DNA of 64,000 bases from Trichocoleus sp. FACHB-46. GTDB lineage: Bacteria; Cyanobacteriota; Cyanobacteriia; FACHB-46. Each line of letters opens with the position of its first letter. The first letter of the stretch is position 1. Made by a program: the position numbers and the translations under genes. The notes beneath the pieces are model-generated. The model worked only from the letters and a program-made list of their open reading frames with translations. It made no database searches and had not been told where the DNA came from. Positions 1-64,000 of the stretch are shown piece after piece. Where the stretch lies: the NCBI RefSeq assembly GCF_014695385.1, contig NZ_JACJOD010000022.1, positions 1 through 64,000 of the forward strand, written 5' to 3'.

Positions 1-3000
1 ACCCCACCACGGGTAACCCAGTGCGCCTAGAGATTGAAGCAGGTACAGGCAGTTCCTCTCCCTACAATCTGACTAATGTCAATGGCACCCTCTACTTCAG
101 TGCCACCAACAGCGCCAATGGCTCTGAACTGTGGAAGATTGACCCCGCCACGAGTAACCCAGTACGCCTAGAGATTGAAGCAGGTCCAGGCAGTTCCTAT
201 CCCTCCTCTCTAACCAACGTCGATGGCACCCTCTACTTCCGTGCCTACAACAGCACCAATGGCTACGAATTGTGGAAGATTGACTCCAGCACGGGTAGTC
301 CAGTCCTTGTCAGTGATATCTATCCAGGCACATCTAGCTACTATGACTATTACTCTGGTGGCTACTCTCCTAACAGTTCCTATCCCTCCTCTCTAACCAA
401 CGTCGATGGCACCCTCTACTTCCGTGCCTACAACAGCACCAATGGCTACGAATTGTGGAAGATTGACTCCAGCACGGGTAGTCCAGTCCTTGTCAGTGAT
501 ATCTATCCAGGCACATCTAGCTACTATGACTATTACTCTGGTGGCTACTCTCCTAACAGTTCCGATCCCTCCTCTCTAACCAACGTCAATGGCACCCTCT
601 ACTTCCGTGCCTACAACAGCACCAATGGCTCTGAACTGTGGAAGATTGACCCCGCCACCGGTAGCCCAGTGCGCCTAGAGATTGAAGTAGGGACAGGCAG
701 TTCCTCTCCTGACAATCTGACTAATGTCAACGGCACACTTTATTTTGTTGCTACTAATAGTAGTAATGGCAGAGAGCTGTGGAAGATTAATCCACAAACA
801 AATTCACCAGAACTCGTTGTTGATTTCAACTCCGGTGTAAGTAGTTCCAACCCAGTTATTCTTGGCTTTGAGAATGACAATTTATATCTCTCCGCAGACA
901 ACGGAGCAAATGGCCCAGAGCTATGGGTATTGGATGTCACTAATGACGCTCCTGTTCTTAGCAGTATAAGTAAGTTAGGCAATGAAGATACTCCCATTAC
1001 TTTCACAATTAGCGACTTTACAACTGCTTTCAGTGATGCTGATGGTGATAGCTTAAGCAAGATTAAAATCACAGCTCTACCTGCTAATGGCATTCTCAAG
1101 TTAGGTGAGAACGCTGTTATTCTCAATCAGGAAGTTGCTGTTTCCGCCCTTGACACACTCACCTTTGTTCCTGCTGCCAATTTCAATGGTACTGTCAGCT
1201 TTGGCTGGAATGGCTTTGATGGCAAGACTTATGCCACAACCTCCACAACCTTCACCCTGGCGATCGCTAGCATTAATGACGTACCAACTTTAACAAGCAC
1301 ACCCGCAGCCCTACCCAACAGCAAAGAAGACACTGCCTATATCATTAATGTTGCTGATTTGCTGCAAGACTTCAGCGATATGGATGGAGATATCCTTTCT
1401 ATCGCGGATCTAGCTGCGACCAATGGAGCTTTAATTGATAACAACAATGGTAGCTACACCTTCATCCCTACCGAGAACTTCAACGGCACCATCAACCTCA
1501 GCTACAGCGTAGTCGATGGGAATGGTGGCAGTGTTACGGCAACACAATCTATCACGATTGCTCCGGTCAACGATGCTCCAGTCGTAGCCAATGCGATCGC
1601 TGACCAAACTGCAAAGGAAGATACTGCCTTTAGCTTTACGATTCCTTCTGATACCTTCACTGATGTCGATGCAGGAAACACCCTCACTTATAGCGCAACA
1701 TTAGTAGATGGTTCTGCTCTACCACTTTGGCTAACTTTTGATACCACAACTAGAACCTTCAGCGGTACTCCTGAAAATGGTGATGTTGATAGCTTCAGCG
1801 TCAAGGTCATTGCAACAGATGGTTCAGGTGCAGCAATAGAGGATATCTTTACCCTTGCGATCTCCAACACTAATGATGCACCCACGTTAGATGCCACTGC
1901 CACTAGCATCTCCTACACTGATTCCAGTAATGATGACAGTTTTGATGTATTTGGCGGTGAGCTGACCAGCACTGATCCAGATGTCGGAGATACTGCTACT
2001 TATGGCATTACCGAAGGAGATGACAACAACGACGGAACCATCTCGAAAACTGGACTTTACGGCACATTAACGGTCGATAAAGAGACAGGTGCTTACACCT
2101 TCACCCCGAATGATGACGCGATCGAAGCTCTCAAAGACAACTCTTCAGAGGCATTCACGTTACTAGTCACAGATGCTTCGGGTGCCACTGCCACTCAAAA
2201 ACTCACCATCGACCTCGCAGGTGTCAATGATACTGCCAGCATTAGTGGTACGCAAATCGGATCTGTTACTGAAGACATCACTGTTATTGATGGTGCGTTG
2301 ACTGCCAGTGGTACTTTGAGTGTGAGCGATCGAGATACAGGCGACGCGAAGTTCAGCACCACGGTGACCCCAGTGGGCAGCGTCTTAGGCAGTCTCACTA
2401 TTACCGAAGCAGGTGCATGGGCTTACAACGTTGACAACAGCGCCGTGCAATCTCTGGGACAAAACGTCACCAAGCTTGAAAAATTCACCGTCACCTCAAT
2501 CGACAGTACAGCCACCCAAGAGATTACCGTCACCATCACTGGCACCAATGATGCTCCAACAGGTTCGCCAACCGTAACCTTAACTTCTGGAACCGAAGAC
2601 ACCGCCTATACCATCAACAAAGCTGATCTACTAGCAGGTTTCAGCGATGTGGACGGTGATTCCTTCTCAGTCAGCAATCTCACCGCTAATGATGTAGTAC
2701 TAACGGCAGATAGCAATGGCAATTATGTTTTCACGCCGCCTGCTAACTTCAACGGCTCGGTGACATTGAACTACAACGTAGTCGATGGTAAAGGTGGTTC
2801 TAGAGCAGCAACTCAGTCCTTTGCGCTGGCTCCTGTCAATGATGCAGCAGTTCTCTCCTCAGCTAATGTCGCACTGAGCGAGACCAATGCAGTGCTCTCA
2901 ACCAGCGGCAAGCTAAGCATCAGCGATGTGGACAATACAGCTGAGTTTGTGGCTCAAGCTGATGTGGCTGGTAGCTATGGTCAGTTCTCCATCGACAAGG

Positions 3001-4142
3001 ATGGCACCTGGTCTTACGCCGCTAACGAAGCCTACAACTCTCTCAATGTAGGTGATTCAGTTGCTGACACCTTCACCGTCAAGGCAGTTGATGGCACCGC
3101 GACCAGCGTCCAGGTCACCATCAGTGGCACCAACGATGCTCCCACTGCTACTAACGATAACCTCATCACAAGTGAAGACATCCCCTTGGTGATCAGTGCA
3201 GCGACCCTCTTAGGAAACGATGTAGATGTAGATTTGGGCGATATGCTCAGCGTTACCACAGTCACACAGCCAAGCCAAGGCGGGTTGGTTGACAATGGCA
3301 ATGGCACCTACACCTACACCCCCAATGCCAACTACAACGGGGTAGATAGCTTCGCTTACACGATGCGCGATCGCGAGGGTGCAACCAGCACAGCTACCGT
3401 GAATCTCACGATTAATGCTGTGAATGATAACCCAGATGCCATCAATGACATCGTCACCGCTCGTCAAAGCACAGCTAAAACCATCCTGGCGGCTGACTTA
3501 CTCGCTAACGATGCTGACATTGAAGGAGATGCCCTCAACCTAACTCAAGTTCAAAATGCTCAAAACGGTACAGTTGCCCTCGATAGTAACGGCAATGTCG
3601 TCTTCACAGCGAATGCCAACGTCGCAACTGCCAGCTTTGAATATACTCTCAGTGATGGTAAGGGCGGAACTGATATCGCATTTGTGAGTGTATTGGTTGG
3701 CATGGTTGACGATGGCGGCAACGGCCAAGATACCATGAACGGTACGGCTGGAGATGATGTGCTCAACGGCGGCAATGGTGATGATATCTTACGAGGTTTT
3801 GCTGGGGACGATAAGTTGTTGGGTGGCAATGGTATAGATAACTTACAAGGTGGAGAAGGTAAAGACTGGCTGTATGGTGGACGTGGTAATGACCTGCTGA
3901 ACGGTGGTTTAGGACGTGATACCTTTGTGCTAATTTCCCAAAATGGCACAGACACCATTCAGGACTTCACTGATGGCGAAGACCAAATTGGTTTAGCTGA
4001 GGGTCTGACTTTCGGGCAACTAACGGTTAGCTCTAGCAACGGCAATACGCTCATCGCTAAGAACGGTGGAGACGTGCTAGCAATCTTGTCAGGAGTTAAC
4101 TCTAGTCTGATTACCCAAGCCGACTTCATCAGCGTCGTGTAG
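1..4142 (+). CDS. RTX/cadherin-like giant exoprotein, 5' end outside window
   Basis: The reading frame is open to the left edge of the window, so the true start lies upstream; the first in-frame start-like codon, a GTG at 21, sits inside a repeat. Seen, in order: about six ELWKI-type repeats of roughly 45-60 residues (to about residue 310, counting from position 21); a long series of cadherin-like/VCBS-type modules joined by 'NDAP' linkers (about 310-1230); four or more glycine/aspartate-rich RTX nonapeptide repeats (about 1235-1300); and a hydrophobic C-terminal tail of the type that carries type I secretion signals. Such proteins are exported by an ABC/MFP/TolC channel and fold on Ca2+ as surface adhesins or S-layer-like proteins; that role is inferred. 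Two exactly repeated 183-bp units sit at 191-556. Confidence 0.9.
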   Translation, partial: PTTGNPVRLEIEAGTGSSSPYNLTNVNGTLYFSATNSANGSELWKIDPATSNPVRLEIEAGPGSSYPSSLTNVDGTLYFRAYNSTNGYELWKIDSSTGSPVLVSDIYPGTSSYYDYYSGGYSPNSSYPSSLTNVDGTLYFRAYNSTNGYELWKIDSSTGSPVLVSDIYPGTSSYYDYYSGGYSPNSSDPSSLTNVNGTLYFRAYNSTNGSELWKIDPATGSPVRLEIEVGTGSSSPDNLTNVNGTLYFVATNSSNGRELWKINPQTNSPELVVDFNSGVSSSNPVILGFENDNLYLSADNGANGPELWVLDVTNDAPVLSSISKLGNEDTPITFTISDFTTAFSDADGDSLSKIKITALPANGILKLGENAVILNQEVAVSALDTLTFVPAANFNGTVSFGWNGFDGKTYATTSTTFTLAIASINDVPTLTSTPAALPNSKEDTAYIINVADLLQDFSDMDGDILSIADLAATNGALIDNNNGSYTFIPTENFNGTINLSYSVVDGNGGSVTATQSITIAPVNDAPVVANAIADQTAKEDTAFSFTIPSDTFTDVDAGNTLTYSATLVDGSALPLWLTFDTTTRTFSGTPENGDVDSFSVKVIATDGSGAAIEDIFTLAISNTNDAPTLDATATSISYTDSSNDDSFDVFGGELTSTDPDVGDTATYGITEGDDNNDGTISKTGLYGTLTVDKETGAYTFTPNDDAIEALKDNSSEAFTLLVTDASGATATQKLTIDLAGVNDTASISGTQIGSVTEDITVIDGALTASGTLSVSDRDTGDAKFSTTVTPVGSVLGSLTITEAGAWAYNVDNSAVQSLGQNVTKLEKFTVTSIDSTATQEITVTITGTNDAPTGSPTVTLTSGTEDTAYTINKADLLAGFSDVDGDSFSVSNLTANDVVLTADSNGNYVFTPPANFNGSVTLNYNVVDGKGGSRAATQSFALAPVNDAAVLSSANVALSETNAVLSTSGKLSISDVDNTAEFVAQADVAGSYGQFSIDKDGTWSYAANEAYNSLNVGDSVADTFTVKAVDGTATSVQVTISGTNDAPTATNDNLITSEDIPLVISAATLLGNDVDVDLGDMLSVTTVTQPSQGGLVDNGNGTYTYTPNANYNGVDSFAYTMRDREGATSTATVNLTINAVNDNPDAINDIVTARQSTAKTILAADLLANDADIEGDALNLTQVQNAQNGTVALDSNGNVVFTANANVATASFEYTLSDGKGGTDIAFVSVLVGMVDDGGNGQDTMNGTAGDDVLNGGNGDDILRGFAGDDKLLGGNGIDNLQGGEGKDWLYGGRGNDLLNGGLGRDTFVLISQNGTDTIQDFTDGEDQIGLAEGLTFGQLTVSSSNGNTLIAKNGGDVLAILSGVNSSLITQADFISVV
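191..556 (+). repeat. Perfect 183-bp tandem duplication inside the RTX gene
   Basis: Copies 191-373 and 374-556 appear identical base for base when compared by eye. A third, diverged copy begins at 557. The unit is 61 codons, so frame is kept, and it encodes one ELWKI repeat plus a Tyr/Ser/Gly-rich spacer. Absence of even synonymous differences points to a recent duplication or gene conversion. Confidence 0.93.
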
Positions 4143-4147
4143 CACAT

Positions 4148-4192
4148 AAACTGCGATCGCCTCTCTAGTCTTAGTAAAGGCGATCGCAGTTT
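4148..4192. terminator. Bidirectional hairpin terminator built on HIP1
   Basis: A 15-bp perfect stem (4148-4162 with 4178-4192) with a 15-nt loop. Each arm contains CTGCGATCGCC or its complement, and the stem ends are AAA/TTT. It lies between the convergent ends of the RTX gene (4142) and the PEP-CTERM gene (4210), so it can serve both strands. Confidence 0.8.
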
Positions 4193-4209
4193 AACTATCT
4201 CAGGTATCC

Positions 4210-7011
4210 CTAGCGCATCACCAACCGACGACGTGGGCGACGGCTGATCAGCAGTAGGGCGATCGCAGCTATCGCAAGTATTATTCCTGGTTCTGGAGTA
4301 CTCTCCATATTTTCTGGGCTGTCATTGTCGCCTACGCGATTGAAGCGGTCTTTATTTAGCTCAGCTTGGCGCAAAGCTTCTCTCTGCTCATCGTTGACCA
4401 GTACGATCATAGAGGAATAAGGACTCACGATCTTGAGTTGTTTCGCGATCGCATGAACCGTATCTAGCTGGGCAAGTTCAGGGTTCGCCATGTCTTTGCT
4501 TAAAGCCAAAATGAGCTGTCGTGCGGCTAGAGGAGCGAAGGTATCTGGATTTTTGGGAGTAAAACGTGGGGGTTTAGCTTGATTACTCGCAGGCTTATCC
4601 TGAGCACTTTCTGAAGGAGAAGTGTCTGGAGATGCAGTTGGAGGTGAAGCTGGCTTTTCAACAAACCAGGCATAGCCATCTGCCACTGTGACAACTTCTG
4701 GCCCTAAAGCCGCTTGAGTCGCTTGGCGTTGCAGAGCTGTGGGAAGATCAGAAGCCGTACCCCCACCATTGGCCTGGATAATTTTGAGGATGGTGTCGTC
4801 ATACGCGATCGGTTGTTCTCCCAAATGCACCATCCATAAAGGAGCAGAGAGAGTCGCGATCGCTTTTTGCTGATTCTTGCCTAGTTCGTAGCTACCACCA
4901 TCTGTTAGCAACAAGACACCATCATAAGCAGTGTCACCCTGTAGGCGGGAGTATTGTCGCAACATCTGGGTTGGTTGCAAGGTGCCGTAGAAGGCTATTT
5001 TGGCTGGATTGAACTGACGAATATCATCAATGCGTTGGGGTTTCGCATTAGCAGCTCCAGTGATATAGAGATCCGCATCATTATTGGCGAGGTTATTGTC
5101 AGCAAACCCGTGTTGTTTTAGCCACTCGACTGTCTGATTGAGTTCTTTGGCACGAGCGGACATACTGTAGGAGCTATCTACTACAACAGCAAACCGTTTA
5201 TTTTGCAAAGATGTGTAGTCTTTGAGAGTGACTGGTTTCACCGAAACCTGATAATTTCCTAGTTCAACTTGATGCGAAAGAGGGATAACTGTGTCGATCG
5301 CTGGTAGAAAAGCTGGTAGCCAATCTACTTGATTTAATAAAGGTGACTGCCCATTATAGAGACGTTGGGTTTTGCGGTTCCAAAAGACATTGCGCTTCTC
5401 AGTGAGTTGCGGTAAGGCCCAACCTTGAGGTTGTCGCATCACTTTGTAAGTCAGCCACAGATGCATCTCAGTAGGGCGATCGCTGGGTACCTCTGCTCCA
5501 GGCAATGGTTTAGGAGGAATAGGAAATGCCCGCAGACGGTATTGCTGCGGCCCTACCTGTTCTAATAATGCTGGATCAACGCGGCGTCTAACTTCTGTGG
5601 TGTAAACCTGCTCAGCGGCTCCCCGTGGGGAGACTTGAAACACAAAACGCTGGTCCAGGTTAGCAGTATCTCCCAACCAGATCCCAGTGAGAACGGCTGT
5701 CTCTGGCAGTGTAAAGGCATAGCGAATTTCCTGCTGTTGCGGTGTTTCATTTTGGTAAACCTCGTACAGCTCTACCTCAGCCCAGTCCCCCTGCTCGGTA
5801 ACTTTTAGCTGTTGCGATCGCAGCCAAACATTCTCCTGATCGATCGCCAACAAGCTGGCCTCTGGCGATTGCCGCCAAGGAGCTTCGGCAATTCTGAGAA
5901 TCGGTCGAATCGTGTCGGCTTCTGCCTTTTCAATCGGAGTATCAAAGAATTGAGCGTAAAGCTTCTCAGCTCTCTCGCGATCGTTGTAAGAGCCTTGATA
6001 TAAGAATGGTGCGAAGAGACAATTGTTCGCTTCTCGCCAAAACTGAGCGATGGGTTCTGGCAGAAATGTGTCAGTGATGTAGTAGCTGTTCTCTGAATAA
6101 CCAAGATATCGATAGTCTGCCAAATAAGCATTGAGCAAACCCGCCCGGATCACATCTGATTTAGCTACAAGAGCTTGGCGATCGCGGTCTGTCTCAGGTG
6201 GGCTTGATAGTAACTTAAAAGCTTGAATTTGCGGCTGTTGTAGAAAAGAGAGAAATAGCACTAACCAAGCGGTTAACCCTGCGATCGCGATTTGCAGTGC
6301 CTTCTTCTGGCCGTACTGTTCTGCAAAAGCTTTGAGGACTCGGTGCCCGGAGCGGATGTAAGAACTACCTAACTCAAAGGGAAAGAGGAGAAACAAAAAG
6401 GCGCTGAACCCTAGCAGGATGCCACCTGCCCCTGCCCACCAGTATTCCCAGTTCCAGGATTCCATTAGAGGTTTTACCCATTCAAAGGTGAAAAACCAAA
6501 GGACCAATGCAGGAGTTGCAGGAACGCTGTAAGACAATATGACGAGTCCAGCGTAGACGCTCAAGCCAATCAAAAAAGTATGAGCAATCACTTGTATGCT
6601 GGCGATCGCTCGATTCCGTCTGGCATAGCCATAGAGTAACTCTAGGTAAAAAGCGACAATGCCAACAACTGCAGTACCGAGAATTAAAGTGCTTGCAGGA
6701 TTCAGCCGCTGCCAAATAAATAGCCGCAACAGACAGAGTAGCAGGAGCGGCACTTCTACGCCAAAAAATAAGCGCATTAGTTGTAGAGGTTGAGCGCGAA
6801 ACCTCCGCAACCCTACAGCAGTAGCCATTGTGGAAACAACAATTAAAATCGCCAAAGTCAACAGTGACTCTGTGATCCAAGGATCTGCAAGATTCTCTTC
6901 GAGTAGATAAACACCTAGTTGAGGTAAGAGCCCAGCAGAGACAATGAATAAAAATGCAATGTTCCAAACCCAAAAGACGGTATGGAATATAGCATGGAGA
7001 AAATTTTTCAT
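4210..7011 (-). CDS. PEP-CTERM integral membrane protein with VIT and VWA domains (TIGR02921-like)
   Basis: 933 residues. The N-terminal ~270 residues hold about seven hydrophobic segments. A VIT-like beta domain (about 385-500) follows, then a von Willebrand A domain with a MIDAS-type DSSYS at about residue 607. A Pro/Ser-rich linker leads to a C-terminal sorting signal: PEP, a hydrophobic helix and a basic RRPRRR tail. That signal is recognised by exosortases in species that have them; a polytopic PEP-CTERM protein is unusual, and TIGR02921 was defined for this. Function is unknown; VIT/VWA pairs usually bind proteins through metal. The gene lies 99 nt downstream of a second membrane protein gene and is probably co-transcribed with it. 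No exosortase gene is in the window. Confidence 0.85.
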   Translation of the reverse strand: MKNFLHAIFHTVFWVWNIAFLFIVSAGLLPQLGVYLLEENLADPWITESLLTLAILIVVSTMATAVGLRRFRAQPLQLMRLFFGVEVPLLLLCLLRLFIWQRLNPASTLILGTAVVGIVAFYLELLYGYARRNRAIASIQVIAHTFLIGLSVYAGLVILSYSVPATPALVLWFFTFEWVKPLMESWNWEYWWAGAGGILLGFSAFLFLLFPFELGSSYIRSGHRVLKAFAEQYGQKKALQIAIAGLTAWLVLFLSFLQQPQIQAFKLLSSPPETDRDRQALVAKSDVIRAGLLNAYLADYRYLGYSENSYYITDTFLPEPIAQFWREANNCLFAPFLYQGSYNDRERAEKLYAQFFDTPIEKAEADTIRPILRIAEAPWRQSPEASLLAIDQENVWLRSQQLKVTEQGDWAEVELYEVYQNETPQQQEIRYAFTLPETAVLTGIWLGDTANLDQRFVFQVSPRGAAEQVYTTEVRRRVDPALLEQVGPQQYRLRAFPIPPKPLPGAEVPSDRPTEMHLWLTYKVMRQPQGWALPQLTEKRNVFWNRKTQRLYNGQSPLLNQVDWLPAFLPAIDTVIPLSHQVELGNYQVSVKPVTLKDYTSLQNKRFAVVVDSSYSMSARAKELNQTVEWLKQHGFADNNLANNDADLYITGAANAKPQRIDDIRQFNPAKIAFYGTLQPTQMLRQYSRLQGDTAYDGVLLLTDGGSYELGKNQQKAIATLSAPLWMVHLGEQPIAYDDTILKIIQANGGGTASDLPTALQRQATQAALGPEVVTVADGYAWFVEKPASPPTASPDTSPSESAQDKPASNQAKPPRFTPKNPDTFAPLAARQLILALSKDMANPELAQLDTVHAIAKQLKIVSPYSSMIVLVNDEQREALRQAELNKDRFNRVGDNDSPENMESTPEPGIILAIAAIALLLISRRPRRRLVMR

Positions 7012-7110
7012 GCTCGAACTCCAGCAGCAGTAAATTTGACGAGTTTATGAGCGGTGATCTAACAAGGACGATTTAGCAAAAGAGACCAAGATAGAAGCGA
7101 GGTAAAACTT

Positions 7111-7824
7111 TCAGAACCCTAAAATATTTTTCACGGCATCTAAAACATGGGAGTAAATGTTGCCTTCCAAGTTCCGAAACAGCTCAAAATCTTTGTTGGG
7201 TGCGCCGAAGAAGGGCCTTAAAATCCATCCCATTTGGCTACCCACAAAGCCATAGAGCACCAGCCAAAGCTGCAAAATTTTCTGTCGAGTTTTAGTGTCT
7301 GTTTGGCTCTCTAGTTCGGTGGGTCGCATTGCCTGATAGAAAGCATTCACGCCAATTAGGCCAGTCACCGCGAAAATCACCACATTGAGGAGCTTAAAGA
7401 ACTCGTAGTCTATAACCGACAGACGAAAAAAGAGAGTGATGGGGGCAAAGCTACAGAGCAACAAGCTGATCAGTGAAACAGACGACAATAACAAGGCAAA
7501 ATGTTGAGCAAAGCTGCGGTTGGAGCCAAAAAGGATATTGAAGAAATACAGCGTCGGCAGGCAAATTACCAAAGTAATTAAGTACAACGCAGGTAACTTG
7601 ATGGCAGAAGCTACAATTTGCAGCCCGCCTGTAAAAGAACCAATCACGGCTCCATAAACTGTAAATAAAATCGAGCTGGCAACCAGCAGGGCAATAATTT
7701 TTTGTTCTAGCTTAATTCCCTGATTTACTTCCTCCATAAACCCTGGGCGATCGCGCAAGAGCTGCATCAATATCCCAAAGTAACCCCCAACATGCCCTCC
7801 AACCTGACCCCTAGCGTGCCCCAT
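7111..7824 (-). CDS. Polytopic membrane protein of unknown function
   Basis: 237 residues from the chosen ATG at 7824, which has a GAGGGAGA Shine-Dalgarno a few bases upstream; a TTG 60 bases earlier lacks one. Four to five hydrophobic segments fill residues ~45-200, after an N-terminus rich in Gly/His. I recall cyanobacterial relatives labelled 'actin-binding WH2 domain' in databases, a label I consider unreliable; I see no WH2 motif. The gene is just upstream of the PEP-CTERM VIT/VWA gene on the same strand, so the two may work together in the membrane. No catalytic motif is visible. Confidence 0.75.
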   Translation of the reverse strand: MGHARGQVGGHVGGYFGILMQLLRDRPGFMEEVNQGIKLEQKIIALLVASSILFTVYGAVIGSFTGGLQIVASAIKLPALYLITLVICLPTLYFFNILFGSNRSFAQHFALLLSSVSLISLLLCSFAPITLFFRLSVIDYEFFKLLNVVIFAVTGLIGVNAFYQAMRPTELESQTDTKTRQKILQLWLVLYGFVGSQMGWILRPFFGAPNKDFELFRNLEGNIYSHVLDAVKNILGF

Positions 7825-8012
7825 ATTTTCTCCCTCTGCGATTTGCTGTAGCCAGCAGTTCACTTTTCTCTCAGGCGATCGCAAACAAATTTTGGGAGTT
7901 ACACTCAGGCTTTACTGAAACTTTATATTGGCGAATGAAACGAAATGGTTTATCAATAAGAAGCCATGAAGTAGTGCCATTCAGTGGTGCATGTAGAGAT
8001 CATTGAGCAGCC

Positions 8013-8687
8013 ATGAGTGAACGGGACGAACAACTGAGGCAACTAGTTGCGGCAGTCTGCCAAGCGACTCCTCAAACTTGGCAATGGCAACAAGCCATGA
8101 CGCTTTTGCTGACCCAAGTGCTGGCTCTGCCCGGTTTGGCGCGCTCTAGTCATCCCAACTATGCCGATGTCCTCAACGAAACGCTGAGCGAGTTGGGCGA
8201 TCGCCTCTGTAGCGAGTTTCAGCCCCAACCGAATTTGTCTTTTGAAACGAGTCTAGTCGCCTGGATCAATAAAAAACTCCGCTTAAAATATCGAGTCCAA
8301 GAACTCCACAGTCCTACTCAGCCAACTCCGTTACCTTTAGAAGTAGACCTGCCCGCCACGGCTGCTTGCACTATCTGGGAACTAGATGCCGAGATTGAAC
8401 AAAAACAGCAACAGCGCCGAGCTATGCGGGTGGGTCAGCAGTTGCAGCAATATGTCGAGCAAGACCCTGAAGCTAAATTGCGGCAATGCCATCCCGGCGC
8501 TTATCCTCAAGCTCATGCTCAATTCCTGACTCAACGCTTACTGTTGAAGTCGCCGCCAGACAAATTAACGGCGATCGCCCGTGAGCTAGAAGTGCCTTAC
8601 CAAGCGCTTTACTGGCATTGGAAACAGAAAGTTTTACCTTTGTTGCAAGAAATCGCCCAAAATTTCGGCTACCAACCCGATAAATAG
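8013..8687 (+). CDS. Sigma-70-like factor of module A
   Basis: 224 residues. An N-terminal helical part (about 45-100) contains a region-2-like pattern (acidic DVLNETL, then WINKKLRLKYR). A C-terminal helix-turn-helix-like segment (AIARELEVPYQALYWHWK, about 190-207) resembles sigma region 4. It is clearly paralogous to the protein at 57241-57888: both begin with a DxQLRQLV motif, share the domain order and end in a region-4-like helix. The family is loosely sigma-like, so promoter recognition is an inference. The stop is 2 nt before the DUF1822 gene, giving an operon sigma-like/DUF1822/CHAT. The start ATG at 8013 has only a weak ribosome-binding site. Confidence 0.75.
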   Translation: MSERDEQLRQLVAAVCQATPQTWQWQQAMTLLLTQVLALPGLARSSHPNYADVLNETLSELGDRLCSEFQPQPNLSFETSLVAWINKKLRLKYRVQELHSPTQPTPLPLEVDLPATAACTIWELDAEIEQKQQQRRAMRVGQQLQQYVEQDPEAKLRQCHPGAYPQAHAQFLTQRLLLKSPPDKLTAIARELEVPYQALYWHWKQKVLPLLQEIAQNFGYQPDK

Positions 8688-8689
8688 GT

Positions 8690-9733
8690 ATGAACAGCAC
8701 TCACACTCCACTCCTCACCGTTCCTCTCAGCCGCGATGCCCATGCTTGGGCGCGGAAATTCGCCGCTGAGCAAATCAATCCGCATCATGGCAAGCGGGTT
8801 TATCTCAATACTTTGGCGGTCTACGCCGTTCACACCTATCTCCGCTGGATTCGCATTGCCACAGATCTCAGTCAAGGAGACAGTTGGCAGCTTCATTTGC
8901 AAGCAGTACTAGATGTGGCTGATCTAGTGATTCCCGACTTGGGAAAGCTAGAGTGCCGCCCCATTCTACCTGAAGCCACTGTTTGCCACTTACCACCAGA
9001 AACATTAGACCAGCGCATTGGTTACGTTGGCGTGCAATTTCAGACGCAGCTCGATGCTGTGCGATTGGTGGGTTTTGTTCCGGCGATCGCCCCCTCACCT
9101 TCTCCTCCCACCCAACTGCCTCTCACCGAGTTCCAAGCTCTCGCTAACTTAGTAGCCCACTTGCATCACCTTCAAAGCATCCAAGCAACTTCTGCCCCAG
9201 AACCACACATTGCGGCTCCAACTGTACCCGTGAATTTAGGTCGATGGCTACAGAACACTTTTGAGGTAGGCTGGCAAACTTGGGAAGATTTGTTTGGCGG
9301 CGATCTACGCCCAGCTTTTAACTTTAGAGGCGATCGCTCTTCACCCGCTATTGCCTCTTCTGAAGCTAGCTTGGAGCCATTAACAGGTATACGACGAGGA
9401 AAGTTAATTGAGTTAGGAGGGCAACCCACTGCTCATGTAGCCGCCCTAGTTGTGGGAGTCACTCCTTTAGCAGATACTTCTGAGATTAAACATGAAGTGC
9501 TCTTGCGAGTTCATCCGACTCGCGAGCAACGGTTTCTCCCGCCAAATCTGCAACTCATCGTGTTGGATGCAGCAAATCAACCAGTTTTGGATGCTAGCGG
9601 TACTCCCTTAGCGGTGCATAGTCACCAAACCGATAACTTCATTCAGTTGTTACTCAGAGGTAAGACAGGCGAACAATTCCATGTCAGATTAGTCCTAGGA
9701 GATGTCAGCGTCACCGAAAAGTTTGTGATTTGA
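8690..9733 (+). CDS. DUF1822 family protein of module A
   Basis: 347 residues, no membrane segment or signal peptide. The conserved core is seen twice in this window: YLNTLAVYAVHTYL (about 43-56), VADLVIPDLGKLECR (about 74-88), RIGYVGVQ (about 108-115), and a C-terminal beta-rich block with LLRVHP, FLPPNLQL and an ending in EKFVI. The paralogue at 57934-59061 keeps all of these. DUF1822 proteins are largely cyanobacterial and are often found beside CHAT genes; their function is unknown. Packing (2 nt after the sigma-like gene, 0 nt before the CHAT gene) suggests obligate co-expression. A role as partner, inhibitor or substrate of the sigma-like or CHAT protein is my inference. Confidence 0.85.
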   Translation: MNSTHTPLLTVPLSRDAHAWARKFAAEQINPHHGKRVYLNTLAVYAVHTYLRWIRIATDLSQGDSWQLHLQAVLDVADLVIPDLGKLECRPILPEATVCHLPPETLDQRIGYVGVQFQTQLDAVRLVGFVPAIAPSPSPPTQLPLTEFQALANLVAHLHHLQSIQATSAPEPHIAAPTVPVNLGRWLQNTFEVGWQTWEDLFGGDLRPAFNFRGDRSSPAIASSEASLEPLTGIRRGKLIELGGQPTAHVAALVVGVTPLADTSEIKHEVLLRVHPTREQRFLPPNLQLIVLDAANQPVLDASGTPLAVHSHQTDNFIQLLLRGKTGEQFHVRLVLGDVSVTEKFVI

Positions 9734-12700
9734 ATGGCGATGGGGAAGCTAGTTATCTTCAAGCTGGGTGCAGGTGATTTTGAGCGGGGCTTTCCAGTAA
9801 CGTTGCAGATTGGTGCGGAAGGCGATCGCCCTAGTACAGAGATTACTGGATTTCTCCCGCCCAACCCCACCATCTTGGAAGACTACCAGCGCTGGCAAAC
9901 GGCTTATATCGCTTTGGGATGGCAATTCAACTTACGGATTGAAGCTCCCTCAGGGCAAGTGAACCGAGTCTCCTTCACCACACTCTGTCAAGATGCCGCC
10001 CAAGCTTTAAGTGCTAATCTCAATCATTGGCTCAGTGCTGACTTGTTTCGTCCTGTCCGTGAGAAGCTGCTGGAAAAACTGTCGCCTGCTGACCTGATTC
10101 GGCTGATTTTGCAGGTTGAAGATCTGCACTTGCGCCGCTTGCCTTGGCATCGGTGGGATTTTTTTGAGCGCTATCCTCAAGCAGAACTCGCGCTCAGTGC
10201 GCCTGGATACGAACGATTAGACCGACCTGCGATCGCCCGAGACAAGATCCGGATTTTGGCAGTGTTGGGCAATCGGACAGGAATCGACACAGAAGCCGAT
10301 CGCCAACTCCTGGCCCAACTTGCCCCCACGGCTGAAGTTGTCTTTTTGGTAGAACCTAACCGCCGGGAACTCAATCAACAACTCTGGGATTCCCAGGGCT
10401 GGGATATCCTCTTTTTTGCAGGACATAGTGCCAGTCAGTCGGATGGAGCCACAGGCCAAATCGCGATCAACCCTCAGCAACGTTTGGGGTTAGGAGACTT
10501 GAAACACGCCCTCCAGCAGGCGATCGCGCAGGGACTTCAATTAGCCATTTTCAACTCTTGTGATGGTTTGGGGTTAGCCCACGATCTACAGGCTTTGCAT
10601 ATCCCACAGATGATTGTGATGCGAGAGCCTGTGCCTGATTTGGTGGCTCAGGAGTTCTTGAAAGCCTTTCTCACGAGTTTTACTCAAGGGGCACCGCTCT
10701 ATCTGGCAGTGCGACAAGCGAGAGAACAGTTGCAAGGATTAGAAGATGAGTTTCCTTGCGCTAGTTGGCTCCCCGTTATTTGCCAAAATCCTGCCGAACT
10801 ACCAATGGTTTGGCAGCCCAAAACCCAATCGGTAGATCAGCGGGTTCAGTCAGTTCCTTTAGCCCAAATCCCACCTTGTCCTTATCGCGGCTTAGCAGCC
10901 TTTCAAGAGTCGGATACGCCGTTTTTCTTTGGGCGAGAAGCCTTTACCAACAAACTGCTGCGTCTAGCACCCACTCAACCTTTAATCGCGATCGTTGGGC
11001 CTTCTGGCAGCGGTAAATCTTCGGTGGTGGCAGCAGGGCTAATTCCTCGGTTGCGGGCGGAGGGAGATTGGTTGATTTGCAGCTTACGTCCTAGCCAACG
11101 GCCTTTTTTACGCTTAGCGGAGCAGTTCGTGACGCTGCTAGAGCCAGGTCGGAGTGAGACAGAACAACTGCTCGCCGCCAATCAACTGACTGCTGCCCTG
11201 CAACAAGGAACTGTAACTCTGCCCGATGTGATGGAGCAAATCCTTTACAAATCCCCCGCTGCCAGTCGATTACTGCTGTTGGTGGATCAATTTGAGGAAC
11301 TCTACACCCTCTGCCAACTGGATACAGAACGACAGCAGTTTCTCGATCAGCTCTTGGCTTTGCTGCCATCTGGGGCCGCCTGTACGTTGGTCTTGACGCT
11401 ACGAGCAGACTTCCTCGAATCAGCCCTAGCCTACCGACCTTTTGCTGATGCTTTGAGTCAGTTCGCTCCAGAACTGATCGGCCCTATGAGTGCTGCCGAC
11501 TTGGAAGCTGCGATCGCCCAGCCTGCCACCTTAATGAAAGTCAAAATTGCAGATGGTCTCACCATTCGGATTTTAGAGAGCATCAGTCAAGCTCCCGGAA
11601 ACCTGCCACTTCTAGAGTTTGCACTGACTCTACTGTGGGAGCGGCAACAACGAGGTGAGTTAACTCATGCTGCCTATGATGCGATCGGGGGAGTCAATCA
11701 AGCACTGGCCGTTTATGCGGAGCAGGTTTATGCAAAGTTGGCTACGGCTGAGCAAAAACAGGTGCAGCGTTTGTTGACGCAGTTGGTACGGCCTGGAGAA
11801 GGTGGTGTCGATATCCGCCGCTTAGCCACTCGCCGTGAGATTGGCGAAACTAACTGGCCCTTGGTCAGACGCTTGGCTGATGCTCGATTGGTGGTGACGA
11901 ATCGCAGTGCCGATGGCATAGAAACCGCAGAAGTGGTACATGAAGCCTTGATTCGGGAGTGGCAGCGGTTGCGCCAGTGGATGGAAGAGGTGCGGACGTT
12001 TCGGTTGTGGCAGGAGCGACTGCGATCGCTGATTCGGCAATGGCAAGTGAGCGATCGCGATGATGGAGCCTTGCTGCGGGGTGCCCCTTTACTGGAAGCC
12101 CAATTCTGGTTGCAAGAGCAGTCGGCAGATCTAAGTTCAGAGGAGCAAGACTTTATTCAGCGCAGTTTAGCTTACCAGCGGCAGGAACAGTCCGAGCGTT
12201 ATCGCAGCCGACGACGGGTGATTTTGGGTCTCAGTTTGGGTTTGCTTGGGTCGCTGGGATTGGGAGCGATCGCAGCTTGGCAATGGGAAAGGGCAGAAAC
12301 CCAAACCCACAATGCTCAGCTCAGTGCTCAAAGCTTTTCCTCGGAAGCCCTGCTGGCCTCTGACAAAGCTTTCGATGCCTTGTTAGAAGCTCTTCGAGCT
12401 GGTAATCAACTCCAACATGCGTCAGGCGTAACACCCACCACGCGCATACGAGTTGCCTCGACCCTCCTCCAAGCGCTCTACACAGTGCAAGAGCGCCAAC
12501 GACTGGAACAACACCGAGACTCGGTTACTAGTGTCAGCTTTAGCCCCAACGGTCAAACCCTAGCCTCAGCCAGTGCAGACCGAACCATTTTGTTGTGGCG
12601 GTTGGATGGCACCTTGCAAAAAACGATCTCCGGTCATGGCGATCGCGTTACGGCAGTGCAGTTTAGCCCCGATGGAAAACTCATCGCATCGAGCAGTGCT

Positions 12701-14365
12701 GACCAAACGGTGCGATTGTGGCAAGCCGATGGCAAGCCGTTACAAGTTATGCGTGGCCATGCCGCAGGAGTAACCAGTGTCAGTTTTAGCCCCGATAGCA
12801 AGACCCTCGCCTCAGCTACTAGCGACGGCACGATCAAACTGTGGCAACGCAATGGTACGCCCTTAAAAACTTGGACTGCTCAGGGAGATAGCATTCAGTC
12901 CCTGAGCTTTAGTCCCCAGGGTCAGATACTAGCCTCCGCCCACGGTGACGGCAGCATCAAAGTCTGGCGACTCAATGGCACCCTGCAACAAACCCTTAAA
13001 GGACATAAGGGCACAGTGAACATGGTGCGCTTCAGCCCCAATGGCCAACTGCTGGCTTCAGCTAGTAATGACCAAAAGATTCGCCTATGGGATGTGGATG
13101 GAGCAATGCTTCAGGTTTTGTCAGGGCACCGCGCCGCCGTAACAGCCATCAGTTTTAGCTCGGATGGGAAAAGGTTAGCTTCTGTGGGCGGCGATCGCAC
13201 CGTCAAACTCTGGAATCTCAAGGGCAAGCTGCTCCAAACTTTACCGGGTCATAGCTCACGGATTGAAACGGTCAGCTTTAGTCCGGATGGGCAACTACTC
13301 GCTTCTGGGAGTGGCGATCGCACCGTTAAACTCTGGCAACTCCAGCGCCGCGCTTCACAGACTATTGGCGATCGCAGCAATATCACCAGTCTGAGTCCCA
13401 GCAGTCGCCCGATTGCAGCAGGTAGCCGAGATGGTCTGATCCAACTTTGGCAGCCAAATGGTAAGCTCCTGCATCAATGGCAAGGGCACGCAGCTCCGGT
13501 TTACAGTATTCGCTTTAGCCCCAATGCCAAAACTCTGGCTTCGGCTAGCGGTGATGGCACGGTGAAGCTTTGGCGACAGGATGGCACTTTGCTGACCACC
13601 ATAACAGGGCATAACGCTGCGGTTTACGATGTCAGCTTCGGCCCCGATGGGCAAACATTAGCGTCTGCCAGCTTCGACCACACCGTGCGTCTATGGAACT
13701 CGGCAGGAAAACTCTTGCACATTCTATGGGGTCATCAAGATTTAGCTCTGACTGTTCGCTTTAGTCCGGATGGGCAAATTTTAGCTTCTGCGGGCAAAGA
13801 CAGCACGATTCGGCTATGGCGGAAAGATGGCTCGCCTTTGAAAACCCTAGAAGGCCATAATTCCAGCGTTCTAGCAATTAGCTTTAGCCCGAATGGTCAA
13901 ATGCTAGCTTCTGCCAGTGCCGACAATCTGATCAAGCTATGGAGTATCGATGGTAGATTGCTCAGCATTTTACGGGGCCATAGTAATACTGTCACCAGCA
14001 TCGGCTTCAGTGCCGATGGCCAAACCTTAGTATCTGGAAGTGCTGATAACACTGTGAAACTGTGGAGCTTGGATGGCACGCTGCTGAAGACGCTTCAGGG
14101 ATATAACGGAAGTGTCTTCGGAGCAACATTTGGCCTGGATAATCAACAAATTCTTTCCGTGAGTAATGGAAAAGTGGTGTTATGGAGCCTAGAACTAGAC
14201 TGGCTGATGCAACAAGGATGTGATTGGGTTAGTGATTATCTACGCAGTAACTCGACAGTACATGCTCGCGATCGCCAGTTATGTCCAGGTTCATCGCCGC
14301 CTGCCATCGGGCAACTCAAGTCAGAAATCAAAAAAGCTATCTTTTGGCGACGTTCAGGCCAATGA
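9734..14365 (+). CDS. CHAT protease-nSTAND NTPase-TM-14x WD40 protein
   Basis: 1543 residues. Seen in order: a DUF1822-module-specific N-terminal domain (1-~150); a CHAT caspase-like domain with FFAGHS (His231) and FNSCDG (Cys276); an nSTAND1-type NTPase beginning CPYRGL...FFGRE, with P-loop GPSGSGKSS at 422-430 and Walker B-like LLLVDQFEEL; a winged-helix-like region; one hydrophobic segment at about 829-850 preceded by RSRRR; then 14 WD40 repeats, enough for two seven-bladed propellers, and a conserved CDWVxDYL tail. STAND proteins are ligand-triggered switches; the CHAT is the likely proteolytic output. By the positive-inside rule the WD40 part would lie outside the cytoplasmic membrane. 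The ATG directly abuts the DUF1822 stop. Its 3' end overlaps the convergent SMR gene by 29 bp. Confidence 0.92.
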   Translation: MAMGKLVIFKLGAGDFERGFPVTLQIGAEGDRPSTEITGFLPPNPTILEDYQRWQTAYIALGWQFNLRIEAPSGQVNRVSFTTLCQDAAQALSANLNHWLSADLFRPVREKLLEKLSPADLIRLILQVEDLHLRRLPWHRWDFFERYPQAELALSAPGYERLDRPAIARDKIRILAVLGNRTGIDTEADRQLLAQLAPTAEVVFLVEPNRRELNQQLWDSQGWDILFFAGHSASQSDGATGQIAINPQQRLGLGDLKHALQQAIAQGLQLAIFNSCDGLGLAHDLQALHIPQMIVMREPVPDLVAQEFLKAFLTSFTQGAPLYLAVRQAREQLQGLEDEFPCASWLPVICQNPAELPMVWQPKTQSVDQRVQSVPLAQIPPCPYRGLAAFQESDTPFFFGREAFTNKLLRLAPTQPLIAIVGPSGSGKSSVVAAGLIPRLRAEGDWLICSLRPSQRPFLRLAEQFVTLLEPGRSETEQLLAANQLTAALQQGTVTLPDVMEQILYKSPAASRLLLLVDQFEELYTLCQLDTERQQFLDQLLALLPSGAACTLVLTLRADFLESALAYRPFADALSQFAPELIGPMSAADLEAAIAQPATLMKVKIADGLTIRILESISQAPGNLPLLEFALTLLWERQQRGELTHAAYDAIGGVNQALAVYAEQVYAKLATAEQKQVQRLLTQLVRPGEGGVDIRRLATRREIGETNWPLVRRLADARLVVTNRSADGIETAEVVHEALIREWQRLRQWMEEVRTFRLWQERLRSLIRQWQVSDRDDGALLRGAPLLEAQFWLQEQSADLSSEEQDFIQRSLAYQRQEQSERYRSRRRVILGLSLGLLGSLGLGAIAAWQWERAETQTHNAQLSAQSFSSEALLASDKAFDALLEALRAGNQLQHASGVTPTTRIRVASTLLQALYTVQERQRLEQHRDSVTSVSFSPNGQTLASASADRTILLWRLDGTLQKTISGHGDRVTAVQFSPDGKLIASSSADQTVRLWQADGKPLQVMRGHAAGVTSVSFSPDSKTLASATSDGTIKLWQRNGTPLKTWTAQGDSIQSLSFSPQGQILASAHGDGSIKVWRLNGTLQQTLKGHKGTVNMVRFSPNGQLLASASNDQKIRLWDVDGAMLQVLSGHRAAVTAISFSSDGKRLASVGGDRTVKLWNLKGKLLQTLPGHSSRIETVSFSPDGQLLASGSGDRTVKLWQLQRRASQTIGDRSNITSLSPSSRPIAAGSRDGLIQLWQPNGKLLHQWQGHAAPVYSIRFSPNAKTLASASGDGTVKLWRQDGTLLTTITGHNAAVYDVSFGPDGQTLASASFDHTVRLWNSAGKLLHILWGHQDLALTVRFSPDGQILASAGKDSTIRLWRKDGSPLKTLEGHNSSVLAISFSPNGQMLASASADNLIKLWSIDGRLLSILRGHSNTVTSIGFSADGQTLVSGSADNTVKLWSLDGTLLKTLQGYNGSVFGATFGLDNQQILSVSNGKVVLWSLELDWLMQQGCDWVSDYLRSNSTVHARDRQLCPGSSPPAIGQLKSEIKKAIFWRRSGQ

Positions 14366-14660
14366 TACCAAAGAGGATCAGAAGTATACAGGCCAGCTTG
14401 AAATTGCTCAGGCTCTCACCAAACAAAGCTGCTCCCAAGATCGTCGTGCCCACAATGCCAATTGCCGACCAAATGGCGTAGGCTACACTCACTTCTATTC
14501 CTTTGAGAGAGAATCCAAAACAGATAAAAGCGGCTGGATAGCCAATCACAGAACCCAATAGATATTTGGAATTAACGAAACCATTGGTTTTCTTTAAGCA
14601 CAGAGTTGCTATCAACTCGCAAAGAATGGCAGACGCAAGAAACACCCAGCTTTGATCCAT
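14337..14660 (-). CDS. Small multidrug resistance (SMR) family transporter
   Basis: 107 residues in four hydrophobic helices, the standard SMR length. The catalytic glutamate of helix 1 is present (LCELIATL), as are the AYAIWSAIG segment and the GAALFGESL segment typical of EmrE/QacE/Gdx relatives. SMR dimers exchange protons for cationic drugs or guanidinium. I chose the ATG at 14660; a TTG lies three codons upstream. The last 29 bp overlap the 3' end of the CHAT/WD40 gene on the opposite strand. Confidence 0.9.
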   Translation of the reverse strand: MDQSWVFLASAILCELIATLCLKKTNGFVNSKYLLGSVIGYPAAFICFGFSLKGIEVSVAYAIWSAIGIVGTTILGAALFGESLSNFKLACILLILFGIIGLNVAKR

Positions 14661-14728
14661 TGGAGGCAAACACTTTAGAACCTTTCCCTATTAAGCTACT
14701 AGAATCCTTGCGCTCCATCACGATATTG

Positions 14729-16276
14729 TCATCCCGATACATTCACTCGCTCAGCCATAATTTCTTGAATTAATTGGGCATAAGTTTCTGAGGGGCGATC
14801 GCCGAGGTGGTCTTCTAGCAAGCGATCGCTGCCGTGAGCAAAGTCAATGGTAAACAAACCAAAACGTGGAGTATAAGAACCCCACTCATAGTTGTCAGTG
14901 AGTGACCAATGCATGTAGCCAATCATGGGCACAGACTCCTGCAATAGCCGCTGCACCTGCTGGAGATGGGCTTTAAGAAACTCACTACGACGAAGTTGAT
15001 CGGCCCGATGGGTGGCTACACTGTTATCTGGCTTCCGCCGCAGCGCCATACCATTTTCAGCGATCATCATAGGAAGATTACGGAGATCTTCGGAATAGTA
15101 TTTACAGAAGAAATGTAGACCTTCGGGTAAACTGCGCCAATCCCACCACTTGCTGGTAATGCCACTCATCAGCCAAGCCCGGAAGCCCTTAGTTTTAAAC
15201 TCGAAATCTGAGAAGGCGGGGAGACGGAAAATATGAGCAATAAACGGATCGTAGTAATCGATCGCTAGATAGTCAATGACCTGAGGCCGAGGTGAAAGCT
15301 CTAGCTCCTGCAAAAATAAGTCAAGCTGCTCAAGGTTGAATAAGCGGTAGCCTAAACGATTCACACTCCAATGGGTAAAGCGCCCCAGTTGATAAGGCAA
15401 ATTATGTCGAAAGGGCAGTTTTGCTTCTAGCAGCGCTGTTTCTAACTGATCCGCTTTGTCATGAATATACTCTTTAATATCTCTTGGCTTAACATCATGT
15501 TGGCGTAAATCTAGTAGATCCCAAATTACTTTCTCTGACCAATAAAGATCGCTACAGTAAGTATTGAGAGAGACTCGTGGCGTGGTCCACCCAGAGGCAA
15601 CATAGATGTCATGGATACAGTTGTAAGCTCGAACATGAGCGGCCAACATGTGATTGTAAGCCTCTAGGACGATACTCGAACCCATTGCCGCATCCGAGGG
15701 AAACTGCCGACTCAAATAGGTATTGGAAACTAAAATATTCGGTTCATTGATGGTGATGTACCAATGGATCGGCGGCAGTTGATGATGATCCACTAGGCGG
15801 CGATTAATATGTGTAACTGCCACCCGGACATATTCCACAAAATAATCAACAGTCGCTTCAGTTAGCCAGGCATCTATCCCTAACCACGCAGGATGAGTGA
15901 AATGATGTAAGGTAACGACTGGCTCTAAGCCATATCGACGACAAGCCGCGACGCGATCGCTATAGGCATCTAGGGCACTGTAGTCAAAAGCTGGAAGAGA
16001 ACTGGGGTGGCGATCGCTAGAAGGTTGAATTCGGGCCCACTCTAAGCCTAAGCGAAATGAGTTTAAGCCAATGGTTTGGCAACGCTGAAAATCTTCTTCA
16101 TAGCGATGCCAAAATTCAGTCGCCCCTACCGTCGGCATCACGCTGCCTTTCGACTCACTCCAACACCAGTTGTTCTGGGGTTGTCCAGGACCGTTATATC
16201 CCCCTTCGCTTTGGTAACCGGAGGTGGCAACTCCCCACAAGAATGATTCACGTGACATCGTTGAGTTGTTCTGCAT
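14729..16276 (-). CDS. Glycoside hydrolase family 1 (beta-glucosidase-like)
   Basis: 515 residues, a full-length TIM barrel. It opens with FLWGVATSGYQSEGG, has the acid/base motif NEPN (Glu178) and the nucleophile motif IAENG (Glu407), and ends with the YxHWSLTDNYEWG segment near the C-terminus, all GH1 hallmarks. It retains configuration while splitting beta-linked glucosides or galactosides; the substrate cannot be read from sequence. There is no signal peptide, so it should be cytoplasmic. It overlaps the upstream glycosyltransferase gene by 29 bp (ATG at 16276) or 11 bp (ATG at 16258), so the two are translationally coupled and may build and trim the same glycolipid or glycoside. Confidence 0.92.
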   Translation of the reverse strand: MQNNSTMSRESFLWGVATSGYQSEGGYNGPGQPQNNWCWSESKGSVMPTVGATEFWHRYEEDFQRCQTIGLNSFRLGLEWARIQPSSDRHPSSLPAFDYSALDAYSDRVAACRRYGLEPVVTLHHFTHPAWLGIDAWLTEATVDYFVEYVRVAVTHINRRLVDHHQLPPIHWYITINEPNILVSNTYLSRQFPSDAAMGSSIVLEAYNHMLAAHVRAYNCIHDIYVASGWTTPRVSLNTYCSDLYWSEKVIWDLLDLRQHDVKPRDIKEYIHDKADQLETALLEAKLPFRHNLPYQLGRFTHWSVNRLGYRLFNLEQLDLFLQELELSPRPQVIDYLAIDYYDPFIAHIFRLPAFSDFEFKTKGFRAWLMSGITSKWWDWRSLPEGLHFFCKYYSEDLRNLPMMIAENGMALRRKPDNSVATHRADQLRRSEFLKAHLQQVQRLLQESVPMIGYMHWSLTDNYEWGSYTPRFGLFTIDFAHGSDRLLEDHLGDRPSETYAQLIQEIMAERVNVSG

Positions 16277-17438
16277 AGGGTTCTAGATTCGAATCTTTAG
16301 AAACGTAGTGAGATTGCCAATTGTGGAGAACATATTCAGCAATATTCAGAGCAGCCGCAGGCTGACCAATTTCCAAAGCTGCCTGCCGCATCTCTGCTAG
16401 GCGCTCTGGATGCTGTAGCAGATATTGAACTGCTGGAGTGACCATTTCTAAAAGTCGCAGTTGCACCCCTGCGCCCGCCGATGCAATTACGTCAGCATTT
16501 TGCTCCTCTTGACCGGGAATTGGATCAACAATCACCATCGGTGTACCCCGCGCCAAGATCTCGCTGGTAATCAGTCCCCCTGCTTTCGTAATCGTCAAGT
16601 CGCTGGCTACGATCAAATCATCCACATGATCAATCATGCCCAGCCGACGCAGTTTAGTTGTATCGTTGTCCGCCAAATCGGACACTGCTTCTAACAAATC
16701 ACCATTACGTCCAGCGACCAACACTACCATGCTCGCCCCGGAGTACTCCACTAGACTAGAAACCATTGTCCGGACTCGCCTGGGGTTTAGGCCACCTCCA
16801 AAAAGTGTAATGATCGAGCCATCAAGAGGTAGATCATGCTGCGCTCGCACCGCGACTTTAGTCTTAGGCTTCGTACTCTCTAGGTGAATTGGAATCCCCG
16901 TTACATGCAGCAATTGCGGATTTACCCCCCGCTGCACTAAAAAATTCGCACTTAAATCATTCGGCAGGAAGTAGCCATTCACGCCATAGTTAATCCAAGT
17001 GCTGTGGGCGATCGTGTCAGTCACAACCACATATTGTGGTTTGGAGACTTCATCTTCCTGGTCTAGGAGTTGTAACAAGCGGCTGGGAATCTGCTGCACA
17101 CAGACCACCACATCAGGATCGGCTTTCTTGATAAACTGCCCTAACTTGCGAAAGAAGGGACGTTCCAACCGAGCCCAAGTGAGATTACTGTCAATAGCGC
17201 GTTCCAGGTCATCTACGTCACTGCCTTCATAAAACGCCTTGTAGAGCAATGGCACTTTTTCGCTTAGTTGCTCATAAAGTTGAGTAATGGCGTTGCGGTA
17301 AACTGAACTGGCATAGGTAAGGGCGTCTTCACTGAGCACTTCTACATCAGGAAAGCGAGCGAATGCGTCCTTCAAGGCTCTGGCAGCGCTGACATGCCCT
17401 GATCCTAAAGAAGAGTACAGAATTAAAATTCGTGTCAT
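16248..17438 (-). CDS. MGDG synthase/UgtP-like glycosyltransferase (GT28)
   Basis: 396 residues. The N-terminus ILILYSSLGSGHVSAARAL is the MGDG-synthase-type acceptor domain. The C-terminal half is a GT-B nucleotide-sugar domain with GGGLNPRR, the VAGRNG strand, and a KAGG...E motif followed by DPIPGQEEQNA. Family members add glucose or galactose to diacylglycerol or related acceptors at the cytoplasmic face of the membrane. Cyanobacterial bulk MGDG uses a different enzyme (MgdA plus epimerase), so this is probably an accessory glycolipid enzyme. It is the first gene of a pair with the GH1 glycosidase. Confidence 0.87.
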   Translation of the reverse strand: MTRILILYSSLGSGHVSAARALKDAFARFPDVEVLSEDALTYASSVYRNAITQLYEQLSEKVPLLYKAFYEGSDVDDLERAIDSNLTWARLERPFFRKLGQFIKKADPDVVVCVQQIPSRLLQLLDQEDEVSKPQYVVVTDTIAHSTWINYGVNGYFLPNDLSANFLVQRGVNPQLLHVTGIPIHLESTKPKTKVAVRAQHDLPLDGSIITLFGGGLNPRRVRTMVSSLVEYSGASMVVLVAGRNGDLLEAVSDLADNDTTKLRRLGMIDHVDDLIVASDLTITKAGGLITSEILARGTPMVIVDPIPGQEEQNADVIASAGAGVQLRLLEMVTPAVQYLLQHPERLAEMRQAALEIGQPAAALNIAEYVLHNWQSHYVSKDSNLEPYAEQLNDVT

Positions 17439-17478
17439 GGGGACTCATTTAAGAAAGAGTTGCCTGATGCATCCATAG

Positions 17479-17997
17479 TTAAACATCATCGTGAGCCAAT
17501 TGACAGCGTCCTTGAGTCTGGCATTCTAGTCGCTGCTGGCGTTCTGCCGCGATCGCTGCTAAATGGGGTCGTCCCGTCAGCGCCAGTCGCCGATCTGCCC
17601 AAAAGTCATACAGGCGATCCACAATGGGTCCAATTACAGGCCATTTTGTGGCGGCGTAGATCCAGCCCATCCCCAGAATTTCATAAACTCGGCGAAACAC
17701 TTCCACATTCTTGATCACGGTGCCATCGGCTAGCACGGCATGAATGCGTCCCATAGCCGCTGCAAAATCTACTCCACCATTGGCTTGGGGCTCGTAGTCA
17801 TCCTTGGCAATGTCTACACATGCGACTAATCCTCGGCCTGCATCGCGCTTAGCCAAGAAATTAACTTCCCGCAAGCACAACGGGCATTCACCGTCATACA
17901 GCAACTTAATTTTCCAGGAGGGGACAGCGGCTACGGTTTTAACTCCGGATAGCGGCAGTTGAGTAGACGAGGCATCTTCGTAGGCATTTAAGGGCAT
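17479..17997 (-). CDS. DCC (DUF393) family thiol-disulfide oxidoreductase-like protein
   Basis: 172 residues from the ATG at 17997; a TTG at 18024 is the alternative start. The diagnostic motif is YDGECPLC near residue 35, followed by REVNFLAKRD, then a WPVIGPIVDRLYDFWADRR tail typical of DUF393. The CxxC is presumed redox-active, but substrates are unknown in most species. It is soluble with no signal peptide and is transcribed in the same direction as the glycosyltransferase, 40 nt upstream of it. Confidence 0.85.
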   Translation of the reverse strand: MPLNAYEDASSTQLPLSGVKTVAAVPSWKIKLLYDGECPLCLREVNFLAKRDAGRGLVACVDIAKDDYEPQANGGVDFAAAMGRIHAVLADGTVIKNVEVFRRVYEILGMGWIYAATKWPVIGPIVDRLYDFWADRRLALTGRPHLAAIAAERQQRLECQTQGRCQLAHDDV

Positions 17998-18243
17998 AGC
18001 AGTTCTAGGGTGATGAGTGCTCAAGTAAGAGGAGTATTAGCTTACTTAGTATTTTAAGAAAATTAACAATTAAAAGGCGTAGCAGATTACCGTCCGATAC
18101 GGCTAATTATTTGCCTGCTGTAACAGGCTTCTAACTTAGATAACAACAACTAAAGAATTGTCTTTCTCCCCAGATGACCCCAGCCCAATGTTTTTATACT
18201 GAAGCGATTCCCATCGTTTCGAGTTAAACGAGGAGGCTCCGAA

Positions 18244-18444
18244 ATGGTTCACACTTACGAAGTATGGGTTGATATCAAAGAGTGTGCTGAGCAGCTATGC
18301 ACGACCTTTAACCACGGCACAACCCGATACGAAATCGATGCTGAGTCTATGCAAAAAGCGGGTGGTATCGCCTGCGATCAGGCTAGAAGTGACTACCCAC
18401 GAGGTACTGAGTACGACGCAAGAGTTACCAGGCTGCTGAGATAG
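18244..18444 (+). CDS. Small hypothetical protein, 66 aa
   Basis: I do not recognise this protein. A strong GAGGAGG ribosome-binding site lies 9 nt before the ATG, and a TATACT -10-like box sits at 18195-18200. A short hairpin (about 18215-18232) precedes the Shine-Dalgarno. It has two cysteines close together (KECAEQLC), a third in the C-terminal half and no hydrophobic segment, so it is likely a soluble cytoplasmic protein. It stands alone between divergent and convergent neighbours. Confidence 0.65.
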   Translation: MVHTYEVWVDIKECAEQLCTTFNHGTTRYEIDAESMQKAGGIACDQARSDYPRGTEYDARVTRLLR

Positions 18445-18470
18445 ACACGCGTCACATGGCAACAATGACT

Positions 18471-18549
18471 GTAGGGGCGGGTTTTGCACCTGCCCCCTGA
18501 ATGCATCAGGGCAACACAAGATGAGGGCAACTACAAGGCTCGCCCCTAC
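18471..18549. repeat. MITE-like element with GTAGGGGCG terminal inverted repeats
   Basis: Left end GTAGGGGCG at 18471-18479, right end CGCCCCTAC at 18541-18549. Internal self-complementary pieces include CCCTGA/TCAGGG and GGGGCGGG/CCTGCCCC. I recall similar GTAGGGGCGGG repeats dispersed in other cyanobacterial genomes. The right end carries the stop codon of the GTPase gene. Confidence 0.7.
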
Positions 18550-19862
18550 GGCTTAATTCCTTTGAAGCGCTCTTGAGCGGATTTGAAAGCTTCTTGCATC
18601 ACCGTCTGAATTTTTTGGGGATCAGGCTTTTTGCCACCCATTAAGTCGCCGAAATAAACACAAGCTCCTTCACCCAAAGCCCAGGTATAAGCTGCTGCCC
18701 AAGATGCAGCGATCACACTGCCGAAGCCAGGAATAAACTTGACCAGTTCTCGTCCGATCGCCTGCGCTACAAAACCACCTGCGATCGCACTGACGACACC
18801 ACCTGCTTGAGATGGGGTAAGGGTTTGGCCGTAAAGTTTACCCAGTAAACCCACTAGCGACACCTGCAAAGCGGTGAGGACAGGCATGGTAGCAAACGGT
18901 AATGGTACAGCGGCGAGAGTCGCAGCACTGATGGAGAAGGCCAATAGATAGCGGCGGCTGACATCTCGGTAAAGATTACCAATTTTCTCACCAGCACCTT
19001 GCTCTAGCAGTTGATGAATTGCTTGCGCTTCTGCTTCTGGCAGTAAATCAGCTAAGGCATCACGGAAGGCTTCTAACCCATAAAAGACTGGATGATAGTC
19101 ATCTTCTTCGAGTGTGAAGTCGATTAAGACAGCGCGATCGCATAACTCCCCAAAAGCGTTCTGCAAAGCGCTAAAGGCGCGGTTTACTTCTGTATAGTCA
19201 GGGGGATACGCCGGATGATCACCGGTGCCAGAGGGATACAGCTCATGTAAGCAAGTCACTGCCAGCAGGCAGGGGATTTCGGGATAACGTTGTCGCAGTT
19301 GCTGAGCAATCTGACGCAACGTATCGGTAGCAAAGTCATTAATTTTGACCGTGAGAATTAACACTCTGGCACATTGGGTTTGTTGCTGTAGATCCCCAAT
19401 GAGTTCCTGAATGACTAGCTGCGTCTCCCGATTCACGTCACCTAGCCCAACCGTATCGGTAAAAATCAGCAACGGTAAATCGTTGGAAGGGTAGGCATAG
19501 CGCTCCGTATGCTGGGTGTGAGGCCGAAAACCCTGGCCTACGATCTCCGATGAAACTCCTGTCAAGCCTCGGACAATGGAGCTCTTGCCAGATTGGGGTT
19601 TGCCAATCAGCAGCGCTTCCGTGGTAGGCAACTCGGCCCGCACTTTCTCTAAAATTTCGGCAACCTGCTCTTCGCTGACGTTGAACCAGCCTGATGTCAG
19701 TTGCGTGACTTGCTCCATTGGCAAGAGTTTGGTGAGGCGAGTTGTAGCATTGCTCCAAACCCCCGAAATACGCTGCTTCCAAGCTTCTTTGCCCGCTTCA
19801 GGGGTCATGCCTGGAGTTGGTGGATGAGCGGATTGAGAATCTGCGTCAGGGGGTTGGGTCAT
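18546..19862 (-). CDS. Era-like GTPase with C-terminal DUF697 domain
   Basis: 438 residues. G1 P-loop GKPQSGKSS at 87-95; G3 DTVGLGD; in the place of the G4 TKxD motif there is AVTCLHEL, so base specificity is unusual. The C-terminal ~120 residues contain hydrophobic glycine/alanine-rich helices of the DUF697 type, likely membrane-associated. Such GTPases are widespread in cyanobacteria; their job is not established. The stop codon TAG is supplied by the terminal GTAGGGGCG of the repeat at 18471-18549, so the native C-terminus may have been altered. Confidence 0.85.
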   Translation of the reverse strand: MTQPPDADSQSAHPPTPGMTPEAGKEAWKQRISGVWSNATTRLTKLLPMEQVTQLTSGWFNVSEEQVAEILEKVRAELPTTEALLIGKPQSGKSSIVRGLTGVSSEIVGQGFRPHTQHTERYAYPSNDLPLLIFTDTVGLGDVNRETQLVIQELIGDLQQQTQCARVLILTVKINDFATDTLRQIAQQLRQRYPEIPCLLAVTCLHELYPSGTGDHPAYPPDYTEVNRAFSALQNAFGELCDRAVLIDFTLEEDDYHPVFYGLEAFRDALADLLPEAEAQAIHQLLEQGAGEKIGNLYRDVSRRYLLAFSISAATLAAVPLPFATMPVLTALQVSLVGLLGKLYGQTLTPSQAGGVVSAIAGGFVAQAIGRELVKFIPGFGSVIAASWAAAYTWALGEGACVYFGDLMGGKKPDPQKIQTVMQEAFKSAQERFKGIKP

Positions 19863-20116
19863 GGCATCAACACAGCAACGAGGGGCAACTTGACTGAAGT
19901 GGGAGAGAGCTTCAGGGAGTAGATTCTTAAGATTGTTAAACTTAGGAGCTACTTATAGCCATTTTAGCGAAGTCCGCGCCAAGCCCTGTAGACCAAGGAT
20001 TGAGTTCAAGGATTGAGTGGCAATAGCGGCGATCGCGCGATCGCTTAAGCTATCAGAACAGGGTTGAGGCAGAGATATGGTGGAACTGTCCCCTTGAGTT
20101 GATCTTCAATGAAATT

Positions 20117-20938
20117 ATGAAACTCAAAGTTATTCGCAATACTACTTTTAAGCAATCCACGGATGATTCTGCCAAGTTGCCTGAATCAGACAAAGTCCAG
20201 GTCGAAGCAGGGAAAGTATTTGAGGTTCATTCGTGGAAAGCAGTAGGCAAGAATCATCTCAAGGTGGCACTCCTCAAAGATGTTCTAGGAACACCACCCC
20301 AAAATACTTGGTATGTTTATACACCCCATACTCAACTAATCAATAATCAAAATAAAGTGACGACAGCCGCTCCCCCAGGGCCGAAGATTTCACTGCCGCT
20401 CCCGACTCGCCGTCTACCAGAACGCAAAACGCTGAATATTCCCCACAAAAGCCAGTTAGATAATGCCTTAAATCCTACTGGCGCTTGTAATGTCACCTCC
20501 TACGCGATGGTAATGGCATACCTCCAAATTAAGGGACGCACCGGGGTGGGACAGCTAGAGGATGAACTGTATCGCTATATGGAGCGCAATGGTTTGTCCC
20601 GTTGGGAACCGCTGGATTTAGCAAAAATGGGTCGAGCTTATGGGTTAAAGGTAGATTTCACGACTCAAGCGCGGCTGTCGGATATCCGTAAAGCGATCGC
20701 AGAAGGGAGACCCTGTATTATTCATGGCTACTTCACGAGCTTCGGTCACATTATGGTGGTTCGTGGTTATGACGCCAACGGTTTCTATGTCAACGATCCT
20801 TATGGGGAGTGGTTTGCATCAGGCTACAGAAACGATTTATCTGGGGAAAATCTCCATTATTCTAATCAGTTGATCCAAAGCAAGTGTTCACCAGAAGGCC
20901 CCAACTTTATTTGGCTCCATCGTCTTGCGAAAGCTTGA
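20117..20938 (+). CDS. C39-like papain-fold peptidase
   Basis: 273 residues from the ATG at 20117; a TTG at 20099 is an alternative. The first ~80 residues form a small beta-rich, possibly SH3-like domain. The C-terminal part is a peptidase C39_2-type fold with Cys124 in GACNVTSYAM, His211 in GHIMVVRGYD and Asp227 in VNDPYGEW, the papain-like triad in the right order. No signal peptide is visible, so it is either intracellular or exported by another route. C39_2 proteins cleave peptides or cell-wall-linked substrates; the substrate here is unknown. Single gene, convergent with the ene-reductase operon. Confidence 0.83.
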   Translation: MKLKVIRNTTFKQSTDDSAKLPESDKVQVEAGKVFEVHSWKAVGKNHLKVALLKDVLGTPPQNTWYVYTPHTQLINNQNKVTTAAPPGPKISLPLPTRRLPERKTLNIPHKSQLDNALNPTGACNVTSYAMVMAYLQIKGRTGVGQLEDELYRYMERNGLSRWEPLDLAKMGRAYGLKVDFTTQARLSDIRKAIAEGRPCIIHGYFTSFGHIMVVRGYDANGFYVNDPYGEWFASGYRNDLSGENLHYSNQLIQSKCSPEGPNFIWLHRLAKA

Positions 20939-20970
20939 GGCATTCTGCAACATACACAAAAACTAAAAAA

Positions 20971-21001
20971 GCGATCGCCTGTGCTTAAATCAGGCGATCG
21001 C
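20971..21001. terminator. HIP1-containing terminator with U-tract on minus strand
   Basis: Perfect 11-bp stem GCGATCGCCTG/CAGGCGATCGC with a 9-nt loop. Read on the minus strand it is followed at once by TTTTTTAGTTTTTG, a classical rho-independent terminator for the ene-reductase operon. It may also act on the convergent C39-like gene. Confidence 0.85.
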
Positions 21002-21050
21002 GTGAAGTTAGTTGAGTGTTTCGGTCAAGCGCTGGTTAGGGTGAAAGCAT

Positions 21051-22181
21051 TTAGGCAGATTGGAGAGCTAAAGTGGGGTAATCGATATAGCCCCGCTCAT
21101 CTCCTCCGTAGAAAGTAGAGCGATCGGCAGGATTGAGCGGAGCATTGAGAGCAAAGCGTTCTGGTAGATCTGGATTGGCAATAAAGTGTCTGCCATAAGC
21201 GACCAAATCTGCTTCTCCGTTGGCTAATGCCGCATTGCCAGTCTCGCGATCGTAGCCCCCCGCAGCAATCAGCGTGCCTTTGAAGATCGAGCGGAAGTAG
21301 CCTGTGGTCAAGCGAGATGCGGGTGTGTCAGCGGTAAAGTTTTCATCAGCTCTGGGTTCCACAATATGTAGATAAGCCAAATTGAACTGGTTTAACGCTT
21401 GAGCTGCATAGGTAAACGTTGCCACAGGATCAGAGTCAGACATGCTGTTGAAGGAACCGCTGGGAGAGAGACGAACTCCAACGCGATTCCCGTTCCGGGA
21501 GGCTTCGCCAACGCCGCCCCACACACTAGTCACTGCTGCTGTGACTTCCAACAAGAACCTAGCTCGGTTTTCAATCGAACCACCATATTCGTCTGTGCGG
21601 TGGTTGGTGCCATCCCGCAAAAACTGATCGATCAGATAGCCGTTGGCCGCGTGGATTTCTACCCCATCAAACCCAGCTTCTAGAGCATTTTGTGCTCCTT
21701 GGCGATATTGCTCTACGATCCCAGGAATCTCATGAGTTTCTAGAGCGCGAGGCGTGATAAAGGGCTGCATCCCTTCGTAGGTAGAAGCTTGTCCTGTAGG
21801 AGCGATCGCGGAAGGAGCTACAGGCAACGCCCCATCAGGTTGCAAAGAAGGATGGGAGATTCGTCCCACGTGCCAAAGTTGCAGAAAGATCCGACCTCCC
21901 TTGGCATGCACAGCATCGGTGATGAGCCGCCATCCTGCCACCTGTTCTGGTGAGTAAATCCCAGGAGTACTGGGATATCCCAAACCCTGCGGTGACACTT
22001 GGCTGGCTTCACTGATGATCAAACCTGCCGAAGCTCGCTGAGCGTAATAAGTCGCGATTAAGTCTCCAGGTACATATCCTGCACTCGCCCGATTGCGAGT
22101 TAGCGGAGCCATCACTAAGCGATTCGGCAATTCGTAAGGACCGAGCTTTACCGGAGAGAGCAGATCAACATTGGCACTCAT
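21051..22181 (-). CDS. Old Yellow Enzyme family ene-reductase (NemA-like)
   Basis: 376 residues from the ATG at 22181, chosen because AGGGAG lies just upstream; an in-frame start at 22214 lacks this. FMN-barrel features are NRLVMAPLTRNRA, the LQLWHVGRISHP strand, the HAANGYLIDQFLRDGTN substrate/flavin motif with His/Asn, and the C-terminal VAYGRHFIANPDLP phosphate site. It reduces activated C=C bonds with NAD(P)H and detoxifies quinones, maleimides and other electrophiles. It is co-transcribed with the thioredoxin gene 38 nt upstream; both are probably controlled by the divergent ArsR protein. Confidence 0.93.
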   Translation of the reverse strand: MSANVDLLSPVKLGPYELPNRLVMAPLTRNRASAGYVPGDLIATYYAQRASAGLIISEASQVSPQGLGYPSTPGIYSPEQVAGWRLITDAVHAKGGRIFLQLWHVGRISHPSLQPDGALPVAPSAIAPTGQASTYEGMQPFITPRALETHEIPGIVEQYRQGAQNALEAGFDGVEIHAANGYLIDQFLRDGTNHRTDEYGGSIENRARFLLEVTAAVTSVWGGVGEASRNGNRVGVRLSPSGSFNSMSDSDPVATFTYAAQALNQFNLAYLHIVEPRADENFTADTPASRLTTGYFRSIFKGTLIAAGGYDRETGNAALANGEADLVAYGRHFIANPDLPERFALNAPLNPADRSTFYGGDERGYIDYPTLALQSA

Positions 22182-22219
22182 GAACAAAATCTCCCTGAGA
22201 TTCCTGAAAATCAACGAAG

Positions 22220-22582
22220 TTAGGCAGCGGAATGAGAAGCACGATCGCGGCGTAGCAAGGCGTTGAGCTTATCTGCTAAGACTTGCATCCGCACCACTCC
22301 ACTCACTTGGTCAACGGCATGACCATCTTGGAAGAAAATGAGAGTAGGGATAGCGCTGATGTTGTATTTCGTGGCAAGTTGCTCGTAGTCGTCCACATTG
22401 AGCTTGGCCACTTTTGCTTGCCCTTCAAACTCTGCGGCTAATTCTTCCACAATGGGGCTGAGCATTCGGCAAGGCCCACACCAAGGAGCCCAAAAATCTA
22501 CTAACACGGGCATGGAGCTAGCCAGCACTTCGCTGTCAAAGTTTTCGTCGGTCAGCTTGATGGATTGATAATGATCTGACAT
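22220..22582 (-). CDS. Thioredoxin
   Basis: 120 residues, normal thioredoxin length, with the active site WCGPC (Cys35, Cys38) and the cis-proline segment AIPTLIFF. The ATG at 22582 has a GGAGG box 9 nt upstream, so it is preferred over the longer frame. It is the first gene of the pair thioredoxin/ene-reductase, which suggests a thiol-repair and electrophile-detoxification operon. The inverted repeat at 22617-22638 sits 35 bases before the start, where a repressor could block transcription. Confidence 0.93.
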   Translation of the reverse strand: MSDHYQSIKLTDENFDSEVLASSMPVLVDFWAPWCGPCRMLSPIVEELAAEFEGQAKVAKLNVDDYEQLATKYNISAIPTLIFFQDGHAVDQVSGVVRMQVLADKLNALLRRDRASHSAA

Positions 22583-22616
22583 GGCGTTACGCCTCCAGTT
22601 GGTTGCTGTAGTCAAG

Positions 22617-22638
22617 TAGTTAAACAACCGTTTAACTA
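22617..22638. promoter_or_regulatory. Candidate ArsR operator, perfect 9-4-9 inverted repeat
   Basis: TAGTTAAAC-AACC-GTTTAACTA is a perfect dyad between the divergent thioredoxin/ene-reductase and arsR-like genes. A second, weaker site with CAAGTACTTG (22666-22675) and TACTT...AAGTA arms ends by about 22691. The spacing is suited to winged-helix dimer binding. Confidence 0.75.
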
Positions 22639-22763
22639 AATAGTAGACAACCTATTCTCAATCGTCAAGTACTTGTTTAAGTATTTAAGTAAAAGCTTTT
22701 ACGCCTTAAGATAGAAGTAGAATCATTAGCCATAAAAAGGGGTTCTACCCTTGCGATCGCCCC

Positions 22764-23102
22764 ATGCTCGACTCCAACCTTGATTCATCTCGCAGCTCTG
22801 CCCCGCTCCTAAAACTAGACTCAGAACAACGGGCTAAGATCTTTGCAGCTCTTGGCGATCCCACCCGTCTACGAATTGTGGATCTGTTAGCCCAGGCCGT
22901 AGAAATGAGCGGCTCCGAACTCGCCAACCATCTAGAAATTAGCCTGGCCTTATTCTGCCATCACTCCAAAACTTTGGTTGACTGCGGCCTAGTCCAAGTC
23001 AGAAAGGAAGGACAAACCAAATACAGCTCGCTTAATCGCTGTCTACTCGCCCACTGTTTAGCCAGCATCAAAGGGCTGCCTAACGCCAATAGTTCTAATT
23101 AA
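22764..23102 (+). CDS. ArsR-family transcriptional regulator
   Basis: 112 residues, a single winged-helix domain: the FAALGDPTRLRIVDLL helix, the MSGSELANHLEISLALFCHHSKTL-type HTH (about 50-73) and a KEGQTKYSSLN wing. The ELCVCDL metal site of classical ArsR is absent. Cysteines remain in the recognition helix (FCHH), in VDCG and in CLLAHC near the C-terminus, so a thiol or electrophile sensor is possible. It is divergent from the thioredoxin/ene-reductase operon with dyad sites between, and probably represses both that operon and itself. Confidence 0.87.
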   Translation: MLDSNLDSSRSSAPLLKLDSEQRAKIFAALGDPTRLRIVDLLAQAVEMSGSELANHLEISLALFCHHSKTLVDCGLVQVRKEGQTKYSSLNRCLLAHCLASIKGLPNANSSN

Positions 23103-23284
23103 ATCTAATTAAAGGATTTCTTAGCGCAATTTTTAATTGGCTGAACCACAGTATTTCCGTAGCAGCAAGTTTTGTGCCTACGCACCCAAGCTGTCAAAGC
23201 AATCTTATTTAGCTCGCTTCAGAGAAAATCTCCAGAAGCGGCAAGACGGCCTAGAATGCTTAAGGAAGCTTAGAAGATGCATGA

Positions 23285-23824
23285 ATGGAGACGACACGCA
23301 CGTTTGCGATTCTTGCTCCTGTCCCAGAAATTCACCTGCTTTCGGGACTAGAAGCGATCGCTGCTCAACTCAACTTAGATGAAGTCACAAACGAAGGGTT
23401 GCCCAAGGTGGCTTTTGGTAGTATGGCCTTTGAAGTCATTCGGAAAGCGGATGAGCTTCGCAAAGAACGCGCGGTCGAAGTGTTAATTTACGCTTCTGAG
23501 GCTCAAGGAGATCAGCCATTAAATCCCGAAGTTTGGTGGCGCGCCCGTTACATTGGGCATGTACCTTCTCGCAATGGCCGTTACCCAGGCAAATCGATGT
23601 TTCGTCCTCAATCTACTGCTGGAGCGAGACCGACTTGGGCGATTTACTGGGAAGTGCAAGAATTAGAGAAACTGAAAGCCCCCATCGCGATCGCCTCTTT
23701 GCAGGGGTTGGGTCAAAAGGCACCTCTGAAAGGGCGCTTTGTCCCTGAAGATCCTGTCTTAATTGAGTATCCTTTTGCTGCTTTTGTCGCTATCTCTCGT
23801 CAAGCTGCTGCCGATCGCAAGTAG
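23285..23824 (+). CDS. Conserved-looking protein of unknown function, 179 aa
   Basis: I do not recognise the family. The ATG at 23285 gives a soluble, signal-less protein with a hydrophobic opening (RTFAILAPVPEIHLLSGLEA) and a central Trp-rich, beta-like part (WWRARYIGHV, WAIYWEVQELE). The W..RY.GHV pattern faintly recalls small PUA/EVE-like folds, but this is only an impression. It is followed by a palindromic hairpin at 23842-23880. Codon use and HIP1 sites match the neighbours. Confidence 0.7.
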   Translation: METTRTFAILAPVPEIHLLSGLEAIAAQLNLDEVTNEGLPKVAFGSMAFEVIRKADELRKERAVEVLIYASEAQGDQPLNPEVWWRARYIGHVPSRNGRYPGKSMFRPQSTAGARPTWAIYWEVQELEKLKAPIAIASLQGLGQKAPLKGRFVPEDPVLIEYPFAAFVAISRQAAADRK

Positions 23825-23841
23825 AAGCAAGCGATCGCTTT

Positions 23842-23880
23842 TAGCGAATGGTAACCCTAGGCTTAGGTAGCCATTCGCTA
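23842..23880. terminator. Hairpin between convergent genes
   Basis: Perfect 10-bp stem TAGCGAATGG/CCATTCGCTA with a 19-nt loop that can pair further (ACC/GGT, CTA/TAG). A HIP1 palindrome AAGCGATCGCTT lies just before it. It has no clear U-tract. Confidence 0.55.
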
Positions 23881-23929
23881 GACTTTGGATATAACTACAT
23901 CCTCAATTTCACCCGCTGTCATCCGCTGG

Positions 23930-24484
23930 TCAGACGGCTGATAAATGCTCCCACGCCTCCCGCGTTAGTTGCCATTCAGTTTGGCTCCATCCCCGTGCAG
24001 TCATCCAACTAGGGCTAGGACGTGAGCCAACTTCGACAAACCCATACCGTTGAGCTAAACGGGTGACTCGCAAGTTTGCACTCACAGAAACACCCCGGAT
24101 CTCTTTTAATCCCAAATCACGGAAGCCAAACTGAATCAAGGCTTGAGCGATCTCGATTGCGTAGGCATAACGTCCCCAAAACTGGGGAGCTAACTCAATC
24201 CCTAGTTCTGCTTGATCAGCACCATAACCTTCACGGCGCAGCCCACCACAGCCGATCAGCTCATTCGATTTCCGGCGATCGCGGATGGCAAGCTGATAGT
24301 TGCGACGGGGAGATTCGGTTGCCCACTGGCTGAACAGGTGGAGCAATTCACGGGTTCGGTTGGGTGTCACCTCTTCGGGCGCACAGAATTCGGCATATCT
24401 TGGATCGGCATGATAAGCCATAAAAGCAGGCTCATCTTCTTGGATAAAGTCTCGCAGTAGAAATCTTTTAGTGACGATCTCCAT
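23930..24484 (-). CDS. GNAT acetyltransferase (RimJ/RimL type)
   Basis: 184 residues. RimJ/L-type opening (TKRFLLRDF), a beta-bulge region with IGCGGL, the acetyl-CoA site around YAIEIAQAL, and the NLRVTRLAQRYGF motif that defines this branch. Members acetylate N-termini of ribosomal proteins or small molecules; the target here is unknown. Single cytoplasmic gene on the same strand as the RlmI-like gene. Confidence 0.87.
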   Translation of the reverse strand: MEIVTKRFLLRDFIQEDEPAFMAYHADPRYAEFCAPEEVTPNRTRELLHLFSQWATESPRRNYQLAIRDRRKSNELIGCGGLRREGYGADQAELGIELAPQFWGRYAYAIEIAQALIQFGFRDLGLKEIRGVSVSANLRVTRLAQRYGFVEVGSRPSPSWMTARGWSQTEWQLTREAWEHLSAV

Positions 24485-24558
24485 CGTTTTTCTTCTACAG
24501 TAGCCCGAAGGCGATCGCGAACAGAATTCTAAACTTCAGTCGTTACTTGACTCTCTAG

Positions 24559-25746
24559 TTATCTCACTCGCCCCACCACAAACTTGAGATAGCGGCCTTC
24601 GGGGAAGTGGGCAGGGACAGGATGATCGAGGGGTTGGCCCGCTTCATGGATGATTTGCACGCGTCGCCCTGCTGAAGCTCCTGCTGCCGCGATCGCTTCC
24701 TTAAATGCCTCTGGGCTAACTTGGCTCGTACAACTTCCGCTTACCAATAAGCCCTTGGGAGCTACACAGCGCAGAGCCAACGCATTGAGTTTGACATAAG
24801 CTCTTTGGGCAGCATGGCGATTTTGCTTACTCTTGGCGAAGCTGGGCGGGTCAAGAATCACCAAATCAAAAAAGCGCTTTTGTTCTGCGTAGCTATTGAG
24901 CAGATTGAAACAATCTTGCGTGACAAAGGTGTGGCGATCGGGGTCTAAACCATTGAGAGCAATATTGGTATTTGCCGCTTCCGCCAATCCTTTGCCAATG
25001 TCTACGCTGGTAACGTGTTGGGCTTTACCACGCAGGGCATACAACGAGAAAGCTCCAGTGTATGCAAAGCAATTCAGTACCTCACGTCCTTGACTCAAGT
25101 CTTGGACAAAGCGGCGGTTTTCGCGATGGTCTAGAAACAGCCCCGTCTTTTGCCCAGAATACAAATTCACCTGAAACGATAGCCCGTGCTCTTTCACCAC
25201 CAAATCATCCGGTGCAGCCTGGCCCCACAACCGCTCTATCTTGCTATCAGGTTTATTATCAGTCCCTTCATCAGAGGCTCTATGTTGAGTGCGGAGGAAA
25301 ATGCCTTGTAGCGGTTTGGCAGCTTTGAGCGCATCCACTAGCCAATCCAGGAGCACAGCCGCTCCTTCCATGTAAGTTTGCACTACGGCAAAGTCGTTGT
25401 AGAGATCCACTGTGATCCCTGGCAAGCCATCTCCTTCTCCAAACAACCACCGATATGCGGTACAACCTTTGTCTCTGAGAGGAGAGCGTAAGTCCCAAGC
25501 TGCCTGGACTTGTTCCCGGAGCCAGCGTGGATCTGGAACTTGCTCCTCCGAAAAAATCCGAATCGCGATCGGGCCATTAGCATCCCACAGACCATAGCCT
25601 GTCCAGTTGCCACAACGCGCGCGCACCCAAGTTCCAGATGGGAAATGCAGATTCGACGGGACATGGTTACGGTAGACCCAAGGATGCCCTTGGAGGAGTC
25701 GCTCTTTGAGTGCAGTGGGAAGTTGAATGTGGGGCAGCTTTGCCAT
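24559..25746 (-). CDS. RlmI-like 23S rRNA cytosine-C5 methyltransferase
   Basis: 395 residues from the ATG at 25746; an upstream TTG at 25800 is less likely. An N-terminal PUA domain (about 5-75) and a central EEHEE-like domain precede the Rossmann methyltransferase: QKTGLFLDHRENRR, CFAYTGAFSLYAL (SAM site), DPPSFAKSK (catalytic motif IV) and SGSCTSQVSPEAF with the conserved Cys. E. coli RlmI makes m5C1962 in 23S rRNA; the site here is inferred from family. Confidence 0.9.
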   Translation of the reverse strand: MAKLPHIQLPTALKERLLQGHPWVYRNHVPSNLHFPSGTWVRARCGNWTGYGLWDANGPIAIRIFSEEQVPDPRWLREQVQAAWDLRSPLRDKGCTAYRWLFGEGDGLPGITVDLYNDFAVVQTYMEGAAVLLDWLVDALKAAKPLQGIFLRTQHRASDEGTDNKPDSKIERLWGQAAPDDLVVKEHGLSFQVNLYSGQKTGLFLDHRENRRFVQDLSQGREVLNCFAYTGAFSLYALRGKAQHVTSVDIGKGLAEAANTNIALNGLDPDRHTFVTQDCFNLLNSYAEQKRFFDLVILDPPSFAKSKQNRHAAQRAYVKLNALALRCVAPKGLLVSGSCTSQVSPEAFKEAIAAAGASAGRRVQIIHEAGQPLDHPVPAHFPEGRYLKFVVGRVR

Positions 25747-26116
25747 GATCTCAGTTAAACAGCCGTTTCTTGTCGCTGCGCCTAAAATAGTCCTTTTCAA
25801 CTATACAGGTGCGATCGCTCAAGTATCGATTCTAATGTTGGAGCGATCGTCCAGTTGCGTTAGTAGTATTGACTAACCGCTGATAGATTAGGTTTGGAAT
25901 TTGTAGAGTAACAGTAGCAACCATAGTTTTCTCGTTACCTCTTTGCCTACGATATGATTTTTATTAGATGTGTTTAATAGTTGTTAGACTTTTGTCTCAC
26001 CTTTAAAGGTAAAGATTAATCGCTTTAGTGACTTTAAGTATTTTCATAGAGCTCCTTAAAAAAAACAAAAACTCATTAACGGATATTAAATTATTTAATA
26101 ATATAGGTTGTTATAT
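25747..26116. other. Gene-free AT-rich spacer
   Basis: No convincing gene. It contains a 12-bp palindrome ACCTTTAAAGGT (25999-26010), and TATTAAA-TTA-TTTAATA (26084-26100) just past the stop of the caspase gene; the latter may help end that transcript. The last HIP1 site before the AT-rich island is at about 25811. Confidence 0.6.
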
Positions 26117-29100
26117 CTACCCTTGAACTAACTTCTGTATTGCTTGAATTTTAGGTTCTAACCTTTTCCGCTTTTCCTGCTCTAGGCGCGTTTTGAGGTT
26201 TAGAGCAAGTCCATCTTGTAAAAGATTTCTGGCTCGACTGAAATTTTCATTCTCAATCTCTATTTCAGCTAGATCAAGACAAGCTGAAAGGTTAGTCTTT
26301 TGCTTTAAAGAGTTTTCAAAACACTGACGAGCTTTAATACAATCATCTAAAGCATCACGATAAAAGCACCCGAACTCATACCAAAAGAAACCCTCCTTCC
26401 GTCTATCAAAATCAATAGCTTTCCGAAAATTATCTATGGCATGATTATAGAAAAATGAACCTCTCGCCCAGTAAGATTTAGCTAAAATCCAATAGCAAGT
26501 AGCATTGTTCGGATCTGATACCAGTACATGAGTTAGATTATCAGCTATCTTCTTAGGAGTATTAGATTTCAACAAAACATGAGCATAACCTATAGATGCA
26601 AGGCTAACCATCCGATTAAGAAAATTTTGAAACTTAATATTGTCATCGCTAGGATTAAGCTGTGGCTTAGCCAAGCTTAAAACTTTCTGGTAGATTCTTT
26701 TTGCAGTATCTAGTTCGTCGTAATCAAGAAAAAAATCCGCGACACTGAGCAAATCTTTGTACTGACTTGTTCGCGGACTTTTATAATTTCTAAAGATAAA
26801 GTTAGCTAGATCGAAGCAAGTTTCAAGATCTAAATAATTTCTGAAATAGCAAAAAACATAACAAACAATCTTCTTGTCTTGAGGATACTGCTTTATTGCG
26901 CAACTAGTAACAGTTTTAATTAATGCTGGTTGATTACAACGTTTAAGAATGGGAAGAAACACATACCAGAGATCTAGATCTACCTTCTGCTGTTGACTCA
27001 TCCAAAACCATTGCTCATTAACAATAGCCTGAAGTTCCACAAAACTTACATTAATTCTCTCAAAAAGCATAAGATAGTGTTTACGAGGGGCAAGATCATT
27101 TGGATATAATTGCAACCAATTTTTAATATAAGCAATTGCACCTTGTTGATGATGTCTACTCCCCACTTGATCAATTAGAGCAAGGTATTTGAGTAAAATA
27201 TCTTGCCAAGTGCTTGGATAATCTTTAAGCCACTCACTCGTCTCGTGAATCGCTTTCTGCTTCTGCTCTCTTGTTCCCTGCTCTTCAGTCAAAGACAAGT
27301 TGATAATACGAACATTTGAATCATTTGGATAGATTTCTATCCAACTACCAGTCTCTTGAATGGCCTTTTTTTTCTCCTCAAATGTTCCACTTTTCTTTAC
27401 TTGGGCCAGATACTTGTGAAATGCTTCTCTATCATCTGGATTTTCTTTGAACAAAGCAGCAGTTTGATCCCTTATTCGATCAATCAGCTCTTTTTCCTGC
27501 TCTGATGATCCGTAATCCCTTATCAAGAGGCGGCATTGCTTGGAAATTCGCTGATCATTTGGATGTTCTTGAAGCCAATCAACAATCCAAACTACTATCT
27601 TAGTAATCTCTTCTTGTATTTGTTCTAATTTTTCTAACTTCTTTAATAAAATAAAATAGGCTCTGTAAACTTCTAAAGCGTATGGATGTTTCTTCAACCA
27701 AACACTAGCTTGTCTAACTGCCTCTTGTTGGTCATCAAGTTCTCCATTTTTTCTAACAAACACAAGATATTTGTTATAAAGATCACGATTTCCTGAATTA
27801 ATTCTAAGCCAAGCGAAGACTTTTGAAATTGACTCCTGCTTTTGCTTCTGATCAGCAAACTTTTCTACTAATGATAGCCAATAAGTCCATTCGGAAGAAT
27901 TGTAAGGTGTAGTAGCCAGGATTTGATTCTGGCATCTAATTTGTTCATCAACTAAACCTATTACTTCGTACATTTTTTCCCATACCAACCAATCCGATAT
28001 TGTGCTTCCTTGCTGTAAGGCTTCCATTTGTAATGCGTAGTCACTTAAGATTCTTCGAACAAGATTAGCATTACCAATAGTGATTAATCGAAGCGCATAG
28101 CATAGCCAAGATTTGTGGACTTTATTATCTGGAGTTAGAAATTGTACTATTTTAGAAAGGTAACGATCTAAAGCACGAGCTGAATAAGGTGGATTTTCAT
28201 CATAACGAGGTTTATAATTTAGCTCTATTGCTTTCTGCGCAATCAATTCATGAATTACTCCTAAACCCTCAAACCTTTCTTTACAGATTGTACGGACTAC
28301 TCCTGCCAACTCTCTTGTCTCAGCAAAATCAATTACGTCTTGAACTGCTTTGCTATGGTATTCATCCAGACAGCTAGGTATAAATTCAAACGGAACAATA
28401 ACTCCATATTGAAAGAAACTACAAATCAATCCAAAAACTTGATAAATAGGATAACTAGTACTATTAGGTAAGCCTTTAACAATATCAGCAATAATCTGAT
28501 CAAAAGGCTTTCCTTCAGTTAATTGAAGCATCAACACCAACATCGCTGGAGCATTCATCAGTCTATTTTTATCTACTGATGACATCCGATCTAGTCTATT
28601 TTTTGTCTCTAAGTTTTGACGAACTTTTGATAGAATTCTTTGTTTCTCAAGTTTGCTTGGCCTTTGAATGGTGAGTAAATTTAGTCTATAGCCTAGTCCA
28701 TCCAAACTTTCGTGCTGATCTTCACTTGGACGTGTTGTTCCTAGCAAAGTAAAAGGGAATGGAACTGGATTTTGCTCTAGCTCTTCTAAAACTGATTCAT
28801 CACGAAAAACATCATCGGCAAGTACATAAAAGTGTTGTTCCTCAACCTGCTCTGAGAAGCTGCGCAACTTTTTGAGCCATTCTTGATCTTTATCTTTCTT
28901 TTCTAAAACTAAACACCCGTTTTGAAATAGTTCATATGTCAACCATTTTAGCAATGCTGTTTTTCCTGCTCCTGGCTCGCCTTGAATTAGGAAAAGCGAA
29001 GTTCCTCCAAATTCTTTCAGTTGTTTTGAAATATTTAATGCCTCATTCTGTTGATCACGCTTAATGTAATTTCCCTGTGTGATCAGCGCCCAAGTGGCTG

Positions 29101-29968
29101 TTCTTAATTTAAGAATTGAGGATTCTTGTCGTTGTCCTCTAAGCTTGAAAAAATCCTCATTCAAAATTTCAAAGCCATCAGGTACAAATTTCTGAGCTTT
29201 AATTAAAGGTTTAACGTTAGCTAATGGAACTTTTGTAAGGAGAATCTTGCTCTCTAAGCCAAAATCCCACTTTTGTGGCTTCTGCTCTGGCTTTTCAACG
29301 GCCACACGTTCATATATATAGTTGTAAAGTTCATCAGTAGAAACAAATCCATCTCGATCTAGATCAGCTTCTCCCGTTTCCAAGCCCCTTACTAAAGTAT
29401 GAGTAAAGACTGAGCATCTGCTCTCACCATCAGTTTCTTCGCCCTCAAAGGCGTAATTCATACTGTCAGTTGCAGTTAAAACAACCCGACCTTTTCCCTG
29501 AAATTCATCTTGAATATTCGTTTTTACACTAGCTGTTTTTGTTCCCTTTGCAAAGGCTCCACTGAAACAACAGTCGAGTAAAAGTACTTGCAGTTTCGAT
29601 CGACTACGCTGCATCTCGCTGTTAATAAATTCAGCAGACACAGCGGTAGAGCGAAGAAATTTACAGTCAGTATCCTGACTAGCAAAGTAAAGTTTTCCGT
29701 CATCTGGATCTTTGACTCCATGACCAGAAAAATAAAGTAAAAGCAAGTCTTCACGTTTACGAGCACGAAAAAAGGCTTCAATTTCCTGCTTAATAATTCG
29801 TGTAGGTTTATTGAGTAATGTTTTTACTTGAAACTCGCCAAGCTCTGGGTTTTCCAATATTCGAGCAAGAGCTTTAGCATCTTCGGCTGGAGCAGCCAAA
29901 GGTTCCAAATTATCTTTATCTTGGAACTCGTAATTAGCAATAATTAAGGCAAACCGAGCTTCAGCCAT
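26117..29968 (-). CDS. Caspase-NTPase-TPR conflict-system protein
   Basis: 1283 residues. The N-terminal caspase (p20/metacaspase) domain has FSGHG (His83) and DCCFSG (Cys134 by alignment with metacaspases). A Ca-binding-loop-like DLDRDGFVSTDEL follows at about 202-213. An NTPase domain has P-loop GEPGAGKT at 330-337 and the following LL-rich helices. The C-terminal ~650 residues are helical TPR-like repeats spaced 35-40 residues with recurring 'W...P.....Y' patterns. Similar proteins act in bacterial conflict or suicide responses: ligand or NTP-dependent assembly switches on the protease. It sits 12 nt downstream of the EACC1-like gene, forming a two-gene operon. The region is AT-rich and has no HIP1 octamer, which suggests recent acquisition. 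Confidence 0.85.
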   Translation of the reverse strand: MAEARFALIIANYEFQDKDNLEPLAAPAEDAKALARILENPELGEFQVKTLLNKPTRIIKQEIEAFFRARKREDLLLLYFSGHGVKDPDDGKLYFASQDTDCKFLRSTAVSAEFINSEMQRSRSKLQVLLLDCCFSGAFAKGTKTASVKTNIQDEFQGKGRVVLTATDSMNYAFEGEETDGESRCSVFTHTLVRGLETGEADLDRDGFVSTDELYNYIYERVAVEKPEQKPQKWDFGLESKILLTKVPLANVKPLIKAQKFVPDGFEILNEDFFKLRGQRQESSILKLRTATWALITQGNYIKRDQQNEALNISKQLKEFGGTSLFLIQGEPGAGKTALLKWLTYELFQNGCLVLEKKDKDQEWLKKLRSFSEQVEEQHFYVLADDVFRDESVLEELEQNPVPFPFTLLGTTRPSEDQHESLDGLGYRLNLLTIQRPSKLEKQRILSKVRQNLETKNRLDRMSSVDKNRLMNAPAMLVLMLQLTEGKPFDQIIADIVKGLPNSTSYPIYQVFGLICSFFQYGVIVPFEFIPSCLDEYHSKAVQDVIDFAETRELAGVVRTICKERFEGLGVIHELIAQKAIELNYKPRYDENPPYSARALDRYLSKIVQFLTPDNKVHKSWLCYALRLITIGNANLVRRILSDYALQMEALQQGSTISDWLVWEKMYEVIGLVDEQIRCQNQILATTPYNSSEWTYWLSLVEKFADQKQKQESISKVFAWLRINSGNRDLYNKYLVFVRKNGELDDQQEAVRQASVWLKKHPYALEVYRAYFILLKKLEKLEQIQEEITKIVVWIVDWLQEHPNDQRISKQCRLLIRDYGSSEQEKELIDRIRDQTAALFKENPDDREAFHKYLAQVKKSGTFEEKKKAIQETGSWIEIYPNDSNVRIINLSLTEEQGTREQKQKAIHETSEWLKDYPSTWQDILLKYLALIDQVGSRHHQQGAIAYIKNWLQLYPNDLAPRKHYLMLFERINVSFVELQAIVNEQWFWMSQQQKVDLDLWYVFLPILKRCNQPALIKTVTSCAIKQYPQDKKIVCYVFCYFRNYLDLETCFDLANFIFRNYKSPRTSQYKDLLSVADFFLDYDELDTAKRIYQKVLSLAKPQLNPSDDNIKFQNFLNRMVSLASIGYAHVLLKSNTPKKIADNLTHVLVSDPNNATCYWILAKSYWARGSFFYNHAIDNFRKAIDFDRRKEGFFWYEFGCFYRDALDDCIKARQCFENSLKQKTNLSACLDLAEIEIENENFSRARNLLQDGLALNLKTRLEQEKRKRLEPKIQAIQKLVQG

Positions 29969-29980
29969 ACAGAATAAAGA

Positions 29981-30367
29981 TCAAGACTTCGTGTGTCTGT
30001 CAATCCAAGCATCAATTAATTGCTGTTGTTCTTTGGAAGAAACTCCCGTTATCTGAAGCTTATCGCCATTGATTTCCATAATTATGCTGCGACGCTCATC
30101 ACGTGCAAGCCAAGATTGAATTGCATTAATTAATGTTGTGACCACTCCACCAGCGGCAAGCAAAGTTACAAGAATTGTTCCCCAGCTTATTGGATCACCC
30201 ACTTTTGCACCCTTTGGTGCTTCTCCTGCACGAACTAAATTTACAGACTCTACATCTAGCTCAAGCAGTTCTTCGCGGAGCTGTTGTGTTAGCTGTTCTA
30301 GTTCCTCGGCATCAAGGTCTAGCTCAGAACTGATCTTTAACAATAGCTGCGCTGTTTGCTTTGCCAT
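29981..30367 (-). CDS. EACC1-like small membrane protein of the caspase locus
   Basis: 128 residues. An acidic N-terminal segment with LxLD/EExEQL heptad-like pattern (1-45), a linker with KVGDPI, one hydrophobic segment (about 62-86), and a short basic/beta C-terminal part (RRSIIMEINGDKLQITGVS). This architecture matches 'effector-associated constant component 1' described in ternary NTP-dependent conflict systems; the match is from memory and not searched. It is first in the operon with the caspase-NTPase gene, and probably anchors or senses at the membrane. Confidence 0.7.
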   Translation of the reverse strand: MAKQTAQLLLKISSELDLDAEELEQLTQQLREELLELDVESVNLVRAGEAPKGAKVGDPISWGTILVTLLAAGGVVTTLINAIQSWLARDERRSIIMEINGDKLQITGVSSKEQQQLIDAWIDRHTKS

Positions 30368-30816
30368 ACCATTCTTTTGGTGTGTATGTATTTCATCAAA
30401 TAGCTACTATTATACTACATCTGGCTAATTCATTTGAACTACCCTATACTATTCCTAGCTTGTGCTGATTCTTACAAAAGATCAAATGGCATCAATCTTT
30501 TGCACTCTTCAATTAAAATGCACAAGTAAGAGTGTATGTCTTCACATTCTTTGAACCATTGGTTTCTAAAGTATAGGTAAAACAAAGAATTTGAAGATTG
30601 TGCTTTTACTCAACCACGGAATTAACTTTCTCATGACGAACTTGTCTAACCTTAATGGCAGGTTAATGCTTTATGTTTCTGCACAAAGCTCAAAGTATTG
30701 TCGGTGATTGTTGCTCATTTAAGGCGGAATCTTTTTGATTTAACGCTTAATGATTTGGATTTAGCCTTAATGCTGTTTCGTTCAGATTTAAACAATCAAA
30801 CTTTAACGGTAAATCT
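30368..30816. other. AT-rich 449-bp gene-free region upstream of the caspase operon
   Basis: I see no open frame with a credible start and no tRNA-like fold. It should hold the promoter of the EACC1/caspase operon; the piece next to the start (TACTATTATACTACA, 30403-30417) contains a TATACT-like -10 on the plus strand and an AT-rich complement. HIP1 is absent. Confidence 0.5.
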
Positions 30817-31416
30817 TTACTCGTTGGTCGCTAATCTACAACCTTGAGCTTTGAATAGTTTCACTTTAGGCTTGAATCCTACAGATTTACCTACAATACT
30901 TTGAGCTTTGACAACCAATGTTTGCGAACTAGCTGCGATCGCGTCTGTAGCGGCTGGTTTGGCTGGCTTACTCTTAATCGCCCGAAATAGCGTTCCTAAT
31001 TGTTCAGCAATCCCCTTCAAGCCAGGGGTCTTCTTCGCTGCCGTCTTTACAGAATCATACACAGTTAGGCTGCTTGTCATTGCTTCACTACCCACTGCCA
31101 TCAACGTATCATCCACCTGTTCCGACATCTGGTTCAGCAACATCTCAATTTCCATCAGTGAGGTTGCCAAACGGTAATCATTCGAGAAACCATCCAGATC
31201 AAAGCTCGTAGGCAAAATATTACGGTTGCCCTGAGCTGCATTCAGACTGGTCTGCACAAATGCCAGTCGCTTATCCCCCACCTTAAACAGCCGCTTCCGC
31301 TCTGTCGTGTTCAGCGTGATCAAAAATGGTAACTTCTGCTGAATCGTCGCGATCGCTTGACGAATTTCTTTGAGGTCTGCGTCCGATAAAGTTACGTTGA
31401 TGTCCTGGTAAGGCAT
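30817..31416 (-). CDS. Conserved hypothetical protein, 199 aa
   Basis: I do not know a function. The protein is soluble and mostly helical: a QDINVTLSDADLKEIRQAI opening, a central KRLFKVGDKRLAFV motif (about 40-53), and a Lys/Ala-rich C-terminal third (KSKPAKPAATDAI) that ends in basic residues. The central part looks like a small conserved domain; the tail may be disordered. One HIP1 site lies inside the gene, so it sits just outside the HIP1-free island. Single gene on the minus strand. Confidence 0.7.
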   Translation of the reverse strand: MPYQDINVTLSDADLKEIRQAIATIQQKLPFLITLNTTERKRLFKVGDKRLAFVQTSLNAAQGNRNILPTSFDLDGFSNDYRLATSLMEIEMLLNQMSEQVDDTLMAVGSEAMTSSLTVYDSVKTAAKKTPGLKGIAEQLGTLFRAIKSKPAKPAATDAIAASSQTLVVKAQSIVGKSVGFKPKVKLFKAQGCRLATNE

Positions 31417-31505
31417 AGAAGACTCTTGAGAATAAACAGTAGCGAAATAGCCATAGGCCGAATTCGTGGCTGTATTATTCCCGGAGCGCTAGAAGCACTG
31501 ACGTA

Positions 31506-32441
31506 TTAAGCTGTGGCTACCTGCAACACAATTTTGCCGCGTGTATGCCCACCTTCGCTTAGCTTGTGCGCTTCACCTGCTTGGCTCAGAGAAAGCACCG
31601 TCTCAACGATCGGCTTTACCTGCCCCGAATCAATCAGTTGTGCTATTTCGCTCAGCCAGTCGGCTCTGGGTTGGATGAAAACATAAGCACTCCGACACTG
31701 GTGAGCCGCAGCTTTTTCTTCGGGTGGAGGAGAAATGACCGAAACTAGGATGCCGCCTGGCTTGACTACCTGCCAAGAACGCTCTTGCACCTCGCCCCCA
31801 ACCGTGTCGAACACGACATCTACAGGTTCGACAACATCCTCAAACTGAGTAGTTTGGTAATCAATGATTTCATCCGCTCCCAACTGGAACAAAAAGTCTT
31901 GATTCCGAGCCGAAGCAGTGCCAATCACATGTGCCCCTTTCCAGCGAGCAAGCTGAACTGCATAGCTGCCAACTCCACCTGCCGCTGCATGAATTAAAAC
32001 TCGCTGTCCAGCGGTTAACCCAGCGGCTTCAAATAGACAGTGCCAGGCTGTAATTCCAGCTAGAGGCACAGCCGCTGCATGAATGTGATCAACAGTTTTG
32101 GGTTTGAACGCAACCTCCGAGGCTTTGACAGCAATGTACTCTGCGTAAGCGCCATCTCGTTTGATATCAGGGCGAGAGTAGACTTCATCGCCTGGTTTGA
32201 AGGTGTTCACGTTCTCGCCAACTGCTTCTACAACCCCAGAGACATCCCAACCCAAAGTTAAGGGCAAGTCATAATCGATAAAGCCTTGCAGATACCCTTC
32301 GCGAACCTTCTAATCTACCGGATTAATAGCGGCAGCATGAACCCGAATCAGTACATCATCCTCGGCGATCGCGGGCACCGAGACATCCTCATAGGTCAAA
32401 ACTTCTGGACCACCATAAGCGTGAATTCGGACTGCTTTCAT
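31506..32441 (-). pseudogene. Zinc-independent alcohol dehydrogenase/quinone oxidoreductase interrupted by one nonsense codon
   Basis: From the ATG at 32441 the frame reads a normal MDR-superfamily N-terminus (AVRIHAYGGPEVL, then AAINPVD), hits TAG at codon 44 (32310-32312), and continues in the same frame as a complete protein: GWDVSGVVEAVG, the HAAAGGVGSYAVQLAR dinucleotide fold and a GKIVLQ end. Relatives have Trp at codon 44 (NPVDWK), so TGG to TAG by one base explains it. The rest shows no decay. Downstream translation could restart at 32267, giving 253 residues without the N-terminal strands. An error in the assembly is the main alternative. Confidence 0.85.
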
Positions 32442-32509
32442 GCTCGTTATCACCTTCTTCCGTAGATATTTTTCGAGTGTAAGCGAGCCTGGCCTTGTAG
32501 TGCGATCGC

Positions 32510-34159
32510 CTACCGCAATCTGCCTGACCTTAGGATACTAACGACGAGCCAAAGCCCTAGAAAACTGGCAACGACGAATAAGCCAATGCTGAGTTGAGAG
32601 AGGCTACCTGTGGGGGCATTGGAGGAGATGATCGCTGCCCCAATCGTCAAGCAACCCACAAGGATACTAAAAGAGAGACGGTTGGCGGAGTCGTCCATGC
32701 TGCGACGCAGAGGGTCGAGATCACGGATGGTCAGATTCCACTTTAGGGTTTCGGAAGTGACGCGATCGAGCAGCAGTTCAATTTGGCGCGGAGATTGCAG
32801 GGAGAGGCTTTTGATATCCAAAGCCGTGCGGAGTAAGGCTTGCAGGGGTTGATCACCAATTAACTGTCGTCGAAACAGATCGGTAATCAGCGGTTTAATT
32901 TGTTCTAGCAAATTGATTTCTGGATCAAATTGCCTAGCGACTCCTTCCAGATTGGCGAGCGCTTTGGCATACAGTCCTAGATTGCTCGGGAAACGGACTT
33001 TATTGTTGCGGGCGGTTTGCAGAATCTCGTAGAACACTTGACTGAAGTTGATTTCTGAGAGATTCACATTGGCATACTTTCGCAACATGCGATCGTAGTC
33101 GGTTTCCAAGCGGGCCATATTCACTCCGCTCTGTCCGGAAGTCCCTAGTTGGATGGTGAGTTGCACACACCGCTGGGAATCCATATCCGAAATCGCCAAG
33201 ATCATCTCGGTCAAAATCTGCTGGGTGCGTGGATCTAAGCGTCCCATCATGCCGCAGTCTAAAATCGCGACTCGGCCATCTTTGAGATAAAACAAGTTTC
33301 CGGGATGGGGATCGGCGTGAAAGAATCCATCAATGTAGAGTTGCTGGAAGAATACGCGAAACAACAAAACCGTAATTTGTCGTCGTTCTTCTTCAGGAAT
33401 GATCGTATCCGCGCTAGGGCGAATCTCAGCAGACAGCAAAGGTACACCATCTAACCACTGCATCACCAATAACTTCTCTGTGGTTAAGTCCCAGTTAATT
33501 TCTGGAATCACGAGGCGGGCAGGATCAAACCAGCGGCTCTTAGAGAGATTGCGGCGCAGTTGGTCGGTGTAGCTGGCTTCCTGACAAAAATCTAATTCTG
33601 CTTGTAGCGCATTGGTAAATTCTTCGGCGATCGCCACAATGTCGTACTCTTTACCTAACTCGGTACGAGCGGCCAAATCTGCCATGCCCCGAATCAAGGC
33701 AATATCTTGCCTAATCACCGCTTCCAAACCAGGACGCTGGACTTTGAGAGCCACTTCCCGACCATCGATCAACGTCGCATGATGGGTTTGGGCGATCGAA
33801 CCCGCAGCGACGGGGACTGCATCAATGGTGGCAAACACTTCATCTAGCGGCCTGCGGATGGCTTGCCGAATCACCATCTCAATCGCGGGCCAAGCAACGG
33901 GAGGCACTTCGTCTTGCAGGGTAGAGAGTTCCTCAATGTACTCAGCGGGAAGCAAGTCGGGGCGAGTGCTGAGGAGCTGACCAAGCTTGACATAAACAGG
34001 GCCTAAATCTACCAAAATATTCCGCAGGACGGCAGGAGGTGGCAATTTTGGCTCATCCGCCTTGCCTCCGGTCAGCAAGCGCCGCATGAAGTCCCAGCCG
34101 TTGCGGAGGACTACTTCAATAATTTCTCGCTGACGGGAGCTGGTTTGCGCTAAAAACAC
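32510..34159 (-). CDS. AarF/ABC1/UbiB family kinase-like protein
   Basis: 549 residues with a GTG start preceded by AGGAAG. The family-specific N-terminal KxGQ motif is present (VKLGQLLSTRPDLLP), together with the Ala-rich AAGSIAQTH loop, VALKVQRPG with the Lys, the catalytic HADPHPGNL and the LDCGMMGRL metal motif. A C-terminal hydrophobic pair of helices (about 505-545) should anchor it in the membrane. ABC1 kinases support quinone synthesis and, in photosynthetic cells, lipid-quinone and stress responses; cyanobacteria carry several, so the precise role is open. Confidence 0.92.
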   Translation of the reverse strand: MFLAQTSSRQREIIEVVLRNGWDFMRRLLTGGKADEPKLPPPAVLRNILVDLGPVYVKLGQLLSTRPDLLPAEYIEELSTLQDEVPPVAWPAIEMVIRQAIRRPLDEVFATIDAVPVAAGSIAQTHHATLIDGREVALKVQRPGLEAVIRQDIALIRGMADLAARTELGKEYDIVAIAEEFTNALQAELDFCQEASYTDQLRRNLSKSRWFDPARLVIPEINWDLTTEKLLVMQWLDGVPLLSAEIRPSADTIIPEEERRQITVLLFRVFFQQLYIDGFFHADPHPGNLFYLKDGRVAILDCGMMGRLDPRTQQILTEMILAISDMDSQRCVQLTIQLGTSGQSGVNMARLETDYDRMLRKYANVNLSEINFSQVFYEILQTARNNKVRFPSNLGLYAKALANLEGVARQFDPEINLLEQIKPLITDLFRRQLIGDQPLQALLRTALDIKSLSLQSPRQIELLLDRVTSETLKWNLTIRDLDPLRRSMDDSANRLSFSILVGCLTIGAAIISSNAPTGSLSQLSIGLFVVASFLGLWLVVSILRSGRLR

Positions 34160-34334
34160 GGGACTTCCTAGGGGGTGGGGTCAGGGGGCATGAGTCAGTG
34201 AGCCGCGATCGCTCATTGCCAGAGCTAGAAACCCTATCCACTGGCACTGCTGCGTTCACTGACTCTCTTCTAACGCCTAACGCCTCAGTTCGCCAAGTCC
34301 CCCAAGGGAGAGATTCCAGCAGGCAAGGTCTAAA

Positions 34335-34362
34335 GTAGATGTTCTAGAGTAGGTGTTCTAGA
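34335..34362. repeat. 14-bp tandem duplication across the stop codon of the guanylyltransferase gene
   Basis: GTAGATGTTCTAGA at 34335-34348 and GTAGGTGTTCTAGA at 34349-34362, one mismatch. One copy encodes the end of the protein (LEHLL then stop); the other lies mostly beyond the stop. Confidence 0.8.
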
Positions 34363-35405
34363 TCGGGGCGATCGCGAAGCTGACTAAGAGCTTGCTTAAT
34401 TTCCTGGGTGCGGTCTTTTTTGACAATTAAGGTGACGTTGCCATCTCGCACCACCACCACATCTTCCAGACCAATCGTGACGATCACATCTTCAGTATTA
34501 CTGGCGTAAAGAATGGCTCCTTGGGTGTCCAAGCCCACATGGGTCGCCAACTCGACGTTAGCTTTATCTCCTTTGAGCAAGCGCTCGATCGCCGTCCAAT
34601 CTCCTAAATCATCCCACCCAAACCCAACGGGTAAAACATAAGCCTTTTGGGTCTTCTCCATCAGCGCATAGTCAATGCTCTTCTTGGGCAATTGAGGATA
34701 AGCGCTGGGGCCTTGTTGTTCTAACAGGTGCATCAGCTCTGGGGCATGGACTCGGAGTTCATTTAGGGTCACTCCTGCCCGGAAGACAAACATGCCGCTG
34801 TTCCAACTGAAGCGACCACTGGCGAGAAATGTTTCTGCGGTTTCGCGATCGGGCTTTTCCGTAAAGCGATCGACTCGGTAAGCAGGGAAGCCTGTATAGC
34901 TGCCCGCAGGTTCTCCCTGCTCAATGTAGCCGTACCCGGTGGAAGGAGCATTGGGTTTAATCCCTAAAGTCACGATCGCTTCTTGTTGCGTTGCGAGTTC
35001 CGTAGCCGCGCTCAGCGTTTGTTCAAACGTAGCTTGATCATCAATCCAGTGATCAGCCGGAAAGAAGCCAACTACGGCATCTTCTCCATAGCGCCGAGCG
35101 ATTTCCAAAGTGCTCCAAGCCACCGCCGGGGCAGTATCGCGACCTTCCGACTCTACCAACAAGTTTTCTGGGGGGAGATTGGGGAGTTGTTCCTTCACCC
35201 CATCCGCTAAGTGGGAAGCAGTAACCACCCAGAGATTTTCCCAACCTCCAGCTAAAGGCAACAAGCGATCGGCTGTGGCTTGCAACAGGCTTTTACCACT
35301 ACCATCTAAACTCAGAAATTGCTTGGGTCGTAGCTTGCGGCTTAGGGGCCAGAAGCGTTCACCTTTGCCACCAGCCAGAATCACGGGGATGAGGGAATTG
35401 CTCAT
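34344..35405 (-). CDS. manC: Mannose-1-phosphate guanylyltransferase
   Basis: 353 residues, the short single-domain form without the C-terminal isomerase. The pyrophosphorylase signature AGGKGERFWPLSR...PKQF is at the N-terminus, followed by FPADHWI, the GYGYIEQG segment, the FTEKPD sugar-site motif and WNSGMFVF. It makes GDP-mannose from mannose-1-phosphate and GTP, feeding exopolysaccharide and fucose/perosamine branches. There is no glycan gene cluster next to it. The gene symbol reflects family, not proof of orthology. Confidence 0.9.
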   Translation of the reverse strand: MSNSLIPVILAGGKGERFWPLSRKLRPKQFLSLDGSGKSLLQATADRLLPLAGGWENLWVVTASHLADGVKEQLPNLPPENLLVESEGRDTAPAVAWSTLEIARRYGEDAVVGFFPADHWIDDQATFEQTLSAATELATQQEAIVTLGIKPNAPSTGYGYIEQGEPAGSYTGFPAYRVDRFTEKPDRETAETFLASGRFSWNSGMFVFRAGVTLNELRVHAPELMHLLEQQGPSAYPQLPKKSIDYALMEKTQKAYVLPVGFGWDDLGDWTAIERLLKGDKANVELATHVGLDTQGAILYASNTEDVIVTIGLEDVVVVRDGNVTLIVKKDRTQEIKQALSQLRDRPDLEHLL

Positions 35406-35566
35406 TGCTTAGATTAGTTTCTGGATTAACAGTCTACGTTTCACCGCAAAGCTGACAACGAAGAAATGAGAGTGCCGCTATCAGAATGAGTGATACTGCC
35501 AACATAGTCTAAGTTGTGAAACAGAACTAGGGATAAACTCTATTGATCGCAAAATTCTTCAATTCC

Positions 35567-37069
35567 TCACAATTGGGCTTGGAGCGGCAGGGTGACGATA
35601 AAGTTAGTGCCTACACCCAGCTCACTGGTAGCTGTAATGATGCCACCTTGCAACTCCGTGAATTTTTTGGCGATCGCTAAACCTAGACCTGTCCCTGGAA
35701 TCCGATCCACATTACTAGCACGATGAAAAGGTTCAAACAAGTGGGGCAAATCTTCAGGAGGGATACCCATTCCTTGATCTTGAACTTGGATGATGGCGAC
35801 ATCACGCTTTTGCTGCAACTCAAACTGAATCTTGGTGTTTGCAGGCGAGTATTTGATGGCATTGGCGAGCAAGTTGCTCAGGACGTGGCGCAGTATCTCC
35901 TCATCTATCGCCACATCTGAGCCATCTCCCTCGTAACTAAAAACAATTTGATGCTCCTTGCCGCTGGTTAGTTGAAACTCCGTGATTAATTCTTGACAAA
36001 AGGCGCTCAAATCTAGAGGGACGGGTGCGACTTGAAACTTGCCAGATTCGGCCTTGCCGATGACTAAAACATCATCCACTAAATGCCCCAGGCGTTTCGT
36101 CGCGTTCAGAATTCGTTGAAAACATTCTTTCTGCTTATTTACCTCAAAAGCCTGAGAATGATCTCGCATTAGTTGAGCGGTCATTTGAATGGCGGTGAGG
36201 GGGCTACGAAATTCATGAGACATCATGGAATAGAACCGAGAGCGTAATTCACTAAGTTCTTTCTCCGTTTCCAGCGCTTTTCGCATCTCCTCAGCTTGTC
36301 TGCGTTCGGTGCTGTCTCGCGCATTCACAATAATCCGAGTCGTGCCGCTGGGCTCAACAAAATGTTTACCACTGGCTTCTAACAGCCGCCAAGAGCCGTC
36401 TTGATGGTGGCAGCGAAATTCCGCCGTTGCAGTCACTCCAGGCTGAGCAATCACATTTTGAAAGGTCTGCCGCACATGAGAGATATCTTCTGGGTGCAGG
36501 TATTTGAAAATATTGGTGGCAGCGATCGCCTCTGGTTCATAGCCAAACAAAGTTTTACTGGAAGGACTAGTGTATTGAATCGTGCCATCAATCGCTAAAA
36601 CCACGATCAGATCGAGGGCATTTTCAATTAGTGACCGAAAGCGTTCTTCATTTTCTCGCAAAGCTTGCTGGGCGGCCCGCCGCGCTTGGCGCTCTTGCGC
36701 TTCCCGCAGTTCTCGCGCGATCGCAGGCACTAGTCGCACCAAATTCCCTTTAATCAAATAATCATGTGCCCCCGCTTTCATGGCAGCCACCGCAATATCC
36801 TCACCAATGGTGCCAGAGACAATAATGAAGGGGATATCCAAGCCTCTGCTTTGCAACAAAGCTAAAGCCGCCGGAGCACTGAACTGGGGCATGGAGTAGT
36901 CGCAAATAATCACATCCCAAGTGGCTCGATCCAGAGCGGCCTGCATCGCCTTCGCAGTATCTACCCGCTCGTAAATGGGATCGTAACCCTGTTGCTCCAA
37001 TTCCAACACCAACAACTCTGTGTCATCTTCAGAATCCTCCACAATCAAAGCTCGCAAGATCTGACCCAT
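35567..37069 (-). CDS. Hybrid receiver-PAS-histidine kinase
   Basis: 500 residues. N-terminal receiver with phospho-acceptor Asp57 (IICDYSMP); a linker helix; a PAS domain (about 135-260) with PAC end (ARDSTERRQAEEM); HisKA with His285 (MMSHEFRSPL); HATPase with NLLANAIKYSP, QDQGMGIPPED and GTGLGLAI. No membrane segment, so cytoplasmic. The inverted order (receiver first) is common in cyanobacterial phosphorelays. It is the third gene of an operon after the ethylene-receptor-like kinase and a CheY-like regulator, 17 nt behind the regulator. A GGGAG box precedes the ATG. Confidence 0.92.
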   Translation of the reverse strand: MGQILRALIVEDSEDDTELLVLELEQQGYDPIYERVDTAKAMQAALDRATWDVIICDYSMPQFSAPAALALLQSRGLDIPFIIVSGTIGEDIAVAAMKAGAHDYLIKGNLVRLVPAIARELREAQERQARRAAQQALRENEERFRSLIENALDLIVVLAIDGTIQYTSPSSKTLFGYEPEAIAATNIFKYLHPEDISHVRQTFQNVIAQPGVTATAEFRCHHQDGSWRLLEASGKHFVEPSGTTRIIVNARDSTERRQAEEMRKALETEKELSELRSRFYSMMSHEFRSPLTAIQMTAQLMRDHSQAFEVNKQKECFQRILNATKRLGHLVDDVLVIGKAESGKFQVAPVPLDLSAFCQELITEFQLTSGKEHQIVFSYEGDGSDVAIDEEILRHVLSNLLANAIKYSPANTKIQFELQQKRDVAIIQVQDQGMGIPPEDLPHLFEPFHRASNVDRIPGTGLGLAIAKKFTELQGGIITATSELGVGTNFIVTLPLQAQL

Positions 37070-37086
37070 GATGTGCTCCCGTCAGA

Positions 37087-37533
37087 TTAAAGTTCTCGGA
37101 TTTGCGGCGTTTCATTGATCAGTAACCAATAAACACCCAGTTGGCGAATCGCTTCCATAAATTGATTAAAGTCCACGGGTTTGCGGATGTAACTGTTGCA
37201 CCCTAAGCTGTAACTTTTAATCAAGTCTTGCTCCTCTTTCGAGGTCGTCAAGATGATGATGGGTAAAACTTTGGTACGAGCCTCACTGCGAAGACGGCGC
37301 AACACTTCCAAACCATCAACTTTAGGCAGCTTCAAGTCCAGCAAAACTAAGGATGGCATGGGGTAGAGATGGCGATCGCTATAGATTCCCTGACCCAATA
37401 AGTAATCTAGCGCTTCGGCTCCATCCCGCTTGACAATGACTTCGTTGGCAATCTGGCAATCCTCAAATGCCAATAAAGTTAACTCTTCATCGTCTGGATT
37501 GTCTTCTACAAGTAAGATTCTTTTTTTGAGCAT
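37087..37533 (-). CDS. Single-domain response regulator (Rcp1-like)
   Basis: 148 residues, receiver domain only. Acid pocket EDNPDDEE near residue 10, phospho-Asp66 (LVLLDLKLP), the ILTTSKEEQD switch Thr and the IRKPVDF Lys. Loop residues and the LGVYWLLINE end resemble Rcp1, the partner of cyanobacterial phytochrome Cph1. Position between two kinases in one operon indicates a shuttle that takes phosphate from the ethylene-receptor-like kinase and hands it to or from the hybrid kinase. Confidence 0.93.
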   Translation of the reverse strand: MLKKRILLVEDNPDDEELTLLAFEDCQIANEVIVKRDGAEALDYLLGQGIYSDRHLYPMPSLVLLDLKLPKVDGLEVLRRLRSEARTKVLPIIILTTSKEEQDLIKSYSLGCNSYIRKPVDFNQFMEAIRQLGVYWLLINETPQIREL

Positions 37534-37561
37534 GGCAGTCTTTTAGATGGCTCTGTAGATC

Positions 37562-39649
37562 TTAAAGGGAGGTGCGATCGCTTTCTGGAGCCAGCGTAAA
37601 GTAAAAGCAAGCTCCCTGCTCTACGGCTCCCTCGGCCCACACCTTGCCTCCATGTCGGTGAATAATCCGCTGCACAGTGGCTAAGCCAATGCCAGTGCCA
37701 GGAAATTCGGTCATGGCATGCAATCGCTGGAAGGCTCCAAATAACTTGTGAGCATACTCCATATCAAAACCAGTGCCATCGTCTCGCACGAAGTAAACAG
37801 GTGTGATTCCTTCTAATGGTAAGACTCCAAACTCAATCCAGGCTTGAGAATGTTTAGAAGTAAACTTCCAGGCGTTTCTCAGTAAGTTGTCGAGCACAAT
37901 CGTTAGCAGTTGAGTGTCACCATAAGCCATCAGGTCAGGGGCGATCGCAAATTCGGCTTGGCGCTCTGGTTGGCCCTGCTGGATCTCGGTAGCAATAGAT
38001 TCGGCGATCGCGCTTAAGTCTACGGGTTGCCAACTCATTTCGCTGCGCGTGACTCGCGACAGATTCAGCAAATCATCGATCAGTTGCCCCATCCGCTGAG
38101 TGCCTGCCCGGACTCGTTGCAAATAATGTTGCCCTTTGGCATCTAGCTGCTCCGCATGGCGCTCTAGCAACGTTTGGCTAAAGCCATCAATACTCCGCAA
38201 GGGAGCCCGCAAGTCGTGCGACACCGAGTAAGCAAAGGCTTCCAGCTCTTGGTTAATGGCTGCCAGTTGGGTAGTGCGTTCCATCACTCGTTGCTCAAGG
38301 TCCTGATTGAGCGCTTTAATTTCTTGCTCTGCACGCTTGCGATCGGTAATGTCGTGAGTCACTTTAGAGAATCCCCGTAGTTGCCCAGTGCGGTCATGCA
38401 GGGCGGTGAGGATGACGTGAGCCCAAAACTGTGACTCATCTTGGCGCATGCGCCACCCTTCTTCTTCAAAGCGGCCTGTTGTTGTAGCGATCTGTATTTC
38501 TTGCTGGGCCTTAGCGTGCGAGTTGCTGGCATCCGGATAAAAGCGAGACAGTGATTGACCAATGATGTCTGGGGCTTGGTAACCCAGAATTCGCTCTGCA
38601 CCACTGTTCCAACTGGCGACTTGGCCATCAGCACTCAGCATCACAATGGCGTAGTCTTGCACACCTTCTACAAGCAAACGAAAGCGCTCTTTACTTTCCC
38701 ACAAGGCGATTTCTGCCTGTTTGCGCTCGGTGACGTCGAAGCGGATTGCCAGATATTGAAAGGGTTTACCCGCCTGGTCTAGAAACGGCACAATAGTCGT
38801 ATCGACCCAGTATTCGCTACCATCTTTAGCCCGATTCTGAATTTCCCCGTGCCACACTTTGCCACTGCTAATCGTGGCCCAAAGAACTTGAAAAAACAGC
38901 GAAGAATGATGCCCCGAATTAATAATGCGGTGGTTTTGGCCTAGCAACTCGGCTTTAGAGTATTTCGACAGCTCACAGAACTTGTCATTGACATAGTTGA
39001 TGGTGCCGTGGTGGTCTGTTGTCGCGACGATCGCGGCTTTATCTAGGGCAAATTTAATATCTGATAACTCTTTGAGCGATCGCCGCAATTCTGTTTCCAC
39101 TCGGCTACGTTCCGCAATTTCACTTTTGAGCTGTTCGTTTAATTGCAGGAGGGTCGCGGTCCGTTCGTCCACTCGTTGCTCTAGCTCGGCATTCAAGGTG
39201 CGCACACAAGCTTCTGCCTGCTTACGCTCTGTCACTTCATTCGACAAAGCCAGGTTCACGGCTGCCAGTTGACTGGGGCTGGATAAAGCCAGGGCTTGAG
39301 GTAGTAAGGGAAATAAGGAAGCGGCTGTGCCTACGGAAGCCAAAGCCGTGATCGCCTTCACGAGACCAGCCAGCCAATAGACTGGATGCCATAAAGTCCA
39401 AATGTCAATGATGTGGGTCGTGCCACAAGCAACAATAAACAACCCAAACATCCAAAAAATCCAGTCAAAAGGGATATCTCGTCGCTTATGCACGAAATAC
39501 ACCAGCATGATCGGAATCGAGTAATAAGAGAGGGCGATCAGGGCATCTGAAACTAGATGCAGTCCGACTAAGCCTGGTCTCCAGAGGTAGCAGTGGCCGT
39601 GAGGCATAAATCCGCTGGAAGCCAGCAACACGTTAAAAAATTCCGACAT
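37562..39649 (-). CDS. Ethylene-receptor-like histidine kinase (ETR1-type binding domain-PAS-PAS-HisKA)
   Basis: 695 residues. The first ~110 residues form three membrane helices with every copper/ethylene residue known from plant ETR1: Asp35, Tyr42, Ile72, Cys75 and His79 ([12 protein letters not shown] and [14 protein letters not shown]), equivalent to Asp25, Tyr32, Ile62, Cys65 and His69. A coiled coil and two PAS domains (about 195-320 and 320-440) follow, then a phytochrome-type kinase with His478 ([10 protein letters not shown]) and HATPase motifs NAWKFTSK and GTGIGLATV. Synechocystis SynEtr1/UirS has the same head but a GAF photosensor; here that GAF is replaced by PAS domains. It is the first gene of a three-gene phosphorelay operon and is divergent from the subtilase gene. 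Confidence 0.92.
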
Positions 39650-39808
39650 AGCATGTTTTCTGGGGGCTTGCTTTTATTCTCAACGCTTCCCTTTGGATAG
39701 GGAAAAGAACCTTGCGGAAAATCTCTGCTTGCAGTTGATGCCTGTTAAGGGACTGTATCAATCCGTACAGATCCAAGGCCAGATTCAACTCTCTCACAAG
39801 TAGCCCCC

Positions 39809-42046
39809 ATGCTAGAGCCTCTACCACTAGACTCCCAAGTTCTGTCTCATTTTGCCCTTCCTTCCAACTCAACTGCCATCTTAGCGGGAGAAACAGATCC
39901 GAATTTAGGGGCATCGCCTTTAGGCCACCGTCAGGCTGGGCACGATGCCCTCAGTTTTGCACTGGAGAATTGGTCATCCGTACAGCCCATTCTTGCTGAT
40001 GCGAGCAGATTTCGCAGTGAGGTGTTTAGCGCTCGTTTAGAAGCGCTGCCCTTTCCAAAAACACCAGCAACATCCAACCCAGTCACCCCGCTAAGCACTT
40101 ATGAGCTAGACACCTTAAGTGGTAGCTCCAACTTTAGTGGTTTCGTAGATAGCTACAATCCTCAGGATATCTACTACTTCCAGCTAGACACGACCAGCGA
40201 CCTTGATCTCAGCCTTACTAACTTAGCGACTGACGCGGATCTGTACCTAGCGCAAGATACTAATCAAAATGGCGCGATCGAAACTGATGAGATTATTGCG
40301 TCGTCCATTGAGGGTGACACCACTTCAGAAGCGATCGCTCTCACAGGGCTAGAAGCTGGAGACTACGCAGTGATTGTGGAGCAGTACAGTGGCGGCACGA
40401 GCTATAGCTTAAACCTCAACGCTGATGCAGCAGGCAACACGCTATTTGAAGCCAGGGATTTAGGACTTTTAATCGGCACGAGCAGCTATAGAGACTTTGT
40501 CGGCAACTCCGATCCTCAAGACTTCTATCGCTTCTCCTTGGAGGATACCAGCAACCTCAACTTAAGTTTGAGTGAGTTAGAGAACGATGCCGATCTCTTC
40601 CTATTCCAGGATCTTAACGACAATGGCCTGATGGACGATGCTGAAGTTTTGGCTTCCTCCTTAGCCTCAGACAGTCAGCCAGAAATAATTAATTTTGGTA
40701 GTTTAGCTGCTGGTACTTACTCAGTACTGATCGATCAATATATTGGCGACACCAACTACAACTTCAGTTTGACTGCCTCCCCACTCGTGCAAACCGTTTG
40801 GGGCTCTCTAGAAGCAGATACCTTCACAGTGATACCAGGTGCGAGTCGCATGGTTTTCTCTGGCAATGGCAATCTGGAGTTTGGCACTGGCGAATATGAT
40901 CTGCTGGATCTTTCCCATTTGCTGTCAACGGATGTAACCTTCAATCTAGCAACAACTACCGGTGGGGGCTTACTTTACGATCCTGGCAATGGCGATCGCC
41001 TCTTTGATGCTTTGACTTTAGGAGATGGTCGCGAAATTTTATTTGAAAGTATCGACAGCATTGCTTTCGCTGACACAACTTTCGATTTATCCGTGACCCC
41101 TAACGATCCACTCTTTAACGAACAGTGGAACCTCCATATGATGGGTGTGCACAATGCTTGGCGTTTTACCACTGGCTCAGAGGAAGTGCTAGTGGGCGTT
41201 CAGGATTCAGGTTTAGGCGTGGATGCTGACGGGTTCTTACATCCAGACCTCAGGACCACAACCATTTTTTCAGACAACTACAACGATGATTCAACAGATC
41301 TATCACATGGCACAGCGGTTCAGAGCATTATTGCTGCCAATGCCAATAACGGTATAGGTATGAGCGGTATCAACTGGAATTCCAGCGTCATCAACATTGA
41401 TGTGCTGGGAGGAGAAACGGGTGACTACAGCTTAGCTGAAGCGACCGCAGCCATGATTGCTGAAGCTGCGCGCCAAGGCCAACGTTTAGTCATTAACATG
41501 AGTCTGGGAGGTGGTGGCCTTGAGCCTGACTTTGAAGCACTGGTCGCGAATCACCAGGAGGATGTACTGTTTGTCATCGCTTCGGGTAATGGTGATCAGA
41601 ACAGTCTTCTCTATCCCGCTCAACTCGCGGCGCGTTACAACAACGTCATCGCTGTTGGAGCTTCTTGGGGCGCAGAAGACATGTATGGCAATTCTCAAAC
41701 CCCAGGCACTCGGATTTCTTATCCTGACTTTTGGGGATCTAATTATGGTGAAGGTTTAACGTTGATGGGACCGTCTGAAGTCATTGCCACTGGTGCAACT
41801 CCAGCCGACGCAGGCACAAACTTCGGCTACGAAACTCAATTTAACGGTACATCTGCTGCCACCCCCAATGTGGCTGGAGTGGCGTCCTTGGTTTGGAGCG
41901 TCAACTCTGAGCTCACAGCAACTCAAGTCCGGGAAATTCTGTCAACCACTGCCTATGATCTAGGAGATCCTGGTTATGACGAAGAATACGGCGATGGATT
42001 TGTTAATGCAGACGCAGCGGTGCGGCGAGCGATCGCATTAGCCTAA
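39809..42046 (+). CDS. Subtilisin-like (S8) peptidase with two PPC domains
   Basis: 745 residues. No classical signal peptide is seen at the N-terminus. Two pre-peptidase C-terminal type beta domains occur before the catalytic part (about 95-215 and 215-330), each with acidic DxDLYLxQDxNxNG-type, Ca-binding-like loops. The S8 domain has Asp466 (QDSGLG), His500 (LSHGTAV) and Ser682 (NGTSAATPNVAG). It is probably exported by type I or another non-Sec route, then degrades extracellular protein. The following gene encodes a PrcB-like lipoprotein, the class known to stabilise a subtilisin-like protease complex in Treponema, so the two may form a complex. Confidence 0.9.
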   Translation: MLEPLPLDSQVLSHFALPSNSTAILAGETDPNLGASPLGHRQAGHDALSFALENWSSVQPILADASRFRSEVFSARLEALPFPKTPATSNPVTPLSTYELDTLSGSSNFSGFVDSYNPQDIYYFQLDTTSDLDLSLTNLATDADLYLAQDTNQNGAIETDEIIASSIEGDTTSEAIALTGLEAGDYAVIVEQYSGGTSYSLNLNADAAGNTLFEARDLGLLIGTSSYRDFVGNSDPQDFYRFSLEDTSNLNLSLSELENDADLFLFQDLNDNGLMDDAEVLASSLASDSQPEIINFGSLAAGTYSVLIDQYIGDTNYNFSLTASPLVQTVWGSLEADTFTVIPGASRMVFSGNGNLEFGTGEYDLLDLSHLLSTDVTFNLATTTGGGLLYDPGNGDRLFDALTLGDGREILFESIDSIAFADTTFDLSVTPNDPLFNEQWNLHMMGVHNAWRFTTGSEEVLVGVQDSGLGVDADGFLHPDLRTTTIFSDNYNDDSTDLSHGTAVQSIIAANANNGIGMSGINWNSSVINIDVLGGETGDYSLAEATAAMIAEAARQGQRLVINMSLGGGGLEPDFEALVANHQEDVLFVIASGNGDQNSLLYPAQLAARYNNVIAVGASWGAEDMYGNSQTPGTRISYPDFWGSNYGEGLTLMGPSEVIATGATPADAGTNFGYETQFNGTSAATPNVAGVASLVWSVNSELTATQVREILSTTAYDLGDPGYDEEYGDGFVNADAAVRRAIALA

Positions 42047-42059
42047 GCCTTGCTGATTC

Positions 42060-42120
42060 AGATCCCTTCCTATCTTTGTTAGACTTCCTGTCTTTAGTTG
42101 GAAAGGAAAAAAAGGGATCT
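42060..42120 (+). terminator. Long stem-loop after the subtilase gene
   Basis: AGATCCCTT at 42060 pairs with AAGGGATCT ending at 42120, with inner TTCC/GGAA pairings. The downstream bases ATTAAAATC are only mildly U-rich, so it may attenuate between the two genes and not fully stop transcription. Confidence 0.5.
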
Positions 42121-42168
42121 ATTAAAATCGCCCCCTAGCAAGCCCTTAGCAAGTGTGAGGTCTTCACC

Positions 42169-42831
42169 ATGCAGCAAATCTGGTTTTCCCAGTGGTTGAG
42201 ATTTCCTCCGGGCCAGTTTTGGTTACCACTATTAATCAGTGGGCTAGCGATCGCCTTGGTCAGTTGCAATTCGCTGGCTACAGCTCTTTATCCAACTGCT
42301 CCAACGAGTCCAACCAAGTCAACCCCAATTATTTCAACACCAATTATCTCAGTGCCGACTAGTTCAACAATTGACGCCTCAGCCAAACTGACCACCATGA
42401 AGACATCCATTCCCTTTCAGGTATTGCGGGTTGGGTCCAATCCTTTGTCTCAAAGTATGACGACTCAACCCAAAGTTTTAGTATTTCAAAATCAGCAGGA
42501 TTGGTCTAAGTTTTGGAACCGCAGTTCTTCGCTCGATTTAAATTTACAAAAACCAACGGCTCCCAGCGTGGATTTTTCGCGGCATCAGGTGATTGGGCTA
42601 ACCTCAGGTTCTCACTCAACAGGAGGTTTTAGTATACAAATTGACCGAATAGAAAAGGTGGTAATGCCTCAGCGTGAGGAATGGGTGATTCATTATACAG
42701 AGAAGGTTCCAGGTGCAGACTGTTTTGTGACTCAGCAGACAACAACCCCAACAGTTTTTCTTTTGACAGCTACTTCCGATGCTCCTATTCGTATGCAGGG
42801 AAAGACTATCTCAGAGTCTTGTAATAGTTAG
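42169..42831 (+). CDS. PrcB-like lipoprotein
   Basis: 220 residues. Signal sequence with lipobox LVSC (Cys at about residue 33), then a Thr/Pro/Ser-rich linker and a C-terminal PrcB_C-like beta domain: VLVFQNQQDWSKFW, HQVIGLTSGSHSTGGFSI and VPGADCFVTQ. A GAGG box lies 8 nt before the ATG. Family proteins assist the folding or stability of a surface protease complex. It lies 122 nt after the S8 peptidase gene on the same strand, supporting that link. Confidence 0.82.
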   Translation: MQQIWFSQWLRFPPGQFWLPLLISGLAIALVSCNSLATALYPTAPTSPTKSTPIISTPIISVPTSSTIDASAKLTTMKTSIPFQVLRVGSNPLSQSMTTQPKVLVFQNQQDWSKFWNRSSSLDLNLQKPTAPSVDFSRHQVIGLTSGSHSTGGFSIQIDRIEKVVMPQREEWVIHYTEKVPGADCFVTQQTTTPTVFLLTATSDAPIRMQGKTISESCNS

Positions 42832-43046
42832 CAGCTTTCTTGGAAAATTCGAGAAACATTCACTCTCAAGATGGAGTCTCACAAACAGTGGTAATGAATT
42901 TAACTTGTTTTTTATTCACTTCCTCTATCCCAAGTTTGAAGAAATTAGCTTATATTAACTAGGGTTTGCATCGAATTACTCAAGCTGATCATTATTCTAG
43001 TTACAACTCATCTAGCCGCACTGTTTGGAGTGAGGAGATTTACGGA

Positions 43047-44237
43047 ATGACATCTGGACATACCCCTGCCTTCCTGATTCAAGGACTACGGCATTTGATT
43101 CGATTGGGAGGGCGTCACTGGTGGGTATCTGCCCTAATTTGGCTAGCCATGATTGTGCCCGCGCAGGCGGCTCTAGACTTACGAGTTGCGGTTGAAGAAG
43201 GCAAGCAGCAGGTCGGAGTGGCTAGCTCTACAAAAGCCTTGATCAAAGATGGTAACGGACGAATCTTAGGAGAACTCGCTCCAGAGCAATCTTTGAGTGC
43301 TGCCTTAAGTGCAGGTGGTGTGTCCCTGCAAGGACAGTGGCAGGCAGGTCAGATTTGGGTGGAGCCCACAGAAGGTGGCTATGTCTGGATTGGCGATCGC
43401 TGGTATCGCGGACGGGCATTTCTGGTTCCCACTGCTAAGGGTCTCACTGCTGTTAACTATGTGGATCTGGAGCAATATCTCTACAGTGTCGTTGCGGCTG
43501 AGATGATTCCGAGTTGGCCCCAAGAAGCTCTGAAAGCTCAAGCGATCGCGGCTCGTTCTTATGCTCTCTATCAACGGCAAAGTTCTGCTAATAGTATTTA
43601 CGATGTCGGCGATACACAAGCATGGCAGGTTTATGAGGGAGTTGCCAAAGAAACCTCCACTACCCAAGCCGCAGTCAACGCCACCGCTGGTCAAGTTCTG
43701 ACTCATAGTGGTCGCATCATTGAAGCAGTGTTCCATTCTTCCTCTGGTGGACATACAGAAAACGTGGAAGATGTCTGGAAGCAACCGCTGCCTTACCTGC
43801 GTGGCGTGCAAGACTATGACCAAGGCGCACCCGTTTACCAATGGACTAAGACTTTTTCCAACTCCGAACTGAGCAACCGCATCTCTGGAGTGGGGAATGT
43901 AATCTCCATGCAACCCGCCCGGACAACGCCTCAAGGTCGCATTGTCACCATGAAAGTCGTCGGTGATGCTGGAAGCCGCACCATCAGCGGTAGTGCCCTC
44001 CGAGATGCTTTGGGTCTTAGAAGCACGCTGTTTACTGCTACTGCCGTTTCTGGTTCCGCTGGCACCAAGAGCAGCAGTTCGCTACCAGGATTCCAAATCT
44101 CAGGTCGTGGCTTTGGTCACGGCTTAGGCATGAGCCAATGGGGAGCCCATAACCTAGCTCAGCGTGGTTATAACTATCAACAAATTGTCTTGCATTACTA
44201 CAAAGGCACCGCCCTCGCCAGAATTCAAGTGCAATAG
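43047..44237 (+). CDS. SpoIID/LytB-domain protein (peptidoglycan-acting)
   Basis: 396 residues from the ATG at 43047, which has GAGGAG 10 nt upstream; a TTG 81 nt earlier lacks one. A signal peptide (about 1-47, ending AQAALD) is followed by the SpoIID domain: VDLEQYLYSVVAAEMIPSW with the catalytic Glu, QAIAARSYALYQ, the AVFHSSSGGHTE loop and a C-terminal GRGFGHGLGMSQWGA. SpoIID enzymes are lytic transglycosylases that act on denuded glycans. In cyanobacteria, which do not sporulate, related proteins are thought to remodel the periplasmic wall. Confidence 0.9.
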   Translation: MTSGHTPAFLIQGLRHLIRLGGRHWWVSALIWLAMIVPAQAALDLRVAVEEGKQQVGVASSTKALIKDGNGRILGELAPEQSLSAALSAGGVSLQGQWQAGQIWVEPTEGGYVWIGDRWYRGRAFLVPTAKGLTAVNYVDLEQYLYSVVAAEMIPSWPQEALKAQAIAARSYALYQRQSSANSIYDVGDTQAWQVYEGVAKETSTTQAAVNATAGQVLTHSGRIIEAVFHSSSGGHTENVEDVWKQPLPYLRGVQDYDQGAPVYQWTKTFSNSELSNRISGVGNVISMQPARTTPQGRIVTMKVVGDAGSRTISGSALRDALGLRSTLFTATAVSGSAGTKSSSSLPGFQISGRGFGHGLGMSQWGAHNLAQRGYNYQQIVLHYYKGTALARIQVQ

Positions 44238-44305
44238 AGCTGTTTTCCTGAGTTAGAACGTCTTCTAGCGGGCACACAGGAGTTAGCCAGAAATTAAGAT
44301 TTAGG

Positions 44306-44345
44306 AGCTAGAAGCCAGCACCAAGCCAACTTCTAGCTTTTTTTA
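44306..44345 (+). terminator. Rho-independent terminator of the SpoIID-like gene
   Basis: 9-bp stem AGCTAGAAG/CTTCTAGCT (44306-44314 with 44330-44338) with 15-nt loop, followed by a T-run to 44344. Confidence 0.9.
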
Positions 44346-45230
44346 AGGTCTATCTTGCAAGTCTTGAGCCAAAGCTAAAGTTGCATAGCTGACTAACTCG
44401 TTTAACCGAGAGTTGTCGATTTGATGACGCTGGGCGATCGCCTTGGCGGGTACTCCAACAGCCACTGAGTAAGGAGGAATATCTTTGGTGACTACTGCAC
44501 CTGCCCCAATTACGCTACCGCGATGAATGGTCACCCCATCCAGCACTCGGACGCCGCTGCCTAACCAGCAATCATCTTCTATAACAATTCCTTTGGCAGT
44601 CACACCTTGATCACGAATTTTTTGTGATGGATTGCCAAAGTCATGATTGCTGGCATAAATACCAGAATGCGAAGCGATAAGGCAGTCTTTGCCAATGATG
44701 ACGTGACCAGGCCCAGCGATACAGGTGTAGGGGCCAATATAAGTTTCTTGGCCAATCTCTACATAGCCGTGGTCATGAGATTTAATATCAACACCGCGAT
44801 CCAGACAGGCATGCTCAGCGATGATCAGTTGGCTATTTTGACCAGCACTACTTAAGCGAGTTCCCCGGCCTAAGCGGGCTCGGCAACGAACTAAAATTGT
44901 ATTATTTTGACCCGAGCTATCCAATTCAACATTTCGTCTAATTTTTACTTGTTCTTCAATACAAATCTTGTTATCTTTGCCCGAATTATTGAAAGTAGCT
45001 CCGCGATCGACGTTAACTCGGTCACCGATTTCAATGCCAGCAGTACCCTTAAATCCAACGTCTTTTTGAATTTGTACCGCACTCCCTAAGCGGCCTAAAA
45101 CATTACGGTAGAGCCATTCGCGGAGTTTAATTCCTAAGGAAAAGGGGATTCCCTCTAAAGGAGCTATCACAAGAGATTCTTTATGGCGTAACCATCGAGT
45201 TAAAACAGGTAGATGCTCTTCGGCGTTCAT
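44343..45230 (-). CDS. Left-handed beta-helix acyltransferase (hexapeptide family)
   Basis: 295 residues. From about residue 60 onward the sequence is a long run of [LIV]-G-x-x hexapeptide turns (IEIGDRV, VEIGQETYIGP, VIIGKDCLIASHS, IVIEDDCWLGSG) ending in the classic IGAGAVVTKDIPPYSVAVGVPAK. The SHD and SNHDF residues match the active site of O-acetyltransferases such as those of the WbbJ/LacA group. It probably acetylates a sugar in surface polysaccharide; the acceptor is unknown. It converges on the SpoIID gene. Confidence 0.87.
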   Translation of the reverse strand: MNAEEHLPVLTRWLRHKESLVIAPLEGIPFSLGIKLREWLYRNVLGRLGSAVQIQKDVGFKGTAGIEIGDRVNVDRGATFNNSGKDNKICIEEQVKIRRNVELDSSGQNNTILVRCRARLGRGTRLSSAGQNSQLIIAEHACLDRGVDIKSHDHGYVEIGQETYIGPYTCIAGPGHVIIGKDCLIASHSGIYASNHDFGNPSQKIRDQGVTAKGIVIEDDCWLGSGVRVLDGVTIHRGSVIGAGAVVTKDIPPYSVAVGVPAKAIAQRHQIDNSRLNELVSYATLALAQDLQDRP

Positions 45231-45526
45231 AGCTAAGTCTCATTTCAGATAAATATGCAAACAATGATTCACGACAATTCGTGAGGTGAATTGCCAGCCT
45301 CCAGGGCAAGGTTGAGGCTCAAAATTGATGCGACTTTAGGTGATTGAGCAAAGACTAAGTTCTGACTCTCAGCCTAGGGTGATTTTCAGCGATCGCAGAT
45401 ACCAAGGGCGATCGCTAACCATAAAAATAAGGCTGAAGCTAGAGAGCTAATCAGAACTTTGCTCTCCCTAAAAATCAGATGAGTTATTCACCAACTCATG
45501 AATAAAACTTTAATCACTGAGCCCGT

Positions 45527-45661
45527 CTAAGGCGGAGTGTCGCCAACTTCAGCCATCACATTGAAGTTAGCCATGGGGGCAAACAAATAAATGCTGCCTC
45601 GATTGCTATAGCGGCTCTGTTGTAACCAATGATCTACAGCTAGGGCCATGAAAAGAAACAT
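45527..45661 (-). CDS. Possible 44-aa small protein
   Basis: ATG at 45661, TAG at 45527-45529. The peptide opens MFLFMALAVDHWLQQSR, then an aromatic/Gly segment with IYLFAPMANFNVMAEVGD. No strong Shine-Dalgarno. Composition looks protein-like (hydrophobic start, aromatic core), and the gap is otherwise empty, but length alone could arise by chance. Confidence 0.35.
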   Translation of the reverse strand: MFLFMALAVDHWLQQSRYSNRGSIYLFAPMANFNVMAEVGDTPP

Positions 45662-45863
45662 AGCGAACTGAGGTGAAAGTCAAGCAGAGGATGCCTGAAT
45701 CTGAGGAGATCGGCTAGTCGCAAATCTGACTTAGATTGGATCTTAAAGCTCATCCTAACTAAGCCATTAAGACAAAATCAAGCTTTATCAAGTTTGCGTG
45801 AATCAACTGAGAGACAAAGCCCCTATAAAACTGAATTTCATAAAGTTTGCGTAAATAAACTGA

Positions 45864-45893
45864 GCCGCTTTCCACTCTTGATGGGAAAGCGGC
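45864..45893 (-). terminator. Terminator-like hairpin below the 437-aa membrane protein gene
   Basis: Perfect 10-bp stem GCCGCTTTCC/GGAAAGCGGC with a 10-nt loop. On the minus strand it is followed by TCAGTTTATTT, a weak U-tract, 29 nt after the stop at 45922. Confidence 0.7.
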
Positions 45894-45921
45894 AATATTG
45901 GTGAGATTGCTGATGAAACAG

Positions 45922-47235
45922 CTAAGATGACTCATTCAGGCGACGCTGCCATTCTGCGTCAATTTGGTCCGATCGCTCAACCTCTTGTTCTAGCAAGTCA
46001 GTCTCAGTGGTGTAAGCTAAGTCCTTCTCGCTTACCACCATTTCAGTAGCAAATTGCTCGGCATAAGCCAGCTTCTGCTGTAGTTCTGGTTCAGCTTGGT
46101 TCAGCCGTAGGGCACGTTGCCGACGGTTTTGATTACGAATCGCCAGCTTGCTATTGCGCCACTGAATCCAGAAATAGCGGACCAACGGCACTCCCAAGAA
46201 AGCCGTACCATACCCGAGTAATAACCAGTAGATAGACTGCACAAACGCAACCAAGCCACCTAATTCTGCTGCTGCCGTTCCATCAGCGAGTAGGCTACCC
46301 AAGACTAAAGCGCCAATTAAGTTGAGTCCACCTAGGCCAACCGCCAGAATAATTTGCCCTGCACCAGCAGCACTAAAGCGCCAAGGAATTTCTTCTAAAT
46401 AAGCAGGCACCGATCGCGGACGATTTTGAGCAGCGGTGGTTTGCAATTCGGGAAAATGATAAACAATCCCGCCTTCTGGACTCACTTCGGGCCGCCCATT
46501 GAAACGAGAGAGTACGGGAATCATAAAGTCTTCGTACTCGTGACCATAGCCTTGGCCAACATTATCTAAATAAGGAGCAATTTGCTCAGCGACCACTGCA
46601 CCTCGATGATTGCGAATCACAGTGCCAATAGTCTGCCAGCGTCGCTCTTCTAGGTCTGCATTGGGATTGCCATCCCCAAATAAGAAGGAAAAGATCGCTT
46701 CTAAAAAGTTGAGCCGATTTCCTTCGGCATTGCGAGAACGGCGACGGCGGCGTTCATAGGGGCGATCGTCATAATAATTGGGGTAAAAGATCCAGAAGAA
46801 ATCAGGGGTGAACCAAAAATTGGGGAGAAAGATGCCACCCCCACCCCCGGAGTCATTGTCATTGTCTCGGCTAGAATTCATTGCCATGACGATGAGGGCG
46901 ATCGCCACCACAATTAAAACAATCGACGCTAGCAAAACAATGCCAAAGGAGATGCGAATCAGATAAAACAGAACTCGCCAAACCTTGGCCCACCATTCCT
47001 TTAGGCGCAAGCGGAGGAATTTGTTCCGCAGGACATTCCGAAAGTTTTTGGGAAAGAGATAAACGACTTCACCAGACTCGGCGACTTGCAAGTGCCCGCC
47101 CGCATCCGATGCCAAGGCTAGAAGCCCCTGCTGAGCCAGATTAATATCTAGCCCTGCCTGAGCAGCAATATCCCCAACCGTAACGCGGTAATCTAGTCGT
47201 TCTACCGCTTGCATAATCGTGGGATTTGGCACCAT
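45922..47235 (-). CDS. Conserved membrane protein with winged-helix-like N-terminus
   Basis: 437 residues; family function unknown to me. Residues 1-60 look like a small winged-helix (VGDIAAQAGLDINLAQQGLLALAS, then a beta wing), followed by transmembrane helices (about 90-118), a Gly/Asp/Asn-rich loop, a Trp/Phe/Tyr-rich segment, and a second helix-turn-helix-like copy (about 205-270, FMIPVLSRFNGRPEVSPEGG). Two further membrane helices lie near 290-355, and the C-terminus (about 370-435) is a charged coil. I recall similar proteins in other cyanobacteria and in plastids. No operon partner is visible. Confidence 0.75.
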   Translation of the reverse strand: MVPNPTIMQAVERLDYRVTVGDIAAQAGLDINLAQQGLLALASDAGGHLQVAESGEVVYLFPKNFRNVLRNKFLRLRLKEWWAKVWRVLFYLIRISFGIVLLASIVLIVVAIALIVMAMNSSRDNDNDSGGGGGIFLPNFWFTPDFFWIFYPNYYDDRPYERRRRRSRNAEGNRLNFLEAIFSFLFGDGNPNADLEERRWQTIGTVIRNHRGAVVAEQIAPYLDNVGQGYGHEYEDFMIPVLSRFNGRPEVSPEGGIVYHFPELQTTAAQNRPRSVPAYLEEIPWRFSAAGAGQIILAVGLGGLNLIGALVLGSLLADGTAAAELGGLVAFVQSIYWLLLGYGTAFLGVPLVRYFWIQWRNSKLAIRNQNRRQRALRLNQAEPELQQKLAYAEQFATEMVVSEKDLAYTTETDLLEQEVERSDQIDAEWQRRLNESS

Positions 47236-47316
47236 CCGCTTCCTTCCCTTGCGAAACCATAATCGTGATTACTTCCAGTATAGGCATCAGGAATAGCGAT
47301 TCTGGCTAGGCTTTGA

Positions 47317-47354
47317 CTCCCCTTCCCTGTAGGGAAGGGGTTGGAGGTTAGGTC
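47317..47354. repeat. REP-like interspersed repeat, copy 1
   Basis: Hairpin CCCCTTCCC-TGTA-GGGAAGGGG followed by TTGGAGGTTAGGTC. The same design occurs at 52874-52911 with the tail CTGGGGGTTAGGT. It lies between two minus-strand genes. Confidence 0.8.
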
Positions 47355-47394
47355 TCAATCTGTGCTCTTAGCAAGTCACTTGTGTAGATAAAAT

Positions 47395-48258
47395 CTACTG
47401 ACAGCCAACAGCAGTAGATTGGAGGGCCGAGCTTAAATTAGCAGCAAAGGTGATGGTTTGGACAAAAGGAGATGAGCCTGGGCAGTTCATCCGGGAGCGA
47501 TCGCTACGGCGAGGAGCAAACCAAGAATTGGCTTTGACCACCAAACTGCTACCCGTCCAAGCCAAGCCCGTGACCGTTAAGGAGTTGCTGTCGCCGCTAG
47601 TGAGCATACCGGAGAGAAAAGTGGCATTGGCAACGGTCCCGGTGGAGGGGTTAATCCGGGCGAGTACAGCAACTTTACGGCTGCCACCTTTGCCATAACT
47701 AGTTAACCAACCACTTGCTGCAAAACGACGGAAGTCTTGACTGGAATAACCTTGAGTGCCAGTAGAACTGAAGACGCCATACAACACACTCCCGCCATCC
47801 CAAATCAAGCCATATCCGGTGCCATCGTCATTGGTGACTTCGTAATCTGTTTTACACCAAGTGCGCTGTCCGTTGTCAAAGCGGACTAGGCGGGGGTTTT
47901 TGTTCACAGAAGAAACTTGTTGATAGCCGATGTAAATACTAGTGGTACCGAAGGTGACAGAAGGGCCACCCTTCGCCTTAATTGTGGCTTGGCTGTCGGT
48001 ACAGGTGAAAGCCACAGCTCTACCCACTGATGCCACAGGAGCTGCTTGTGCAGTTTGGGCAGTCACGCCTGCCAAACCGATACTGCTACTTGCACCGAGG
48101 AGTGTTGTGAGGCCCAAAGCAGTAAGCTTGGTTGAAAGTTGACGGGTTTGCTGTGATGGTGCCGAAGCGTTGAGATCGCTGCGTAACTGATGAGGCTGCT
48201 TTGAAGACAAGTTGAGTTGTCGTTGCCCAAGCAACGCAGACAGAAAACGCTGATTCAT
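47395..48258 (-). CDS. Secreted protein of unknown function, 287 aa
   Basis: I do not recognise a named family. The long N-terminus (about 1-75) contains a hydrophobic stretch ending in TAQTAQAAPV, which looks like an unusually long Sec signal peptide with cleavage after AQA. The mature part is beta-rich, with cysteines in FTCTDSQ, TWCKTDY, MNCPG and the final VGCQ that could form two disulphides. It has many Gly/Ser turns (GSVLYGVFSSTGTQGYSS). GGAG lies 9 nt before the ATG. The 5' region carries an unusual nested palindrome (48294-48359). Confidence 0.75.
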   Translation of the reverse strand: MNQRFLSALLGQRQLNLSSKQPHQLRSDLNASAPSQQTRQLSTKLTALGLTTLLGASSSIGLAGVTAQTAQAAPVASVGRAVAFTCTDSQATIKAKGGPSVTFGTTSIYIGYQQVSSVNKNPRLVRFDNGQRTWCKTDYEVTNDDGTGYGLIWDGGSVLYGVFSSTGTQGYSSQDFRRFAASGWLTSYGKGGSRKVAVLARINPSTGTVANATFLSGMLTSGDSNSLTVTGLAWTGSSLVVKANSWFAPRRSDRSRMNCPGSSPFVQTITFAANLSSALQSTAVGCQ

Positions 48259-48579
48259 AGGAATTCTCCAGCAAAAACTTTGTCAGAAGTTATGTTTCAT
48301 CGCTTCTACATCTGGTTTGGTTGTGCACAACCAACTGATGAAACTTGAACCATGTAGAAACGAGGCAGGATGCACCAATGAACCGTTGACCCTGTGCAAT
48401 CTAACCCAGCGTTGGAAGAAGGTGGCCTAGAAAATTTACCGAATCTTCAAAATCTTTTACACAATCTTTAATTTATTCAGAGAATTTTTGGTATTTTTTT
48501 TGACTTCGGTTAGAAAATCGCCCGGTTGACGCCTGATAAACCTGATAAGTAGAAAGGAGAATGTTGGCTTAAGACTTGT
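48259..48579. other. 321-bp divergent promoter region
   Basis: It holds regulatory dyads at 48294-48359, described separately. The plus-strand part after 48440 is AT-rich (a T-run around 48490-48500) and may hold the promoter of the 162-aa gene. Nothing else is recognised. Confidence 0.6.
48294..48359. promoter_or_regulatory. Nested inverted repeats around an 18-bp palindrome
   Basis: Centre TTGGTTGTGCACAACCAA (48317-48334) is a perfect palindrome. GTTTCATC (48294-48301) pairs with GATGAAAC (48337-48344), and TTCTACAT (48304-48311) pairs with ATGTAGAA (48352-48359). The two outer pairs interlock, so on RNA they would form a pseudoknot. The block begins 36 bp before the start of the secreted-protein gene. 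Confidence 0.8.
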
Positions 48580-49068
48580 ATGCAGAAATTCTCATACCTA
48601 GCGATCGCGGCTGGACTGACACTGATGCCGTTGGAAACGCCAGCAGCTTTGCCCGGACCCAGTTCACAGCTAACCTTATTAGCAGCTAGTCAAAATAGCA
48701 TGATTGCAGATGCAGGAACGCCCCTGTGCTACATGCAGACAACCAATCAAGGTTTAGTAGATCTGAGCCATTTGTGTCAGCGATCGGCTCCTACTACCCC
48801 CAGCAATCCCCAAGTAGTAGTACTTGGTTTTGAGCGCAGCGGCGATCGCGTGGTGGGCCAAGTCCGTAATGATACGGGGAAACCAGTTAGATTCGCGATT
48901 GTGAACTATGCAGTCGCTGCTCCCACTACTGATGCGGCAGCTAGCTTCACTTATGTGACCCCGGAAACTCTCCAGCCTGGACAAACAGGCAATTTTGAGG
49001 GCACGCTTTCTCAACCGGGCACCGTAACAGTGACTTCTGTAGAGTGGGAAGCAGAACCCAACAGCTAA
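48580..49068 (+). CDS. Small secreted protein, 162 aa
   Basis: Sec signal peptide (about 1-23, ending PAALP-like). The mature part has a motif common in cyanobacterial exported proteins: CYMQTTNQGLVDLSHLC, two cysteines 16 apart, likely a disulphide. The C-terminal ~90 residues form a small beta domain resembling FxLYD (VGQVRNDTGKPVRFAIVNY, then LQPGQTGNF). No function is known. Transcribed divergently from the secreted protein at 47395-48258. Confidence 0.75.
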   Translation: MQKFSYLAIAAGLTLMPLETPAALPGPSSQLTLLAASQNSMIADAGTPLCYMQTTNQGLVDLSHLCQRSAPTTPSNPQVVVLGFERSGDRVVGQVRNDTGKPVRFAIVNYAVAAPTTDAAASFTYVTPETLQPGQTGNFEGTLSQPGTVTVTSVEWEAEPNS

Positions 49069-49116
49069 AGCTCGTTCCTAATACCAGGGTGTCATTTGCG
49101 GGACTTTTATACTCGT

Positions 49117-50349
49117 TTACAAACTCAAACCCCTTAAGGTTTTTTGTTGCTCAGAGGTCCCTAGCCCCTTACTTTGAATCAGGACGTTAAAGTTACCTAA
49201 CCCCATTGGGCTAGCCAAAGCATGCAATGCTTCCCGCCGAGCGAGCAGAGCTTGCAAAGACTCCCCAGGTTGACTGAGATCAGTGTGGGAGAGCGCGGCA
49301 ATGCGATCGCCTAAGCCCAGCGCCATTAAGAATAAGCCTTGCTGAATCAGACCGACCTGTTGCAACCCACAGCGATCGCCTTGGCGTTCTAAAGCTGTAA
49401 AGTCCACATGCGCCGTAATATCTTGGTAACCTACATAGAAATACGGGTTGTTGTGATAACTATGTTGGTAGTAGCACTGCAAAGTGCCTTCCGATCGCCC
49501 TGGATTATAGTAGCGAGTGGCTGGATAACCATAATCAATAGTCAGAAGATAGCCTTGCTGTAAGCGATCGGCGACTGTTTTTAACCAGCTCAAAGCGGCT
49601 AGATTGACTTCAGTTCTGTATCCTTCCGGATAATTACCTGATAGCAGCGGGATACCTAACCAATCAAAATATTCTCTCAGTTGAGGGGTTGAGAGTTCTC
49701 CTAGCACTTCAGCAAACTGCATTGTGTCAGGAGCAGATGGGCTAGAAGTGAGGGTGACATAAACTTCTTGTAGTTCTCCCTCAGTGAGTACCACTTGATG
49801 TACCGGGAATGCATCGACTAATTCATTGGAAAAACAGCAACCCACAATAGAATCAGGAGGGATCTCCTCCCAGGTGCACCAACGCACCGAGAGAGAGGCA
49901 GTAAGGTGAGATTGCGATCGCAGCCGCTGCTGTTGTTGTAGCCGCAGCGTAGGAGACTTTTCCACCACTACATATTCGATCGCTTGCAAGAAATCAGGAT
50001 ATTGTTGCTGGAGATATTGCAAAATATCGGTGGCTAAGAGTCCCTGACCTGCTCCCATCTCTACCAACGTAAAAGGAGAGGGTTGCCCCACCGATCGCCA
50101 CATATCCACAAATTGCTCCGCTAGCAATTCGCCAAAATCAGCCCCTAGATGAGGAGAGGTAAAGAAATCACCTTGAGCCCCAATGGTGACCGCTTTGGTG
50201 GAATAGTAACCTTGTTGGGGATGGTAGAGCGCCAAGTCCATATAGCCAGCAAAGGTAATTCGCTGATTGGGACTGTTGGTTATCTGTTGAGCAATGAGTT
50301 GGCAAAGAACAGAGTTGCTACCGTTGGGGTTGAGTTGCTGAGCTGTCAT
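49117..50349 (-). CDS. MidA/NDUFAF7-like SAM-dependent methyltransferase
   Basis: 410 residues. N-terminal ITFAGYMDLALYHPQQGYYS and GDFFTSPHLGADFGELLA, the SAM motif LVEMGAGQGLLATDIL, and the conserved FSNELVDAFPVH and TIDYGYP segments, all DUF185 hallmarks. Mitochondrial NDUFAF7 dimethylates an arginine of complex I subunit NDUFS2; in cyanobacteria an equivalent role on the NDH-1 complex is plausible but unproved. Its ATG overlaps the stop of the DedA gene by 4 bp, so the two are translationally coupled. Confidence 0.88.
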   Translation of the reverse strand: MTAQQLNPNGSNSVLCQLIAQQITNSPNQRITFAGYMDLALYHPQQGYYSTKAVTIGAQGDFFTSPHLGADFGELLAEQFVDMWRSVGQPSPFTLVEMGAGQGLLATDILQYLQQQYPDFLQAIEYVVVEKSPTLRLQQQQRLRSQSHLTASLSVRWCTWEEIPPDSIVGCCFSNELVDAFPVHQVVLTEGELQEVYVTLTSSPSAPDTMQFAEVLGELSTPQLREYFDWLGIPLLSGNYPEGYRTEVNLAALSWLKTVADRLQQGYLLTIDYGYPATRYYNPGRSEGTLQCYYQHSYHNNPYFYVGYQDITAHVDFTALERQGDRCGLQQVGLIQQGLFLMALGLGDRIAALSHTDLSQPGESLQALLARREALHALASPMGLGNFNVLIQSKGLGTSEQQKTLRGLSL

Positions 50350-50960
50350 AGTTTCGATTCTAATTTTTTTGCGCTTAAGCTTGATTTAGATTTATTAGCA
50401 CGCCGGGTTTTACGCCTAAACAGCAGAACTACCACTGCAATCAACAAAATCGCGACCACAACATTAGAAGCAGGCCCCAGATATTGTTTGACTAAATAGT
50501 AGCGATCGCCTAAGACATATCCTGAACCCGCTAGCAAAGCATCCCAAATCGTTGCGCCTAAAACCACATAAAACAGAAATAAGAGCACAGGCATACCGCT
50601 GATACCCACTGGCACAGAGATAAATGTCCGTACGCCTGGTACGGCTCGACTCAGTACTACAGCTCGGCCCCCGTACTGCTTAAACCAATATTTAGACTTC
50701 TCAATATCTTCCATCGATACTTTGATCCAGCCACCCGAGCGATGAGACAGCTTCCGCAATCCTGGCTCCCCCAAGTACTTGCCTGCAAAGTACCAAGGTA
50801 ATGCCCCAATTACAGAACCTAAGACCCCTGCTAAGACTGCATACACTAAATTCAGTTTGCCCTGAGCTGCCATAAACCCTGTTAACGGCATGATGACTTC
50901 AGTCGGAAGCGGGGAGATCAACGTCAACAATACGATGCCGAGGTAGCTGAATGATTCCAT
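50346..50960 (-). CDS. DedA family membrane protein
   Basis: 204 residues with about five hydrophobic helices. Family motifs: PLPTEVIMPLTGFMAA near the N-terminus, GALPWYFAGKYLGEPG, and SRAVPGVRTFISVPVGI with the conserved Arg residues. DedA-family proteins act as lipid scramblases/flippases (for example for polyprenyl phosphate) and support envelope homeostasis. The C-terminus is strongly basic. Operon with the MidA-like gene (4-bp overlap). Confidence 0.9.
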   Translation of the reverse strand: MESFSYLGIVLLTLISPLPTEVIMPLTGFMAAQGKLNLVYAVLAGVLGSVIGALPWYFAGKYLGEPGLRKLSHRSGGWIKVSMEDIEKSKYWFKQYGGRAVVLSRAVPGVRTFISVPVGISGMPVLLFLFYVVLGATIWDALLAGSGYVLGDRYYLVKQYLGPASNVVVAILLIAVVVLLFRRKTRRANKSKSSLSAKKLESKL

Positions 50961-51154
50961 AAAGGGGGTGCCTTGCTAGCCTTCCATCCATTCTCTACGA
51001 TCGCGCTGCAACTGATCGCTGTCAAATCGGCAACAGTATATTGAGTTGACTAAGTACACTTTATTGAGAAATCTCACCTTCCGGAAGACAGAGGATCACC
51101 GCGATCGCTGCTAGTTTAGAACCAATTAGACAGCGGCAAGCGAGGCGCAGATCA

Positions 51155-52015
51155 ATGAGAGGGCGCGATTCAGTAGAGCGAGCCAGTAATCAAGCAGGGC
51201 GAGCTGCCAGACAGGTTGCGTCTCAACCGTGGGTGGAGCCTCTAGCCCGATTCGGCTATACCGCTAAGGGGATTGTCTATGGCTTAGTTGGTATCCTAGC
51301 CGCTCAAGCTGCTTTTGGGTCAGGCGGCAAAACCACAGATTCACGAGGAGCGCTACAAACCATCCTAGATCAGCCTTTTGGGCAGTTTTTGTTGGGATTA
51401 GTGGCGATCGGTTTGCTGGGTTATGTGCTTTGGAGCTTGGTCCAAGCAACGATGGATACCGAAAATCATGGTACCGATGCTAAGGGAATTGCTCAGCGAC
51501 TCGGTTATGTCGGGACGGCTATTGTCTACGCAGGATTGGCCCTGACAGCGGCTCGGCTAGTCCTAGGTTCCGGTGGTAGTGGAGGTGGTAGTAGCGCTTC
51601 CCAAGATTGGACGGCTCGTCTCTTAGCTCAACCCTTTGGTCAATGGCTGGTAGGCACAATTGGAGCAGCGATTATTGGCTTTGGTTTTTACCACTTCTAT
51701 AAAGCCTACACCGCCAAGTTTCGCCGTAAATTGAAGCTGAACGAAATGAGCGAGAATGAAAAAACCTGGGCCACTCGCATGGGTAGGTTCGGCTTAGCTG
51801 CCAGAGGCGTTGTGTTTGCCGTGATTGGTTTTTTCCTGATTCAGGCAGCTCGGTCTTCTAATGCCAGTGAGGTGCGAGGTCTGGGAGGAGCTTTGGCAGC
51901 TTTGGCGAGTCAACCTTATGGTCCTTGGTTGTTGGGACTGGTAGCCCTAGGACTGGTGGCTTATGGTATCTATAATTTTGTCTTGGCTCGCTACCGCCAG
52001 ATGGTCATCCAGTAA
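51155..52015 (+). CDS. DUF1206 family membrane protein
   Basis: 286 residues made of three copies of a two-helix repeat, each with the pattern RxGxxAxGxVYxxxG...QPFGxxLLGLxAxGLxxYG (about 30-100, 112-190 and 208-280). That triple repeat defines DUF1206. Function is unknown. Six membrane helices are predicted. It precedes the PSII S4 protein gene by 47 nt on the same strand. Confidence 0.9.
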   Translation: MRGRDSVERASNQAGRAARQVASQPWVEPLARFGYTAKGIVYGLVGILAAQAAFGSGGKTTDSRGALQTILDQPFGQFLLGLVAIGLLGYVLWSLVQATMDTENHGTDAKGIAQRLGYVGTAIVYAGLALTAARLVLGSGGSGGGSSASQDWTARLLAQPFGQWLVGTIGAAIIGFGFYHFYKAYTAKFRRKLKLNEMSENEKTWATRMGRFGLAARGVVFAVIGFFLIQAARSSNASEVRGLGGALAALASQPYGPWLLGLVALGLVAYGIYNFVLARYRQMVIQ

Positions 52016-52062
52016 GTTCTCCCTTTAAAATCAGAAGTGCTCTCTAGAATTACAGCTAACGC

Positions 52063-52842
52063 ATGCTGCCACGCGAAGACCTATTGAAAGGCATTGAAAA
52101 TCGAGACGCGATCGCACGAGTGATCGACCAAGCCGACCAGGCGATTAAAACCTGGGAAGTCGTCTGTAGCGATTTTCTTGCCCCTCCAGAACTCGCTGAC
52201 ATGCAGCAAGCATTTGGGCGGTTGACTGAAGTCCAGTTGTTGCCCTGGGGCGGCTACCCACAAGCAGAACGGCAACGAGTGGCGATCGCACGGGCCGAAC
52301 TCCCCCTAGAAGCCACTCAAGTAGAAATAGCAGCTCTCGACATTGCGGGCAACTTCTTGTTTGATCCTGCGACCCACCGTGACTTCCTCGGAGCGTTGCT
52401 AGGCACAGGCATTGTTCGGGAAAAAGTAGGTGACATTATTGTGTTAGGAGAACGAGGAGCGCAGGCGATCGTGGTGCCTGACCTAGTGGAGTTTCTAGAA
52501 CTCCACCTTAATCAAGTGCGATCGGTGCCCGTAAAAACTCGGCGGATTGAACTCAGCGAACTGAAAATCCGAGAACCCAAGAAAAAGGAACTGACGACGG
52601 TAGAAGCCTCACTACGCTTGGATGCGATCGCCTCGGCAGGCTTCGGCATGTCTCGCAGCAAAATGGTGGACTTGATCGACGGCGGAGATGTCAGGGTGAA
52701 CTGGAAGGAGATCAGCTCTGCCAGCCATCAACTCAAAACTGGGGACTTGGTGGCAATCCGCGGCAAAGGTCGCCTAGAAGTTGGCGAAGTCGCCGTAACC
52801 AAAAAAGATCGCTACCGAGTTCAGCTAACTCGCTTTGTGTAG
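52063..52842 (+). CDS. Photosystem II S4 domain protein (TIGR03069)
   Basis: 259 residues. N-terminal YlmH-like domain with FGRLTEVQLLPWGGYPQAERQR, then a central part with ATHRDFLGALLGTGIVREKVGDI, and a C-terminal S4 RNA-binding domain (SLRLDAIASAGFGMSRSKM...DVRVNWK). Cyanobacterial and plastid members are linked to PSII accumulation; YlmH binds 50S and rescues stalled ribosomes, so an RNA/ribosome role is likely. Strong evidence for a photosynthetic host. Confidence 0.92.
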   Translation: MLPREDLLKGIENRDAIARVIDQADQAIKTWEVVCSDFLAPPELADMQQAFGRLTEVQLLPWGGYPQAERQRVAIARAELPLEATQVEIAALDIAGNFLFDPATHRDFLGALLGTGIVREKVGDIIVLGERGAQAIVVPDLVEFLELHLNQVRSVPVKTRRIELSELKIREPKKKELTTVEASLRLDAIASAGFGMSRSKMVDLIDGGDVRVNWKEISSASHQLKTGDLVAIRGKGRLEVGEVAVTKKDRYRVQLTRFV

Positions 52843-52873
52843 ATAGTGTATATGCTGCTTTAAAGCGAGCTGG

Positions 52874-52911
52874 CTCCCCTTCCTTTGAGGGGAGGGGCTG
52901 GGGGTTAGGTT
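52874..52911. repeat. REP-like interspersed repeat, copy 2
   Basis: Related to 47317-47354: CTCCCCTTCC, short loop, GGGGAGGGG, then CTGGGGGTTAGGTTC. It lies between convergent genes and can fold as a hairpin. Confidence 0.8.
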
Positions 52912-52924
52912 CCAATGCGATCGC

Positions 52925-53395
52925 TCAGCTCAACTTAGCGCTACATTCCAAAATCAAACGTTGGTTCTCGATTGAATAGGGTTGAATTTCTAAAGCGCGG
53001 CGAAAGGCGGGAATGGCCTCTCGGTATTCACCCAATGCCACATGGCAGAGCCCTATGCCATGAAGTGCGCCAAAATGAATCGGGTCGAGCTGCACTACTT
53101 GTTGGCAATCGGCCAGCGACTTACGATACTTGCCCTGAACGTAGTACAGCACTGCTCGTCGGTTCCATGCTTCGGCAAAATCGGGTAAGTCCTGAATCAG
53201 CTGGGTAAGCACCGCTTCTGCTTTGAGTTTTTCTCCGGTTTCTAACAACATCTGTGCCTGCCGAATTTGCTCTAGGCCCGCAACGCCCTTCTGTTCAAAC
53301 CAGCGTCGCCACAATTCCTGGGTAGCACGATTACGCACCTCTGGGTCTGCGTGCTTGAGGTCTTCAAGTAGCCGCTCAATTGATCGGTTATCCAT
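52925..53395 (-). CDS. TPR-repeat protein, 156 aa
   Basis: Two to three TPR units (about 60-145) with AEAWNRRAVLYYVQGKYRKSLADC and ALHGIGLCHVALGEYREAIPAFRRAL spacing, after a helical N-terminus (DPEVRNRATQELWRRWF). Soluble; works as an adaptor. No further function can be read. Monocistronic. Confidence 0.87.
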   Translation of the reverse strand: MDNRSIERLLEDLKHADPEVRNRATQELWRRWFEQKGVAGLEQIRQAQMLLETGEKLKAEAVLTQLIQDLPDFAEAWNRRAVLYYVQGKYRKSLADCQQVVQLDPIHFGALHGIGLCHVALGEYREAIPAFRRALEIQPYSIENQRLILECSAKLS

Positions 53396-53545
53396 GCAAC
53401 TATGACTCTACCGTGAGGATCAGCGAGGTTTCTCCTTCCTTATTGTGGCCTCAATTTAAGGCTAATTGTAAAGTTTTGCAAAATTCAAAATAAGTTCTTG
53501 GCTAGAGCATGAGAAGCACATAGGCGATCGCTTCTCGAAATATCG

Positions 53546-54319
53546 ATGTCGTTACAACGGCGGGATCTAGGCTCTATGGCTCAAAAACATTTCAAACAAT
53601 TTATCTATTGGTTCGTAGGCGAGCGGGCGGGGCGTGTACTGACAGCCACTTGGTCTTGGCTCTGGGGCTTGCCTGTGGAGTCAGGCGGCAAGATTGCGGT
53701 GGAAGTGGCCCAGGAATCTTTGGAAACGATGCAAAAGTCGGTAGCGCAACTTACCCAATCAGTGGCGAGTCTAATGGCTGCTTACCAGCAAGCTAAGAGT
53801 ATGTACGAAAGTAGGCAGAAAGAATTTCGGCAAGCTGAACAACAAGCAATTTTGGCACAACAACAAGGCAATGCAGAAGCCGCCCGGATGGCGATGACGA
53901 AGGCCATTTTGCTCGATCGCTCGCTGCCTTCCTTAGCGAAAAAATTTGCCAAAGCGGAGACAGTGGTGCGAGCTGCCAAGGACAGACTTAACCGAGAACG
54001 CCAGAAGCTAGAAACTTACAAATTGGAGATGCAAAATCTCAAAGATTTGGCGGAGCTAAATGAGGCGCTGGCTGTGATCGATCAGGCTAATACTGAACTT
54101 GAAATTGGCTCAGCGCGATCGCAGTTTGCGACGGCTCAAACTTCTATAGAACGGCGACATCTCCAGATGACAGCACAGGCAGAGCTTTCAGAAAATCCAG
54201 CGGAGAAACTGACCGCGGATTTAGCTCAGATGACGCTTGACGATGAGATTGCTCAACGACTGCAACGACTGACAACTTCATCTTCATCCTCTCGCTCAGT
54301 CACTCCCTCAGATGCCTAA
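53546..54319 (+). CDS. PspA/IM30-like coiled-coil protein at head of module B
   Basis: 257 residues. From residue ~55 it is an almost continuous amphipathic coiled coil (AQESLETMQKSVAQLTQSVA; QAEQQAILAQQQGNAEAARM; KDRLNRERQKLETYKLEM) with weak resemblance to PspA/IM30 (Vipp1). A short hydrophobic/Trp segment near residues 18-45 could bind membrane. PspA/ESCRT-III-like proteins protect the membrane; that role is a guess. Its stop overlaps the first possible ATG (54312) of the binding-protein gene, so it belongs to the module B cluster. Confidence 0.6.
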   Translation: MSLQRRDLGSMAQKHFKQFIYWFVGERAGRVLTATWSWLWGLPVESGGKIAVEVAQESLETMQKSVAQLTQSVASLMAAYQQAKSMYESRQKEFRQAEQQAILAQQQGNAEAARMAMTKAILLDRSLPSLAKKFAKAETVVRAAKDRLNRERQKLETYKLEMQNLKDLAELNEALAVIDQANTELEIGSARSQFATAQTSIERRHLQMTAQAELSENPAEKLTADLAQMTLDDEIAQRLQRLTTSSSSSRSVTPSDA

Positions 54320-54332
54320 AGGAACTCCTACA

Positions 54333-55733
54333 ATGACCTCAACTCAAAAAAGCAATTCTACTTCTGTGCGTCCCAAAGCCAGTGTCCCGCCCATTGTGCT
54401 CTTGTTAATAGGTTTAGGAGTAGTCACAGGCATCTCCTGGCTGAAGGGAAATATCTTTTCTCCATCATCCCAGTCGCTCAATGCGGGTGCTCTTAAAGAC
54501 CGCATGAGTCTGGGGAATAAGCTCTTGATTGAGGCGGATGCTACACCAGAGAAACGCGCCGGAGTTGCAGCTTTTGCCAAAGGAGATTTTAAAGGCGCGA
54601 TCGCCCAATTTGAAGCTTCTCTCCGAAAGCGCCAAAATGACCCAGAAACGCTGATCTACTTGAACAATGCCCGTGTTGATGACACAGCGCTCCGAATTGC
54701 CGTGGGTGTTCCGATTGGGAGCAACCTGAATGTAGCTCAGGAAATGTTGCGCGGGGTCGCCCAAGCTCAGGATGAAGTGAATCGGAATGGTGGCATTGAT
54801 GGCGTGCCGCTACAAGTTGAAATTGTCAACGATGAAAATAATCCAGAAATTGTGAAGCAGGTGGCGACAGAGTTGGTAAAAGACTCGCGCATTCTTGCCG
54901 TAGTAGGACATAACGCCAGTAATGCTTCTTTGGTCGCTGCGCCGATCTACCAACAGGGACAACTGGTGATGGTGACTCCGACTAGCTTTGCCAATAATCT
55001 CTCTGGGTTTGGCAGTTATGTCTTCCGCGCTGTTCCCACAACTCGGTTAATGGCGGAACCTCTGGCTCAATATGTAGTTGGCACCACTCGTAAAACTAAT
55101 ATCGCTGTGTGCTATGACTCCCAAGCTCCAGACAATGTCTCCTTTAAAGATGAGTTTGTCGCAGCTTTGGTAGCTCAGGGAGGCAAACTCGTGCCAACCG
55201 TTTGTGACTTCTCTACTCCAAACTTTAACCCAACCACGGCGATCGCCCAAGCGGTTAGTAGTGGGGCTGAGGGGCTGTTAGTTTCTCCCCACATTGATCG
55301 GCTCGATCGCGCCATTGACTTAGCCAGAGCCAATCAGGGCAGGCTCGCATTATTGGGTAGCCCAACTTTATACACAATCAAAACGCCGCAGTCTGGTCAA
55401 GCCGATATGAATGGATTAGTTTTACCTGTGCCTTGGCATCCGACTGCTTTTGCCGACCATCCATTTGCAATCAATGCGAAGTATCGATGGGGAGGAGCGG
55501 TCAATTGGCGAACGGCAATGGCCTATGATGCCAGTCGTGCCATTATCAAGGGTTTAGAGCAGGATAAAACTCGGAGTGGCTTGCAGAACGTTTTGCGGAG
55601 TCCAGCGTTTTCGGCTTCTGGAGCCGGAGATCCGGTGAAGTTTCTGCCATCAGGCGATCGCCTGGGTCAAGCTGTTTTGGTGCAAATCCAGCCCAGTGCT
55701 TCTGGCTATGACTTTGCGCCACTCCGTCCATAA
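54333..55733 (+). CDS. Membrane-anchored type-1 periplasmic-binding protein (LivJ-like)
   Basis: 466 residues from the ATG at 54333, which has AAGGA 9 nt upstream; the ATG at 54312 would overlap the previous gene. N-terminal basic residues then one hydrophobic segment (about 18-36) give an N-in, C-out topology. A short TPR-like segment (AAFAKGDFKGAIAQFEASLR) and a Leu/Ile/Val-binding-protein fold follow (SNLNVAQEMLRGVAQAQDE, VVGHNASNASLVAAPIY and the ALLGSPTLY-like strand). The whole segment from the TPR to the end is homologous to residues ~380-800 of the CHAT protein at 59100-61508. There is no permease nearby, so it is a sensor, not part of a transporter. Confidence 0.85.
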   Translation: MTSTQKSNSTSVRPKASVPPIVLLLIGLGVVTGISWLKGNIFSPSSQSLNAGALKDRMSLGNKLLIEADATPEKRAGVAAFAKGDFKGAIAQFEASLRKRQNDPETLIYLNNARVDDTALRIAVGVPIGSNLNVAQEMLRGVAQAQDEVNRNGGIDGVPLQVEIVNDENNPEIVKQVATELVKDSRILAVVGHNASNASLVAAPIYQQGQLVMVTPTSFANNLSGFGSYVFRAVPTTRLMAEPLAQYVVGTTRKTNIAVCYDSQAPDNVSFKDEFVAALVAQGGKLVPTVCDFSTPNFNPTTAIAQAVSSGAEGLLVSPHIDRLDRAIDLARANQGRLALLGSPTLYTIKTPQSGQADMNGLVLPVPWHPTAFADHPFAINAKYRWGGAVNWRTAMAYDASRAIIKGLEQDKTRSGLQNVLRSPAFSASGAGDPVKFLPSGDRLGQAVLVQIQPSASGYDFAPLRP

Positions 55734-55775
55734 TCGCTTTGCTTCCTGACTTTCAACTTTGGTAGGTATCCGGAG

Positions 55776-57236
55776 ATGAATATTGAGCCAGCAGAACTTT
55801 ACGACCGGATTCAGAAATTTGCCTTAGATGATGTAGATGCCGAGCTGCCGTTTAGCAAACGATTGGCGAGGGAGAATGGCTGGACTGCTCAGTATACGCA
55901 GCGAGTGATTGCTGAGTACAAAAAGTTTGCATTTCTCACGGTAGTCGCTGGGCACCCAGTTAGCCCCTCCAAAGATGTGGACGAAGCATGGCATTTGCAT
56001 CTCCTTTATACACGCTCCTATTGGGGATACTTTTGTCCAGAGGTTTTACAAGTTTCTCTGTATCATGAGCTAACCAGAGAGGGTAGTAGCAGTCGCGAAA
56101 AGTTTGATAGCTGGTATACTCAAACGCTTTTCAGCTACGAACGTTGGTTTGGACAGGTTCCTCCTGCTGATATTTGGCCGCCAGTACCCAGGCAGATTCA
56201 TCAGGGTAAACAAGTTAGCAACAGAGATCAGTTCTGGAACTGGTCTCTCACAAAGCACCGAGCTAACCGACGCGCGATCGCAGTTTTATCATTTCTGTTC
56301 ACCCTAGCTATCACTAGTTTTACTCCGTCAATTGCGAGCAGCGTCGGTACGAATATCGCCACCAAAATTAGTAATCCGCTTGATTTTGCAGGAGTTGAAT
56401 TTCTAGATTTCTACTTTAGATTGCTTAGTGTGGTAACACTCTTTGCCTGTGGTTTACGATGGTATCTCTGCCAACCAGGTCATCAAACCTCTGTGCAGGC
56501 GGTACATCTCGATCCCTACGAGGCGGCTTACTTAGCAGGTGGTAAACGTCGGGCTGTAGAAGCGGCGATCGCACATTTGGTAGAGCGTAAACACCTGAGA
56601 TTGTTGATGACTGAACGAGCCTTTCGGAGAGGCCTCCCCCTGCCGAAAAATAGTCATTTTTTAGAGCAAGCAGTCGTGCGAGCAGTTTCTAAAGGTGGCA
56701 GCATTGAGAACGTGAGATCCCTAGTAGAACCTTTGACAAAGACTATCTACACAAATTTGCAAGAACTCGGCTTACTAGTCAAGCAAAGTCAAGCAGCAAG
56801 GACTCAGTGGTTACCCACGCTCTCTGTTGCTGCGGTACTGGTGTTAGGAATTAGCAAGATAGTGGTCGGTATTGCTCGGGATAAACCTGTAGGATTTCTC
56901 GTCATACTTTGTCTATTAACAACAGTCATCGCTGGCCTTCTATCCATTAAGCCTCATCGCAGTCGATATGGAGATTCTGTATTGGAGCAATTGCAGCGAC
57001 AACATGCCAAGTTGCAATACAATTCGCCAGCTACTCAACTAGCATTGGTGGTGGCTCTGTTTGGTAATACGGTTTTGGGAGACGCGGTTTTGGCTGATTT
57101 AGATCAGGTGTTCATGCCTCCTGCAAGCGTGGGTGGTGGAGATGGAGGCGGTGACGGCGGTGGAGATGGAGGCGGGGGTTGCGGGGGCGGTGACGGAGGC
57201 GGTGGGGGCTGTGGTGGCGGTGACGGCGGTGGTTAA
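55776..57236 (+). CDS. TIGR04222-type membrane protein with GRDP-like N-terminus and Gly/Asp/Cys-rich tail
   Basis: 486 residues. The N-terminal ~130 residues carry a glycine-rich-domain-protein-like motif (SKDVDEAWHLHLLYTRSYWG). Membrane helices lie at about 168-190, 205-225 and 345-395. The tail from about residue 450 is almost pure Gly with interspersed Asp and Cys (VGGGDGGGDGGGDGGGGC and similar), as in TIGR04222 proteins. The tail is encoded by a GC-rich microsatellite-like stretch, likely to vary in length. Located 4 nt before the sigma-like gene, so it is part of the module B operon. Function unknown. Confidence 0.8.
   Translation: MNIEPAELYDRIQKFALDDVDAELPFSKRLARENGWTAQYTQRVIAEYKKFAFLTVVAGHPVSPSKDVDEAWHLHLLYTRSYWGYFCPEVLQVSLYHELTREGSSSREKFDSWYTQTLFSYERWFGQVPPADIWPPVPRQIHQGKQVSNRDQFWNWSLTKHRANRRAIAVLSFLFTLAITSFTPSIASSVGTNIATKISNPLDFAGVEFLDFYFRLLSVVTLFACGLRWYLCQPGHQTSVQAVHLDPYEAAYLAGGKRRAVEAAIAHLVERKHLRLLMTERAFRRGLPLPKNSHFLEQAVVRAVSKGGSIENVRSLVEPLTKTIYTNLQELGLLVKQSQAARTQWLPTLSVAAVLVLGISKIVVGIARDKPVGFLVILCLLTTVIAGLLSIKPHRSRYGDSVLEQLQRQHAKLQYNSPATQLALVVALFGNTVLGDAVLADLDQVFMPPASVGGGDGGGDGGGDGGGGCGGGDGGGGGCGGGDGGG
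57120..57236 (+). repeat. GGN-rich low-complexity coding tract
   Basis: Imperfect repeats of GGTGGAGATGGAGGC-type units coding Gly-Gly-Asp-Gly runs. Strong purine bias and slippage-prone repetition next to the start of the sigma-like gene. Confidence 0.85.
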
Positions 57237-57240
57237 CCGC

Positions 57241-57888
57241 ATGGATGAAATCGATCAACAATTGCGCCAATTGGTGATGGCTGCTTGTCGCCAGCCGCGA
57301 GGGAGCCTGGAGCGCCAACGAGCCTTGAACCAACTGATCTGGCAAATTCAGCGCTCTGGCAAACTACTCCGAGGCGTTGGTGTCCCTGATTATGAAGATG
57401 CCCTCCAGCAAACATGGCTCTACTGCTGTCGCAACCTCTGCGAAGCGCTAACTGGCAACGCTTACGACCCAGAGCTAGCCAGTGTGATTACTTGGCTCAA
57501 TGCCTATCTCAAGCGACGGTTGAGCGATCGCCAGCGGGAAGTGTTTCAACAACAGGCAGAACGGGCATTTGGTCAGCTTGCAGAGACGGGGGAAGTAATT
57601 AATCCAATCGACACTCTTCCTGCTCCTGCCAATCCGCCACCGATCCTAGAAGAGATTCGGGAATGGGTAGAGCGAGAAGGCAGACAACTCCGGCGGATTC
57701 ATGTGCGCGATCGCCCCGATATTAACTGCGAAGTGCTGATTCTACGCCGCTTACCGCCAGAAACTGCTTGGGAAGCGCTATCTCAGGAGTTTGGTGTGGC
57801 GATCGCCACCTTGAGTAACTTTTATCAACGAGAGTGTTTTCCTCGCTTGCTCAAGTTTGGACAAACGCAAGGATATTTAGATTCATAG
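57241..57888 (+). CDS. Sigma-70-like factor of module B
   Basis: 215 residues from ATG 57241; a longer frame upstream belongs to the Gly-rich tail in another phase. It is a paralogue of 8013-8687: MDEIDQQLRQLV, then a region-2-like DYEDALQQTWLYCCRNL...ITWLNAYLKRRL, and a C-terminal HTH-like ALSQEFGVAIATLSNFYQRE. Same length class and same neighbours (DUF1822, CHAT) as in module A. Whether it binds RNA polymerase is inferred. Confidence 0.75.
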   Translation: MDEIDQQLRQLVMAACRQPRGSLERQRALNQLIWQIQRSGKLLRGVGVPDYEDALQQTWLYCCRNLCEALTGNAYDPELASVITWLNAYLKRRLSDRQREVFQQQAERAFGQLAETGEVINPIDTLPAPANPPPILEEIREWVEREGRQLRRIHVRDRPDINCEVLILRRLPPETAWEALSQEFGVAIATLSNFYQRECFPRLLKFGQTQGYLDS

Positions 57889-57933
57889 ATCGTTTCAGTA
57901 TCGTTTCGATTGCCGCATTCAACCTCCTTACCC

Positions 57934-59061
57934 ATGATTGACTCCACCCAAGACCTCACAATTACGCTGCCAATTCCTGCCTCTGCTCGCCAGGTGGCGC
58001 AACAATTTGCTCAAGCCCAGCCCACTCCAGAGAAAGCGGCTCAAGTTTATCGCAATACGCTGGCTGTGTTGCTGATGCGAGATTATTTACAAATGCTCGA
58101 CGTGCCTACCAATCTGGAGGCAAGCTATAGCTGGAATCCGATCGCTCGTCTCTGTGCAGATGTGGCTGACTTAGAAATAACGGGGCTAGGGCGTTTAGAA
58201 TGCCGTTCTATTCAAATGAGCGATCGCAGTTGCTCCATGCCGCCGGACGTATGGCAAGACCGGATTGGTTATGTGGTGGTGCAGTTAGATGAAGCCTGCC
58301 GTGCTGGCACCCTATTAGGATTTGTCCCCCGTGTTACTACTACCATGCTGCCACTCGCACAACTGCAATCTTTAGATGCCCTACTGTTGCGCTTGCATCA
58401 GCCTGCTCCTGTTGTTGTGCAATTGAGCCAATGGTTTAATCAAGTTTTTGAACCGCAATGGCAGGCGATCGCAGCTTGGCTAGAGAACCGAGACACCAAT
58501 TATGCGATGGCTTTTCGGGCTAAACAGGTAAAAGGCATGACCATCGATACGCCGGAAGCAGTGAAACACTTGGTTGAGCAATTGTATGCCAATCAGGCTG
58601 AGCAAGAACCAGAACGTTCTACACTAAGTACCGCTAATGTGGGTGTTATTCCTGCCTTGACCCAACTGCTGCAAACCACGCAAGACGAAGAAATCCGTTG
58701 GACTGCGGCTGAGCTATTGTGGACGCTTGATCCTGACCATCCCGCCGCCGGAGTCAGACGCATCACAGACTTAGGCATTCACCTAGCAGGCCATGCGATC
58801 GCCTTGATGGTGGCGATTCTGCCCAAACCAGAACAAAAAGTGGCGGTACTCTTGCGGGTTTACCCGATGGCAGGTCAAGCTTATTTACCACCCGAATTGC
58901 AATTGGTAGGCTTAGATGCTGGAGGGCAGGCATTTTTGACCACCCAAGCTAGACGCAAAGATGATTACATTCAGTTGAAGTTTACGGCTGACCTAGGAGA
59001 ACGATTTAGTGTGAGAATTGCTCTAGAGTCAGCTAGCATCGTGGAAAATTTTGTGGTTTAG
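57934..59061 (+). CDS. DUF1822 family protein of module B
   Basis: 375 residues from ATG 57934; a TTG at 57910 is the alternative. Conserved core as in module A: VYRNTLAVLLMRDYL, VADLEITGLGRLECRS, RIGYVVVQLDE and a C-terminal ALMVAILP...VLLRVYP...LPPELQLVGLD block ending ENFVV. It contains an extra HEAT-like segment (about 230-285, VIPALTQLLQTTQDEEIRWT) missing from module A. Function unknown; position between sigma-like and CHAT genes is the main clue. Confidence 0.85.
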   Translation: MIDSTQDLTITLPIPASARQVAQQFAQAQPTPEKAAQVYRNTLAVLLMRDYLQMLDVPTNLEASYSWNPIARLCADVADLEITGLGRLECRSIQMSDRSCSMPPDVWQDRIGYVVVQLDEACRAGTLLGFVPRVTTTMLPLAQLQSLDALLLRLHQPAPVVVQLSQWFNQVFEPQWQAIAAWLENRDTNYAMAFRAKQVKGMTIDTPEAVKHLVEQLYANQAEQEPERSTLSTANVGVIPALTQLLQTTQDEEIRWTAAELLWTLDPDHPAAGVRRITDLGIHLAGHAIALMVAILPKPEQKVAVLLRVYPMAGQAYLPPELQLVGLDAGGQAFLTTQARRKDDYIQLKFTADLGERFSVRIALESASIVENFVV

Positions 59062-59099
59062 CGTTGTTTGGCGGGCGATCGTAAGACGGAAAAAAGATT

Positions 59100-61508
59100 G
59101 TGAGTAAGTTGGTCGTCTTCAAGTTTGGTGAGGGCAGTTTTGCACAGGGATTTCCTGTGACGCTGCAAATTGGTGACGATGGCCAAGCATCTGCGATCGA
59201 GGTCAGAGGGAGATTTCCTGCTGCTCCAGATATTCCTCAGCTATATCAGCAGTGGCAACACCTCTACTATCGGCTGGGAGGCATGCGAATTGAAGTGCCC
59301 CCTGCCCAAGTCACCAATGTCTCCACCGTGACCGAGTGCGACCAAGCCGCCCAGAAATTACGAGCCAGCTTAATCCACTGGTGGAGCCAAGCCAGTGTGC
59401 GAGATTTGCGGGAGCAGGTCCAAGAAGAGGTACAGCGGCATGAGGCGGCGCGGGTAATTGTACAGACTCAAGATCTCCTCTTACGCAAGTTACCTTGGCA
59501 TCTGTGGGCCTTATTTGAACGTCGTCCTGGCGCTGAAATGGCGCTCTGTGCCGATTACGCACCTCCTTCCCCACCGCTGCACAGCCCAGTTAGAATTCTT
59601 GCGGTGTTGGGTAACAGTGAAGGTATTGATGTCCAAGCCGATCGCGCAGTTCTAGAGCAGTTGCCAGGAGCCAAGGTGACTTTGCTAGAAAAACCCTGTC
59701 GCCAGCAGCTCACTGAACAGTTGTGGAGCCAGCCGTGGGACATTTTGTTTTTTGCGGGACATAGTTCTAGTGAGGAACGTGGACAAATTCAAATTAATGA
59801 CACCGAAACCCTCTCCCTCGATCAGCTCCGTTATGGCTTAAAGGCAGCAGTTCGCAACAATTTGAAGCTGGCCATTTTCAATTCTTGCGATGGCTTAGAA
59901 CTGGCTCGACATCTGGCAGATTTAGGCATTCCGCAGGTAATTGTGATGCGAGAACCTGTGCCCGATCCAGTAGCTCAGGCATTCTTGCGCTATTTCCTGC
60001 AAGCTTTTGCCCAGGGTCAGTCGCTATATCTATCTGTGCGTCAAGCGAGAGAACAGCTACAAGGAATGGAAGGAGACTTCCCTTGTGCTTCTTGGTTGCC
60101 TGTGCTCTGCCAAAATCCAGTGGAGTCTCCTTTGGCCTGGCCTGTGGTTAGAAAACCCTATGGTCTTGCCAAAACATTGTTTGGAGGGGCGATCGCGGCT
60201 CTCTGCACAGGCATGTTACAGCCGACTCCCCCCTTGCCAACACCCTGGGCCAACCGCATCAGCTTGGGCGACAAGATTTTAGTCCGGGCGAGCGCCACCC
60301 CCACTAAAGAAGCAGGCGTTAAAGCATTCCGTACCAAACAATTCAGTTCGGCAGCGCAGCAGTTTCAAGCCTCGCTGCAGCAACAACATAACGATCCAGA
60401 AACCTTAATCTACTTAAATAATGCTCGCATCGCTAACCAAGCAGCAGTTAGAGTTGCAGTTAGCGTGCCGATTGGTAGCAACCTGAATGTCGCTCAGGAG
60501 ATTCTTCGGGGAGTGGCTCAAGCTCAGGATGAGATTAATCGTCAAGGAGGTCTGCGGGGACAACTCTTGCAGGTGGCGATCGCGGATGATGAGAACCAAC
60601 CAGCGATCGCCCGTCAGATTGCCACAGCACTAGTGAAGGATACTCAGACCATAGCTGTGGTGGGACATAACGCCAGTGATGCTTCTGTGGCAGCCGCTCC
60701 CATTTATGACGAGGGAGAACTGGTGATGCTGTCCCCCACTAGTTTTTCTGACAAACTCTCCTCTAGCGGCAAATATATTTTTCGCATGGTGCCCAGCATT
60801 CGCTTCATTGCCGATGCCTTGGCCCGCTACACCATCAAAAATGACTATAAAGTCAAAATTGCTATCTGCTCTGACACAGCGGCTGTGGATAATGAATCTT
60901 TTCGCAATCAATTTACGGCAGCGGTTTTTGCCGATGGGGGGCAGTTTATCAATGTTCCGTGTGACTTCTCCGCTTCTGACTTTAATGCTGAAACCGCGAT
61001 CGCCACAATCATCAGTAGCGGAGCCGATAGTATTCTCCTCGCTCCCCATGTCGATCGCATCAATAAAGCTGTGGAGATGGCACGCGCCAACCAAGGGCGT
61101 TTAACTTTATTCGGCAGCCCAACGCTATATACTTCCCAAACCCTCCAGGCTGGACAGAACACAGTTAATGGCTTGGTGTTGCCTGTGCCTTGGCATCCTA
61201 CACCACGGGCTAAACACTCTTTTCTCCGCGAAGCTCAGCAACTTTGGGGCGGCTCGGTAAACTGGCGTACTGCTATGTCCTACGATGCAACTAAAACCGT
61301 ATACATGGGATTACAACATCAACAGACTCGCAAAGGTTTAAGAGATACCCTCAGAAGCCCAGATTTTCTACTGGAGGGAGCTAGCGGCGTTATTCAATTC
61401 CTTCCCTCTGGGGAGCGCCGAATTGTGCCAAGCATTGGGGTATTAGTAAAAGTACAACCTAGTACCAAAGCTCCTCTGCGTTACGAGTTTGCCCTTCTCA
61501 AGCCATAA
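59100..61508 (+). CDS. CHAT protease-TM-periplasmic-binding domain fusion
   Basis: 802 residues, GTG start. Residues 1-~150 match the module-specific N-terminal domain of the CHAT/WD40 protein (KLVVFKFGEGSFAQGFPVTL). A CHAT domain follows with FFAGHS (His221) and FNSCDG (Cys263). A single hydrophobic segment at about 354-373, with Arg/Lys on its N side, predicts CHAT inside and the rest outside. Then comes a TPR-like linker and a full type-1 periplasmic-binding domain (about 440-800) with SNLNVAQEILRGVAQAQDE and VVGHNASDASVAAAPIY. This makes it a one-piece receptor-protease. The binding part duplicates the free protein at 54333-55733. No NTPase is present, unlike module A. Confidence 0.92.
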   Translation: MSKLVVFKFGEGSFAQGFPVTLQIGDDGQASAIEVRGRFPAAPDIPQLYQQWQHLYYRLGGMRIEVPPAQVTNVSTVTECDQAAQKLRASLIHWWSQASVRDLREQVQEEVQRHEAARVIVQTQDLLLRKLPWHLWALFERRPGAEMALCADYAPPSPPLHSPVRILAVLGNSEGIDVQADRAVLEQLPGAKVTLLEKPCRQQLTEQLWSQPWDILFFAGHSSSEERGQIQINDTETLSLDQLRYGLKAAVRNNLKLAIFNSCDGLELARHLADLGIPQVIVMREPVPDPVAQAFLRYFLQAFAQGQSLYLSVRQAREQLQGMEGDFPCASWLPVLCQNPVESPLAWPVVRKPYGLAKTLFGGAIAALCTGMLQPTPPLPTPWANRISLGDKILVRASATPTKEAGVKAFRTKQFSSAAQQFQASLQQQHNDPETLIYLNNARIANQAAVRVAVSVPIGSNLNVAQEILRGVAQAQDEINRQGGLRGQLLQVAIADDENQPAIARQIATALVKDTQTIAVVGHNASDASVAAAPIYDEGELVMLSPTSFSDKLSSSGKYIFRMVPSIRFIADALARYTIKNDYKVKIAICSDTAAVDNESFRNQFTAAVFADGGQFINVPCDFSASDFNAETAIATIISSGADSILLAPHVDRINKAVEMARANQGRLTLFGSPTLYTSQTLQAGQNTVNGLVLPVPWHPTPRAKHSFLREAQQLWGGSVNWRTAMSYDATKTVYMGLQHQQTRKGLRDTLRSPDFLLEGASGVIQFLPSGERRIVPSIGVLVKVQPSTKAPLRYEFALLKP

Positions 61509-61518
61509 CTTCCAAATA

Positions 61519-61992
61519 CTAATTGCTGCTTGGGAATGACCTGCGATCGCGGTAGAAACGTTGAATCAACAGAATTAGTGCTGCAAGGTAGGCCACAAGA
61601 GCTGCGATGTAACCGATGCCGAATTGAGCACCAAATGAGTGCATCGTGACCGCAAATATCGTTAAATGGATCAGCCCAAACAGAGCGGCAACGATGCCAA
61701 GGACAGGCTTGTATGCTCCCAAGGGGATCAGCAACCCTCCCAGCACGACAATCCAGTTAGGAATGGCATAAATTCCCAATCGGAATCCTCCTTGCCAAGC
61801 CGTGAATGTATCACTAGAACCAGCAAAGGCACCACTAGCCAGTCCTAGCTTTGCAGGTAAGTTCAAGTTCTCAGGTGGAGGGATATTAGGATCTATGAGT
61901 GCATCAGATTGTAACGAAGCCCAAGGCAAAAAGGAAGCCGCTAAAATCACTGCACTCAGCAAGAGTAAAGTTGTTAGCACTGTAAATCGCAT
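61519..61992 (-). CDS. Small membrane protein, 157 aa
   Basis: Four hydrophobic segments (about 5-25, 65-92, 94-118, 124-147) and a periplasmic-looking loop DPNIPPPENLNLPAKLG after the first. No family recognised. Convergent with the module B CHAT gene, only 10 nt apart. Confidence 0.75.
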   Translation of the reverse strand: MRFTVLTTLLLLSAVILAASFLPWASLQSDALIDPNIPPPENLNLPAKLGLASGAFAGSSDTFTAWQGGFRLGIYAIPNWIVVLGGLLIPLGAYKPVLGIVAALFGLIHLTIFAVTMHSFGAQFGIGYIAALVAYLAALILLIQRFYRDRRSFPSSN

Positions 61993-62101
61993 CGAATTTC
62001 GGCGTTAGATGAAGCTGACTGGCGGGGGTAAAGCAGTTATCAGGTTAGTCATTTATCATGAAGTAAGGTAAAGCGTATCTCAAAAAGTAGGGTTAAAACT
62101 C

Positions 62102-62755
62102 ATGGCGTTATTTGGATTTGGCAAAAAGCTGAGCTTGCCCACGCCAGCAGAAGCCTTACCAGGACGGGCAGAACCGATGTCAGTCCCGGAAAAGCACTAC
62201 GTCAATGGCAACCCCTTGCAGCCACCTTACCCCGCTGGGCTAGAAGTGGCAATGTTTGGCATGGGCTGCTTCTGGGGCGCAGAGCGGAAGTTCTGGCAGC
62301 TGCCGGGTGTGTTTACAACTGCCGTGGGCTATGCTGCTGGCGTGACCCCAAACCCCACTTATCAGGAAGTTTGCTCTGGTATGACTGGGCACAATGAAGT
62401 AGTGCAAGTGGTGTTTGACCCCAAGCAAATCAGCTATGAGGCTCTGCTGAAGGTATTTTGGGAGAACCACAATCCGACCCAAGGCATGCGCCAAGGCAAT
62501 GATTCTGGAACTCAATATCGCTCTGGAATTTATGTGTATTCGGAGCAGCAACATAAGTTGGCGGAAACTTCGCGGGATGCTTACCAACTAGGCTTAAGCA
62601 AAGCAGGTTACGGAACCATCACAACGGAGATTATTGAGGCTCCAGAGTTCTACTACGCAGAAAGCTACCATCAACAATACTTAGCGAAAAACCCCAACGG
62701 TTACTGCGGCTTGGGTGGGACTAATGTCTGCTTGCCAGACGTGATTCAAGCTTAG
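62102..62755 (+). CDS. msrA: Peptide-methionine (S)-S-oxide reductase
   Basis: 217 residues. The catalytic [11 protein letters not shown] (Cys56) is at the expected place, followed by VGYAAG, the EVVQVVFDP strand, the [23 protein letters not shown] substrate motif and a C-terminal [11 protein letters not shown] pair of resolving cysteines. It repairs oxidised methionine using thioredoxin. The N-terminal ~45 residues are an extension seen in cyanobacterial and plastid forms. Confidence 0.95.
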
Positions 62756-62790
62756 GGCAAGACTCTAAAGTTTTACGCAGTTTTGCGATC

Positions 62791-62827
62791 GCTGGCAGCA
62801 CTAACCCTGCCAGCTTTGTTGTTTTTT
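62791..62827 (+). terminator. Rho-independent terminator of msrA
   Basis: 8-bp stem GCTGGCAG/CTGCCAGC with an 8-nt loop, followed by TTTGTTGTTTTTT, 35 nt after the stop codon. Confidence 0.88.
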
Positions 62828-62913
62828 GCTGCCCTAATTTATTGGCGTATATCGGCGCGATCGCCCATTTTTTCAGGGAAGCTCTGGAGGCAGTTGCCCC
62901 CAGAAGCTTAGTG

Positions 62914-63537
62914 CTATTCCCAACCCAGAGGCGGTTCAATTAAAGATTGATCAGATTTGCCAACTGTTACTCCTGGCTTATCCACAATTTTGACTGTGGT
63001 TGCTTGTGGCCCCTCTTCTCCGTCTTCCACAAAGAAACGCACACCTGTGCCAATTTCCAGGCGATCGAAATCATCGTGGAGGACGCTATTACGGTGGAAG
63101 TAGATATCTTGACCATCTAGAGTTTTGATAAAGCCGTATCCTTCTTCCCGAAAGATTTTGTTGACTAAGGCAGTCGTCTCATAGGGTTCTTGGTTTTGAG
63201 ACTTATCACTTTCGTGCTGACGTTTGGTGAGTTTGCTTAGCTGGCGACGTGCGGCGCTGAAAGCATCCCGAATCACAGTATCGAGTTCAACATATTGCGT
63301 TTCTTCTCCAGGGTTAGAGTCAGCCACTAATTCATGCCCAGGAGGTACAGTCATATCAATGCGGACTCGGTAAGGAGAACCGCTGCGAGGGCGATCGTGG
63401 ATTTTTTCTACAGCAATATGGCAACTGCTAATGTGGTCACAAACTTCTTCTAATTTGGCAACCTTTTCATGAATGAGAGCATCGATCGCGGCTGTTTTCT
63501 CAACATCACGATAGGTGACTTCTAAAGGAACTTTCAT
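62914..63537 (-). CDS. HPF/RaiA-like ribosome-associated protein fused to a cold-shock domain
   Basis: 207 residues. Residues 1-~110 are an HPF/YfiA/sigma-54-modulation-type fold (MKVPLEVTYRDVEKTAAIDALI...VEKIHDRPRSGSPY). Residues ~122-190 are a cold-shock-like S1 fold (VNKIFREEGYGFIKTLDGQD, YFHRNSVL) with the RNP1-like GYGFI and RNP2-like IYFHR. HPF blocks the 30S decoding site in the dark or under starvation; the added cold-shock domain may bind mRNA or rRNA. GGAGAG precedes the ATG. Confidence 0.88.
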   Translation of the reverse strand: MKVPLEVTYRDVEKTAAIDALIHEKVAKLEEVCDHISSCHIAVEKIHDRPRSGSPYRVRIDMTVPPGHELVADSNPGEETQYVELDTVIRDAFSAARRQLSKLTKRQHESDKSQNQEPYETTALVNKIFREEGYGFIKTLDGQDIYFHRNSVLHDDFDRLEIGTGVRFFVEDGEEGPQATTVKIVDKPGVTVGKSDQSLIEPPLGWE

Positions 63538-63943
63538 ATTGGTCTCTCCAATGATTAGGCACTTCAGGCTTGGAGTAGAAATTGAAGCCCTCCTGAATAG
63601 GGGAGGACTTCAATTTCTACTAAAACCAGAAATACTCGGAAATGAAGCTATGACCTCAGACAACCCCGCACTACTTCCACAACGGTATGCGTGGAGCTAG
63701 CTAAATTATTTCGGTCAAAGCCGCTGAAGTCAGAGCTAAAGCTGGATTTGAAATACTGCTTTCGATCATGCTATGCGGCGATCGCTGCGGCGGATTCTAT
63801 CGCAATACAGAAATCAAAACTCAGTTGTGCCTCTAACGGCTTAGGCAGCTTGACTGAGGCGGTTATGGGGTCAAGTGCTAACCTGAGACTGACTAACCCC
63901 CAACGGGCGATCGCGTTCTGCCAGTACCCGCTTCAAATTCTAC
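63538..63943. other. 406-bp region without a clear gene
   Basis: Contains the long inverted repeat at 63575-63620 and two HIP1 sites. No start or Shine-Dalgarno was convincing. Confidence 0.5.
63575..63620. repeat. 46-bp inverted repeat, hairpin element
   Basis: Left arm GTAGAAATTGAAGCCCTCC pairs with GGAGGACTTCAATTTCTAC with a single mismatch and an 8-nt loop. The size and the GAAG...CTTC arms recall the subterminal hairpins of IS200/IS605 elements and their MITE remnants; no transposase is adjacent. Confidence 0.75.
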
Positions 63944-64000
63944 CTACAGCAAGGTCAGGCTGTGCTGCTCCAGCCAGTCAAAGATTTGATCTAATTGGGT
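63944..64000 (-). CDS. C-terminal end of a gene continuing beyond the window
   Basis: Read on the minus strand, the last 57 bases give an open frame ending TQLDQIFDWLEQHSLTLL then TAG (63944-63946). The residue pattern looks like a genuine amphipathic C-terminal helix. The family cannot be named from 18 residues. Confidence 0.45.
   Translation of the reverse strand, partial: TQLDQIFDWLEQHSLTLL

Follow-up and report, generated by a model that had tools for sequence, protein, structure and literature searches.

A CHAT protease joined to a LivJ-type binding domain as a sensor variant of EACC2-type signalling in cyanobacteria

A six-gene cluster in the cyanobacterium Trichocoleus sp. FACHB-46 ends in a gene for a predicted CHAT protease whose C-terminal half is a periplasmic-binding protein (PBP) domain. 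Compared with the text of Kaur et al. (2021; PMC8195603), the operon represents a genuine and widely distributed variant, on the sensor side, of the EACC2 signalling system described there, and not a new kind of system. In that text, EACC2-caspase proteins have variable C-termini, extracellular sensors among them, with ECF sigma and DUF1822 neighbours; a single passage proposes autopeptidase activation with a sigma output.

The six-gene cluster and its receptor protease

The window, that is, the whole stretch of 64,000 nucleotides analysed here, is part of one contig of an assembly of 6.56 Mb in 92 contigs. As the preliminary description had it, six tightly spaced ORFs lie on the + strand at 53546-61508, with successive gaps of -8, 42, 4, 21 and 38 bases, and they include genes for a PspA-like and a TIGR04222 protein. 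A divergent gene (52925-53395, - strand) precedes them and a convergent gene (61519-61992, - strand) follows, so the six fit one operon, and we infer a single transcription unit. A promoter and terminator scan gave no more sites than shuffled sequences. Domain calls, from Pfam and NCBIfam profile searches, are included in the following list.

53546-54319, + strand: gene 1, coiled-coil protein of 257 aa resembling PspA/IM30, probably a partner at the membrane surface (PspA_IM30, 34.3 bits against a cut-off of 33.9)
54312-55733, + strand: gene 2, membrane-anchored binding protein with N-terminal transmembrane helix (TM), helical hairpin and LivJ-type PBP, and no enzyme domain (Peripla_BP_6, 115.6 bits)
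55776-57236, + strand: gene 3, membrane protein of the TIGR04222 family, in which a Gly/Cys-rich tail ends a chain that starts with a domain of 190 aa (TIGR04222, 154.5 bits)
about 57241-57888, + strand: gene 4, ECF-sigma-like protein, 215 aa (from matches of its relatives)
57910-59061, + strand: gene 5, DUF1822 protein, 383 aa (DUF1822, 304 bits)
59100-61508, + strand: gene 6, putative receptor protease, 802 aa (EACC2-like domain, CHAT, marginal TM, helical hairpin, LivJ-type PBP)
59760-59762, + strand: predicted catalytic His221 codon of gene 6 (invariant in 44/44 aligned fusions)
59886-59888, + strand: predicted catalytic Cys263 codon of gene 6 (invariant in 44/44 aligned fusions)
60162-60218, + strand: candidate transmembrane stretch GLAKTLFGGAIAALCTGML of gene 6, residues 355-373 (KD 1.43, marginal)

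The domain search proposed earlier for 59100-61508 found both expected parts, CHAT at residues 178-325 (66.7 bits) and Peripla_BP_6 at residues 450-770 (100.5 bits). The His221/Cys263 dyad had been placed correctly and does not vary among the aligned CHAT-PBP fusions, and the domain after the linker is indeed of LivJ type. Gene 6 is thus predicted to encode a CHAT protease. In the AF2 model (pLDDT 89.7) the first 150 residues fold as an alpha+beta domain, with strands at 3-9, 17-26 and 33-39 and helices at 44-59, 77-95 and 98-110 ahead of CHAT; as modelled, this domain fits the published description of EACC2. The N-terminal half (residues 1-349) is common to fusion and non-fusion CHAT loci. 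A helical hairpin at about residues 400-444 stands ahead of the PBP, and is also present in the gene 2 product. The CHAT half had no significant match among PDB sequences. The model of HetF, a cyanobacterial CHAT protein, aligns with residues 186-327 (NF045509, E 1.3e-12), but the N- and C-terminal parts differ, and 46.9 bits against a cut-off of 1200 rules out a HetF orthologue.

A single TM after CHAT, with basic residues on its N side, had been proposed. For the family this holds well: all fusions but L081 and L082 (41 of 43) have their most hydrophobic 19-mer within the CHAT-PBP linker, usually at a KD of about 1.8 or higher and with basic residues mostly N-side of it. The window copy itself is marginal, and its stretch is among the weakest of the 43. 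Its best 19-mer, residues 355-373, has basic residues N-side, a KD of 1.43 and a hydrophobic core of only about 15 residues, and residues 353-380 are unfolded in the AF2 model. These values would suit a fusion that is not inserted in the membrane, with its PBP in the cytoplasm and the anchored gene 2 protein as the real membrane sensor. We consider this very unlikely, given the clear TMs of most relatives and the fact that the stretch is still the maximum of the window protein; by this kinship a TM in the window copy is likely. As an architecture, the one-piece transmembrane sensor with a caspase-like output, probably with CHAT on the inner side and the PBP on the outer, is conserved in about 60 cyanobacterial proteins, while its membrane helix is marginal in the window.

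As for the PBP half, its model aligns best with LivK (3td9; Z 38.8 over 337 residues, rmsd 2.9), and also with LivJ, AmiC and urea-binding proteins (Z 33-39 for LivK, LivJ and AmiC). Foldseek also matched it to class C GPCR ligand-binding domains. All of these share the Venus-flytrap fold; here, unlike in them, the fold is tethered to a protease. AmiC is a regulator with a PBP fold, and the amino-acid contacts of LivJ include Ser79, Thr102 and Glu226. Mapped through HMM alignments with 3td9 and 4gnr, a sequence-based and approximate procedure, these correspond to positions 526, 549 and 674. The serine is kept (S526, 43/44 fusions). Position 549 is Phe in the window copy, with T in 22/44 fusions, and position 674 is Pro, with Asp in 7/44. 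Two of the three contact positions checked are not kept, and the amino-acid-like ligand suggested earlier is therefore not supported for the window copy.

Neighbouring genes and distribution of the fusion

We compared the neighbours of 56 fusion loci with those of 39 other CHAT loci; the Fisher p-values treat related loci as independent. DUF1822 is near 48 of the 56 fusion loci and 34 of the 39 others. A sigma-like gene is near at least 28/56 and at least 15/39, respectively, counts that are lower bounds owing to the BLAST cut-off and to contig ends. These two genes hence belong to the CHAT system generally; they recur next to the fusions, but are neither found at every locus nor specific to them. 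In contrast, PspA-like relatives (12/56 against 0/39, p 0.0012), a separate PBP (13/56 against 1/39, p 0.0065) and TIGR04222 relatives (12/56 against 0/39, p 0.0012) go with the PBP form.

The gene 2 product had been described as a free binding protein. It has its own N-terminal TM (residues 23-41, KD 2.18), which makes it membrane-anchored and rules out a soluble PBP. Its PBP is 57% identical to the fused PBP of gene 6, so that it is the receptor half in a form that is anchored by itself and lacks the protease. The PspA assignment of gene 1 is only just above the gathering score. This protein and its relatives carry a Trp-rich N-terminal motif, WLWG.P, with W36, W38 and W40 invariant; we know of no such motif in PspA, and it could be a membrane-contact element. 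At one locus (L045:2824-9524) the PspA and anchored-PBP pair occurs twice with no CHAT gene, beside a kinase-PBP fusion (11292-13739), which makes the pair a module in its own right. In gene 3, residues 1-190 contain a DEAWHLH motif, and relatives of this part are separate ORFs upstream of the fusions in L035, L036 and L038. We take this domain to recall the plant glycine-rich domain proteins.

Gene 4 itself matched no sigma model and no Pfam or NCBIfam family, and had no significant match among PDB sequences. Among its relatives, 12/35 match TIGR02937 (sigma70-ECF, best 1.6e-7), with those shown singly below the curated cut-off, and 4/35 contain Pfam Sigma70_r2. Two relatives weakly match the type III-E CASP-sigma model NF041236 (1.4e-4 and 5.4e-4, far below the cut-off), and the Planktothrix relative is annotated as sigma-70. 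Through these relatives gene 4 is classed as putatively ECF-sigma-like.

In the AF2 model of the DUF1822 protein (pLDDT 87.7), an alpha/beta domain at the N terminus is followed by a helical middle part and, last, by a beta-sandwich. In the fold search the C-terminal sandwich (about 290-383) resembles Ig-like domains, with Z up to 8.5; there was no confident whole-protein match, and the rest of the protein was barely covered. Given this three-part model, the label “TPR protein” in the text of Kaur et al. would fit the middle at most. No significant match was found among PDB sequences, nor did DUF1822 members match NCBIfam models at E 0.01, Csx30 included, a result that leaves room for distant kinship.

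In terms of distribution, about 60 CHAT-PBP fusion relatives were found across cyanobacteria. Among 386 genomes surveyed in the phylum there were full-length fusions at 46-49% identity (G245, G064, G048, G231 and G133) and more distant ones (G095, G237 and G118, with G197 recognised on reading its stretch). A scan of GTDB contigs added 55 further ORFs with both halves, and one fusion is on a Planktothrix plasmid. The preliminary description had allowed for a fusion missing from all relatives; with about 60 of them, in many genomes and collections, an assembly error or chance fusion is ruled out.

In the tree of the CHAT half, 65 of 112 members carry the PBP, in a set that includes a few near-duplicate genomes. 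Six changes of the PBP label are needed, five of them forced by well-supported branches, so PBP and CHAT were joined or parted several times. The plasmid copy (L001, Planktothrix pseudagardhii plasmid p1) belongs to an operon that is complete except for TIGR04222, near the plasmid end, next to tyrosine recombinase/integrase and toxin-antitoxin genes. At another locus (L050:7066-10817) the gene is split into a first ORF of 303 aa and a second of 934 aa that contains two PBP stretches, a probable frameshift or decay.

Exchangeable receptors and tandem arrays

The TM-hairpin-PBP half also occurs fused to Peptidase_C14 in L048, L049 and L063, to protein kinases in L047, L064 and L045, and to an AAA_35 domain in L047. 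It is thus a plug-in shared by caspase, kinase, AAA and CHAT effectors. The CHAT half, in turn, has PBP, CHASE2, pentapeptide or nSTAND/WD40 parts as C-terminal partners. A second cluster of the window (module A, 8013-14365) contains sigma-like, DUF1822 and CHAT-nSTAND1-WD40 genes, and so combines this output cassette with another kind of sensor.

Four genomes have tandem CHAT-PBP genes: L083:4936-16656 (four genes), L103:892-11469 (three), L086:5148-11607 (two) and L099:4025-10663 (two). Between the slot-1 gene and its neighbours, identity is 66-83% in CHAT and 46-75% in the EACC2-like part, drops sharply at the linker and is 24-29% in the PBPs. The two PBP types within the arrays are unrelated to each other (24-31% identity overall), while each type is conserved between genomes; the slot-1 PBPs of the four, at 52-89% identity, group as a separate clade (SH-aLRT 100). 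Neighbouring N-halves in L086 share 62% identity, against 33-38% with N-halves in the other three genomes. It looks as though the protease halves had been homogenised while the two types of receptor stayed distinct, and gene conversion is the likely cause of the alike protease halves.

Furthermore, seven loci (L067, L070, L071, L076, L077, L078 and L090) encode CHAT proteins of about 1230-1250 aa with two PBP domains per chain, and the first and second PBPs group separately. It is conceivable, though unlikely, that the CHAT-PBP systems as a whole are multi-receptor protease complexes, in which one CHAT/DUF1822/sigma output would serve two different Venus-flytrap receptors, paired like heteromeric class C GPCRs. 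The second receptor could be supplied by the anchored PBP, by a tandem gene or by a two-PBP chain. The array pattern, with CHAT halves kept alike by gene conversion and PBP types kept apart, would then look like a sign that the protease halves have to assemble with one another. Two PBPs in every system are ruled out by the many fusion loci that have complete flanks and a single PBP.

Known systems and a possible mechanism

The architecture had been presented as one with no known description. The parent EACC2 system is published, at least in the text of PMC8195603, and cyanobacterial caspase-PBP fusions were catalogued in 2010 and 2021 (PMC2853523, PMC8283722). EACC2-caspase systems share with the present cluster a constant N-terminal alpha+beta and caspase-like part, a variable C-terminus, which in those systems may be an extracellular sensor with a TM, and DUF1822 and ECF-sigma or, here, ECF-sigma-like genes. 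That text names CHASE2, PDZ, kinase, STAND and “small-molecule-binding domains”, not explicitly a PBP, and the PspA, second PBP and TIGR04222 genes are unmentioned in it. The catalogued (ortho/meta)caspases with ANF_receptor/Peripla_BP_6 have a homologous receptor half (L048, L049 and L063). They differ in having Peptidase_C14 instead of CHAT, and the stretches fetched for them contain no DUF1822 or sigma-like relative. Across the literature text covered, in part and figures aside, CHAT-PBP fusions with PspA and a second PBP are not named.

Type III-E CASP offers an analogy for an output. There the CHAT protease Csx29 (TPR-CHAT) cleaves Csx30, an inhibitor of a sigma factor (PMC10028731). Both systems have a CHAT protease, a neighbour as possible substrate and an RpoE-like sigma, putative in the cluster; CASP, unlike the cluster, is RNA-guided and without a PBP, and DUF1822 and Csx30 have no sequence match. 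This cleavage, with the weak CASP-sigma matches of the gene 4 relatives, leads to the mechanism that we prefer, although we would give it somewhat less than an even chance: a CHAT signalling operon of the EACC2 type, with a Venus-flytrap (LivJ-fold) receptor as its variable sensor. The PBP, held by a single TM, would be on the outer side of the inner membrane, next to the anchored second PBP. A small ligand would close the PBP, perhaps jointly with the second one, and closure would act through the TM to activate the cytoplasmic CHAT protease. By analogy with Csx29 and Csx30, the protease might then cut either itself or a neighbour, of which DUF1822 is the most probable, and thereby release the ECF-like sigma. 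The role of DUF1822 as sigma inhibitor is a guess from gene order. The freed sigma might start a membrane-stress or defence response, with PspA and TIGR04222 acting at the membrane. The recurrence of DUF1822 and sigma while the C-terminus varies (CHASE2, nSTAND/WD40, PBP) supports this mechanism. So do the two Pfam-assigned halves, the invariant dyad, the hydrophobic linker of the family, the LivK alignment, the sigma-model matches of the gene 4 relatives, and the occurrence of PspA and TIGR04222 relatives, among the CHAT loci compared, at those of PBP type alone. It is weakened by the half of fusion loci near which no sigma-like gene was found, by the missing sigma match of gene 4, by the marginal TM and by the lack of a match of DUF1822 to Csx30 or to a solved structure in sequence searches.

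Two other readings compete with this sigma-release mechanism. A cell-suicide or defence receptor of the sort proposed for EACC2 systems, in which CHAT responds to the signal by processing itself or by degrading proteins broadly, the variable domain recognises a molecule from an invader or from stress and the sigma output is secondary, seems to us rather unlikely. Its appeal comes from the autopeptidase activation proposed in the text of Kaur et al., from the swapping of the receptor half among caspase, kinase, AAA and CHAT effectors, and from the integrase and toxin-antitoxin genes beside the plasmid copy. The conservation of PBP halves between genomes, as in slot 1, is unlike a fast-changing pathogen detector, and PADLOC gave the module B genes only marginal matches to other models (E 0.003-0.006), none of them a real defence match. 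Less probable again is a nutrient or metabolite regulator without a conflict role, whose PBP pair would sense an uptake substrate while the operon adjusts transport or membrane physiology. The LivJ/AmiC-like fold, AmiC being itself a regulator, and the membrane adaptation suggested by the PspA and TIGR04222 genes agree with such a role; the operon has no transporter gene, one relative is plasmid-borne, and the same CHAT half also occurs with nSTAND-WD40 and CHASE2, all of which speak against it.

Judged against the published text, PspA and a second anchored PBP together with a CHAT-PBP protein are a new form within the known EACC2-type kind. The sigma-release model is directly testable, since its parts are few and adjacent. 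The tandem arrays are natural pairs of the same protease with different receptors, useful for ligand finding. Lastly, if the model is true, the operon would carry the signal of an external small molecule over a short path, by way of a single membrane helix, to a caspase-like protease and on to a sigma factor, and would connect a receptor unrelated to CRISPR with the scheme known from Csx29, Csx30 and sigma in type III-E CRISPR.
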